A stretch of DNA of 64,000 nucleotides. Source: Atrichornis clamosus (taxonomy: Eukaryota > Chordata > Aves > Passeriformes > Menuridae). The DNA lies in NCBI GenBank assembly GCA_013400975.1, contig WBMZ01011574.1:62001-126000 (forward strand). Reading direction: 5' to 3'. The notes below the pieces were generated by a model that was given only the letters and a program-made list of their open reading frames with translations, was not told where the DNA came from and ran no database searches. Position 1 is the first letter of the stretch. Each line of letters begins with the position of its first letter. This document shows positions 1-64,000 of this stretch, one piece after another. The position numbers and the translations under genes were made by a program.

Positions 1-3000
1 CTTATTGCCATCTGCCACCCCTGTTCTCCTTTCTTTCAAGGCACTTGCCCTTTTGATGGGTGTTCCCATGTAGGGGAACATGGAACCTGCAGCTCTGGAG
101 GGAACAGGAGCTGCTCTGCTCGACACTTTTGGTGGGGGTTTCTTGCTCGTGATCAGTAAGTGTGAAGGTGGGGTTGGAGACCACAACCTCAGCACCTGGT
201 GGTGCCCACCCCATGTTTTTACCTGCTGCCTAGAGCACTGAGGCAGCAGGCTGGGGAAGCGTCCCTGTCCAGGCTCTGTGGTGCCCCATCCTCTGCCCCT
301 TCTGCTGAAAGCAGATCAGGAGTAAGAGCTCCCCCCCAGGAGGGAGGTAAATATGGGCTCTGAGTCTCTGCTGGGAAAATAGCTGCAACATTGAGATGAA
401 CTGCCTGCCTTGAGAAGATGGAATGCCCCTCAAGTGGCGGGCCCTTGGTTGGACAGGTTAGCCTGACTCTGATTAGCCTGTACACTGGTTTCTACTTCAT
501 GGTTTGCTTTATGTTCATCATCTCCCTCCCTTCCTTAAGTGCATATGAGCCTCTGGTCTAAAAATTTAATTACAGTGACCTTTTCCTTCTAGGATCTGAT
601 AGGGACAGTCCATGATTAGAAAGAAAGATCTAGTCTAACTTATTTATTTGTTGGAAGGTCAGCCACGTCTTTAAGCTCGTTTGAGGACAAACCTGTAGCA
701 CAGTAATCAAGTACACAGGCAGTTCAGCAGCCTGAGGCTGCTGAAGAAAAGCACTGGCTGGGCAGAAGTTTTTGTTTCATTGCACAAAGACACAGATCTG
801 TTGCATTACTCTTGCATTTCCCATTTGTGGCTTTACACCAGATCTGCAGTGTTTTCTGTACTCTCACCACAGCTCAAGCTCCCAAGGTTGCAGTTATGAT
901 TTAGTCATAACACCAGTATTTATCAGTAAGAAATGCAGGTGATTTAAAAGGAACTGGGTTTTTTTCCACTGTTGGATGGGTGTTTGTGTGATAGAAACAC
1001 TTATTTCTGACTTTTCTTTTAAGATCATATTCAAAGTAAGTGTTATTTTATATGAAATAGTCCTCCTACCCTCCCAACCCAGTATTTCTTTTATAATGGC
1101 TTTAGCTGTGGGTGCTGTTCCCGTGCCTTTAGAGTCTTTAGACTCAACATAATTTGTCATTTTAAGACCTACTAAGCAGTTTTCTAAAGCCATGCTTAAT
1201 TTTAGGACTACACCTAATAAGATACTGCAAGAATGAAGTAGTCTGGAAGGAAGGTGCAGGGATGAATGAACACAAGCTTTGGGCATCCAAGAAACAACCT
1301 TGTGAAGGACTGAGGGTCATGCAGGAGTGGTTATTTAACTTCTTAAGGGGATGAGCAAATGCTGTTTGCCATGGTAAAGTCTGCTTTCAAGCCCTGGGGA
1401 GCTGGTCCTTGTTCACAGATGTTACACTGAAACCAACACAGCCTAATGCTAATAGAGACAAAGATGATCAAGGCTTTGGGGGGTGGATCATCAGTGAACC
1501 CACTCCACCTTCTTAGTAGAAGCATGCTGTGCAACTAAATAGGTCGAAAGGAAAAATGGAAAAATGTTTGCATACAGCTGATGTTAGCAGTTTTGAAGGG
1601 AATTTAGGTTGCGGGCAGGACAGATGTTGGAGGGAGGGATTCATTCAAATTGGACAAAATGCCTAATTTGCCTAAGAGGTTGCTTAAAGAAAATGACAAT
1701 TTGTAAAAATTCTCCCTAGCATTGGGCTAAATTTACAGATGTGAAAATGATTGTTCAGCAGTCATTGTGAACGCCGAGGGAGTCTGGGAGGTGTTCTCTT
1801 GCCAGCGGGTGGCACAGCCTGATGGGCACTGTGATAGGGACACTTCATTTACTTATTTATCATCTAGCTGAGCTCTCCCTTGTGGGTTATCCCTGTCTGG
1901 GCAGAAGGCAGAAGACGAGACTGCGTGAGAGAGCCCTGATTAAAAGAGGAGGGATGAATATTGTGTTCCTCAGACAGGGAGGTTTGTAGGCAGAGCACTA
2001 AGGTGTATGTGCAATGTTACCTTGAAGTCTCTTGTAGTGGAATATAAATGTTTGCCTTCTTCCCAAACCACTCTCGCCATCTGTTTTATGTTTTAGGCAC
2101 CTTGGTCTCTATCTAATGTTTTATCACCTTGATAGCTCTTACCTTATTAAGTATGTCTGCTTCTATCTCTCTAATCTCTTCACATCGCCTCCCCAGGGTG
2201 CTTTCTACTTTGTCTCTTACTGTTCTCAGTGACTCCTTTACCTGATGCTATTTTTTCCCACTCCTCATTGATGCATTGCAACCTCAGTTGACATTTCTGC
2301 TTTCTCTTGGAGCAGTGGTGAGGAAGCACTGTTTGGATACTGTCAGGGGATTCAAAGTGTCCCGAGTGCAGCTGTAGTACCCTGAGGCAGCTGGACAGCT
2401 GGTGTTCCCTGGGTTGGGTACTGACCATTCCAGGCTCCCTATGTAACTGAAGTCATCTCTGAGCTTTGGTGGCAGACAAACCAGACCTGAAAACCCCCAC
2501 ACTGTTCATGCAAGGAGGGAATTTATGGGGGTCAGAAGCTTTCTGCAATATGGCAGGTTATGCCCAGAGATGTTGCAGTAGTGAGTCTTTTGCTCCTGCA
2601 CTGACTCTCCCCAGGCATCTCCTCCTCCAGGTCCTGGTGGACAAGGGCAGTTTTTGTGGTAGTTGAGGGATAGGAAAACATTGTGTATCAAATGGAGAGA
2701 GGGCTTAATGATGAGAGCAGAAGATAAAGCAACCTAGAATAAGTAAGGGTTAAAGCTGCCTAGGGCCTGGGAACAGACCAATATTTCCTAAGTGGTGTGA
2801 CAGGGAACTGGCCAGAAGAATGTGAAGCTGGCAGGAGGGCAGATGATGATGGTGCTGCTCGGCAAGATGGTTCTCTATCCACCTTCAGCAGAGTTGGCCT
2901 GTGTGATCAGCCAGCTCACCTGAGAGGCAGAGCAGTCAGAGAGCCCTAGATGTGTCCAGCCTGTGCTGACCTGTTCTGCATGGGCACTCCCAGGAGAACT

Positions 3001-4446
3001 GCTAACAAGAGCTGCTTGGATAGCAAAGGGGTTGTGGTCAGCTGCAATCTCACTGTGGAACATCTGCAGGCTTGGTAGTGTGTATCCTAAGACCCTTGGC
3101 ATTGCAGTGGCTTTTGAGCTCAGGTGAACACTGCTGGTAGACCCCAGTCACTTCAGAGTGCCTGATCCCCCAGGAGTGGGTTTATTTGGATGAGAGTTGA
3201 TTTCTCAAGTTCAGACCGGCTTTTCACGGGGGGTGAGATGTGGAGGTGAAGGCCCATGGAGGTGCCTGTACCCCACTAATGACTAGAAATGGAGCCTGAT
3301 TCACCAACTTAAACTGCATCCCTACCTTCCCGTGGGCTCCCTGTCTCCTGGCTGAAGGGACACGAGGGGAATCTGAATCAGGGGCGTGTGTGTGTGAGCT
3401 GTCTGCCATTATCCATGATGAACGTGTATAATTTGGTTTTTGTACTTCTTCACAGCAGGCAGCTCTGCTCTCCTGGACTGCTATATGCCAGTGCACCAGT
3501 TCCCCATGTGTCAGGGATGAGACTGGCATTTTGAGTGCTGGCAGTGCTTCTTTTGCTGATGCTGGTTTCTAGGAGGTGACGGGGTTGTCAGTGGAGCAGT
3601 GTGTGTGTGAGCATGCGGCTACGCCTCAGGTGCAGTGATATGAGGAACTCTTCGACTCCCAAGCTCTTGCTGCTGCTGCTTTTTCTCTGCCTTCACTCCC
3701 CAGATCCCCTCTATTCTTTGTCTTGGCAGGAAGAGGTGTCCCAGTGTGCACAAGGCTTGAAAAAATGCAAGAAAAATTGGAAGTGTTTCAGTTTTTCTGT
3801 ACATGTTTCAATTTTTCCTTGCAGTTTACAGTGCTAGACGCACTGGATCTTATTACATAAAGATGTTGTTTCTTGTCATTAATCCAATGTGCGGTGGCTG
3901 TTGGCACTCTCCTAATTTGCTGTTCTCCTTGGTGAATAGCTATCTCATGGCACATACAGACTTGCTCTACTTTAGCCCTATTGAGAGTATTTGCTCCTTA
4001 ACCCTAGGACCAAGGGAAGTATCCTTGCCTTTTTTGCTTTGTTTTATCCTCATAATTTTGTTCACTATATAAAAAATAACTCTGGCTGAAGCGATAGCAG
4101 TCCAGCAAAACTTGGGGCACAACTTTCCAGGTTTGCCCATTCAGCTCAGGCAAGAGTCACAGCACTAGGTTCTAGGTCCACTGAAATTGAGTATTGGATT
4201 TATGGCCCCTGTTTTGCCTGTAAATGCCGCTTTAAATTGCTGTGAGGATGGTTTTCCACAGAAAGAAAACAACTATCAGTGCTCAGCTGTTCATTCTCTT
4301 AGGACTGTTACTAGAATATGTCAGTATTAATGTTTCAACATTTCTCCCTTTTTGCCTGAATCGGGATGCAGAAAGCATTGTCATTACAGCTTTTCTGTGC
4401 TTGAGCCTGGTCTTTCAGGCAAGGATCTGACTGGTGCATGAGCTGC
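1..4446. other. Intronic sequence with no recognised gene
   Basis: This is part of the long AT-AC intron of CACNA1I. I see no exon-like open frame with splice sites and no clear repeat family. Minor simple-sequence features are a short GT run near 3386-3396 and GT/CTG runs at 3601-3608 and 3667-3679. Confidence 0.6.
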
Positions 4447-5030
4447 TGTTGTGGTTTAACCCCAGCTGGCAACCAAGTACCATGCAGCTCCTCACTCACT
4501 CTCCCCCAGCCCCAGTGGGATGGCGAGGAGAATCAGGGAGGGAAGAGGCAGAACTTGTGGGTTGAGATAAGAACAGTTTAATAATTGAAACAAAGTAAAA
4601 TATAGTAATACTAATATTGCTAGTTATAATAATAATTGTAATGAGAAGAAGAGGAATAACACCTGAGAGAAACAAGTGATGCATAACAGACTCGCTCACC
4701 ACCTGCTGACCAATGCTATGTTCCTGATCAGTGATTGGCAGCTTCTGGCCAACTCCTTGTGGTTTATATATTGGACACGACGTGCTATGGCATGGAATAT
4801 CCCTTTGGCCAGTCGGGCCTGCTGTCCTGGCCATGCTTCCTCCCAGTTACTTGTGAAGCTCCTCACTGGAAGAGCATGGGAAATGGGAAAGTCCTCAGCT
4901 TAGGGTAAGACACTACCTAGCAACCACTGAAACACTGGTGTGTTATCAACAGGATTCTCATGCTAAATCAGAAATGGCACTGTACCAGCTGCTAGGAAGA
5001 AAATTAACTATTCCAGTCAAAACCAGGATA
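4447..5030 (-). mobile_element. Solo LTR of an avian endogenous retrovirus
   Basis: The block begins TGTTGTGGTTTAACCCCAGC and ends with TCAAAACCAGGATA. It resembles a common avian LTR read backwards. The minus strand carries a TATATAAA box (4763-4770) and an ATTAAA polyadenylation signal (4577-4582) in the right order, so the element points opposite to CACNA1I. The flanking pentamers gctgc (4442-4446) and gctgt (5031-5035) differ at one base and look like a decayed 5-bp target duplication, which suits a class III (ERVL-like) element. No gag, pol or env sequence flanks it, so it is a solo LTR. Its terminal dinucleotide has drifted (TA instead of CA on the + strand). The family assignment is from memory. 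Confidence 0.8.
4763..4770 (-). promoter_or_regulatory. TATA box of the solo LTR
   Basis: TATATAAA is read on the minus strand, about 190 bases before the ATTAAA signal at 4577-4582, as expected for a U3-R arrangement. The order supports the minus orientation of the LTR. Whether it still drives transcription cannot be told from sequence. Confidence 0.6.
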
Positions 5031-5856
5031 GCTGTCCTGCAGGCAAAATTTAAGGCTGAAATCATACAAACTCTCCCTTTTCCTCTGAGGTTAACCTTAG
5101 GTGTGTTTCTGGAATTCTCTATACTTCTTGCTCACCTGAAAATAAAAATTAATTGTGCTTCACTACCTGGTGGCTAATTAAGGCCTCCTTGAGTAGTAGA
5201 AGAAGGGGAGAATGGAAACATAAGGAGCTGTTGCAGAACCAAGTCCTCTACTGTTCAGAATGGCAGAATTAATTTGGCCAGTGCCTTTTCTTATGTGTTC
5301 ACAGACCATGATTTTTCCCATTGTTCTCCTACTTCTGTCAGGTGCTTGAAGGATGGTGTTCACTTAATGAGCAACCAGATTACACTTTGTTTTCCCGTGT
5401 TTGTTCAATGCATGGCTCTGGGCCTTATTGACAACACACTGTGTAAGTCCTGCTCTGAAGATGGGGTTATTGATTTCCTCAGTTTGTTTTTTTTTTTTTT
5501 AATCACAGTAGTATCTGAGTGCTCATCACTATAGAACCCAAGTGCTTCACAAACATTAATTTATCTTACAACACCCCTGGGAGGAAAGGGCTTTTCTTGG
5601 CTCTCTGTTTGCACAGAGGGGATGGCAGTGGGCACAAATGGAAATCAGAAGCATCTAGCAATTTTGAAATCCTAATTAGAGGTACATGGGATTAGTCATT
5701 TTCTGAGTCTGGAGTAGAGCACTTGCTATATTCAAAGCATCTTAGATGCAGGAGTGAGCTGTCAGTCATCCCTCAAGCTGTGCTTGGGGTTTCTGGTCTG
5801 CAGTGCATAACAAAAATAACAGAACTAGTGACCACATACTTGAAGTGACTTATTTT

Positions 5857-6050
5857 AGAATCATAGAATAATTAAGGTTGAAAAAGACCTCCAAGTTCAC
5901 CAAGTCCAGCCTCTGCCTGAACACCACCACGTCAATTAAACCACAGCACTAAGTGCCAAGTCCAGTTACTTCTTGGACACCTACAGGGGTGGTGACTCTA
6001 CCACGTCTCAGGGCAGCCTGTTCCAATTCTTAACCACCCTAGATGCTTCA
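5857..6050 (-). mobile_element. CR1 LINE 3' fragment
   Basis: The + strand reads agaatcatagaataattaag, then gacctccaagttcaccaagt and, further on, gcagcctgttccaattctta. This is the reverse complement of a diverged avian CR1 3' end, so the element runs on the minus strand with its 3' terminus at 5857. It is 5'-truncated, as CR1 copies usually are, and has no intact coding. Confidence 0.85.
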
Positions 6051-8387
6051 TACCACTCTGGGATTATGCTGATGTTTTTCTGCAGGTGATGCCATGGCCG
6101 CTGCTCCCTCAGTTTACAGTGGTGTGAGATCCTTGGCTATGTAACTCTTGCTGGATTTCGGCAGTGCTGGGAACTGCAGCTTCCTCAGGGACAGCTGATC
6201 AGTGGGATCTTGCACTTGGTGAGAGCATCCATCAATTAGTTGTTTTGGAGCCAAGCACCTGTGTGAAACTCTTGCCAGTTTTGCAAGCAGGGAAATATGT
6301 GTTCTGCTTTTCCCATATAGGGAATATTTGGGAAGGTTCCCATGTGGGAAATATGGTTCCACTGAAAGAATCCCATTTCAGTCTATGTACCTGTTTGCAC
6401 TTCTGTCTGCTTTGTCTCAGGTCTTTCAGGTAAATATTAGTTATTTACTCTTTTGTGCCTTTGTATTTTGATCTCTTTCAGAGAGCTTCTCATCACAACT
6501 GTCTTTCAATAGAAGGTTGTTTTCTCAATTTCATGGAATCTTTGCCATGGAAAGTGTCTCATTTTCAGAGAAAAGGATAATTTGGAGCAACAAACATAAC
6601 ACCACAGGGCCTGCAATGATTGCTCTAAGCCCTGAGTATCCAGGTTCTGCAGTAAGTTCTGGCTCATTATTACAGAACAGGTCAACTGCAGGGTATGACA
6701 GCAGCCAGACACCTGTGCTTATGATGCCTGGCTGTCAGCATTTGCGACTCCTGGTTGCCAGAATAGCTGCTCTGCTTTCCAGAAGTGATATGAATAAGGA
6801 CCAAAGACAGAGAGAAGTTTGAATGCTGAGTAAGTTGTTAAGAGCTCCATGGAGCCAGATTTCAGAATTCAAACTGTTAATCTTTTTTTTTTTTTTTTCC
6901 TTCTGTAATCAGTATTTTGATTTAATGCCAAAAGTAAAGATTTTTTACTGGGGAGGTGAGGAAATATTTTTCTGACCTGCTGCCCTCTACAGTACATAAC
7001 TGCATCGCTGTTGCCAGGACTAGCAGCTTTACTTTTTGAATTCCAGCTGTAACTGTTTGATCTCAGCCATACTGGCTGATTGTCTAAATGATGGTTTTAT
7101 ATGTCATAGTAAAATTTTGGTTTATTTTGCCTCTCTCCCAGCTGTGTTTGCAAGTCTGGGGTTTGCTTGGATTTGGATAACTAGTGTCTTGTGGGGAATA
7201 AAAGTACTTGTTTGTCTACTTGTTGGCATCTGTGACAGGAAATCTAATCTTTGCATCGGTATGTTTCTAGGATCCAGCAGAGACAGATGTAGCTCTTTAT
7301 TGTCAATTTTAGCTTCTTTTCGTCATATGTATTTGCTGTCCAATGGGATGTCTGGTTCTCTGTGTGCATCTTGATGAGGAGGTAAAAAGGTGAAATGAGT
7401 CTGGTTTAGGGTAATTAGAAAACTTCACAGCTAAGAATTGGTCTCTTGTGTTTCTATTTGCAGTAAATGATCTATCATGCTGCTTGAGCTTTTCTTCCTG
7501 GTGCAAAATTAAGTCACTTTGTTACCTGCATCTTGTTTCTGAGGCAGGAGTGACCACTAAGCTTTTGAGCATGTGTCTCGTTCTCGGTGTTGCTTGAGTA
7601 ATCTGTCTTGCTCCATTTGAGAGAACATTCCTCTCACTGATTCCTTCCCTCAGTGGCCAATGCCATCTCAGTTTGCTTCTGCTGCAAGCCATCTTTGGGA
7701 AATTGCTAATTGCTGCTTAGGCAAAACAAGGCATCTCTTTGTCATTCTACTTGAAATGCTGCACATCTGGATGTGGAGGGACAGCTGCTTTGCAAAGGCT
7801 GTGACTGTGCCACTGTTTGGATGTAGGCCCAAAGTCTGATCACCTGCACTCTGAACTGGCACTAAAATAGAGCAATAAAGAGTGTTCAGTGTCACCCTGT
7901 GTTACTCTGGGCTCAGTGCTATGCTGGTTTTGAGCACAGCTGTGGGGCGTGCATAGCTTCTCTATGAAATGTCTCAGAGCAAGAAAAAGGCCAGGTCAGG
8001 TTTTGGTCCTCCCCAAAGCTGTGAAAACCTGCTCATGCAAGTGCTGTCTGCTCAGAGAAGTGTAATGCACGACACAAGCTATAAACACTAAAACACTTTT
8101 GCTTTGAAGAACAAAGGTGCAATTCTTGTTCTTTTGTTATAATGGTGCCAGTTTTCAAGACTCTTCACTGAAATTGCTTTGAGGAGAGACTTCCTTTCAG
8201 GTAGCAAGTTTTCTAAAGAAAGCTGAGATAGCCAGTTGTAATATTTGCATGAGAACTGCAAGTCCAACAGGTATTGGTGGGAAATTGCTCTTACTCTGCC
8301 TGTGGGAGAAGCTGGTCTGCTGTTATCTGCATATTGAAGGATATCACTCTGAAGCAATGCTGATATGGTGTGCTCAGCTTCTTCGTA
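6051..8387. other. Intronic sequence with no recognised gene
   Basis: No exon or clear repeat was recognised. There is a poly-T run at about 6883-6898. Open frames here lack splice-site context and homology. Confidence 0.55.
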
Positions 8388-8950
8388 AAATCACAGAATG
8401 GTTTGGCTTGGAAGGGACCTTAAAGATCACCTAGTTCCAACCCTCCTGTCATGTACAGGGACACCTTCCACTAGAGCGAGTTGCTCAGAGCCCTGTCCAA
8501 CTTTGTCTTGAACACTTTCAGGGATGGGGCATTCACACTTCTTTAGGCAACCTGTGCCTGTGCCTCTCCACCACCCTCGTAGTATAGATATTCTTCCTGT
8601 TATCTAATCTAAATCTTTCTTCTTCCAGTTTACAACCATTCCCCTTTGTTCAGTCACTACATGGCCTTATAAAGTCTGTCTCCAGCTCTCTTCCAAGCCC
8701 CCTTTCAGGTACTGAAAGGCTGCAAAAAGATCTCCCCGCAACCTTCTCCAGGCTGAACCACCCCAGCTCTCTCAGCCTTTCCTCATAGGAGAGGTGCTCC
8801 AGGCCTCTGATTGTCTTTGTGCCCCTCCTCTGGGCCTGCTCCAACAGGTCCGTGTTCTTATATTGGGGGCCCCAGAGCTGGACACAGAACTCCAGCTGGG
8901 GTCTCATGAGAGCAGAGTAGAGGAGGACAATCACCTCCCTCAACCTGGAG
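8388..8950 (-). mobile_element. CR1 LINE 3' end with reverse-transcriptase C-terminal remnant
   Basis: The block starts aatcacagaatggtttggct on the + strand, the reverse complement of a CR1 tail, and can be followed to about 8950. The minus strand from 8943 encodes the known CR1 ORF2 C-terminal region: [20 protein letters not shown], then [20 protein letters not shown] and [15 protein letters not shown]. After this the frame is lost, so it is a dead, 5'-truncated copy. It is the longest and best-preserved young CR1 in the window. Confidence 0.95.
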
Positions 8951-11900
8951 TTTTCTCAGTTTGTATTATACCTGCAAATAAAGGGCAGTTTTTTGCTACC
9001 CCCCCATGCACCACTACATAGTATTTTTTAGAAAAGCAAAGTAAATTTGTCAGGTGAAACGAACTCCACCATCTTTTCAGCTTTGACATCATATATTGTA
9101 GTCTAGGTGCTGCTCCAAAGCACGCTCTGAAGAGGAGCTTGCAGCCATCTGTTTGATATTTATGAGATTGTAATTTTAGATCAGGGAGTTTATTATTCTG
9201 TATTAAAAAGTAGGCATAAAATAAACCATGCCTAAAGGGCATACAACCTTTCAAAATCTTTTCAGCCAGTTAAATCTTTCTCTCTCTCTTCTATATAATT
9301 CTATGTTTGAAAGCAAGATTACAAAACACCTGGATGTGATTTCTGTTAGCTCTATGTAGAGATTGCAATCCAAATGCAACTGGCTGCTGCTCCTGAGGGG
9401 ACAAAATGCCTTTTGAACCTTTTTTTTTCTTTTCTGGGCCAGCAGGGAAAGGGATGGACATTGTTGGCATTACAGCTGACTTATTTAAATTACAGTTTAG
9501 AGTTGGCCTGTTGATCAGTGTCTTTAACCGTTCTATATCTCTCAAACCAGCTGCTGGAGGCAAGCCATGTTCCAGCACTTTCCTGGAGTGGGTTTACGGT
9601 TTAATAGCAGATTTGCATTGTTTTTCATTCAATTTTTATCACACTCACAAATCTTTGTGGATTAGGTTCTGGTATGGCTGTTTCCACCATAGCCTTTATT
9701 TTGTTTTAAGCCATCTTTGCTCACTACAAGTCAAATTTCCTATAAAAGGGGAATGATTCAGAGCTTGGCTGTTGCTTGGCTCCTAGATGGGCATAGGTAA
9801 AGAATCCTCCTCTGTGGTATCTGTATGTATTTCATCAGGAGCTTATGTGCATGTAAGTTGGTTCTTAGCTGGGCTTTTGAAATGAAGATGGATGGTGATT
9901 TAGGTGCAGAGATGAACTGTTTGCCCTGCAGAGAACAATGCTAACAAATGTCCATACTGCCTTCTGAACCAAGGTACTGCTGGGTCTCTAATCTCTGGCA
10001 GATGTGAAATGTATGCTTAAAGCTTTGCATATAAATATATGTCCATTCATATTAGTTTTTCTGTGCACATGTAACCATGAAAAAGGGTTGCTTTCATGTA
10101 TACATGCAAACTCTGCACACAAATTTATCATGTGGAAGATGCATTTCTTCCGTTTGTTTTTTGCATGGGTGAGCGCAGCCGTGATCAGTCCATAGCTTAT
10201 GGATTTTGTACGTGGGTTACTTGAGTTGAACACAGGGAAGACTAAAAAGCCTCTATGTGACTATTGCAGCACAAGCGAGCACACCTGCAAGCATGCTGAG
10301 GTGCTCTGCATTTGTTGAGACATCTGAGTGGTCATCCAGTTTCTCTTCAGAATCTTTCCTCCACAAGTAAAGCTTCAACAGCTCTTGGGACCAGAAAATT
10401 TTGCCACCATGTATTTTGAAGAACAATGAATAAGTGAAGTATGGTAAGCAAAAGCCACTGAGATTTGTTACTGTGGCAGAATACCGTAACATCTGTGATC
10501 TTTATTTCAAAAGGTGAGGTTGAGTGACCTTGGAGAGCAGCAGGAATCTTATCTTGGGAAACCTGTGATATGGTTTGGAATTGTGCTGTTGTGTGGGCTG
10601 CTAGAAGCTGCTTCATCTCAGAAATCTCAACTGTGCAGTGCAAATGCTTTTTTCCTATTATAGGAATGCTTTTCATATGTTTACTAGTTAAAGCATGTAT
10701 ATTTGCAGAAAAGCTTGTCTGTAGGGTGCTCTTCACCACTTGTCATGTTCATAGCAGAAACTAGGAGAAGTAGAATAACACAGGGAGAATTAGGCCTGTT
10801 CTCTAATTGTTTCTTTAATGGATTATCCTAATTAGAAATGCATTATTTAATAATTAAAATGCACTAATTTGTAATTCTGTAATGATCTAAGTAGTTAGTC
10901 TTTGCAAGACCTGAAGAAGAGATTTAAAGCCAGATAGAGAGCTCTTATATGACATCTGAACGATGTGCACAATCATTAATTTAAGATTAATCCTTGCTTT
11001 TTCCTGAAGTGCTGGCATGTACCTGCATATATAATCCCCTGTGTCTTTTGGGAACTTGGCTTTTGTCTTCAACAGTGAGTTTCTCAGGCAGTGTTCACTC
11101 TTTCAGTAACAGCCATAGACTCTGGAAGCTTTACAGGAAGCTTTACTCTTTCTACAACTCTCCAGACTGTTTGTACTATTATGACTTTTGCATATTGGGA
11201 GAAATAAAGTTTTTTAGCTCTGACTCCTTAAGGAAAGTGCCTAGGTGTCCATACCATCCATCTCTTGAAACCTTTGGTCATATTTGAGTCCCTTTTGGCA
11301 GAGGAGCAGAGATCTTAAGCTAAAGCTACTGCAAGGAGGCCAGTAGACTTAAAAGACCATAAAAAGGCCTCTGGAGCAGAAATCCTGCAGTGTGCACTCA
11401 CAGTTGAGCAGACAGCAGGGACTCCACGAGGCTGTTGTGCCTTGGAATACATGCATGCAAGAGAGCCCCTGCTCCCTGCAGAGCCCCTGTGCCTTGGGAG
11501 TCTGCTACTTGTCTGCTTTCTTGTTGAGTCCGGCCAGCAGAGGGAAACCTTCATGCCTTGGCTATCCATGCAGCTTGGAAGATGAATATTTGACCACAAC
11601 AGAGATGAGATTTTCTTCAAGCTTATTTTTAAAAACTACTTTTCCTTGGGTGCTCTGTCTCTGAAATGCATCTGACAGCTGACCTCCAGCCTGAAGGTTG
11701 TTTCCGCCTCCTCTTTCTCCTGCTTGGAGTTTATTTTCCAGTCCCATCTGAATGACTCAGTGGTGATTACTCTCCATCTTAATGCAGTTCATGAAGGGAG
11801 GGCAACTTGGCAGAGGAGGCTGTGTTTGTCTGCAGGGCCTTGGAGACAGCCATGCTGTACCAGAAGACGCTTGCAGCCCATCTCCCTGTATCTGGCACTG

Positions 11901-14900
11901 CAGTGAGACAGACTTCCAGATACAATACATTAATCTGTGTGCACTGTATGGAAAGTTGTCACCAAGTGCTACTGTTGGGTTGGTTTTTTTCCTCTTTGAC
12001 CAAGGTGGAAATAATTATTTGAACTTGTACTTCAAGTCCTGAATAAGCAGCATGCCTTGCCTTCAATTTCTGTGCATTTTCCTTAGATATGCTATTTACT
12101 TTCTATGATTAATGCTGCCCAGAGCACCAGTGTCTGGCATAATAAGATAGAGTTCTGTCTCTATTCAGCTGTAGCTGCAATCACAGAATCATTGAATATC
12201 CTGAGTAGGAAGGGACCCACAAGGACTGTGGAAGTTCAACCCCTGAAGCAGTTTGTGCTGTGGTCACCACGGTTACCAAAAGATGTGGATCACTGTCCCA
12301 GTGCTGCCCAAGCATGCAGGAAGTTTTGTCTACAGCTGTAATGTAACTTTGTGAAAACATTTCTTGTATGTAAGCACTGATGATGTAATTGGCTAAATGT
12401 TAAGTGTTTTCTGGCTTTTATTTTCCTGTTTGTGTAAAGCTTTTTAGAGCTGCAGCAGAGAATCATTTTTTGGCTGTGATGAGGTGTGGAGTAGGCCCTT
12501 TGTACTTCTAGTTGGATGATCTGTGATTGCTTTAGTTTTCTGCATCTTTCAGCTCTGGGGATTTCTTTGTCTTTTTTCAAATGATGTCACCTGGAATAGC
12601 TGCTTCTGCTGTCTCGAGCCTAAATTTGCATTTAATTGTAAGAAGCATTTGCATTTCACAGATTTTTTTCAAAATCTCTCTGGCTTGGGTTAAGGTTAAA
12701 TCAGCTTTCCACATGAGTCTGTGACTTGCTCAGTCCTTTTGTATTCTGTGTACGAGCCTAATCTTTCCACTAAAGAACCATATTTCCTCAGCCTGACATA
12801 TTTGAGCTTTAAGTCTGTCAAATGCATCTACTGATTCATCCTTCCATTGATGAAGCATAAAGAAGGAAGGTCCCACACCAGTAACTCTCTGCACAGAAGA
12901 GGCTCCTTGCCCTAACATCTGTCTGTGCCCTGTGCCTGGTTTTCTGTCATCCTCCCCTCCATCTGAAAGCCCTGCATGCCTGCTTTGCTGGGAGCCCACT
13001 GCCAGGAGGGATTGCGTTGCCTCTTAAAGGCTGCTGAGGAAGAGCTACCCCCTCCACCCTAATTTCATATTGCTGCCTCAAATGCCATGGCTGCTGTGAT
13101 TTGCTTGGTGGTTTGTGGTGGAGGGAAGACACAGTCTCTGACTTTTTCCTTTGTGCAGCACCTGGGATATGGGCCCAGACTAGACCAGGGCACGTAAGCA
13201 CTGCATTTGTGCAAACAAACAATTAGTAGTGCTAATTGCAAGCTCTCAGGCAGCAGAGGAACATTTTGGGGCTGGATGGCTATGCAAGGGAAGGCTTTAT
13301 TTTGTGACAAGAACTGTGTTGAGACTGCAAATCTATCCTGGGTACCATCAGCACAGCTTTTTTTGCAGTGATGTCAACTTCTTTTTAATCTTGTGTGGAC
13401 TCCTGGCACTTCTGACCTGTGACTTAGGAGGAGCTAATTTATTTTAGCCTGCTCATAGTCTTCATTGTGAGCTATGCCCAGAACTGGTGGTCTCCTTTCC
13501 CCGTGTCAGGGTGTCTCCAAAATGAGGTTTGCACCTATTGCAGGGGGCAGCCCAGGGCTGTAGGGGGGATGCTGGTCTCTTGGTGCCAGATGGTTTCCAT
13601 TTGGGATGGGCTCCTCTAGCCCCACACTACTTGTGTCCAGACCTCGTTGCTGACCTGTCACTGCCTGCAGGTCTCTCTCTGCTGCCACTTCCCACCTCAA
13701 TGGCCAAGGATATGCACCAGACCTGGCCTGCCTTCTTGCTGCACCAAGAGTGACTCCCTGGTCTTTGCAGGTGGCATCCAGTGGTATTGGGGACACCTGT
13801 CCAGAGCAACAGAAATGGTTTCCAATATCTGGGTGAGATCATTTATTTTCTTACAGAAAAATCAAATATGCCCTTTCCCCCTTCCTCTCATTTTTTCTCC
13901 CCCTTTTTTACTTTACAGTTGTTTGGATTTTTCCCCTTTCAGGCTAAGTTCTCTTTTGAAAGGAGCTTAAAAAAACCTCATAAAACCTTTGCTCATAATT
14001 GACAGAGCTACCTCGACACTGAGGAACAGAGGCCTGACTGAGGGAGGAAAAAACAAATGGTGTTCTGGTTCATCTGAGAAACAAAAGTATTTTATTTTCC
14101 TTCTTTTAGTAAGTCTGTGTGAAATGAAAACAGGGAAAGGTAAAACAGAAGAGTTTAAATCCTGCACCAGGGACGATCTTGGTGTGTTCTGTCCCTGTGC
14201 ACAGTATATAATTAAACCCAAAATAGAGCAGTGAACTGAGGGAGGGAGGTGGGCTATAGGACCAAGCAGAGAGGGGGCAGGGTTACTCTCTTCAGAAGCA
14301 CTATCCAAAAATAAATCTCAGTTTCTTTCCTGAGTTGTTTGATAAATGAGCTTGGTCTCGTTTAATACCATTTCTGATTTACTCTCTTTCTGTCTTCGTG
14401 TGCCCCCATTCTCTCTGCTATGTCACCCTGGGACGTGATGTTCCCAGCTCATGCTGGACCTGCTGTGCCAGAGGTGCACCTGCAGTGAAGGAGAGCAGCA
14501 AATCTGGGGAACACGGGAGTGATGGGCTCCAGGAACTCAGTCTGTGTTGACTGTAGCTGTAGGTTTCTCTAATATGTCTTCTAAGTAACTCTGTGGGTTT
14601 GGTTTCGTCTTGTCTTCCCTGCCCCCAAGGACTGGAGCCTTTTTCTCTTGATCCAAATATATTTCTATAACTCTTCTTCGATCCACTGGACCCCCATGAC
14701 TTTTACCAGCTTTACATGCTTTGCTTCTAGGTCTTATTTAGCTGTGATTTCTCTTGACTTTTGCTCCTCTTTCTCTTGTTCTATTTGCACATCTTCCTGC
14801 TTCTTCTATCTCTTTTTCCCCCCATTAATGCTCTCTGCTTTATTTTTCTCTCATTGCACTGCATTTTTCTAGGGCATCACACTTACAATATAGCCATGAG

Positions 14901-15522
14901 GTAAAGGCCAACGGGCTTGCGAAGGAAACTGCTTTGCAAGAAAGTGAGAAATTCAGGTTAATTGGATGCAATCAGGTCAAAATTTAGTTAATCTTTGAGT
15001 GGGTGGGTGTGTTAGCACAAGGCTGTGTATGCATGCCCAGTCTAGGGGCTGATCCAGGCATATTCATTTCCAACTTTGTATGAATATGCACATTCCCTCA
15101 GAGACTGGGAGAGTGATGTGCATCTGGGGAAAATGACAGGAATACAAAAATGACATGTCTTCATGTCATAGCAGAGAAACTTCTTCCTTCTCTGGCAAGA
15201 GAACAAGGCTGTCAAATCCTAGAGTAAGGGTAGCTCTAGAGCTGTAACATAATAAACAAGAGTGAAAGATCAAATAATGCATCTGTCCTCAGGAAAGGAT
15301 GCTCTATGTAGAGGGCAGAGGAGCATTGCCTTCGTGAAGGATGAAGGGAACTAAGATTCCCTCAGATATCTCTATTGATTTTTGTATGTGTGATTAAAGA
15401 ACAGGTTTAGTTTTTCAGAGCTGTCCCATTTTATTTAGCTATTGAAATGTTGACTGTATTAGAATGTCTGGATGGGATTAGAAGTTGAGGAAATTGGTGC
15501 TGTAGTTTTGAGGGACAAAAAA
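8951..15522. other. Intronic sequence, mostly unassigned
   Basis: Apart from the short CR1 tail at 12179-12248 I recognise no repeat family and no gene. An AT-rich stretch at 10800-10885 has several homeodomain-like sites. 14580-14875 is pyrimidine-rich on the + strand. Long frames here are composition artefacts. Confidence 0.55.
12179..12248 (-). mobile_element. Short CR1 3' tail fragment
   Basis: The + strand reads aatcacagaatcattgaata, then tcctgagtaggaagggaccc. This is the reverse complement of a CR1 3' terminus. Similarity fades after about 70 bases. Confidence 0.75.
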
Positions 15523-16110
15523 AATCATTGAATCCTTCAGACTGGGAAGGTCCTCAGGAGTTCAACCTTCTACTCAAAGAAAGGTCAGTGTAGAACTTAG
15601 GCTGGGCTGCTCAGGGCTTTGTCCAGCTGGGTTTTGAAAACTCAGAGTATGGAGTCTGCACCATCCCTCTGGGCAATGACTGCAGTAGCTGTACTATCTC
15701 CATAGGGAAAATGGTCTTGCTTCCACTTAATTTAAAGAGTATTGTTTCCTTTTCTCCTGCTATATATTGCAGTAAAGAGCCTGGCTCCCTCTCTTCTTTG
15801 TGCTGGATAGAGAGCTGTTAGTTCCCTCAAATCTTTCCAAGCTGAACAAGCCCCAGTCCCTCAACCTCTCCTTTCAGGGCGACTCCTGAGGTTCTTGGTG
15901 GCCCTACACTGAACCTGATCCAGTTTATCAACATCTTTCTGACAGATCCAAAGCTGATCCAAGCATCCATGTACAGTCTAGCAAGTGTAGAGTATGGGGG
16001 GAAACGAACACTTAACCTGCTGGCTACAGTCCTGAGAATACAGCCTTATATGTTATTAGTTGGCTGTCTGTGCTGCTGGGGCAGAGCATGTACCCCTGAA
16101 CCTTTCTTTT
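15523..16110 (-). mobile_element. Old CR1 LINE fragment
   Basis: Reading + to -, the segment shows the usual antisense CR1 order: a tail-like aaaaatcattgaatccttca, ctgctcagggctttgtccag, aagctgaacaagccccagtc, ctacactgaacctgatccag, and finally a piece resembling the cctgctggctacagtcctga region. It is more diverged than the copy at 8388-8950 and has no usable frame. Confidence 0.8.
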
Positions 16111-16765
16111 ATTTATAGCAAGCTGTCTGATTTGGCCAGTTATGGCATCTGAGTGGGGATCACCCTGCTTGACAGTTGACTGTCCCCCATTTCAGTCCTG
16201 AAGGGAAGGGATATGGTTCATCACTTTGACTATGAATTTGGCATGTGGGAGAGACAGTCTGCTGGGGGTAAGGGATCTGAAGGTACGGTGGAGCTGCTGG
16301 CCTTGTCATCAGAAAAAGAGGATGATTTGATAGTGGGTGGAAGCTATTGCAAAGGGATCTGCTGCTTTAATAAGGACAAGCTCACCTCTTTTAGGGAAAA
16401 GCAAACAAAACCCCCCATTTCTCTTAATCATTCATTTAGACATAGTGACTCTGGCTACTGTCATTTAGCAGCATTAAATCAAGCCCATTGGAAACAAAGC
16501 ACTTTGAGTTTCTATGGCCTGATACTCATGGCAGAACATGTGGCACCAGGTATTGCTAAAACCCTGGAACCTCGTATAGGTTTGCAGGGTAACTGTCGTG
16601 TGGTCCATCTGTCACACACCAGGTCAGTTTAAATAATTTCAATCCTCCTGCAGTCTTAGGTCTCACTGAGAGTGGCTCAGGGCAAAGAACATGCCTGCAA
16701 AAGTGATGCTCCACTGATCTAGACTCTGATGTGTCCTCACCTGTGTGGCCTGGTGTGACCACTGA

Positions 16766-17447
16766 TGTCCTGGTTTGAGACAATATAAGGAGGAAAATGC
16801 ACTCCGAGGGAAAAGGCAGACTCTCAGCCACCTCTCCCCCATCAGGTCTGGACAGAGGCAATTCCTTAGAGGTAGAATGAAAAAAAGACCTGTTTTATTT
16901 ACAAGGTATAGGAAATAAATGAACAATATGAAATGATAAACTACTTGCGATGGAGAAACCTGTGTAAAGTACAGAGTCCTTGGGGTGGTCCCCCGCTGAC
17001 GGGCCGAGGCAGGGCCCCTCCCCTGGTGATGCCGGTGATGGGATGACCTTCTGTCCTGGATCTGAGCTCAGTTGAAAAACAGTTTCAGGGGAAAAAAAAA
17101 AAGATCCCAAGGAGAAAAAACTTGTCTTAGCTAGCTAAGAAGGGGGGGAAAAAAAAAATTCGCTTTCCGTCTCTCTCCCTTGAGAAACAGAGCTGGAAAA
17201 AATCTGGCCAAAACAAAAAAAGGGAAAAAAACCCCCAAACTCGCTCTTCCCTGCTGCCTGTGGCAGAGCCAAGAGCTTAGGAGTGAGGAGAGAAGAAAAA
17301 AAAACCAAACCCACCTGAGTCCCAGCACGGGAGTATTTGTGTTTGTCCTTGAAAATTCTTGGAATCGAGTCAGAGGCACAGAATTCAAGTTTAGTATACA
17401 GTGGCGATATGAGATAACAAATGGTGTCATATACTCAACCCAAGACA
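16766..17447 (-). mobile_element. Solo LTR of a second avian endogenous retrovirus
   Basis: The block starts TGTCCTGGTTTGAGACAATA and ends CTCAACCCAAGACA, giving TG...CA ends and short imperfect inverted termini. The flanking pentamers actga (16761-16765) and attga (17448-17452) differ by one transition and look like a 5-bp target duplication. On the minus strand an AATAAA signal lies at 16894-16899, downstream of a GC-rich stretch (about 16985-17040) that could hold the promoter, so a minus orientation is favoured but not proven. No internal retroviral genes are present. The element contains several mixed runs of A and G or C at 17085-17310. Confidence 0.75.
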
Positions 17448-19459
17448 ATTGAGCTCTGGGTTCATAAAAGTATAACCTGTGATAGATGTTCAAAAGCTGT
17501 TTTACTTCCAGTGCTGGTTTTATATGATTGTGTGATTATGAGCTAGAATTATTCACTTGTGCATCTTTGCATCGGAGTAGCTGAAATATAATATTAATGA
17601 ATTACAGGGCATTTCCAAAACAATTTAAATATTCAGAAATACAGTAGAAAATCAGCAAAAGGGTGTAACAGATCATTTGTAGGGAAAAGCCATTCAGAAC
17701 TGTAAGATGAGTCCCCTTTTGAATTTTGTTATAAATCATTCATGATTAAGGTCTGTAGGAGGATGCTAGAAAATGGAGATGTAGGAAACTTCTAGGAAGC
17801 TGGAAAGTGTGCACTGTCCTGAGGTAACCTCAAAGTTAATAAAAAGCTTGCTTCAAACATGTTCTGTCCACATTTGGGGGAGTCCTCAATGGAACCAAGG
17901 ACATCATTTTGTAACAGGAATGGTCCCAGTAATGAATCAGCTCGTCCAACCAGTGGCCCATGAGCCATTAGCATTCATGTGCTTCAAGTGATTTCCCATT
18001 TTGGATCTATGTCAGAGAGCAGGGTTTGGATGATGGGAAAGCTGCTGGGCACATTGTGAGTTCAGGCTGGGGTAGGAGGTGGATTGGGGTGAATAGGACA
18101 CCCGCTCTCAGCACCATGAGGTGTGTGGTGGCTCTTGGCTGTCTGATGTAGTTGGTGTCCTTAGGAGCTTGGAGGTTGTCCATCTCCATGCCAAATGGGA
18201 GACACCCACTCCATGTCCTGTCCTATATGTATAATCTGGAGACTCCTTTATCCAGGATTGAGGTGGCTTTGTGTCAAGGTGGGAGCTAAGCTTCGGTCCT
18301 TGAGGAGTGGAGCCCTGGTACTCTCTGTGGCCCCCTGGTAGGGCTCTTACACCCCCAAGGAAGGTGGCAAAGCACACAGGAAGAAAAGTGGATGTGATAC
18401 TGAATTGATCAGGGACTCTGTACCTTTTATCCTGTAGCTATGCAAAGGCAGCCCACAGGCCCCTGGCTGAAACACTTTCAAACATCTTTATCTGTAGAGT
18501 GCTAAATGCTCGTGATTAGTTTTAATTCCAGCTATTTTCAGCTATTAAAGTGCTGCTTTCCTTGCATGGCCTCGTGCTTTTAATTAGCCAAAGCAAACCC
18601 ACGTGCTACAAAATCCTTTCCTTCATCCAAAAGGAGAGAGAGTTTTATAATTTCTGCCACAGCTCCTCTTTCAGACACATGAAACAGGATCCAGTATCAG
18701 AGATGCCAGGAGCCTGCACTGCTGCAGACAGTTCTGGCATAGGAAGAGAGGGATGGAAGACCCCTTTTGCTCCGTGTATCTGCTCTGTTCCTTGGCAGTC
18801 ATCGCCTGGGACGGTGGGGACTGAGGATCTGTGATACACACGTGCCCTGCCCCCTGGGCTGCTGGCTGTTGAGAGGCATAGGCAGTGCCACAAGGCAGTG
18901 CCCACTTTGTCACTCTCGTCCAGGTCTCCTCACAGACCTCCTACCTGCTGTTCCTGCAGGTGCCCTCTCTCCTTCTTTCTCCTCTGCTTTAAGCACAGAT
19001 TCTCAGATAAGTGACACAATATCATCTTATTTTGTGTGCTATCTACTGTGCTTGCTGTATTCTCTGAACACAATAGCACAAATTACTTTACATAACAGAA
19101 GTAGGGAATTCAATAATAGCAACAGTAGAGGGAAGGGAGAAATCAACCACTGAAAAAAACAGAGGTTTCCAGCTATGAGCTTTAATATGCACTGGAGTTA
19201 AATTCAATGCAAGATTGGTTTTTGCGGGCCAGTCATGAAACAACTGAAACACCTTGGTAGGGAGTGACATGGGGGGAAATCCAGGTGGCTGTTTTGTCTG
19301 AAATGCAGTGGAGAAGATAGGGGCATGGGGTAAATGAGTGTTCAATCTGCAAGCGCTGTCAGTGTATTTCTTCCTAAATTGCATAGTGTGATCATGGTCA
19401 TAGCTTTGATTTACCCACCCTCCCCATTTCAAATTTTTTTCCATTTTTCCCCCCCTTTG
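17448..19459. other. Intronic sequence with no recognised gene
   Basis: No exon, RNA gene or repeat family was recognised. The open frames between 18108 and 19153 overlap on both strands and lack any family resemblance. Confidence 0.55.
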
Positions 19460-19900
19460 AGATGGTGATCAACACTGCATGTCATAATCTGAGTGTGGTT
19501 CCAGCCCCGAATTATAGAGGGCTCAGCACAGTCTTTGTATTGCTTCATCCTGTTTCTCCTGTGTTCTGACATCATGGTTGTTTAATTTTTTTTTTTGCCG
19601 CAGCTGCACAGTAAGCTGAGCTCAGCATTCAGCTTTTCCTATTGCCAGCTCGATTCCTTTCTTTGGTAAGAGTTATTTCATAAATTTGAAAGATGTGTGA
19701 ATAATGTACAGTTTTCTCCTCTTTAGAGGTATTATTTGCATTTGGCAACATTGAATATAACTTATTATCACAGTCTATTTGCTTAGGTCTCACTCAGGTT
19801 CTTCCCTGTTCCTTTTGGTCTTGGCTACCTCAAATAGCTTGGCATTGTCTGCAATTTTGTCACTTGCTGTGTGTTCTCATTTCCAGCTAAGCTTGTTTAA
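19460..19900 (-). mobile_element. Ancient CR1-like LINE remnant
   Basis: Antisense on the + strand, short landmarks fall in the order known from old amniote CR1 copies: gatcaacactgcatgtcata, then tttttgccgcagctgcacag, then tttgcatttggcaacattga, and finally cttggcattgtctgcaattttg. Each is a weak match, but the order and spacing are right. It has no coding capacity. Confidence 0.6.
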
Positions 19901-22168
19901 GTCAAATGTGACACAGCCTAGAAATGAATCTTTATCTGTCACAGATTTGCTGCCATAGTAAGGATTTTAACACTGATGTGGTACAAACATTGACCGATCT
20001 TTATTCATTCACTAGCTTGTCTCATCTAAAATATTCAGGGGGTGATAAGACACTTTTTTCTGTGTATTAAAAAATGGAGTTGGTCACACCATATTCTTAC
20101 AGATGTTTAGATACTATGTTTTTAAAAATTATTTTGTTCCAGTTGTTGGGGCCTAACTTGAAAACACCCTTGTATAGAGGTTTCTGGGATGCTTTCCAAA
20201 TGCAAAATGTGTCCTGCTAATTCCCCGGTTTGGTTTATGTTACTGAATTTTTAAGTGATGGAGTTGCCTCATACTGCAAGTAATTTAAAGATCATGGTGT
20301 AAAATTTGTGAGTAGCAGCTTTTTGGGTTTTACCATACTGGTTTGTTCCTGAGCTGCTTCTCTTCCTGGCCCCTCAGTCTTCAGGAGAGTTGTTTCATTG
20401 TTAGTGCAGAAAAGGATGGAAAAGAGGCGACAGACAAAATTTTTTAAGGGGGAAATTTAAACTAGTTTCTTCTAAATGAATTGGAGATTAATGAATCTAT
20501 TCAATAGCAAGAAAGATGATGGCTTTTCCTTGTACAACATGAACAATAAGAGTGAAATTGGGGGCATGGTCGAGTGAAGTGGGACTTGAGGCAAAATAGC
20601 GAAATGGGTCAGGATAAGAGGAAATGAAAGTGTGGATGAAGGTTGCAGTGAAGGGAGACTCAGGAAAACTGTAATGATGATTAATTAGGCTTCTCCCTAA
20701 ATAACTGTTCCCATCTGTACATCTGAAAGCCATTCAGATGTACAGCGCACATTTAGAGAGTCCTACAAGAAATAAAGGTAAGTAAATTAGATACGAAGTT
20801 ACAAATCAAAGTATCAGAAGAAAAGTTCAATGCAGTCTTGAACTGCACTGTTAATGCTATTACTACTGTTATTTTTAGCTCTGTTTCCTAAGGAAATGAA
20901 GTGGAGGTGATCAATGCCCTCCTGTAAGAACCTTTTGGCTGATTTCAGTCTCAGGTGGGAGGATGGAGGAGAGCAATCATACTACTGGCCTCACCAAAGG
21001 AAGGATGGGCAGAACAGAGACATTGTCTGTTCTGCCTGGTCCACCAGCTGCTGAAAGGCAGTGGCCTGGGCAGTCGGCCTGCTGTGCCAAGTGGCCAAAC
21101 AGCACCAGTGCAGTGCAGGAGCAGCCGTGGTGGCTGCTGCTGCTTGCCATGCTTGGGGGGCATGCTGAGCTGAGTAGGGTGCACTGGTGGGAACAAGGAA
21201 TGGACCTAGGCATGGTGGCAAGCTGTTGAGATGTTGGGAACATAGGGAGGAAATGAAACATTGTGATGTGACGCAGAATGCATAGAGTTGTTGGAGAAGT
21301 TGACCTGAGATGTCTTGGAACCTAGAAAGGATGAAGAGAGGAGCTTTGTGAGCAGCTGAACTAATGATGCCTCATGTTTGTGTGTCAGCCCTTGCAACCC
21401 TTTCTCCCTGCAGTAGGAAGCGTCACCCTCAGAAGCACTGGGGCAGAGACTTGTTCCTGAAAAGGGGACTTCTGGAGGGTTAAGACCAAAATCGTAAAAG
21501 CTCAATAAATTCTGCAGCTCAGAGCACCTTGCTGTTACTGTTATGTGGGAGGGTCCAGGAACTGTTTGTGGTACACCTTGTATAAACATACAAAGAGAAA
21601 AAGGTCCCTGCTTTAAAGAGTTTGTTTAGGTGTACAGCAAGAAATCACACTCTAGATCTGGCATGTAGTCCTCCTTCTTCCTGTGTGATTGGGCTTGTTA
21701 CCCATGGGGTACTCTGAGCTCTGGGAGGGATTTTGGGAAGAGCAAAATGGGAAAAGCAGTTGAAGAGAAAAGGGAAATGCCAAACAATGTGGAAGGATTG
21801 ATTATAATTTTTTCTTTTTTAGCAGGAAAGATTAAGAGCTCCAATTAATGTCTTGTTTGACTTAGCAACAAGTCAAGGGGAAGCCTGGAAGGAATTTACA
21901 ACAATAGGAAAAGTTTTTGTCCCAGGGATGAAGAGGATTTACTTTAGGGCTGTAAAGTGCTGGAGATTTATGGAGGAGGATTTTGAATGTTCACAAGAGC
22001 TTTGTGCATGTGAAGGTGTTAAGCTGATGAATGCCTTGTCGTGGCTTGTGGCACTTGCAACCCAACTCAAACGCACTGGAAACTGTGTTGCTAGGATCCT
22101 GGAAGTCAGAGCCTAGGGAAAAGGCCTGGCTGCTGCACGTGTCTCTGACACTGCTGACTTGCATATTA
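19901..22168. other. Intronic sequence with no recognised gene
   Basis: The first hundred bases or so may still belong to the old LINE upstream. Otherwise I recognise nothing except the 13-bp hairpin at 20715-20745. Confidence 0.5.
20715..20745. repeat. Perfect 13-bp inverted repeat (hairpin)
   Basis: The arms CTGTACATCTGAA (20715-20727) and TTCAGATGTACAG (20733-20745) are exact reverse complements around a five-base loop, agcca. The pairing does not extend beyond 13 bp, so it is too short for a microRNA precursor. Confidence 0.9.
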
Positions 22169-22310
22169 GCCCTGAGATGAGCTCAGTTGGTCAGAGCACG
22201 GTGCTAATAACACCAAGGTCATGGGCTTGATCCCTGTTTGGGATATTCACTTAAGAGCTGTACTTGATGAACCTTGTGTACCCCTTCCAGTTCAGAATAT
22301 TCTGTGATTT
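22169..22310 (+). mobile_element. tRNA-Ile-derived SINE with CR1-type tail (TguSINE1-like)
   Basis: The first 74 bases are a tRNA-Ile(AAU)-like head, with box A gagctcagttgg, anticodon loop ctaataa flanked by ggtg and cacc, and box B ggcttgatccc (22224-22234). The tail reads attcacttaagagctgtact, then ccccttccagttcagaatat and ends attctgtgatt, which is a CR1 3' end. This composition is that of TguSINE1, a SINE described from passerine birds and mobilised by CR1 enzymes. The head has decayed at its start and box B carries a C/T change, so it is an old insertion and not a tRNA gene. Confidence 0.9.
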
Positions 22311-25300
22311 CTAGGGAGAGAAGCATCAGCTCAAGCACAAAATTAATCAGGAATACACCAATTACCAGTCAGTCAGACTGGAAGCCCTATCACTGTTTCC
22401 TTGGCTCTAGCCAAACCCCACAAGTCTTAAGGGTGTCCTAGACTTTACTGGGTGCCATCATCAGGAGTGGTAAAGGCTGGGAGCACCCCCACCCGTGATG
22501 GCAGCAGTTTTCAGGTATTGTTGCAGTCCAGGAGGGATCATATGTGGTTTTCTTTTTTAAAAGGGGATCAGAAGCCCACAGCAAGCAAGAGTGTGTATGG
22601 AGACAGTACTACAGAAAAGCAGTTGCCTACAGGAGGGAGAGCAGCTGTATTACAAATGAGGGGAAGCTGGGTAGTAACAAGAGATGCCAATGCTGAATTC
22701 CAGGAGAACGGACCAGCTCAACATTTAAGGCTGTGCTAAGGTCAAAGAGAATGAGCCAAGAGAAAAGCTCATGGTTTGCAGAAGATGAGATCATTAGCTA
22801 TCCCAGGCAGTTCTAGGGCTCTGACTCTGTCAGAGCCTGATCTAAAAACAGGCCAGGTTTTTGCCATGTATAAAAATCAGAGGTGGCGTTCCCCCCCTCC
22901 TCTGCTTTCCTGAGAAGAGGGAGGGCTGCAAAGTGAGAATATGTTAGGGCAAAGGTGGAAATGTGCAGGGAATAAAAGTAGTGACATCTAGCAAGGTGGC
23001 AGGAGAGTAACAGAGAAGAAATTTGGAATTGTTACAGTGGGACAGGGAAGTGGGTGGGGGGTGGAAGGAGTGGGAAGTGATGCAAAAGGAACAAGAGATG
23101 AGGAATACCCTGAGGGATGTGAGAAAGAATTAATAATATCCTGGAAGCAGTGAAAAGCAGCAGCAGGCAGGGAGTGACATTTTTGAGATTTAAAAGAATC
23201 TTGCATTGGAAGGAAGCAACATGCTCTAGCTGCTCATAATATATGTGTTTAAGCTGAAGTCCTGCATGCATATACCTTTTCAATGATAAGGAAATGAGTA
23301 GCAAATTAATTAGGAATTGGGAGCATTGTTAGCATTGTCTGGCAATCCATAAAGAAAAGATGGTCAAGTGCCATGACAGAAGAGGAGCTGGAAGCTCAGA
23401 GAAGGGTTGGGTATTTGGCAGTCAGGCTGAGCTAGATAAAGCAATGCAAAAAAAATTGGCTGGCAAAGCAATCTACTTATCCTGAAACTGGCTTGCGTCA
23501 CTTCAGCAGTTCTCAGTGCAATCCCATCTTGTAGCTGTATTTTCCTTGGACTCTGAGCTAAGCAAACATTCCTCTGCCTGTTTATCTTAGAGAAGAAGCC
23601 GATATGAAGAGGGATAAGGATGTTGAGCATCTCTGATGCTGGGTTGTCTCATAGGTTGGTCTGGCCTCTCTCTGACAGTGACTGGTGATGAAGGTGACAA
23701 GTGCCTGACTGGTTCCTGAAAAGTGTCTCTACCTTCTGGGCTGTTAACTAGCATGAATGATACCAGTTATACTAATACAAACAATTCTTGTTGTAAATTG
23801 AAAATAGAGCATTAAGTAGGGTTTGGTTGGCCTGATCTTTGAAGGTGTGACTGAAAATAGTGAGAGCAAACTGATTCTGGAAGGGGAGAAAGATCCAAAC
23901 GAGCATCACAGAAGTTAACATTGATGCCCACTTTTTCTGCTGTGCCTCATAGCTGCCCTTTACTTGCTTCATTCTCTGGCTCAGAGGTTGCTTTTCTGCC
24001 TATGACTCCAATGTGCTCAGGCACTTCAAAAAATCAAGCAGTAAATGTGATTGCCTTGATTATAAATGTCATCCAGCTCAGATGAAAGAGGAATAGCTGA
24101 ACTGGGGCTGGTGTAGTACATAACTGCTGGTGATTAACCACAGCAGGGAGCACCTCACAAAAAGGTGTCCAGACCTTGCTGCAGACAAGTATGCATTTAT
24201 CCTATGTGTATGGGTTAGAGATTGGTGTAAATGATAGGGCTTTGAGTCTCTCTAGTAATGATATCTCTACATATGGATTAATTTTCCTATGGGTTGCTTG
24301 ATTCTATATTGAATGATGTGGGCATCCTGGCCCTGCTACCTTCTGTGGTAGAGTTCTGCTGTTTAATCATGTATTGAAATTGGAAGGAGAGGAGTGGGAG
24401 CAGGCCAGTATTTCATATCTGCCAGGTTGGATTTGCCATCTTCTAATGACTGTGTATCCTCTTGGCCCTGTGCTGGGAGCACAGAAATTTGCCAGTTATT
24501 GGTTTTATTCTTGTATACACTTCTATATATTTTTTCTGTTCAGATGAGCTCAGGACCAAAAGGAATGGCTGGAGTTGCCTTATCAGGCACCCTGCAATCA
24601 TGAGCCCCTGCACTAAGTCCAGAATCAGCTGCCAAAAATGTACTCACACATCAGAGGCTGTGAAATATTTTTGTGTGCTTTACAGCAGATGCAGGACCGA
24701 TGCAATGGCAGATCAAAAATCTCAGACAGTAATATACTGTGTTGACAGCCCTGCCTGGCAGAAATCAAGGGTATTGCTAATGTAATTGGTGCTTGTAGTG
24801 GGGAAGAGGATTCCCTTGGTAAAAGGGACTAGAAACCAATGCAAAGCTCCCCTCCTTGGAGTCAAGTGTTCCCAGGCCGTCCATCACTTCTGTCACCTTT
24901 CCCAGAACTCCCTCAGGTTCTGCAAAAAATGTTGCTACCTGAGATAGCCAGTCCTGCTTACTAGCTGTGGCCTTCCTCCTTCCAGTCCTTTTGCAATCGG
25001 ATGCCTTTCCTGATGGCACTGTGCTTGGCTGGGCAGTGCTGGGTTGGGTGCAGGGACCCCAGCTCCTGTGCTTGGGCTGTTTCTGCTCAAAATCCTGTGA
25101 GAGGACTTGGAGCAGCTTTAATGTGGGTTTTCCAGGATAATCAATTTGTTTTTATTGACAGTGTCACTTATCATTGTGTTGACCATCTGCCTTGCTTTGA
25201 TTAAGTCTCAGTCCAGCACCCGAGAATTCTCTCTGGACTTGAGAGGTTGTTTTGAACTACCCAAAATAACCTGTATCCTCTGCAGACTCCATGATCCCAC

Positions 25301-25479
25301 CAAGAGCTCTCTTCCCACATCACATATATATTATTTAAACCATCTGTACAGCACTTGCTTTCTTTGCACTGAACTAATGTCCTTCTGAATGACTCCTGTT
25401 GTGCTCTAAATAGTCTTCTAAAATCCAGTGTCTTTCGTGTATCTCTTCATTCACTGCCTCCTCCTAGGATGCTGAACTT
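22311..25479. other. Intronic sequence; purine-rich segment near 22880-23200
   Basis: No gene was recognised. About 22880-23200 is strongly purine-rich on the + strand and includes the G-quadruplex motif at 23039-23061. The minus-strand open frames there are pyrimidine-strand artefacts. Confidence 0.55.
23039..23061 (+). other. G-quadruplex-forming motif
   Basis: Four G-tracts (GGG, GGG, GGG, GGGGGG) are separated by loops of 3, 4 and 1 bases, meeting the usual G3N1-7 rule. It lies on the + strand, the coding strand of CACNA1I, so the intronic RNA could fold as well. Confidence 0.7.
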
Positions 25480-26065
25480 AATTACACTGTGAACCCTATT
25501 ACTTAAGGGCTCAGATATTGTCACTTCTTGATTTAGTTCCAGCATGTTGCTGAAAATTGTCGGGAATAGCTGCTTTTGCTTGTGGGTGCTTGAATTAGCA
25601 GTTCCAAGAAGCAATTGTTTAAAGCACTGAGGAGCTGTTGTGTTCTTTGTGCCAGCTTACAGGTAAATTCCCCCATCTTAATTTTCTTTAAATTGTGTGT
25701 TCTTTCAGAACTGCATACCCAGCTGCCTTTAGCTAGAGCCCTGATGATAGACGTGCAGCATGGGATTTTAAATGTGTCGCAACTCCTGGGGTTGTGAATG
25801 CATGCAGAGTTGATGGTATCATCTTCGGCACATATTTTTCTCCCTTAAGAGTTTTAAGGTTTCTGAATTAACTCCATGGAGGTACTGAAAAGACTGCATT
25901 ATTCCTTCAACCCTTTGGCTTGAACCCACTTTTCTGTATAACTTGCAGCCAGGTTTTATAATATCTCATTTGCTTTTTAGTGGTGCACCAAGTTTCCGTC
26001 ATTCATAGTGTATTAGTCATCATCCATTGCCAGGATATCTAGTTCACCTTCAAATCAGCCCATTT
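25480..26065 (-). mobile_element. Ancient CR1/L3-like LINE remnant, endonuclease region
   Basis: Antisense on the + strand, pieces resemble the 5' coding (endonuclease) half of old amniote CR1 copies in correct order: ttttgcttgtgggtgcttga, then cagttccaagaagcaattgt, then much later ggtgcaccaagtttccgtca and gccaggatatctagttcacc. The latter corresponds to the CR1 motif region usually reading caccaagtttctgtgatgcc. Frames are destroyed. The assignment rests on remembered consensus sequence. Confidence 0.65.
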
Positions 26066-29000
26066 TGAGATGTTTAAAGCTAGGCTCCAAGGGGAGAGAG
26101 AAGAGTAAAAGAACAGGATAAAAAAAGAGGCAGTTGTAGAAATGCTAGTGTCAAACCTTCCTCCCATATTTAAGTCTGGGTGAGGTGTTACTTGATCGGT
26201 CTTTCCTGCTTCTGTCTCCTCTGACAATGAGCGAGTTGCTGAGGGAATGTGATTAATTTCTGGGTTTGGATTTGCTGACTAACTGGTTTATGTTTCTTTA
26301 TCTGCTGTAACGAAAACAAGCAAATTGGAGTCAGCAGGTGAGAAAGGACTGGCAGTAATTCCCCTTACTTCACTCTGCTGTGTAAACCTCATAGGTTTAA
26401 AGGGTTGAGGGCTATAGGACTTTGCTCCGTGCCCCTACTACCATAATATCCCGTGCAGAGAGCAGAGCTGCCAGCTCCAGGGTATGAAAAATGAGTGCAA
26501 TCTCCTGCCCCATCCCACCACTGCCCTTCAGGCTTGGCCCTTCCCTGAAGGGGGAGGGTGGGCACAGCAAAGGAACCAAGCCCTGTTTGGAAAACTGGAT
26601 TAAACATCCTGGGGAACAGGGCAGCTTCCTCCTTGGGAGGGGGGCATACGCCATAGGCTCTGAGATTATGCCAATCCTTTGCTGTAGGGCTCTGCAGGGA
26701 AGAGGCTGAGGGGATCTCCCACAGATTAATCTGGTTAAACAGTTCTTCACAGGGCAGATAATCTCTGTGTCAGCATTTGTGAGTTCAGACCCACTGATGA
26801 AAGCTACTCTGCAGCCAGCTGGGAGCTGGATAAATAGGGCAGATACTGCTGAACATAATGGCTTTCAGCGCTCTGTATAAACATCTGAAAGTCAAATAAA
26901 AGGAGCCTAGTGGAGAAAAAGGGGCCAAAGTTTGATGTTTGAAACTGTCCAGACGTGCATAGTGTCTCAGATGAACACTGGGGACAGCATATGAATTCCC
27001 AATGCTGCTTCTGGAGAACTTTGCCCTGGAACTGGGTTCAGTTGGAAATTGCTGATTCAGGGAAATCAGCATAAATTTATTGTCACCCTTTTGCCCCCTG
27101 GAAATGATGTGCATATTTTAATCAGCTCAACGTATTTCCTTTGGCTTTATATGTTAATGTAAAAGTCAACATGGTAATGGTGATAGTCAAAACCCTTAGG
27201 TCAAAACAACGTACTTCAAACAAGTCAAAGCAAAATGCATTTTTGAATATATTGTTTCAGGCTATTGCAAATTTAGATGACACAGGCTTATGGCACATGA
27301 CGTTTGACTTCCAACAGCCTATTAGGAATCCGTGGCCTTAATGTCCAAACAAATGCTCAATAAGGCTCAGTTTGCTTCTCTTACTTTTAACCAAGTTTAG
27401 TTTTGATAACGACTTCAGGGCTGACAGCTCTGAGCAACGAGCCTTAATGCATTTCTGCAACTCACATCTTTAAAGCTTGATGTGTCCTGGCAACTCCTCC
27501 TCCGTTTCTGAAGTTATCTTTTATCTTTTTTTTTCCTTTCAAAGCTTGTAATATTTCCTAGGTAGACATGAACTACATCTATCAAAGCCCGAGTTTAGCT
27601 GTGAGGTGGATGGTGAGGTCTGCAGTGCAGCCTATGTGGTTTCCCACACGTTGCCAGCTCCAAGCCCACCCCTTGTGCAGGCTCAGAGGGTTTGTACCGT
27701 GCCCAAGGTGCCTGTGCCAGCCCATCCAGACTGCACAAATGAGAAGAGGCCGTGCAGGGCTGAGTGTGCAGCGCCTGGTCTGGCACAGGAACTTACTGTG
27801 GCCGTGGGGTTTGCAGGAAGGGCAAAGATGAAGCCTAGGAGGGATAGTGGCTTTCAGATCCCTGTTCAACCCACCTGTCCAAGACTTTTGCTATGCTTTC
27901 AGGTGGTTTTGGATAGCAGTCTGCTTGCAAGCTTGCCTTAGACTGGGGACAACCCTGCAGGAAACAAGGAAGGGAAGAGTCCCCGAGGGAGGGCTTCCTG
28001 CTTGTCCTCCTGCTGTCCCTGCAAGAATGGGGAAGGCAAAGGGGGTGAGCATTCCTAGTTCTCTGTGCTCTTTTCTTGGCTGCTGTTTCCCAGAAAAGTG
28101 AGCAAGCGAGGGCCTACATTGGGAACTAGGTAGGAGACAGGGCTGTTGCCTTCCCCCTCCATCATGGAGGAAGAGCTGAGATACCAAACATGCCAAGGGT
28201 CCTTGCTTGGCCTGAGCAATGGTATATCTCATCAGAGATCGTGGCAGCACGAGCCTTGTTCTCATAGAGCAGAGCCTGTAACATCCCTACCCCCTACTCT
28301 TGTATCCTCCCTGATGCCAGAGCAATGTGGGGCAGCTGGGGGGAAGCAGAGTACAAGCTCCCTTCCAGAGCTGGACTGCTGCAGGGAGAGGTACAAGTAA
28401 TAGAAATTGAAATGCAAATTCTTTTTCTGAATGTAGAAAAGGCCCCCATAAATCAGGAGTGACAAGAACACAAAGACACCATCAGGATACATTTGCACAA
28501 TCAAGGGATGTTTCATATATCTGAGAGAACCAAGACACAACCTCCGCTCCCGAAATAAACCAAATCCATTTTTTTCTCATCAGTGAAGCAGTCTCTGAAA
28601 TTCCCTGTTTGAAGAGCAACAGAAAAACAGAAAGATTTGAGTTACATTTTGCTCAGATGAGGCATATTTTCTAACCCAGACAGGAAAACATTTGTTTTAA
28701 AGGGTCAGTAAAAAATAAACAGTTGATCTCTCCCTATATATCCAGCAATATGATAGGGACCTGCATTATCTTTTTTTCTCTGGATTTGGTCATCTTCAAA
28801 TAAATGGTACAGCTGCTGAGAACTTTGATGATACAATTGTGTAGTCTAGAAACAGAGTAGTCTCCTGGCAAAGAAAGAGCAGAAATGCTTGAACAGAGAC
28901 CCGGTCCACAGGACAGCAGCAAAAGGAGCCTGGCAGCATAGAGGATTTTTTCCAGGGATTGAAACTATAACCATAGCTAAATGTTTCACTAGCCTGTGTA

Positions 29001-29589
29001 TAAGATGATGCAAGTTGGAGGTGCTGCTATAGGAAGAGGTGGAAGTTTTAATCCAAAATCAGAAGCGACAGAGCTGAGTGATTGAATTTGGTCATGCAAG
29101 TCCTGCCCTGGATTTTAGCTTCACACTTCATCATTCTGTCACAAGCACCAAATATATCAGTCTCTTGCTGTAGTAACTGATAAAACCTGTGTCTTACTAT
29201 CTTCCATATTAGACTTGAGACCGGTCTTTCAGGCTTACTAACTGGCTTTCCTACTAGGCAATGTGTGCTGGGTGTCTCTCTGCTTCCACTTAAACATTCC
29301 TGAGGAGCCTAGCTCCCATGGGTGAGATATCTTTATCCCAGCCTCGCTGTGAGGAAGTTTTTTGTGCAGTTCTCAGTGAGTGTCTTAAAACCAGGTTGAG
29401 TCTGCCCAGTGCTATCTCTGCATTGCAGAAAGTGTGATTATATACGTGCAAGTGGTCTCATAAATCAACCGTAACAAACCTGTGCGCTGCCTTTGACTGC
29501 AATTGTGTGGTCCTGTCCCATGTGTAGCACTGGGTCACACTGGCAAGACTGAAGCAGTTGCCATCTTCTATTCCCCTGGTTTCAGCCCA
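26066..29589. other. Intronic sequence with no recognised gene
   Basis: No exon or clear repeat was seen. 27340-27560 is AT-rich and high-complexity. 27600-28130 is more GC-rich with overlapping open frames on both strands, none resembling a known protein. Confidence 0.5.
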
Positions 29590-29680
29590 GATTGGATGGG
29601 GCCCTGAGCAACCTGACCTGGTGGGTGGTATCCCTGCCCACAGTGGTTGGAACTAGATGATTTTTAAGGTCCCTTCCAAA
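29590..29680 (+). mobile_element. CR1 LINE 3' tail, sense orientation
   Basis: The segment reads gattggatggggccctgagc, then aacctgacctggtgggtggt and ggttggaactagatgatttt, with gtcccttccaa near its end. This is the sense 3' end of an avian CR1, about 90 bases long, missing the final octamer repeats. Confidence 0.9.
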
Positions 29681-32600
29681 CTAGCCAGTCAACCAAAACA
29701 CAACTCTATGTTAATGTGTAGATGAGTGTAGAGCTCCCCTGCATTATGGAGTTACAGGCTATTCCTGCCCACGTACAAATATAGGACCCATCTGAAAAGT
29801 CATTGGGTGGCAAGCACTGGGGTTGTCCCAGTTTGTATTTCCTTCATCTGAGCCATCGTCCTCTGCTGTTCCAGTTGTAGAGTGGGGATTAGGCAGGCAG
29901 ACTTTATTGACATGATTTGTAATGGGTTAAAGCTTACAATTGAGTTATGCAGGTTCTGTGTTAATAAAATCTTTCCATTAGACCACCACATGCTCCAAAG
30001 AACATCAGAAAGAAGCTGCATTGTGAAGGGCTTGGGGAATTCAGATCTGTTTTCCTGCAGCTATTTTACTGTCCCTGCCAGGGTTAGGTGCGTGGTGTGC
30101 CATCAGCCTCCATCTGCTGGGGCTGGAAAGAACCATCTCTGTTTCTAAAAGATAGCCCATGATAATGTGTTCAATGCTAAACTAGTTTGCAGGTTTTTGG
30201 GTTTTTTTGGTTTTTTTTTTACTTTTTTGAGCCATTTCACAACTAGAAGAGAAGCAGGAGAATTGCTAGAATGTGGGAGGCTCCCTCCTATGGAAGGATG
30301 ATTCTCCCTGGATCAGGTACAAAACTGGTTGTGTTTCCATAGGAATGACAAGTGTTTCATGGGTTCCTGCTCTCCTCTGCCCTGGTTGCTTTATCCCAGT
30401 CTTGTGCTGTGTCTTGCCAGCCTGCTGGAGGAACTGTCAGTGAGCACAGTGCTCTGGGGTGAGAAATGAGAAGGAAAAACTGGACCCAGAGTGGTCACAG
30501 TGTCTGGGTGAAAAAGGAATGTGTTAGTGCTACGCTTGCCGCAAACAAGCAGACAAACCTCTACGTGCATGTCCATGGTGCTCCCTCTTGATGTAGTATG
30601 TAACAAAATGAGTATGGATCCCCAATTTAGCTGCTATTGAGATCATAGGTGAGGTAGTCAAGATTTGCTGGAGTCTGAGAGTAGGGAATGGTTGTCTAAC
30701 CCTGTTCCAAGTTGTCAGGATCTTACCTGTGTTTGGAGAAGTTCTCTGTGCTGTGGGCTGACAGTGGCTTTGTTTTGGACCTCAGCAGTGGTAGTTACAG
30801 GAGAAGGTGTTAAAGGATCACAGCAGCTCCTTACGCACAGCACAGGGCTTCAGTTCAATGAGGAGAGAGAATAACGACTTCTTATTGCTCTGTTTCTTTT
30901 GAATTAGGGTTAATTGAAAAAAGTAGGTGAGTTCTTAAATGTGGGAAATAAAGGCCTTCTCGAGAGAGATTAAGTTTCCAAATAGGTATGAATGATTTAA
31001 AATAGAGGACTTTGATAATTTAAAAATAACAAATGCATCAAACGTGTCATCAAAAAGCCTGGGCATTCTATTTGAAGAAACAAATCACTTGACAGACCAT
31101 CACATCACCTGAATGTATATGCCTTGCCAGTGAAAGACCTGTATCAGCCGATGATTGTCCTATGTATGTGGCCTATATCCTTGGATACATTACATATGCA
31201 TAGACATACTTGCTTTGAAAAACTGTAATGCAGCAGCCAGTAATGGGGCCACTGTTAGTCTATCATTTCTTTTTTATCTACCTTCAAACAAAATCCTGTC
31301 AGGCAGCATCCGGGAAGCTGAAAAGAAGAGTGTGAGAGGAAAATGTGACTGCTGACAGGAGAGGAAAGGATCAGATGTGCGCATAGAGTCTCTGTGGAAA
31401 TGGTCTTAAAGCACAGTGATACAGACAGGACCAGTAAAAGCTCTGTATATGACAGTGCAGCCTGGTGTGACAATTGTCATTTGGAAACTTACGGCTCTGT
31501 GAGCTGAAGAGTTTTTTTGAAGTGTTGCTAGAACTAATTATCCTGGAGAAATGAAACTAAACTAAACAAAGAAAAAGTTTGAATAGAGGTCACTGTGCAC
31601 AAAATAATAGTGCAAATTTTATTTTCTTTTGTACCCTCCTCCCCAGTTTTAGTGGCAGGTGGGTGGGAAGGGTGTGGAGTGAGGGTGAGTGGTGTGGGAA
31701 AAATTGCTTTATCAGCCTGGTGCAGCATGCAGGGATTTGAGTGGGTGTCTGGCTCCAGACCTGGTGCACTGTGGCTGCCCTGGCCCCCAGTGCTGCCTGG
31801 CAAGGGTCCCCACAGGGCTGCAGAACCTCAGCCATCTTGCTGTTAGCTGGGGATTTGTCATCCTCCCTGATGGCAGAGGGGCTGGGCATAGGGCTGGCTT
31901 TATGGACAGGTTGTTCTTTCTGGAAAAGTGATGGGAGCACTTTTGCGCTCACTTTTTGAGATTTACTGTGGGTCCACAGTTGCTGTCTCCTCCTGGTGTG
32001 CCAAGTTTGTCTTTACTGTCCTGACCTACGCTCTGGTTTTTCTTTTCCTTCCACTCACTGTCATAAATAATATGAAAGCCCTTTAAATGCAGTGAAGTTA
32101 AGTGTGTGCTCAAAGCCTGCCTGCGAGGAGGCTGTGCTGTACGTGCAGTGCAGGTGCCTCCTGCTTCAGCCTCCTGCCATAGGAACAGGTGTGGCAACCC
32201 TTCTTCCAGAAAAAAACAGTGGTGCAGAGGGGTTTTCTCCTTTTTCAAAGAGGTATTATGGCAGGACTGTCCCTTCTTTTCCTCGCTGATAAGTGGTAGA
32301 AAGCATTTCTGACCCTTAATTGACTCAGACCCAGTCAGACATCCTTCCTGCACAGCACAGTGTCCCATGGGAATGGGCACTTGAAGTGTCCATCCTGGCA
32401 GCAAAATAGGTGGGTGTTTGGGGCACAATTCAGTGTCAGGCATATAAGAATCTGTAGGAAGTAAATCTTGAAATATAAGGATAGATTATTAGTAAGAGAG
32501 CCTAAATCTTGTTGTAGTCTTTCCTAGTATACCTCTGGCTCCATGTCTGATTGCATCTGGACAGGAGGACTCATTCTCAGATGAACGAAAAGATTTGTGT

Positions 32601-33208
32601 AGAGAAGATGAGCTTTGTTAAGTCACTGCTAAATCTGTTTGGAAAACGATGCTGCGTTTGGGGTTCCGAAAATAAATTTCTAGAAGCTGATGGGTCTTTC
32701 AGCTGCAGGTATCCTGATTCTAGTAGTAGCTGGTATGTTATCTCAGAGAACAGCACATGAAGCCACTGCTCCTGATGGGTCCTTTGACAGGGCTGTACTG
32801 GGCATGAAGCAGCCCTCCTGATCCACCAAAAATTAATTTCACATATATCTGGTGAAATTGTCATATGTCACTGGTGCTCCCATTGACAGTGTCTCATCTT
32901 GCTGAGCTGGGCAGGTTACCAATAATTTGGTGTCTCTCTTTGCCTTGGTGATCTGCTGATCCAGGGGCTGAAATATTTGCATTGTGATGGAGCCTTGCCT
33001 GCAGTGGACCTTTGCAGGCTGCTGAGAGCCCACTTGAGCCCTGTCCTCTGGTTAGGGGAAGATGGCTGGGCTTTGTACTCTGCTCACCAACACTTTGTAC
33101 AAGCTATGTCCCAGCTAAACAGTCATCTTTATTCCATCTTCATGGTAAAATCACTTTATTGTGAAAAACAAAAAGGAAGTGTTCTGTGGAAGTGTTTTGT
33201 AGTTAAGT
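29681..33208. other. Intronic sequence with no recognised gene
   Basis: There is a T-rich run at about 30197-30225. The opposed frames at 31590-32443 are not supported by any family resemblance or splice context. Confidence 0.5.
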
Positions 33209-33285
33209 ATCATAGAATGGTTTGGGTTGGAAGGGACCTTGGGTCATCTAGTTCCAATCCCCTGCCATGGGCAGGGACATCTTTG
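33209..33285 (-). mobile_element. CR1 LINE 3' terminal fragment
   Basis: The + strand reads atcatagaatggtttgggtt, then ggaagggaccttgggtcatc and cccctgccatgggcagggac. This is a close match to the reverse complement of the avian CR1 3' end, cut off after about 75 bases. Confidence 0.92.
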
Positions 33286-36200
33286 CAGTGGCAGTAAGGA
33301 AGCAGTGTGCGCTATGGAGAGGAGGCAGGAATGTGAGGGTAGCTGGCTGGTGCAGGTAATGGAACTTGCACGGGACAGGGGAAATGCACATGATCCCTTG
33401 GTGCTCAGAAATTAATGTGACAGGGGATGGATATCTGTGAGATAGCGAAGAGTAATCCGATAAAGAGTCACACAGAATGGGGGATGGTTGTTAAAAGTTA
33501 AAACCAGTAGTCTCATAAGAGACTCTGAAAAGAGAGAAAAGGAAATACTTGGCATGGCTAGAAAGGAAGGGTGGGGTAATGGGCTAGACTGTAACCAGTG
33601 TGTCCAAAATGAAATGAGATTAATCCACAACCACAGTTTCTGACTGGAAACTGTATAGGGAAAAATAAGTCTGTAAATAAGAGGAAGAAACGTGTATTTC
33701 CAGAGGCTGTCAAAAACTCTAGAATAAATAGAGTGTGAAGTTGAATCTATATGAAAACAAATAGGTCACAGGAATACAAATGTGGTACCAGTCCTAAATC
33801 TGAATAGAGATGATGAATACAGGCAGAAAGACATCAAAGAAGCAGTAGAACTATGCTGCACTGATTGATGGAGGCTTTAGCTAGGCTGCCCTATTAGCAA
33901 CATGCTGTGTAGGAACTGCGTTCTTCAGAGATGGTCAATCTGCTGTCAAATGTGTTGGTAACTTGTGCTTACATAGCATGCTTCTATTAAAGGAACCTGG
34001 AGTGCCTATCGAAGGTAGCAAATGCTTTGGCAGATTGGAAAAGAGAGAGATGTGTGGGTGTTGGGCTGCTTTTAGTGTTACACTCTCACAACTATGGGCT
34101 GAATTTTATCTTGAGATCCCAGTGAAAGTATCAGTGGAACATGGAGGTAGACAATATATGTCTTCTGGCTCTTGCCTGTTCATCCACTGCACACCTGAAC
34201 AGCCAGAGACCTCTCTGGATGCAGGGAGCCCTGCATTTATGATAATCTATATGCAGTACATTACTTGCCTCTACAAAGTACAGCCTGGACACTTTTCCCA
34301 TTGTTCTCAGGAAAGATTGATGGGAAAACTGTTTTCCCTGTGAGCACCGTTCTCATCAAATGCAGTAGTAGTTGAGACGAAGAATGATCTTGGGTCAAAG
34401 ATGCTGGAGAACAATTTGGGAGACTCTTGCTCAGTTCCCCACTGTGCCCCACGTCTCCAGTCTGCCCTTGGGTAAATGCATTCATTTCTCTGTGCTCTTG
34501 CTTCCTATGTGCAAAGCAGAGATCATAGTGCATCGTTTGCCTGTCCTGTTAGGTTAGATTAAAACCTCTTTGGAGCAGGCAGCATGTTCTACTGCATGTT
34601 TATGTAACATTTTGCATAATTTGATCTTGGCTAGCATCATCTAGGACACGTGGAGATACCTCATAAATAATACTAATAATATTTTAATATTGTTAATGCT
34701 TAGCACATTCACAGCATTTAACCTCCCCCTAAAACAGCACTCAGCACTGTCGACATCGCAGTGATTGAGCATGAGTCATGTTGGCTCCTTTCCCTGGCAT
34801 GGTGCAATCTGTCAGCCAGCCAGAAAGCTGAGGCCTTTAGTGAACATGAGCTGGGTGTCAGGAACACCTGGATCTTAATGCAGCCCTAGCAGTAACTTAC
34901 TGTGTCATTACTGGGTAGTGTGTTGGGTTCTTTTCTTTTTAAAGTGAACCCTGATCTTTGGGCATCTGGCTCGAGACAGTGAGTTAGAACTTCATGAATC
35001 CTGTTGGCTGTATTAGAAATTAAAAATATTACACACTCCTGAAAACCAGTCTATAATAAACTCTGCATGCCTTGGGAAACCCAAACTAGGGGACTCTTTT
35101 AAGAAACCATGCTCCTCCTCTGCTTTCTTATCAGTACAAAGGGCAAGTATTGATGTACCTTAAGAAACAGATGTGGAATTTACTGTAAGTTTACACAGTG
35201 TCTTGAAGGAGAGTACTAGACAATTTATACAATCTCATTTTCACTGACTGCTCTTTGTTGCAGGATGTAAGAGGAGGGATGGAAAAGAGACCAGATGTAC
35301 TAGAAGAGTGCTGACACATCTGCTCATCCACCGCAGGGTCCCTTTTCCTCCTCAGATGAGAAGCTTAAATAATGAGAATCTCTCCCGCCCTTCACACGTA
35401 CCTTTGTCACATGGACACATCAGGATCTTCCTTTTCAGGAGTGCATCCATAGCCACTTGTGTCCTCGAGGAGGTTCCAGCAGCTGCTGCGTGCCTGTATG
35501 CTGGCTGAAGCTCCTAGCTTCCAGTTATCTGCTGAGACAGATTGGCTCAGCCATTTGCAGTCTTTTCTCCAGGCACGTGTCCTGCAGGCCATCAGTGCCA
35601 GTTCTTCCAGAATGCCCTCTGGGAACCAGGGTAGAGGGGCCAGCTACAAGCCTTCAAAAAACATTTTAAAATGTGAGGGGAAAAATGTGCATTCAAAATA
35701 GGGAGTGTTGGCAACTTAACCTCTGAAAATAGTTTTAATTACAGTCAATAATGAAACAAACAACAGGAGCTCATACCCAGCTCTCTCTGTTATTGCCCTG
35801 CATTGTGCTTAGGCTGTATGCAATTTCTTCTCAGTGACCTTACCCGAGCACTCCCTACACTTCTGAATTAATCTTTATTTACTTTGCTGCAAAGCTTTGT
35901 CACCGCATGACTTTTTTTTTCTGTACTGAAGCATTTGTCAGAAAAGCCTGCTAAGCTAAGCACCAAGCATAGGATTTAGTGATGCTCTATCCACTGAAAA
36001 CATCACCTGGCTAGGAGAAGGGAGAAAAGCAAAGTGGCTTATCCTTTCTTTCTGCCCCTCCAATCTAGGACTGCTACTGAAGTCGGAGTACCCTTAAGAT
36101 AATTTAGCCATGGAAACGGGCTGCCTGGAGAAGCAAGGTGCTCACTTCCATATCCTTCACCAGACGATATGCTGGGGTACAGGATACTGCACTGACACCT

Positions 36201-39200
36201 GCAGAGAGCAGAGCTCCTGTGCAGAAGGGCAGACACACCTTTTAAAATTGTGAGAAGGTCCATAATCTGTCCTTTGTATTTTCATTGTTATCTTCACATT
36301 CCTGCAAGGCAAGATGGCCTTTTAGTAAATGTGCCCTCCACTCCCTTCAGACATATTTGAATTGTACATCCCTCTAAGCTCATCTTGAACTTGTGTGACC
36401 TTTAAGAGGAGTAGGTGGGAAGTTGCAAAGAATGGAAAAAGCAGTCTTTAGCATCTGAAAACTGCTATGGATTAGAAAGACAGCAATGCTGAACAAAGAG
36501 AACAGTGCAAGGAAAAGGAATAGGAGCAAAGTGAGTGGTGGGCCTTAGCCCTGTGGTGTTGGTGAGGTTTCTTCTGCTCTTTTTCCACTCCAGGGAAACG
36601 GCTTCTTATTCAAAGACAGATGTTTCCATCATTCCTTTGTATTTGCTGTAAAGTTCAGCACCCAGGACCCCCACCTGTCTGTCCTCCACCCTCCACATGT
36701 CTGTGCCTCTAGTCCTGAGGAGGTGACTCCCTGCTCAAGCCTGGGCAGTGACTGGCAGCTGCATAGCAGCCCCTACTTCAGGAGGGTCATTGGAATGTCT
36801 TCTTTACACCCCACAGATGGTTTCCCAAGGCCCACAGAACCTAAAACCTACTATAAGAGGACAAACCCCACACCTATACAAAACCAAGTAAAAAAGCATT
36901 AGAAGCAATAAGGAGGGGTAAAAACAAGGCTTTCCTTTCCCCCTCTTCCCTGCCCTCCCAAATCCATCATCAGTAGTACTTTCCTCTCCCTTTCTTGAAA
37001 CTGAGTCACACAAGCACTCCCATATAGTGCTGTATTTGTTTAGTGGTTATGTCTGGTGGGCCCAGCCAAGACAAGGACCCCATTCAAACCTATCCTGACA
37101 GGAAGGCAAAAGGAGGGGTGCAGTACTACCAAAAGTGCCAGGACTGTTGCATCAGTTTGACAGATGCTGAGGAAGACTTAGACTGCTTTGGATGGAGTTG
37201 CTGGGTGACAGGGCAATGAAGCACAGAAGCAGATGGAGGATTGGGAGATACTTTGATTTTATTTTTTTTCCTTGCAAAACACTATTTTTATACGTTGGAA
37301 GTAAACTTCTACCAAGTAAGCCTGACCACAGCCAGATTAAATCTGATAAAAAGTCAACACCCACCCCACCCCCCATGGATCAGGCTCTGGTTAGAGAATG
37401 GTGACTCCACCAGTTTCTCTGATTGTGTCGCTTCCTGGGGTCATGTGTGGTTGTGCACTGTATCAGAATATTCAGCTACACTGTTAAAATTCAGATTTTG
37501 TCACTCTAGAGCACATCACTAATTCAAATCAATCCTGGACTGCAAATGCTTTCCTGTTTTGGCCTGCCAAGTTCAGCTCTTCTCTGGAGCAGAGCTTCAA
37601 CTGAGTCCAAAATCAAAGACTAACTCTTCTAGGGTCCTACTTTGCCACTGATGCCAGTAGGGAATTGCCTGTACTAAGTGAAGTATCAGTAAGCAGTAAG
37701 AGCTTTAAAGTTTGGGCCCCAGTTTTGTGGTTCAGGGGATTTCCTCAGCTGATCCTTCTCTGGTGTCTGTTACCCCTACAGCTCCATCTGCAGCAGGAAG
37801 CAGCTGCTGAACCTGCAGCTTTGATTAGGAGACTTTGGAGCAAAATTTTCACCTCTCCTACTGTATAATAATGTTCCAAGCTGCAGTCCTATCGCCTCAT
37901 GCTGTGACCTTGTTGAAGCTCCTAATGTGAAGCTGGGTCAGGTTTTGGATGGCCATCTCCAAGGCAGAGCCAGAATGCTGCAGGAGGCACCATTTGGGAG
38001 TCAGCAGGAGGTGTGATTCCTCAAGTCAGTCTTGAACTGGTTCCACAGCATGGTGGAGTATTGCTTTCCTGGCAAGGAAGACAGGCAACTGCAATCCCAG
38101 CCATCTGAGGATATTAAAAATGTCTTTCTCCAGGAACAGTCGTTACCTCTAATACCCTGCTTAAGTTTAAATTTGGGTAATTACTTCTAACCTAAAAAAA
38201 GATCCTTGGGTGGGTTTTTTTTCTAGGTACTATTTTTTTTTCATGCTTTCTATAGTAAACAGCTTTGTAGGAACACTGCACACTGTTAAACAGATGCTCT
38301 GTTGCACCCTGAAAGATAGATGCAATTTGGAGGTGGATCATTATCAGTTGAGGAGCTTTGGGGCTCAGCTGCTACAGGCAGGAGGTAATCATTAATAGCA
38401 GGGCTGTGTAGCAACATTGATGAAGATGCATGGTATTTGTGAGCTATTTGAATAATGAGTGGTGAGATCTGCACACCTCTTCTAGAGAAAACACCTGGTT
38501 GCTTTAAAAGACCAACATGTATCCATGCAAATGGTGAGACGCACAGCCAGAATTCCTGGTGTAACTCATGCAGGCTCTAGTACAAGCAAGTCCTGGGGTC
38601 AGTGTGGTGAAGAGCATCTTTAAGAAACCTTGCTTTCTCCCTGCAGCCTTCTGTTTGGTTAGGGGCCCTACACTAGGTCAGAGATCTCCTGTTGTCTCTC
38701 TATTTCTGAAATAGCTGAAGACTTGTCTCATTGTGTTAATACTTCTCTTTTTTCTTTGCGTTCCTTCTTAGCCTCTTAATCTTTACTGTATATTTTTCCT
38801 GACAGAAATTTCTTTCTATTATTTTTGAATTCAGTGGACTTGAGAGTTTAATGGATGCAGTTAGATCTGAATAAATCATTATGGAAAAAGTCTTAGGAGA
38901 GATTTGCTTCATTTTGTTTCTGCAAAGAAAAGAAGCAAACCTAACAAAACTTTTCAAAAAACATTTTCAGTCTTACCAAACTCTGAAGGAGAATATGATG
39001 TGGTGCATCAGAAACAACGGACTTCAATTCAAATTTAACTTAGGACCTAAAGAAAACTGAGCTATGCTGCCAAAAGCCTGTATGGCCTGGTACAGGCCTG
39101 ACCTTCTTTCTGAGCAGTCCTTGGAAGTTAGATTGGAGAGGCTGACCTAGGGTGCTTGGGTTTTTTGGTATTTATCTGATTTAACATTGGTACAACTGAG

Positions 39201-41540
39201 TCTTTTTCTAATGAATCTGTTCTTGACAGAAAGTCCCTTCCAAAGGGCAGAAACATAGAAGTATTGCCAAGCATTTAAAATTTGTCTACTGCTTCCCAGT
39301 AACACCAACACAAGTCTTCCCTAATGCCTCTCAAATCAACATAGGAGTCTTACTGTGTTTGGCAGTACTGCAGTCCTTCCTTTGGCATCAATATTATTGA
39401 AGATCCGAGCAATGCATGTCAGGTGTCTAAAGTTTAGGTGCTCCTCTTTCTTTAGAATAGTGTATAAATGATGGTGTGATGAAAGCAAACGTGTACAAGA
39501 TTGCATGACACAGGAACACCTAGAGCATATTGACCTTGAGTGTTTGCAAAAAAAGCTTTATAAATTGCCCCGTGTGGCTTGGCCACCATGAAATCCCAAC
39601 ACTGCAATGCTGGGTGTTGGCATTTAATTTCCAGTTGACTCAGAACTCAAAATCAGTGTGTTCTATGTCAGGTCAAAAAACCACAACCTTTTTTTCTGTT
39701 ATGTCAAAATTTTTCTTTGCACTAAAAAGACTAAGAAGAAATGCTTCAGTCTTTCCAAAATAGGATTTTTAAAGCTTTTTGTTCTGAAAAATGTTTTGAT
39801 TGTTTTGATCTATTTGAACACAAACACATTTTGAGAGGTATTTTTCTTTGAGTGAACGTTGTGTTACATTCCAAGTCTACTAGTGAGTTAGCTTAGCAGA
39901 TTGAGGCTGAAGAGAAAGAACCCTGTTGATTCTGTCAGCTTGTTTTGTAGAAAAAGACAACAAAATGTCTATGTATCAGTATAGAAGGAAAAAAACCCCA
40001 CAACAGCTGAGTGGAGAAAAAGTGTGAGGGGGCAAAACATGAAACTCACCTGTGAGAACATTTACAAAAGACAACAGCAATGAGGTAGAAAAAATGAGCA
40101 TTTCTTTCCTTGGAGCTGCTCCTTTCTGTGACCTTCACAACAAACTACTCTTATCAATGGAATATTAAGTGTCCTCCTTCAGGTACAGCGTCCTACAGTC
40201 ACAGAGCAGGGGAAGAAAGTAGGGAAGGAACACAACTCTGTCCTCAGGTTATTTGAAAAGGACGGAAAGAAAATGTAATCGCTGCAGACTGGAATGACAG
40301 GGTGAAGCCATTTAGCTGGCAGGAAGGATGATGGGATGGGAGGTGGTGGAGAGGAGCCCAAAGGGGAAGCAGAGAGGAGCACTCATGCAGATGTGCTGTC
40401 TCACCTGCAGAGTAGCCTCAGATGAGCCAGCCTGGCACCAGCTCAGAGGTGGGAGGCCACAAGGAGTTGTATGTGGGGGTGGCGGTGTTTGGCAGGCATT
40501 GCGTGGGGCTCCACGTTTCTACTCGAGTCACTGAACTGCTCTTCTCTCCATTCTGGGGCAGGAACAGGTTGTGCCATGGCCAGTCATACCACAGGGCTGG
40601 CTTTTTCTCCTTGCTATAAGTGCTTTGTAGTCAGGCACTTCTACTGCAGGTTAAACAGGTCTGAGATATTCAGGACTTTAACTGGCACAAGGCATACCCT
40701 AGGAGTAGTTTGTAAATAGCAACAGGAAAGACTGAGAGATTGTCAGACTTGTAAAATCTGTATATTGTCTGTGCTGCTAGGAGTGCCAGCCTCTGGGGAG
40801 CTCCTTGTGCTTCTTCAACTGATGATGAAGGAATAGGAGAGGGGACTCAAAAGTACTGTTTTATTTTTCTGCACTGTATTTTGTCAGTGATAGAAAACAG
40901 AGATTAAGGCCAGTCCTCAGAACATTAAGTGGTACTCAGTTTTTTAAGTGCAAGTTATTTACAGCTCCAACACAGCAGATGTTGCTTCTGCTATTTGTCA
41001 TTCAGGAATTGAGCCCAAAACTTTGCCTGTCTCCCATCACCTGTTTCTAACATCATTTTCCATTATGCATAGTCATGTTACCAAACGCTACCACAAAACA
41101 CGTCCAGCTCCCAGAAACACCTGCATATCTCCTTAACGGTTCTGTAGCTTGTGACTTTTGGCGCATGCCAGATGGTTTGGGGTGGATGATGGGTCTCTCC
41201 TGGTGTCTGCTGGTGGTGCATGTCCCCATTGAGTCTCTCCCCATCCCAGAGTTGCCCTATCCATAGGAAGACATGGTGGAGGGTCAATGAATACGCAGTG
41301 GCTGTCTCTGGCCAGCAGCTGGCCAGGCCCAGCTCAGGGTGAGGAAGGACAGGGTTGGCACCCAGCAGCAAGGAAAAGTCTTGCTGCCACAGGCAGCCAC
41401 TAGCTATAGAACCAGTGCAAGTGTTTTAGGCAAAATATATTTAATCTAGATATGGATCTTAAGTCACAAGACAGTGCTGAAATGAAGGGTTTAACAAGAC
41501 TCTTATAAGGATGTGGGTAAGGAGACCAGCCCATGGTTAC
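33286..41540. other. Intronic sequence with no recognised gene
   Basis: No exon, RNA gene or named repeat was recognised in this 8-kb stretch. It contains an RE1-like sequence at 36654-36674, a minus-strand G-quadruplex motif at 36939-36959 and scattered T runs (for example 38213-38240). Confidence 0.5.
36939..36959 (-). other. G-quadruplex-forming motif on the minus strand
   Basis: C-tracts of 5, 3, 3 and 3 separated by 4, 2 and 1 bases on the + strand give a canonical G3N1-7 quadruplex motif on the template strand of CACNA1I. Confidence 0.65.
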
Positions 41541-41587
41541 TCAGTGACCCTTGTAGGTCCCTTCCAACTCAGAATATTCTGTGATTA
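41541..41587 (+). mobile_element. CR1-X/SINE-type 3' tail fragment
   Basis: The segment reads gacccttgtaggtcccttcc, then aactcagaatattctgtgatt. This is the same tail type that ends the SINE at 22169-22310. Only the tail is present, so it could be a severely 5'-truncated CR1 or the end of a SINE. Confidence 0.85.
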
Positions 41588-42883
41588 ATTCAGGAAACTC
41601 TTCTCTTTTACTGTATTTCTTTTGTCCAATGAGAGCCGTGGTCTTTTTATCTGAAAGGGTTTGAATCAACTGTGAACTGTTAGGGGAAAACCCCCTCCAT
41701 TTAAGGGCAAGTGGATTGCTGTGGATTTTCTGGTACCCTCCTCTGAAGCATCTTGTGGTTGTAAAGGAGAGAATCTGACCATAGGCAGAAATTGTGCATG
41801 TCTCCTTTTAGTGTCCCAAACCTACTGCAGGCCTCAAACCTCACTGGGAAAGATGCTGGGAATGAGGCTGTGGGAAGGAAGGGCTGGAGTGGGGTGGGGA
41901 GAACATGTGCATGGGTTTGCTTGTAATTAGGAGATTTAAACCTTGAAAGAAGTTAATTAATAATGAAACTTCTGACTGAAAGATGCAGATTATGAAGACT
42001 GGCTTTGTCAGCAGCTGCAATTAATTACAGGCTCAGGCACAGGGAAAAGGAGGGGGTGAGGGATGTGGGAGAGGGGAGGCATCACCAAAAGAAAGATGAT
42101 AAACCTGGCTGCAGGCTGTTGCTGTGGTGACAGGAGGCAATAGCTGTGGTTGACAACAGTGACACACTGAAGGCAGCAGATACTTCCAATTACCCCCTCC
42201 ACCGACTCAGGCAGGCAGTAACCTCTCCTGACTCAGGGCAGGAGAAGCTCTTGTTTTCTCCTTGTACTTTCTTCTTTTCTGCAGGTTGGATGTGCTTTCA
42301 GGGTTCCCAATTGCCCTGAAAGGAAAAGCGTGGGGCAGTGGCTTTTTGGTAATATCACTGTAGTAGCCTGGGAATGGCCAGCGTTCAGCAGCATTCTTGG
42401 GAAGCCTGGACAATGCTGGCAAACTTTGAGAGCTGATATCCTAAAAACAGGGGAGGAGAAACCATCTGCAGCTGCCACAGCTTTTTGAGCAAGATGAGAT
42501 GAGATTGCACATCTGGCCCAAGTTTCACCCTTTTTGGGAGTGCTTGCCGTGGCTTGTCAGGTCTTGTGCTTCGGGGTCTCACCATCTGCCCAACAGCACC
42601 ATGCAATGGCCTGCATGGCCTTGTGGGGGGCACCAAGGGCAGTGAGAGAAACATGGAAGCATCCTGACCACCCACACGTTGCCAAAGCATGTGCATAGAA
42701 GTGTAGATCTATATTAAATTAAAAATCCTGACCTTCACCACCTTTTTCTGAATTTCCTGAGTTTGGCTGCAGTCAAAGAGTAGCACTCTGGCTCCAGTTC
42801 TTGTGTCATGCTTTCTGAAGAAAAAAAAGCCAACTGGCTTTTAAAACAATTTCTGATTTTCGTTTGTTATTTTACATAGTTTT
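41588..42883. other. Intronic sequence with an enhancer-like patch, no gene
   Basis: 41925-42040 combines several TAATTA-type sites with a CAGCTG E-box. The remainder is unassigned. Confidence 0.5.
41872..41899 (+). other. G-quadruplex-forming motif
   Basis: The G-tracts GGG, GGG, GGGG and GGGG are separated by 6, 7 and 1 bases. It lies just upstream of an AT-rich, homeodomain-site-like stretch at 41925-42040. Confidence 0.6.
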
Positions 42884-42960
42884 TTTTACATTAATTTACA
42901 AATGTTACAAAATGTTACAAAATTTTACAAAATTTTACAAAATTTACAAACTTTACAAAT
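42884..42960. repeat. Tandem repeat with 10-bp period (AATKTTACAA)
   Basis: Four consecutive 10-base units, two aatgttacaa and two aattttacaa, occupy 42901-42940. Two 9-base variants follow, and looser ttaca copies precede. The purely A/T-rich units are spaced at about one helical turn. Confidence 0.9.
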
Positions 42961-43185
42961 TACATGGTATTTGTAATTTAATCCAGGGCTGTTCTAAGCC
43001 ATGGTTTTGTCCATATATCTTCTGACTTCATTATGCCTGGGGAGAAGGACTTTTGCAACCACAGGCTCAGCCTACTCTGAGACTCTTTTGGGCCCTTGAA
43101 GAATGTCATTCAGCACTGATCCCACTACCAGGGCTTCACTGGTGGTGCCTTTCCAGTCACTGTCAAAGCACCTGCAGCAAAATGG

Positions 43186-43577
43186 CGAGGCTGAGAGAAC
43201 TGGGACTGCTCAGACCGGAGGAGAGAAGGCTTAGGGAGACCTTATCCATGTGTATCAGTACCTGATGGGAGGAGTAAAGGATACAGACTATTCAGTGGTG
43301 CCCAGTGACAGGGCAAAAGGCAATGGGCACAGCCTGAAAAGTGGGATGTCCTATTTAAACGTAAGAAAACACTTTTCTTATGTGTAAATAGTTAAATGCT
43401 GGAACAGGTTGCCCAGAGATGTTTTGGTGCCTCTGTACTTGGCGATATTCAAAGGCCAAATGGATGCAACCCTGAGCAATCTGCTGTATTGATGCTACTT
43501 TGAGCAGGGAAGGTGGACAGGATGACCTCCAGAGGTCCTTCCAACCTCAACCATGCTGTGGTTCTGTAATTCTGTGA
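43186..43577 (+). mobile_element. CR1 LINE 3' end, sense orientation
   Basis: The segment begins with coding for LRELGLLRPEERRLRET, the CR1 ORF2 C-terminus. It continues through ctggaacaggttgcccagag and gaggtccttccaacctcaac to the terminal ggttctgtaattctgtga. It has the full 3' UTR order but several substitutions and no open frame beyond the remnant, so it is a truncated, inactive copy on the same strand as CACNA1I. Confidence 0.93.
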
Positions 43578-45431
43578 ACGATGATGCCAAATGGATTTTG
43601 AAGAATGCAGAGAAGAACTCCAGTCTTTTCTGAAAAACCTCTGTGAGCTAATAGAAACCTCTCAAACTGCTTTTGTGGGCTTCAGATAAGATCATTAAAG
43701 AAATGTGCTAGAGAGAGAAGTGTGTAAAGTTGAAGTTTTGTTGCATAGACCCTCAAGGGAAAATACTTTTTTTGGTGCCCTTTCGGTGCATTCCTCTCAG
43801 AAAAGGGATCTGATTTTGAAGCCCACATTGAGGGTGAGCTCCATGTTCATTACTTTGTACGGCACATGGGATTAAGTTAGTGAGGGATAGTGATAACACA
43901 TTTTTTAAATCACCTTATATCATAATTGGTACAGTAGAACGTACCCTGCTCGTCTCTGATTTTGCAACTGAAGGTAGCTTGCCACAAACCAGGTGGGGGA
44001 GAAGAGAGAGAATTAATAATCTTCTAGATCAGATTGTGCAGGTTAGTCATAAATCACTGTCAGAGAATGAGTATGGAAGTGTTGCTCAGAACAAATCATA
44101 GAAGTTGAATGTCTCAGAAATGATCAGAGATACTGGCCATGGTTTTAGATTCAGTACTGAAAGGACTGAAAATGGATGCATTTAGTAGGTTGTATTTTAA
44201 GTAGATAATTTCATGTCTCTTTTATTTAAAAAAGATAAAATTGTCTGACGGTGGAAACTGGGCAGATATGTTGTTGTGAGGTGTGTAAAATGCCCAAGAA
44301 TGTTTCTGCCAGAGGTTGGAGGTCTATTCACTCTACATCACTGCTCTGCAACGGGAGCACTGGGGAGGTATTGCACAAATGCACCAACTTTTAGAGCTAA
44401 AATATACTGTAAATTAGTTCTTGGGTAAGTGTGTACCAGGTTCAAGACTCCTTCAGGAGGAGAGGGATGGTGAACAGGGGGCAGAGAAGAGGGTTTGTAG
44501 ACTGCAGAGAAGGTCACACAAATACATCATTTTTATCCACTTCTCTAATGCTTAAATGAAGTGACACGTGATGAAATTATGAGACAACAAAATAATAATA
44601 AATAGGAGGGAACAATTTTTAATGTAAATTATAATTAGCCAATGTAGCTCAGGGCTGCCAATTATTATCGAAGCAGATATTTTAGCAAGATTATCAACAA
44701 AGGATTCAAATGAATAAGCAAAGCATCTGCAGGGACAACAGTGTAGCTGAGAAAACAATTATAAGGACTATCAATCCTCATGCTTTAGGGCATAAACAGA
44801 TCACCAGCTGGGGTCAGAAATGCAGCTTCTCGCCATAGTTACTGAGTAACTTGGGTGCATTGTGGAGTTTTATATGGTGTGGGTCACTGCTGGAATATAA
44901 TAACAGACTAGATGGACCACTGGCACTTCATTACCCCCAAGATCCTCTGAGAGGTGAAGAGGAAGAGTTCTACCCTCATGTTGTACCCCGTTCCCAGAAG
45001 GGCAATAATCACTAGGCTCACACAGAGATGAATCTGTCTATTTTGATTTAGATCCTTAGATCTTAGAGATCTCTGATACATTTAGGTATAGGCCACCACA
45101 TAAAGTCTATTCCAAGTAATTGGAAGATTCAGTAAACCAATGAGAAAAGGGACTCAGCAAATCAACAGGAGAGGAGCAAGCATGTGTTTAACTATGGCAA
45201 TGAATTGGCCTGTGTAAATACCTCAGGCCTTTCGTGCTACCTCTACTTTCCCTTTTTCAAGAGTTTTGGCTTAATCAAGGAATGGAGTAGTGATGAACTG
45301 AGGACGTGTGGGGGGGGAAATGTGAGGATGTAATAAATCAGCCTACCAGCACTTCTTTCCCTTAATCTTTCTATTTTGTTACTTCGAGCCTAGAGCAAGA
45401 TTATCTCAGCCATGATGCTTTTGCAGAAGTT
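43578..45431. other. Intronic sequence before the AC acceptor
   Basis: No exon was recognised. 44560-44770 is AT-rich with TAATTA-like and TCF-like words and could be a conserved element. Nothing resembling the previous CACNA1I exon is present. Confidence 0.55.
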
Positions 45432-45450
45432 TTCCTTGACTCTTTTCCAC
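45432..45450 (+). promoter_or_regulatory. U12-type branch point and AC acceptor of an AT-AC minor intron
   Basis: The sequence TTCCTTGAC at 45432-45440 equals the U12 branch-site consensus TTCCTTRAC at every base. The following bases, tcttttccac, end in AC at 45449-45450, and the presumed branch adenosine (45439) lies 11 nt from the end, within the short spacing typical of minor introns. No AG acceptor is available that keeps the conserved Trp-Phe-Glu codons in the exon. Minor (U12) introns, including AT-AC ones, are known from voltage-gated sodium and calcium channel genes. The matching 5' splice site (expected ATATCCTT) was not found next to any plausible exon here and should lie upstream of the window. 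Confidence 0.85.
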
Positions 45451-45562
45451 CTGGTTCGAGTGTGTCAGCATGATGGTGATTTTGCTAAACTGTGTTACCC
45501 TGGGAATGTACCAGCCGTGTGAGGATATGGATTGCCTTTCTGACAGGTGTAAAATCTTGCAG
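45451..45562 (+). CDS. CACNA1I: CACNA1I coding exon: domain I S1 and S1-S2 loop (partial gene)
   Basis: This internal exon encodes 37 full codons preceded by one base (C) that completes a codon begun in the previous exon, most simply CC|C for proline. The peptide starts [14 protein letters not shown] and continues [20 protein letters not shown]. It covers the end of the cytoplasmic N-tail, transmembrane helix S1 (about residues 6-20) and the extracellular S1-S2 loop, which has three cysteines typical of T-type channels. As I recall them, GMYQPC and [10 protein letters not shown] are Cav3.3 forms; Cav3.1 and Cav3.2 have GMFRPCED instead. The donor is CAG|gtaagc at 45563. The start at 45451 is set by homology and by a U12-type AC acceptor. 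The frame has a stop (TGA 45437-45439) just upstream, so the exon cannot begin earlier in that frame. An exon starting at the AG of 45459-45460 or 45467-45468 would lose the conserved WFE. Confidence 0.93.
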
Positions 45563-46578
45563 GTAAGCGGATTTCCTTCTTGTTGTGATGGTGCTTCAGT
45601 CCAAGTCACAAATTTTCATGCATGCTTTCCTTCAGCGTGTGGGCGATACCTTCCCAGAGAGGCTGGCAAGATTGTCCCTGGCAGTGAGCTATCCTGTTGT
45701 AAAATGGCAAGAGCTGGCTTTGAGGAGAGGAATGGGATTGAAGAGAGCATGAATGAAGTCTTCTTGTGACCATGCAATACTGAACACTTGCTAATCTTCC
45801 TGATCCTGCACAGAAGTTTCCTGACATAGACAGCTACAAGATATGTACAGCTCAGGGTTAAGTCAGGGAGAAATAACTAAGGTTACACTATCTAGGCAGG
45901 AGAGAACAGCAGCCTCCAATGCATTCCTTAGTCTGGTGAGGTGCAAGAGTATTATTGATGCAACAGATACTGCAGCATTCAGGATGCCCAAAGTGAGAGG
46001 AAATAAAAGGAATGCTTAGAAGTGCCACGAGTCTATCCAGCCTATAAATGCCCCAGCTGTGTTTGCTGCCTCCCCAAAGGGAAGGTGACCCTTCCCTTGT
46101 GAAGGCAGAGGGTGTCATCCACAGTGTTGCTGTGGCGAAGACCTTCAGGTGTCTGAGACTTCTCTCTGTGGTGGGTGTGTGCTGTCCAAACTGTGCATGA
46201 AGCTGCGCTGTGTCCTCAGCTGAGCCGTTTGCAGCAGGGTGATAGGAAGTCCCTTCCGGGGGGACCTTGGGAAAACAGTGTTTTCCTGGCCAGGTTTTGA
46301 CTTGCTGGTGCTGAACCAACACCTCCTTTCAAGTCTGTGTAAGGAGTCTCTGAGTCTACATCAATTACTTCACCTATGGGTGAAAAAATTATAAAAGCCC
46401 TCAGTGAACTTGAACAGCAGGAAACTGTGATGCCAGGGCTGCATGGAAGAAGCTTTCCCAGCCCTGCCTCTAACTCATTTTCAGAAGTACTGAAATTAGT
46501 ATTTTTCTCACATTCTGTGTTTTAAAGTCCAAGGCTGAAAATGCCTGTCAAATATGCTTTTGGGTTTCTGTTTGGCAG
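45563..46578 (+). other. 1,016-bp GT-AG intron of CACNA1I
   Basis: It is bounded by gtaagc and tgtttggcag. It falls in phase 0 between the S1 and S2 exons. No repeat or additional exon was seen inside. Confidence 0.9.
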
Positions 46579-46712
46579 GTATTTGATGATTTCATCTTCA
46601 TCTTCTTTGCCATGGAAATGGTCTTAAAGATGGTGGCCCTGGGGATCTTTGGCAAGAAGTGTTACCTTGGAGATACCTGGAACCGCCTGGATTTCTTCAT
46701 TGTCATGGCTGG
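46579..46712 (+). CDS. CACNA1I: CACNA1I coding exon: domain I S2, S2-S3 linker, S3
   Basis: The exon has 44 full codons plus two bases (GG) of a split glycine codon, starting in phase 0 directly after the preceding exon. It encodes [19 protein letters not shown], then [20 protein letters not shown], then FIVMA. S2 spans about residues 4-25. The glutamate of FFAMEM and the aspartate of NRLDF sit where voltage-gated channels place the gating charge-transfer acids. [16 protein letters not shown] is the strongly conserved S2-S3 linker and S3 start of Cav3 channels. [12 protein letters not shown] separates Cav3.3 from Cav3.1 (AFFAVEMVVK in my memory). The acceptor is tgtttggcag|G and the donor is GG|gtaggt at 46713. 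The protein is a pore-forming subunit of a low-voltage-activated neuronal calcium channel in the plasma membrane. Confidence 0.97.
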
Positions 46713-49700
46713 GTAGGTTGATAATTTCTGGGTTTACTTGTTCTGGCTTTGCTAGAGTCTTGTATGGAACAGAAATGATGTAACTGGGGGGGGAAGTCTC
46801 CAGTCTGGTGCTACTTCAGAACGGCTGCCAAGCTGGAATCGGGCATGCAGGGGTTAGTAGCCAAGGGAAGGAAGAGCAGACAAGGTAGCTTAGCTCCTCA
46901 GCTGATGTGCAGCCATCTGTCTGATGCAGCTTCAGTCGAGGGTGTCAATTTGTACCAGCTGAAGAACTTGCCCAGAAACATTTCTAGTTTTTCATGTTTT
47001 TAAAGTGTCTGGGTACAAGAGGTGTAACCTTTACCAGAACCAAACTAAGGCCAGCATTTCTGTTTCCAGCAGCAGTGTTTCAAGGGTAGGAATGTAGTTT
47101 TTGTTACTCAGGACTTTTTGTCTTTGTATTACACCAGTGTTACCCACAGTACTACTGGGACAAGTTGACATTTGAGGTTTTTTTACAACAAAGTTGCTAT
47201 GGTGAAGCTCTGATTTTCCCCTCTGCATGTATGAAGTGGAAAGTCTACCAGGATTTGCCTGTTATATCACAGCAAAATGTCCATTTTTGATACCAGTGGG
47301 ATGTGCTTTTTTGGAATTCTAATTTTCAATTAGAATGCCTTGTGAGAAAATAAAAAAAAAGTCAGAAATAAATATGTAATATTGCTCTTCTCACAGAAAA
47401 AAAAAAAAAAAAGAACATCTTTTCAGAGAGAAACACTCACTTTTCCTTCTAGCCAGGAATTACCAGCTCCACTGTTGCCTGGAAGTACATGTATTGCTGA
47501 CTGAACCAGCAGTGAGTTTGAGCTCACTTTGCAGAGTTTTCCCCCGTGGTGTGGAGCAGCACTGTCTTTATATTTGCTTTTGACAGAGTTCTTCTACAGC
47601 AAGACTTGAAAGTCATTCCCTCTGGAGAAGAGGATAATTGTTTGCTTCTGGGAGGAGCAGAGATTTTCAAACTCAGTGCAGTTGTAAAAATTTGAAGGTT
47701 GATTCTTGGCCAGGTTTTACATAAAAGGAGGACAGGCAGATGAAAACAGTAGGCTTTTCTGAATTAACACAATATGTGTGAGATGGGAGGACCTTTCTTG
47801 TAGCTGAGCCTGCTGTGATTAATATCTGATTTTAAATGGCCTGACATGAGGGCTACCAGTTAAAGTTAAAGCCCCTGAGACATGATGCTATGAAAAGCCA
47901 GATCATTGTATGTTCTAGCCTGAACTCCTGGTGGCAAAATTGCTGGAGACTGGATGCAGGGAAAGCAAGACCCTAACACAGCAGCCTTTGAGGAAGGAAG
48001 AACTGGTGGATTTGAAAAGGAGACCTTGGAGCCCATGGTGCTGCTCTGTGTGGGTGATATGCTGGGAGAAAGACTCTGCTCCAGGTGGGCACAGGAGCAT
48101 CAGCACATGAAGTAAAAGGATTGGGAACTAGGGGTCTTCTTCTGCCTGGTGTCCCTGCAAGCATGGTATGTGAGTGGTGGTGCTGTCTGAAGAGCTGGTG
48201 AAATCAGTGGGGCAATGCTAAATGAAAGAGGGTGAGCTCAGGTACTTGCTTCATGCAGAAAATAAGTGAAATCCACACTACCTAGATGAGAAGGGTGCAA
48301 ACTCTATTTGCATATTTCCTTCTGTCACTATTGCTGGCAGGAATGTGAGGAGAGAGTCTTTTGTGTATCTGATAGCAGTACTAAGAAAAAAAGCTCATAT
48401 CTAAATTTCTTTCAATGCCAAGGAGACTTAGAATCAACTCCTTAGATATAAAATAATCAGTGTGGAGGATTTTTCATTTCAGGTTCAAAACCGAAAGAAA
48501 TTTGTTTCCTGATTTCTATTCAATTGTCCTCATGAGGTGTCAGAATGAAATGATAGTAATCTCATTAGAATATCTGATCTCAAAGGACTTCTGCTAAAGA
48601 AAGATTTTTCCATTTAGTTATATAGAACTAATGACTATATAATGTATTTTGAGTTATAAAAGCTTGTGGTTATTAATTCATTATTCTTTGAAATTCATTA
48701 AAATTGTCTGCACTGTTTTAAATCAAATCCAAGGCTTAAATTTGCCCCTACATACTGTAGGTTTTTACTTAACCTCAAATGTAAGCCCCAACCTTTATCC
48801 TTATTGATCCCACACTCGGATCATGGCTTCAGCTTACTCTGCTCCAAATGCTGCCTTAACATTCTGACCTAGAGAGGACACCTGGCATTAGGTCTTGCAC
48901 ATTTTGTCCGTGCCAGTGAGTTAGATCCTGATCAGAGGCTAATCAGTTTTCTCCTTCTCATGATCCTGGAATCTCATTTTCTGCAAGGGAGGTCATAAAC
49001 TTGGCTCTTAAGGAAACGTCTGTGATGTTGGGAAATAACACCCAGCCCAGAATATGTGCAGCTTCTCTCAATTCCAAGAATAAGGGCTGTACTTCCCAGC
49101 CCCTTCTCTTCCCTTCTCCCTTTCCAAACAAACACCAACAAGGCAGCGAGGGTTGGAAGAATAAACTGTAGCATGGAAAAGTGAAGTGCAGGCGAGGGCC
49201 CGTTCAGCCGGGCGTTCCCGAGCAGCTGAGATGTCTCCATCTGGCTCGCTGCACAACAGCACGTTTTATCAGAGCATAATGACTATTTGCTGCTATTGCC
49301 CCAGACGGTGTTTTGGTTACATAAACCATGTATTCAGGCAGTCATTTGTAGTTATGTCCTCACTTCCTTGGAAAGCCAGAAGCTATAGTTTTAGTTAGCT
49401 AAATTCCCTCATGTGCCCCTGCCCCGCTTGCCCCTGCTCCCCACGCAACCCAGCAGCTCAAAGAGGAAGACTCCATTGTCACTAAAAATGTTCAGTTTCC
49501 ATGGCAGTAGGAGCTGACATCACCAGAACTTTCTCCCCTCTTGCACACTCCCTCCCCTAACCACCTTCAACATGTTTTTTTTCTGAAAGGATTAGAGAAG
49601 AAACCAAAACAACAGTTGTAAGTCAATGCTCTCCCTCATTGTTCCCTTCAGAGCTCCCAAAATCATGTGAGGCAATTTGGTTTGAAGAGCGCCAATGCCC

Positions 49701-51299
49701 TTGTGCACACAAGCAACCAGGGCTGCAGATTCAGCTTGTCGATGCTCCCGTTCCCAACTGCCTGCTGGTGACAGGAGGTTGCAAGTTCCCAGACGTTTCA
49801 AGCAGACTGTGCTCGTCACACCAGCTGTCCTGGTGGGAGTCCCTCTTCTCTTCCGTTTATGATTAGGTCTTGTCTGTCGTCATTTGTTTCCCACAGTGAT
49901 GGGTGCGTTTGGAGAGCGTGATCTGAGGCAACTTCAGAGGGCAGCTTCCTAAAGTTGAGAGCCTGTGATGGTTTGAAAGTGGAGATAATGTGAACACTAA
50001 TCACACTGGAAATGTCAGCCAGAATCTATGTGTGTGTGAATTTAGGGGAAGAGTCACTTATTTTTGGGCTCATACTCATCAACTTTTTAAGCCAGGCAGT
50101 TCTCTAGCAATAAAAGAGCAAGCAATTTCTCCTGCTTGCTCTATTCTGTGAGACAGTTGCATTCACATGTGCTTGGAGAGGATGCCACTGTTCCTCTAGA
50201 AAGGGAAATATCATCCTTTTATATCTCTGACCTGAGTGTCCCCCTGGCCTTGGGGGCATGAATTCCACAGAGGGAGTGGTTGTCCTGCCTTTCATGATGC
50301 AAGTGCTATAATTAACAATCTGTCATGGAAATTTTGTCTGTCTTTGCCATTTTCCGTGACATCCCTGGTTCATGTCCTTCTGTGCAATTTACTTGTGTAA
50401 ATAGGTAGAGAGGTTAAAGGGGAGAGGTCTTCACTATGTGGCTGGGGGGTTGATTGTGATTACAGGTGTGTCCCCAAAATCTTTGCTTAACTATTTGTTG
50501 CTTGGAGTCCAATGTCTGGGGAGAGGTTGCTATATCTTTCAGAGAATGCCCTGTCTTTACCTCTCTATTATCACAGTGGAGTTTGCTATGTAGATTTCAA
50601 ACTGTGGTCAGATCCCATCCTGACCTTGTCTTTGGTGTGAGGAATGGCATTTTGGATATTTTGGCATTTTGAGATGTTCTTGCAGTGTTCTTAAACAGCT
50701 TTTAAAAGTGGTGTAGCTGCTTCAGTGCCTTAGGTTGTAATACTGTCTCTCTATGCCAGCCTGAAATTTGTTTCCTACAGCCAAGTATTGCAGTAGCCCA
50801 TCCTTTCAATCACAGCATCTCCTATCAATTCATTCAGCTGCTTTCTTCATTGGCTCCAAGCTTGATTGTTTGGGGTTTTTTTCCTGTCTCCTTTTCTGAG
50901 AGAGAAAACCCTTTTCTATTAGTAGGAACAGTAAACTTTGTTCACAGATGTATGTTGCTTCCATTTTTTCACACTGGAATACATATTATTTGCATTTCTA
51001 AAGCAGTTCATGCTGTTCTATCCCTGACTTGTCATCTTCATGTCTTTTCTGTTCTCCCAAAAATATGCCTCAACTGCAAAACCCATCAGTGACTTTTTTT
51101 GGTTTTCTGTCAGGTTAGGATAAATAAACAAAGAACAGAGTGGCAAGAATTTTGCATTACAGAAGTACATCTGCTCACAAATGAATCCCCATTTAGTGTT
51201 GCACGTGAAGTTTATCACCTAGATAGCTTTTCTCCAGCTAATGTATGTAATGATTACGTATCATTCCAGCCATATCAACACAATTACTTGTGTGAAACA
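46713..51299 (+). other. First part of the 16.1-kb intron between the S3 and S4 exons
   Basis: The intron runs 46713-62773 with gtaggt and ctgcag ends. This part has A-rich runs at about 47350-47412 and a slightly CpG-richer patch with an RFX-like word at 49165-49520. No gene was seen. Confidence 0.7.
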
Positions 51300-52039
51300 G
51301 ACTTCTAATCTCATAAGGAATTATAGCACATTAGTTTGATGATATCTACTTTTTCTTAAGCTTGTGTTGGTTATGGTTAATTTTATTATCCACCTTTAAT
51401 CCATAATCTATCAAAACTACATATTGTACATCACTGTACTGTCACCAGCATCAGTCCAGTCATGGAGATCACTGTGTACTGGCACAACCTCAGAATTCCT
51501 TTGACCTTTGGATGCTTTCCCAGTTTTTTGAGTCTAATCAAAAATTATCAGTACTGGTCCAGATCTTTTCTAGCTGTCTCTTCTAAAACTCTTGCATACA
51601 AATTGTCCAGGCTTGCTTATCTTAGAAAATCCCTATTTAGGCACAGCCCAAAATACTTGATCACAGCTGGAGCTGAAATTAGCTCATTATGATCTATGGT
51701 GCACATACATCATCTGACCTTCCCCAGAGAACTTTTTTTTAACTGACATTTTCTGCCTTTTTACACTGTTAGTGACAATTCTGTTTCCTTCTTCCTAATA
51801 CCATTTTATGTGCTCATTCAGTTCTCTTACAAATTTTCTACAATACTATCTCCTAATTTACATTCATTGGTATCAACTTCCCCTCTCCTGCTATTATATT
51901 GCTGCTGTTGCTTTCACTTATGTAATACTACCTTTTTAGCCCATTCACCTTTCTTGTCTGTATTGAAGCTTCTTGGATACCTGATGAATATTCCTAAACA
52001 CCACTTGACTCTAATCCACAGCTCTTGAGTTGAAGTCTG

Positions 52040-52186
52040 TCTAGTTTGATACCTGGAGGTATTTGAAAGACATGTAGATGTGACTGGTGCTTAGGGACAT
52101 GGTTTAGTGGTGGACTTGGCTGGGTTGAGTTGGTCTCAATGATCTTAAAGGTGTTTTCCAACCTAAATGATTCTGTGATACTATGG
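52040..52186 (+). mobile_element. CR1 LINE 3' end, sense, inside older LINE
   Basis: The segment reads gatacctggaggtatttgaa, then catggtttagtggtggactt and gttttccaacctaaatgatt, ending ctgtgat. It is a standard avian CR1 3' end, and its surroundings on both sides look like a much older LINE. Confidence 0.9.
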
Positions 52187-52299
52187 CTGTTTCTGAGTGG
52201 TTTCAAATTCATGAATATGGCCTCTCTAATCCACCAAATATATCTGGTGCTGTTGATGACCTTACTTGATTTGTACATAACACTTGCAATAAAGTAGTC

Positions 52300-52730
52300 C
52301 TAGCTTTTAGTTCATCCTGCAGCTCTCCTCACAGGAAAAATGCTCCAACCCCTGAGCACGCTGGTGACCCTCCACTGAACTTGCTCCAATTTATCAACAC
52401 CTTTCTTTATTGGAGGGCCAAAAATGAATGTGCTATTTCAGATGTGGTCTACCAAGTGCAAAGCAAAGGGCATAATCCCTCCCTCATCTACCGGCTGTGC
52501 TCCGGCAGCTGCAGCTTGGGTTGTCATCGTCCTTCCCCGCATGGGCTGTGTGTCACCTGCGCTCCAGGACTGGCAGGTCCCTTGCAGCAGCGCCACTATC
52601 CCTCAGTCCTCAGGCAGCAGGTCGGTCCAGCACAGAGGCAGGACCTTGCATTCTTCTGTTGAATTTCATGAGGCTCCTGTCAGCCTGTTTGTCTAGCCAG
52701 GAGGAATCCTCTACTTGGTATGGCAGAAAA
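52300..52730 (-). mobile_element. CR1 LINE fragment, antisense, inside older LINE
   Basis: The + strand gives ctccactgaacttgctccaa, then ttatcaacacctttctttat and, near the far end, gaatttcatgaggctcctgt. These are standard antisense CR1 landmarks. The middle, 52480-52660, is more GC-rich than its flanks. No intact frame remains. Confidence 0.85.
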
Positions 52731-53330
52731 TTAATCCGTAAGTATTTTGTCACTGATTCTGTAGTAGAAAATGCCACTTTTGACAGTGTTACTCCCCCTC
52801 TCTTTCTGTCCACTTGAGTCTCCCTAGCTAGGTTAAAATCCTTAATTTTAATATTCCTTTCATGCAGATTTTCCCACCAGGCTTTTCTAATGCCATTTAG
52901 ACATTATGCTCATAAAATGAACAGTTCTTATTCTCTTTATTACTCAGGCCCCTGGCACTGGTGTATAGGCAACATTATTTTTCTCCTCTTTTAGTGCCTT
53001 GATTAGTTTTGTTCTTGACATGGAGGTTCTGTAAGAATTAACTTTTTTCCTAATTTCATCACTTTCCCCTTTGTTCTTTCATTTAACAGTATTCTGACTG
53101 GTCTTTCAGTTCTTTAAAACCTAATTATTCTTGTAATGAAAAGCTGGTTAATATTTCTGCACAGGATTAGCCCAGTGCTCTGCAAGTCTCATGGCCTATA
53201 TGGCTGGCCAAGCCAGCACTTTGTTACCAGATTCCTCCATCACCTTTTTTGCCCGTTGTCCAGAATGTGCCACTAAGAAGTTCAGCTGAATATTTCTTGT
53301 CCATCTTCTTCAGAAAGGGACATAAATCCA

Positions 53331-56300
53331 AGTCTATAAAATGTGATATATCTATCATGATAAGCAAAACAATTAGTTTCAAAACATGTAATCACGGGTA
53401 AACACTGTCCTTGAAATCTGAAAACCTTCCTAAATTTGTTTTTTTAATTTCATTTCACTTGTAGTATGGCAATACAACTCTCCTGGCATCTTAATTTCTT
53501 TTCCGGAGCATCCTTTCCCTTCTGAGTAGTTATGCAGCCTTTGGAGAGGATTTTTGCAGCTGAAGATCTCTTCTCAGGCAAGCCCGATAGCCCCTTAGAT
53601 TGAGCAGAACTCTTCTCACACCCTGTGCCTTTTGGCTAGTTGCTTCTTCAGGGGTGCTTTATGCAGCTTCCACACTGGGAGCCTGGAAAGGTTTTCTGTT
53701 AACTGAGATGTTATTTCTACCTTCTCTTTCTGATAGTTATCTACTGTCCTCGACTTCTGCTTCCCATAATTCCTTAGATACTGCATCTTTTCCATAAACT
53801 TGGAGTGATGACGCTTCCAAAATTCATCCATTCAGGCTCTTTTGAAACCTGTGCCAGCATCACTGCGTGTACCTCTGAGCACTGGCTCTCTCCTTAAATG
53901 GAAACTACTTATGGTTCCATGTTCATCCCTCTACGTTTCAGCCCAGGAAAGGGAACTGGAAGCTCTCTGAAGGATGTGAAGTAACAGCCCCCCAGTCTCA
54001 AATGTCCACCTCTTTCCAGGAGAAAAAAGTTGTCCCTGCATGGTGCCCTTCCACACTGAGAAGATTCCTCTTAGCCTGAAACACACCAATTGGCCTTAAT
54101 CTCACAAGATGGGGAAGTGTGTTGGCAATCTTCTGTTTTTTCTTTGCTTTTAATTAACTACAGTCCTTCAGGGACCTGGCCAGAATTTGCATAGTTATGA
54201 CTTTAAAATCTCAGATCATTAAATACTTATTAGCAGCAGGGTAAACAGCAGAATGCTCAGAAAATCCTAGTTAGCTAATGTTCGATGCCAAATAAAAGTT
54301 TCTATAAAATTATGGGAAGCTAAAGAAAACTGTAATAAATATAGCAATTAGGTGTTTCAAGTAGTGATCAGATAAAGATGGAAACCAGCAAGCAGCAGGC
54401 TAAATAGCTTCTTAACCAAAGGTAGAAATAGCAGCAGCACAGCCCTCCCCTCGAACATGAACTCGCTTTTTCCTCCTTAATGATACTAATTATTTCATTT
54501 GCTTTCTCCTAGTAAAACTATCCCTAGATGTGAAACATATTGAAATGAAAGCAGTCATCAAAATGAAATGAATCACACCAGAAAAGAATCAAAACAAGGA
54601 GGCAGCAGTACCCTGCCTGCGTAACATGTAGTTCTCAATTATTGCCTCTGATTTTTTACCTTCCTAAAATCTAACTCCCTACCATGTGAACGTTAGGTTT
54701 ATTTAAAAAAAAAAACCCAAAACACAAACAAAAAAAGAGGCAAAACCAGCAGGCTCACAGGACCAAATTGCAGACACTCTTTTTTCTTTTCCTTTTTCTT
54801 TTTCTTTTTTTTTTCCCTTAGCAGTGAAATACAGAGCTCAGAGCCTGTGTCCTGACTCTTGGTTTTTAAAAGTGGGGCCCCGTCATTCGTATTCAGTCAT
54901 CTGAGCTTGGCGAGTCCTTCTGGCTTTCTTATCACGGTGTGAAAACCTGCTTATGTCTTTTCGTATCATGTCTCTGAAACTATTAAGAAACTCTGACATT
55001 TTCTCCTAGTACACAGTTTGGAGAGAAATCTGAGTGTTCCAGGGTGTGAAATAATCACATTCCAGGCAGCAAGGGACCAGTCTCACAGGCTCTGGAAGCT
55101 TTCAGCAGCTTTTGCTTGCACAGCAATATAAAAAAAAAAAAGGTAAAAAAATGTTTTGTACTGGAGGGGGGACAGTTGCAGGTTACTTTCTTAAGAATAC
55201 AAAGCATGACAGCTCTGGAGCTGACTTTGTAGTTAGTAATTGATCTATCACTCCTTGAGGAAATGTCTTTTTACCAACAGAATTATAGACTTATTATATT
55301 TTATAAATGGGGGGGAAAAGAGTGTAATTTTTGCAGTCCTTGTTTTACTAGGAAGGGATTTTTTTTCTTTACTTCTATCTTTCAGCTTTCATGTTAGCAG
55401 AGAGTTGTCTTTTTGCAGCATAATGAGCTCTAAATTTAAAAGCGATAAGCAGGACTACTTAGCTTAGTACACTGCGGTTTGCAGAGCAATTTGGAGGCCT
55501 ACTGTGTTATTCCATTTTTTCTCTGGTAGATGTTGAAAGGATTTTGGATCATCTGTATAGGGTGCATTTTGAAGCCTGGCCCCAGAGGCACCAAACAGTG
55601 CAAAATGGGTGCAAATGCACAGTTTGCTCTTTCGGTATCTATCAAGTGATCTGATAGCAGGGTCAGTGCTGGGTTCTGCCTGGCAGCCCTGTGCCTCCTG
55701 CACCATGGAGCAGCCAGTGTCCATACAGCAAAAGATCAGGTCCAAATAATGAAAGAGTCTTTAACTTTTGCCATATTTCCCAGGACCTATGGGGAAAATA
55801 GGGATGTGGCTCCAGCTGTAGAGCAAAAGCGGGCATGGTGCAGAAATCTTAAAGAAATAGGTCGTGTCTGGGTGCCCTGCTGGACTGACAAGTAACCTGT
55901 CTGCATCTGCTGCTGTGTGCGCGTCCTGTGGCTGCCAACTCTGACTGAAAGCTGTAGCCCTCTTCACTTGCCCAGTGTCTGAGCAGGCCTCATCAAAATG
56001 TCCTGGTTCTGCGTCTAGTATGTCCAGATGGGTTTACAAAAGATTGGATTCATCCCTTACGGCCCTCCTTGTGTACAGGCTCAGGCACATCCAGCCTTAG
56101 CAAGTGACGACAGGAGGTGTCTTGAATGCCACATGTGCCCTGTGCTCTAGATCTTCATGTGTGTGCTCTTCCTCCTGTCTCCTTGCTGTTAGTCCAGTGC
56201 TGGTGGTCCCCACTATCCAGGCAGTTGTGGACTCCAGCAGGTGGATTTTACTACCTGCCTTGCCTTTGCAGAGCACAGATTCAGCTTTTGGAGTCTCTGG

Positions 56301-57675
56301 GGGAGCCTGGCCAGCCCTGTTCTCCACATTCCCTGCTGATTGCTACACCTCTGGCCACAGGACCAGGGCTGTGTGGATCAAGCGGTGCACACTTTTCTTA
56401 ATTTCCTTTCACCAGGATGGCTCAATAATATAACAGGGGAGATATGGAAGCATTGGAGTACAGGCCTCAGTGAGAGTACCAGCTTTGCTCCTTCTTTGTA
56501 TTGTAGCCACAGTCTTTGAAGCCGGAGCAGAGGCAGCAACACCTTCTTCTTGTGCTGGTGTGTACGACAGAAGTGGAGAAACGTAAGGGTAAATCAGTCT
56601 CCCATCACCCCACAGACTTCAGGTGGAAGATTTGAGCTGCAGGATGGCTCATGTATCAGAGTGTAGACATTTTGGTAAATGGAGAGGTGTCAGCTCCAAC
56701 TTTTGGCATAGATATCTGAATAAAATTTCAGACAGGGAGAGCTGACAGAAGAGTCTTACGTTTTGCCTGTGGACTCCTATGCTCTAGATCTTCAAAGCGG
56801 TAGAAATTCCAGTTTACAAAATTTGATTGCCAAGTTAAAGAGCTGAGGACAGAAAGGTGTATTCTTCTACACAGAAGACATTGATTAAATCCCTTCTTGT
56901 CATGGTATATGTACACACTAGTCTTTGACCCCTGACATAGTTGAGGAGCTGAAGGAGTTCAGAGCAGAGAGCAATCAGAGTCTTCTGCCCTGGTAACATC
57001 AGGTGCTCATAGATGTAAGGACCAAATAGAAGTCCACAGGCAGGAAAAGCTTCACTTCCCACAGAGACTCAGAGCAAGTCTGAAATTATAGCTAGGAAGT
57101 CACATCCATGAAGTTTTTGGCTTCAGTGCCAAACCCAAATTTATTTGACAAAAAAATATGAATTGATTAGACTGCAGTTAATTAGATTTCAATTGAAAAC
57201 TTCTATCAGAGAAGGGGAATTAGGCAGCTTTTGAATTTGACAAAAACATATTGGCTTTGTGTCCTAAGAAAAATAGTGCCTTGGTATTTTTCATGAATGA
57301 TTTCAGAATAGGTTTTAAATACCATTTTGGGCTGCTCATTTTCAGCAAATAGAAGTTCAGAAGCCAAGATTAGGAAAGCTAATAAGTATTTAACAAAGGT
57401 ATAAGAAGATGTAAATATGAAGAGGTAAATGGTAATGTCTGAACAATTTTAATAATGGATTTCATTGAATGTAAGTGTGAGGTAGCAGCTAGCCAGGTAT
57501 TGCATAATACGTTATCTTGGGTCACACGTGCAGCAACATAAAGTCTGAATTTTCTGGACTCCTTACATGGCTTTTGTATTCTTGCTATGTCTATTTTAGA
57601 TTGTCTTTGTTTTTATTCCTCTACCCTGCTGGTTGGTCTGCCCTCCTGTGCCTGGCCCAGAGCCACGCTGGCCGT
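53331..57675. other. Intronic sequence, no gene recognised
   Basis: The first few hundred bases may be an extension of the old LINE. 54170-54640 and 57120-57440 are AT-rich, high-complexity and enhancer-like. 54779-54818 is a pyrimidine tract of TTTTTC-type units, and A-rich runs occur near 54703-54737 and 55130-55150. Confidence 0.55.
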
Positions 57676-57718
57676 GCACTCGAGCTGTTGCACAGTGAGC
57701 TCTGCTCTTCTCGAGTGC
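57676..57718. repeat. Inverted repeat GCACTCGAG / CTCGAGTGC
   Basis: Nine-base arms at 57676-57684 and 57710-57718 are exact reverse complements separated by 25 bases. They lie in a patch with four CTCGAG hexamers between 57679 and 57992. Confidence 0.8.
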
Positions 57719-58043
57719 CAAGGCAGATCCAAGCCCACTCTCGAGCTCACAGGTGCAGAGGACAAAATAAGTGCCAAGCTGTAGCTGATGAAGCTATTCT
57801 GGTGTTGTCGAGGCCTCACGGGCACTGAAGGTTTGCGTGCCCCCTTGTCCCTGTGAACTCGCTGTCTGCTCCTGTGCCTTGGCATGGGACTGAGGTGCAT
57901 GAGACCAGGCACATTCTGGACAGGGTCAGTGTGCTAACAAGTTGCTCACTTGCTCCCCGTGCTAGCTTGGACTCATCTCTGTTTGACTCGAGGTCTCTTG
58001 TGCGTTCAGCTGAGCAGACTCACCTGGACATAGGCTAACGTTT

Positions 58044-58345
58044 ATCAGCAAGGCAGAGGCTAAGATGGAGGAGAAAGCATGAAGGTGATCAGTAGGGAAA
58101 GGGGCAAAAGGAATAAAGAGAAAGGTAAAAAATGAAAGAAGGGAATGGGAGAGGAATTGAAGGATATGAGCAAAAGTGGAAAAATATGAAGGAAAGTCAA
58201 GGGGCAAATGGAAAAACTGAGAACTAAGAAGAAAGATTAAAATGAGAGGTGGGAATGTTGCAGGCAGGTGTGAGTCAGAAGAATGTGAAGAGGGAGGCAG
58301 CAGGTGGGATACCTTGAGAGTGGGAAGGGAGGCAGAGCTTGAGTG
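58044..58345. repeat. Purine-skewed low-complexity tract
   Basis: About 300 bases on the + strand are overwhelmingly A and G with few pyrimidines and no fixed period. The 173-codon minus-strand frame here, rich in S, F, L, P and H, is explained by this composition. Confidence 0.75.
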
Positions 58346-61300
58346 GAGAGTTGTTTCCTGCCAGGCATGTCCCTGATTCTGCAGGATGAACCCTGTGCAT
58401 GCAGCCAGTGCCCCTGTCCCATTTCCCACCCTGACAGTGTTCCCAACATGCATCACGCACCACACAGTGTGGTGTGGGGACACTGCATGTCAATCCCCTC
58501 TCCTTCCAGAAGAGTTTTATGTGGAAAGTTTCAAAGAAGAAAACCTCTAGCAAGGGAAGAAGGATTATTGTATATATTCAATTATCTCGACAACTCAGTT
58601 CTCAAATTCCATCACAGATGAGAAGTTTGTCTGATTTAGCATAGTTTAAGCTTCTGAATCTGTTTCCCCACTCACCCATTCACACCAGAGGCTGTAAAAT
58701 ACTTTAGTGGTGATAGAAATGAGCTGCTGTTTCCCTCAGAAGAGATGCATTTCATGCTGTTCCCTCATGATAGAGGGAAAAGACCCACAACCAGCACAGA
58801 TTCCCCCTCTGCATCCTAGACTTTGTGTGATTGCCCCTGGACCTTAGAGAACCTATGGTGTTTACTAACAAGACAAGTTTTAAGCAGCCAAGAAAGAGGA
58901 GAGAACTAGATGAAAGGTAGTCAGCTCATGGGGGCTACCCTTGCTCATGGCATTGAGCTGCTACAAAGCAAGGACAAGGAGCCTGGAAATCTGGAATTCA
59001 GCAGGTGGCAACTATTTTGTACTAGCTGTAACATTTCCTTACCCTTGTTTTACAAACACTCAGCAAACGCAGCGTTTCGCAGGTTGCTGGTGTGATCTAC
59101 CAGCACAAGACCTTTATGCATTGGAAACGTGACCCTCCTGACATAAACCTGCTGACAGTTTCTGACTGATTGCTTTGTGCAATGAGTCTTTTTGACTCTC
59201 TGTCAACCTGACATCACCACCATGTATGGCATTAGGAGTTGGGGTACAGCAAAAACCTAGAGGGAGTTAAGTGTCCAGAGTTTCCAGGCAGTAGGGAGCA
59301 GGGCTGGCCGGAGAATTATAATAACAGAAAGAGCTGGGCTAGCAATCCCTGAAATGCTGCAAATGCCTGGAGACTTCAGCAGAATCACTTAGCGATCCCA
59401 CTTCATTAGAGAAAGGAGGCAACATTTGGATTTATCATTTTTACCTACAGAGAAAATGGGGTGGTTTTTATGTTAATGGTGTTTCATTGCACCTTGGTCG
59501 TCTGTATGGTGTGGGCATGCTACACTTGCGCAAAGAGAAGTGTGAACACAAGCTAAAGCTACAGCCATCACTAGGAGTGAAAGGGCAAAAATGAGAGGCC
59601 CTCGTGCAAAATTACACTGGAATTGTGTTGAAGTTGTTTTGGATACAATTCACATGACTACAATAGTCATATCTCATCTGCAGGGATTTAAGCATCCTGG
59701 ATGTTCACTGTTATTACAGCCAAGACCAGGAGGCCTCAGGAAGAACTGTAGGCAGAAGGGATCTGTTCATCGAGCTGAAGCCCCGGGGCCTCCTAGGGCT
59801 GAGTTAGTCTTTGTTAGAAGTTGCTCTCTGAAAAATTTAGCAGTTGCCCTTTCTAACCCACCCTTGGCAACAGCCTGCTGTTTTCACTGGCAGTGTGATT
59901 GTCTGTTCAGCTTTTTTTGTCAGGCTACACTGGAACGTAATTGCAGTAAATCTATCGCCACCTAGGGCTGCAGGAGGCTGGCTTACTGCTGTCTGAACTG
60001 CAGAGTTGAGCTAAGGCAGCCTTTGTCTTGTGCTGAAAGGGCCCACAGTCACTACTTTGACAGCAATTTTCTAGTGACACATGGACTGTACTACACAGGT
60101 GGCAAACTTGTTCCAACTAGGAGAGGGCAGTGATGTGCACCTGGTTAAGGTTACTCCCATTGTAATGCCAGCAACATGGCTGTACCACAAAGGGACAAAA
60201 CACAAATGGTTTGTAAACATTTTAAAATTAAGTTCGCATGATTAAGGCTAGGAAAAGGTGTCACCTCTGCCCGTTGATTTCATGTCAGCCCTCGCCCTGT
60301 GCTTTTCCCCTGTGCTTGGTTTCTGTGAGGGTCAGTCTTCTTCAGGACTTCTCCTTTGGTTCCTTGCAGTTCAGAAAAGACCACTTCTTGAAATCAGATG
60401 TACTTTGGGCTAACTGCTTACTTGGCATTTGACTCTGTTTCAGGTTATTCTGCTACTGCTTAAAAAGAATTTTCTTGTTTTTGCCTTCAGAGGTCAAATC
60501 TCAACCTAGTGCTGAAGGGGATGTGTGTTTTTAGGAGAGGAAAGCAAGTTCAGTGGGACTTCACTATGCTTGGAGGCCTTTATGTTCCCGTGTATATACC
60601 TACTCTCACAACAGGCTGCAGCGTAGGGGCTCCTTCAGTCAGGAAGATGCCTCTACACGTCAAGTGTCTGTGAAGAACTGTTTGCTCTTGTCCTGGGAGC
60701 AATACAGCTATGTCAGTGGTAGGCTTTGCCCATAACTGTAATTCAAAAGTTTTAGCAGATCTATCTAATTCTGGAGAAACAACACACTGACGAGACCATC
60801 TTGCTGTATGCTTTTGGAGCAAGGTTGGTCAGTGCTTACTCAAGGCCCTTTGCACCACACAGGGACGTCCTGTAGTCATGGCATGCATTTATATCTGTGT
60901 GTGTTCCTCTTCTTTTCATACTCACTTCCCAATTTCATCTGACTGGATCCTAAGCCTCTGTCTATCACTAGTGCTTTCTTTAGGCTAGTTGAATATTTCT
61001 GCTTGGTTTGGGGTTGCGGTTCTTTTGGGGGGTGGGAATATTTTGATTATCTACATGAAATCCCTTATCTCTTCTTCTGCACTTGGTATATGTGGAACTG
61101 ACAGCTCCAGGGAGGTAAATGAATGCCACTGCGTTTCAGAGAAAGAATTATTTCATGCAATTACCCTAAAAGTGCATGAGAGAACAGAGTGAAAGGAATG
61201 AGGGAGAGAAAGAAAGAGAGCATGAGAGAGAATAATCACAACACTTCGACAGGTTTACCCCATCGTGTTTGAAAATCTATCACTCTGACAAGTCCCCTTT

Positions 61301-62699
61301 GTGAAAGGTATAGACAGATAACCAGGCATTAGCTCTTCAAGGTCCTCTTGAGTGGAGGGTAATCAATAGAAGGATCAGTCCACTGGTCCATTTCGCTCAG
61401 TGCTGCTCCCTGATTATTTTTTTACAAACTGTCTCTACCCCATTTTCCTCTCAGTGTCTCACTTTGGCTCTCTCATTCAATTCTCAGTGGTTCCTGGGCA
61501 GAGGGACTTAGGTCAGCTTTAGGTTGACTTGTGGGTCTTTCTGTATAAATTATAATGTTTTTCTTCTGAGAAGGGTTGCAGTAACAAAAGGCCATGTCCC
61601 CAGTCCCTCCCTGCCTCTTCAGCCTTGTTAAAATGCTAAGGAAAAGAGAACTTTTTGTAGCTTTATTATTCATGTCTGGGAAGAGATTCCATGGAAGCAG
61701 TTCCTGTCCTGACTTTGCTGCTATTTCACCTGCCAACTTTGTCACCTTCTTGATTCCATCTGCACATCAGGGTCACCCAAGGGAAGCGGGTGACCACAGT
61801 CCTTGTCATCCTGGAGGCCTCATGGACCTGTGTTCATGAAAACATGTAAGATTCTTTGAGATCCTCAGGTGGAAATTGCTGGCCAGAGTAAATGTTCAAT
61901 GAAATAGTTTCTCACCATGCTTTCAAAGAGGCAGGACATTTGCCATACTGGGAGAGGAGGGAATGCTGGGCTAAAGGTTGCTGTGCCAGGTCACTTTTTG
62001 TCACCTGCACCTGCTGCTCTTGCAGCAAAGCCAATGCATTAGTCACACCTATTTGCACATTGAGGTTATTTAGAGCATGTGTTGTTCAGTTAGGAAAGCT
62101 AAGGTCTAGCATATGTCCTAAAATTAGGCTTTTTCCCTGTTGGTTGGTGTCAGAAAGGAGTGATTCACAGCCATGGAGGGAAGCCTTCCCACCTAGTCAA
62201 AGCAGTTAGTGCTTTAAGTAAGAGTTTATTTCTATGTAAGATAAAGCAAATTAGCTGAAGCTGCCTCCCTGGACCGTACCCTGCAGTGGGAGATGAGGGG
62301 AACACAGGGAGCACCCTACTGTGCTGCGGGTAACACTCACAAAACTGGCCACACAGCCCCTCTCCTGTCGGCCTGGTGTGCCATGGCCACCCGCTGTGCA
62401 CGCCCTAGCCAGGAGCACGTGCTCCTTGCCAGAGTATCTTCACACAGCTCCTTCCTCTCCTGACAGTCACAGCAGGTATATGCTATCACATCTCCTGGTA
62501 CGTGTTATCACATCTCCTGGCCTGCGTCCATGTGGCACGTGCTCACCGCCCGCTGGGTCTTCTGCCAGAGCAGCTGTGGACTCGGGTCTTATTCCCAGAG
62601 GGCTCATGGAGGCTTCAGTTTTGCTTCCAAAGACTCAGGCTTCATCTCCATGGCTTCCGGAAACTCTTCAATGAAGAAATGATAAATCTGTGGCTCAAG
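58346..62699. other. Last part of the 16.1-kb intron, no gene recognised
   Basis: No exon or named repeat was seen. Small features are a near-perfect palindrome at 58458-58474, a GA-rich run near 61190-61235 and a 22-bp direct duplication at 62484-62520. Confidence 0.55.
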
Positions 62700-62773
62700 C
62701 TAAAATTTTGGATTCTTTTAAACTTTCTTTTTCTCTCTTTTTTCTCTCTTTCCCTCTCTCTCCCCTTCTGCAG
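62700..62773 (+). promoter_or_regulatory. Polypyrimidine tract and AG acceptor before the S4 exon
   Basis: A long run of C and T (especially about 62715-62770) with only scattered purines ends in cttctgcag. This is a strong U2-type 3' splice site and contrasts with the AC acceptor of the S1 exon. The opposite strand gives an apparent 174-codon open frame rich in E, K and R, which is only the shadow of this tract. Confidence 0.85.
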
Positions 62774-62871
62774 GATGGTGGAGTACTCTCTGGATCTCCA
62801 GAACATTAACTTGTCTGCAATCCGTACTGTCCGTGTCCTGAGACCCCTGAAAGCTATCAACCGTGTGCCCA
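62774..62871 (+). CDS. CACNA1I: CACNA1I coding exon: domain I S3-S4 loop and S4 voltage sensor
   Basis: The first G completes the glycine codon GG|G from the exon ending at 46712. It is followed by 32 codons and one base (A) of the next codon. The peptide [16 protein letters not shown] covers the end of S3 and the short S3-S4 loop. [16 protein letters not shown] is S4, with basic residues at every third position (R, R, R, K) as expected of a voltage sensor. Gln occupies the place where Cav3.2 has the metal-binding histidine (DGHN), which fits Cav3.3 or Cav3.1. NLS in the loop is an N-glycosylation sequon. RPLKAINR, with Lys, matches Cav3.3, where the paralogues have RPLRAINR. The acceptor follows a roughly 60-base pyrimidine-rich tract and reads cttctgcag|G. 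The donor is a perfect A|gtaagt at 62872. The next exon (S5) is not in the window. Confidence 0.97.
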
Positions 62872-64000
62872 GTAAGTCGTGCTTCCCTCTCACACCTCTC
62901 AGCTCGGCTTGTGGGGAGTACATGATCAGGAAGGCTGTGCGTGGTGCTGTTGTCCAGGCAGGGTTCAGGTACAAACTGAGCAGAGGCTTCTGCAGGGTGT
63001 GTGCAGGCTTTTCCCCAACACGGGGCCAAGAGATGTTGTTGGATGGGCAGGAAAACAACAGTCTCCCAGCATATCTGCCGTGGTCATCCTTTGTGCATGG
63101 CCATGTTGATGGTTGAAGTTGAACAACATGCAGTAAAGCTAAAGTGTTTTTTCTTCCTCTTACCAAAGGATATCATGTTTGATGATGTCTGCAGCCTCCA
63201 AAAGGGCTGCATGTGAGATCTGGAGAAGGATGAGCTTGGGGAAGCAGGGAGAATTGGTTTGCTCAGGTTTTCATATGGCCTTCCAGATCCTCTCATCTTA
63301 AAAAATTTTCGTGCCATTACAGGTTAAGGGTGTATAGCACTGGCTGAGCTTTCTTTCCTCTTCACCTTGTGCTTTGTACTCTCTCTTTTTGTGCCAGCCA
63401 TCCCCTCTGTGAGCTGGTGTGTTTGTATGAGACAGGACGAGCACCTCTGGGCCTGGGGCTGCCAGGGCTGTGCCCAAGCCTGGATGTGTCAGCAGCTGAA
63501 TTGCTGCTCACTGGCACTGTTCTGGCCTGTTCAGGTCTGCGAGTAAACCAGAGGTGCTGCAGCCCTGGGGTGTGAGCTGCATTTTTACATTTTCTGGTGG
63601 TGCTGAACTTTTTCTTTCCTCACCTTCCCTTCCTGTGCCTCCCCTTGTTTTGTTTTGATTTTTTCTCATCAGTGTTCTTCTCCTTGCAACCCTGAAGCAA
63701 GTAAGCAAATGTTACTGTTGTTATTTAACTGCAGGGAACAGTGATGGAGGGGCTCAGGCTTTGCAGTGGTTGTATCCAGGCGGATGGAAGTGAACCAGCG
63801 GACAGGCTGCCTGCCATTGTGACTCAGGGGTTGCAAGAGCACTGAAAGCAGCCCACTGTGCTACTCTGATGTTTCTGGATATTCCCTGTGCAAAGGCAGT
63901 GGGTCCCACATGCAGTCCTGGGAGGCTTTAGGCATTTCTTCTACAAGTTTTTCAGTCTTACAGAATGGCAGGAAGTCTCTTTGCTATTCTCTGTAATCTC
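62872..64000 (+). other. Start of the intron following the S4 exon
   Basis: It begins with the consensus donor gtaagt. The next expected exon, encoding the S4-S5 linker and S5 and starting in phase 1, is not found before the end of the window. No repeat was recognised. Confidence 0.75.

Follow-up and report, generated by a model that had tools for sequence, protein, structure and literature searches.

CACNA1I exons in the window

The window, a 64,000-nt stretch of the genome of Atrichornis clamosus, carries on its + strand three exons of a voltage-gated calcium channel gene, the first of which follows an intron end of unusual type. The exons are:

45451..45562, + strand: CACNA1I exon of 112 nt carrying domain I S1; its donor, GTAAGC, is ordinary
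46579..46712, + strand: CACNA1I exon, presumed domain I S2-S3 (134 nt), with acceptor ..GGCAG and donor GTAGGT
62774..62871, + strand: CACNA1I exon, presumed domain I S3-S4 region (98 nt), with acceptor ..CTGCAG and donor GTAAGT

When joined, the three exons give 114 residues in a single open frame, in which Pfam recognizes the Ion_trans domain (1.1e-24). The best PDB match of the S1 exon alone is the T-type alpha-1I chain 7wli_A (2e-20), and the joined exons match this same chain with 310.5 bits (5e-93), ahead of alpha-1G (271 bits) and alpha-1H (262.5 bits), with all 114 residues compared. We take the matched alpha-1I, alpha-1G and alpha-1H chains to be human. Judged by this protein comparison, the gene is CACNA1I (Cav3.3), being closer to Cav3.3 than to Cav3.1 or Cav3.2. 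The original prediction had read the peptide WFECVSM, just before S1, as Cav3.3 sequence, an assignment borne out by the alignment, where by our own count 112 of the 114 residues are identical to 7wli_A.

Both introns that have their two ends in the window are GT..AG, and the other intron ends in view are likewise ordinary. The unusual end therefore belongs to one intron.

Rfam returned 0 matches in the window at gathering scores, and there are no repeats in 45300-45600. Pattern searches gave no match to any pattern in a viral contig collection and 34 pattern matches in a genome contig collection, 0 of which were confirmed by tblastn; both collections consist of viruses or prokaryotes and are uninformative on birds. 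Elsewhere in the window, a reading frame on the - strand (8650-8955) is without a Pfam match and appears to us to resemble the last part of a CR1-type LINE protein. CR1-type LINE elements are common in birds and reptiles.

Branch site, intron end and reading frame before the S1 exon

Two features precede the S1 exon:

45432..45440, + strand: U12-type branch site TTCCTTGAC, with the branch A at 45439
45449..45450, + strand: intron terminus AC, placed by the frame and the conserved residues; the CAC fits YAS

With both strands of the window considered, TTCCTTGAC has a single exact match, the one at 45432-45440, and the intron tail TTTTCCTTGACTCTTTTCCAC lies directly before the exon start at 45451. 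Extended by the next three bases, the motif becomes TTCCTTGACTCT, which fits the minor-spliceosome branch consensus TTCCTTRACYCY given, together with the acceptor YAS, in a figure legend of PMC6259924. U12-type introns have a conserved branch site close to TTCCTTRAC, as TTCCTTGAC is, and a review places the optimal branch-to-acceptor distance of this intron class at 11-13 nt (PMC3584512); from A45439 to the last intron base, 45450, the distance is 11 nt and so lies inside that optimum. The AC that marks the AT-AC subtype stands at 45449-45450, a position that follows from the frame and the conserved residues. What had been proposed from the letters of the stretch, namely a perfect U12 branch consensus 11 nt before an intron end reading ..ccAC, is confirmed with respect to branch motif, spacing, AC end and frame.

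How much weight can the motif bear? As controls for the pattern counts we used 60 sequences, each of 128,000 bases, simulated with a first-order Markov model. Across both strands of the window the 9-mer TTCCTTGAC was found once against 1.01 expected by chance, and it is unremarkable by itself because about one is expected per window. Its place is another matter: the chance that the 9-mer falls on any of the three positions lying 11-13 nt ahead of a particular exon start is about 2e-5, as computed from about one match per 128,000 positions. When TTCCTTRAC was combined at the right spacing with YAC, one instance was found against 0.1 expected in the simulated controls, and with YAS one against 0.28. 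The relaxed pattern YTCCTTRAY plus YAS was found twice (41129 and 45432) against 1.98 expected in the same controls, and so has no signal of its own. Given these controls, the signal resides in the strict motif together with its place before an exon, not in the motif class. The site at 41129, on the + strand, is a second relaxed U12-like branch-plus-acceptor pattern, in a number such as chance would give, and coincides with no known exon.

The exon start at 45451 reads C|TGG TTC GAG TGT GTC AGC ATG, which encodes WFECVSM after a split codon. At this point the Cav3.1, Cav3.2 and Cav3.3 PDB chains have CNPWFE in common, and since all three read alike, the exon is expected to begin within the proline codon or immediately behind it. 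The residue before the W in 7wli_A is indeed a proline, which C|TGG would complete, and the intron is accordingly predicted to be of phase 2, matching the C|TGG split. Upstream, the frame of WFECVSM runs into a TGA at 45437-45439, a stop codon that the branch site itself supplies.

The claim that no AG acceptor fits was examined over 45400-45480, where AGs end at 45409, 45426, 45429, 45460 and 45468. The first three precede the stop, and no AG lies between the stop and the W. An ordinary major-type acceptor at 45426, 45429, 45460 or 45468, combined with an exon start that diverges in this species, would nevertheless account for the locus in another way, and the ..ttttgcag ending at 45426 does look like a U2-type acceptor. 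However, use of the AG at 45426 or 45429 is blocked by the in-frame TGA; the AG at 45460 would cost 10 nt and break the frame; and the AG at 45468 would cost 18 nt, that is, the WFECVS codons, of which WFE and S are common to the Cav3.1, Cav3.2 and Cav3.3 chains. The claim therefore stands for each of these AGs, and we give an ordinary acceptor hardly any credence.

Search for the upstream exon and the donor

No upstream CACNA1I exon was found by tblastn or by codon pattern in positions 1-45450. In tblastn with a presumed N-terminal sequence of Cav3.3, the strong matches among the first 60 listed, all from this query, were to the three exons only; of the query residues before the W, the last 28 agree with 7wli_A and the first 51 are presumed Cav3.3 sequence. 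The codon pattern for Cys-Asn-Pro, searched in any frame of the + strand, occurs at 8 places in the window, of which 6 lie upstream of the exon, and is followed by RTATCC at 0 of the 8.

The donor of a U12-type intron was sought as (A/G)TATCCTT. The sole match in 1-45440 to CC followed by RTATCYT, at 36150, is preceded by the peptide GLPGEARCSL, unlike the IKMVCNP of the channel, and was discarded. On reading by eye, ATATCCTT was rejected as a donor both at 31175 and at 36150, and GTATCCTT at 4019 is not preceded by CC. The motif RTATCCTT occurs 8 times on both strands of the window (3 times on the + strand) against 3.24 expected, a count that 1 of 100 shuffles reached; no role for these copies was seen.

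Because the 45,450 bases upstream of the junction yielded no further exon, the intron may exceed 45 kb. We regard the chances for and against a minor intron of more than 45 kb as evenly balanced; if the length is real, the intron would lend itself to studying how distant sites are paired by U11 and U12.

Other donors can be imagined for the same acceptor. A U12-type intron with a non-AT donor, such as a GT-AC or other hybrid, has precedent in that U12 introns with other termini occur, but mixed termini are described as disfavoured (both PMC3584512), and AT-AC is the published type for the domain I S1 position (PMC6259924); such a hybrid is exceedingly improbable. A bolder reading, in which this lineage has a donor that no longer belongs to the AT class, strikes us as scarcely credible as well.

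Probably a known minor intron of voltage-gated channel genes

The position of the acceptor before the domain I S1 exon has a published counterpart. PMC6259924 describes the U12-type AT-AC splice site of domain I S1 as shared by nearly all calcium and sodium channels, with Nav1, Nav2, Cav1, Cav2 and Cav3 among them. At least one minor intron is reported for all 10 alpha1 genes, CACNA1A to CACNA1S (PMC8767276), and another account has 100% of human alpha subunit genes with a minor intron, crediting the first notice to Wu and Krainer 1999 (PMC6865273). The original prediction had likewise counted minor introns, AT-AC ones included, as conserved in voltage-gated sodium and calcium channel genes. 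In the fly T-type gene Ca-alphaT there is an AT-AC intron of the U12 class whose human orthologue is also U12, and human orthologues of such fly introns share their subtype (PMC2831892).

The intron end described here is like the domain I S1 intron of Nav1, Nav2, Cav1, Cav2 and Cav3 in position, in its branch TTCCTTRACYCY and in its YAS acceptor, and with the acceptor side compared no difference was seen. With the Drosophila Ca-alphaT intron, compared at the level of the gene, it shares the T-type channel gene and, as predicted here, the AT-AC U12 class. We found no paper naming a bird CACNA1I intron in the open-licence literature; PMC6259924 makes no mention of chicken, Gallus or bird, and the excerpt of PMC6717393 does not mention CACNA1 by that name.

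A different comparison leads to a rival explanation. SCN4A intron 21, like the present intron, belongs to a voltage-gated channel gene and ends in AC, and is a published AT-AC intron removed by the major spliceosome; the intron before S1 might be removed in the same way. Major-spliceosome AT-AC introns do exist in sodium channel genes (PMC2831892), and the last 30 nt before 45451 are 70% pyrimidine, the two major-type acceptors in the window having 57% and 90%. As the value falls between those two, the absence of a distinct polypyrimidine tract, a mark of U12-type introns, is not evident at this intron. Yet in contrast with SCN4A intron 21, which needs the major spliceosome, the site at 45432-45450 has a U12 branch motif, with the complete consensus at 11 nt, and the domain I S1 site of Cav genes is published as U12 (PMC6259924). 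Removal by the major spliceosome is thus very unlikely, if somewhat less remote than an ordinary AG acceptor or a changed donor.

We are highly confident that 45432-45450 belongs to the acceptor end of a known intron, the U12-type AT-AC one found ahead of the domain I S1 residues in voltage-gated calcium and sodium channel genes, here in a vertebrate CACNA1I gene. The original prediction of a U12-type AT-AC acceptor in front of this exon is supported on the acceptor side of the intron, the side in view, because gene identity, frame, branch site, spacing, AC terminus and the literature fit together. For the remainder of the intron we infer the AT donor, the end of the upstream exon, the involvement of the minor spliceosome and the precise junction. 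In the splicing reaction that would follow, TTCCTTGAC would base-pair with U12 snRNA, A45439 would serve as the branch point of the lariat, and cleavage in the second step would come after the AC at 45450; an upstream exon ending in ..AAY CC would then be joined to C|TGG, completing Asn-Pro-Trp-Phe.

The intron is very probably orthologous to a conserved minor intron that has been published, and as such is already known; its end raises no new questions. It does carry a warning in that exon callers relying on AG alone could misplace the start of the S1 exon, and it is plausible that a GT-AG-only annotation would do so here. For the channel family, the finding suggests that this genome has retained the acceptor signals of the minor intron in domain I S1, which is published as common to sodium and calcium channel genes.
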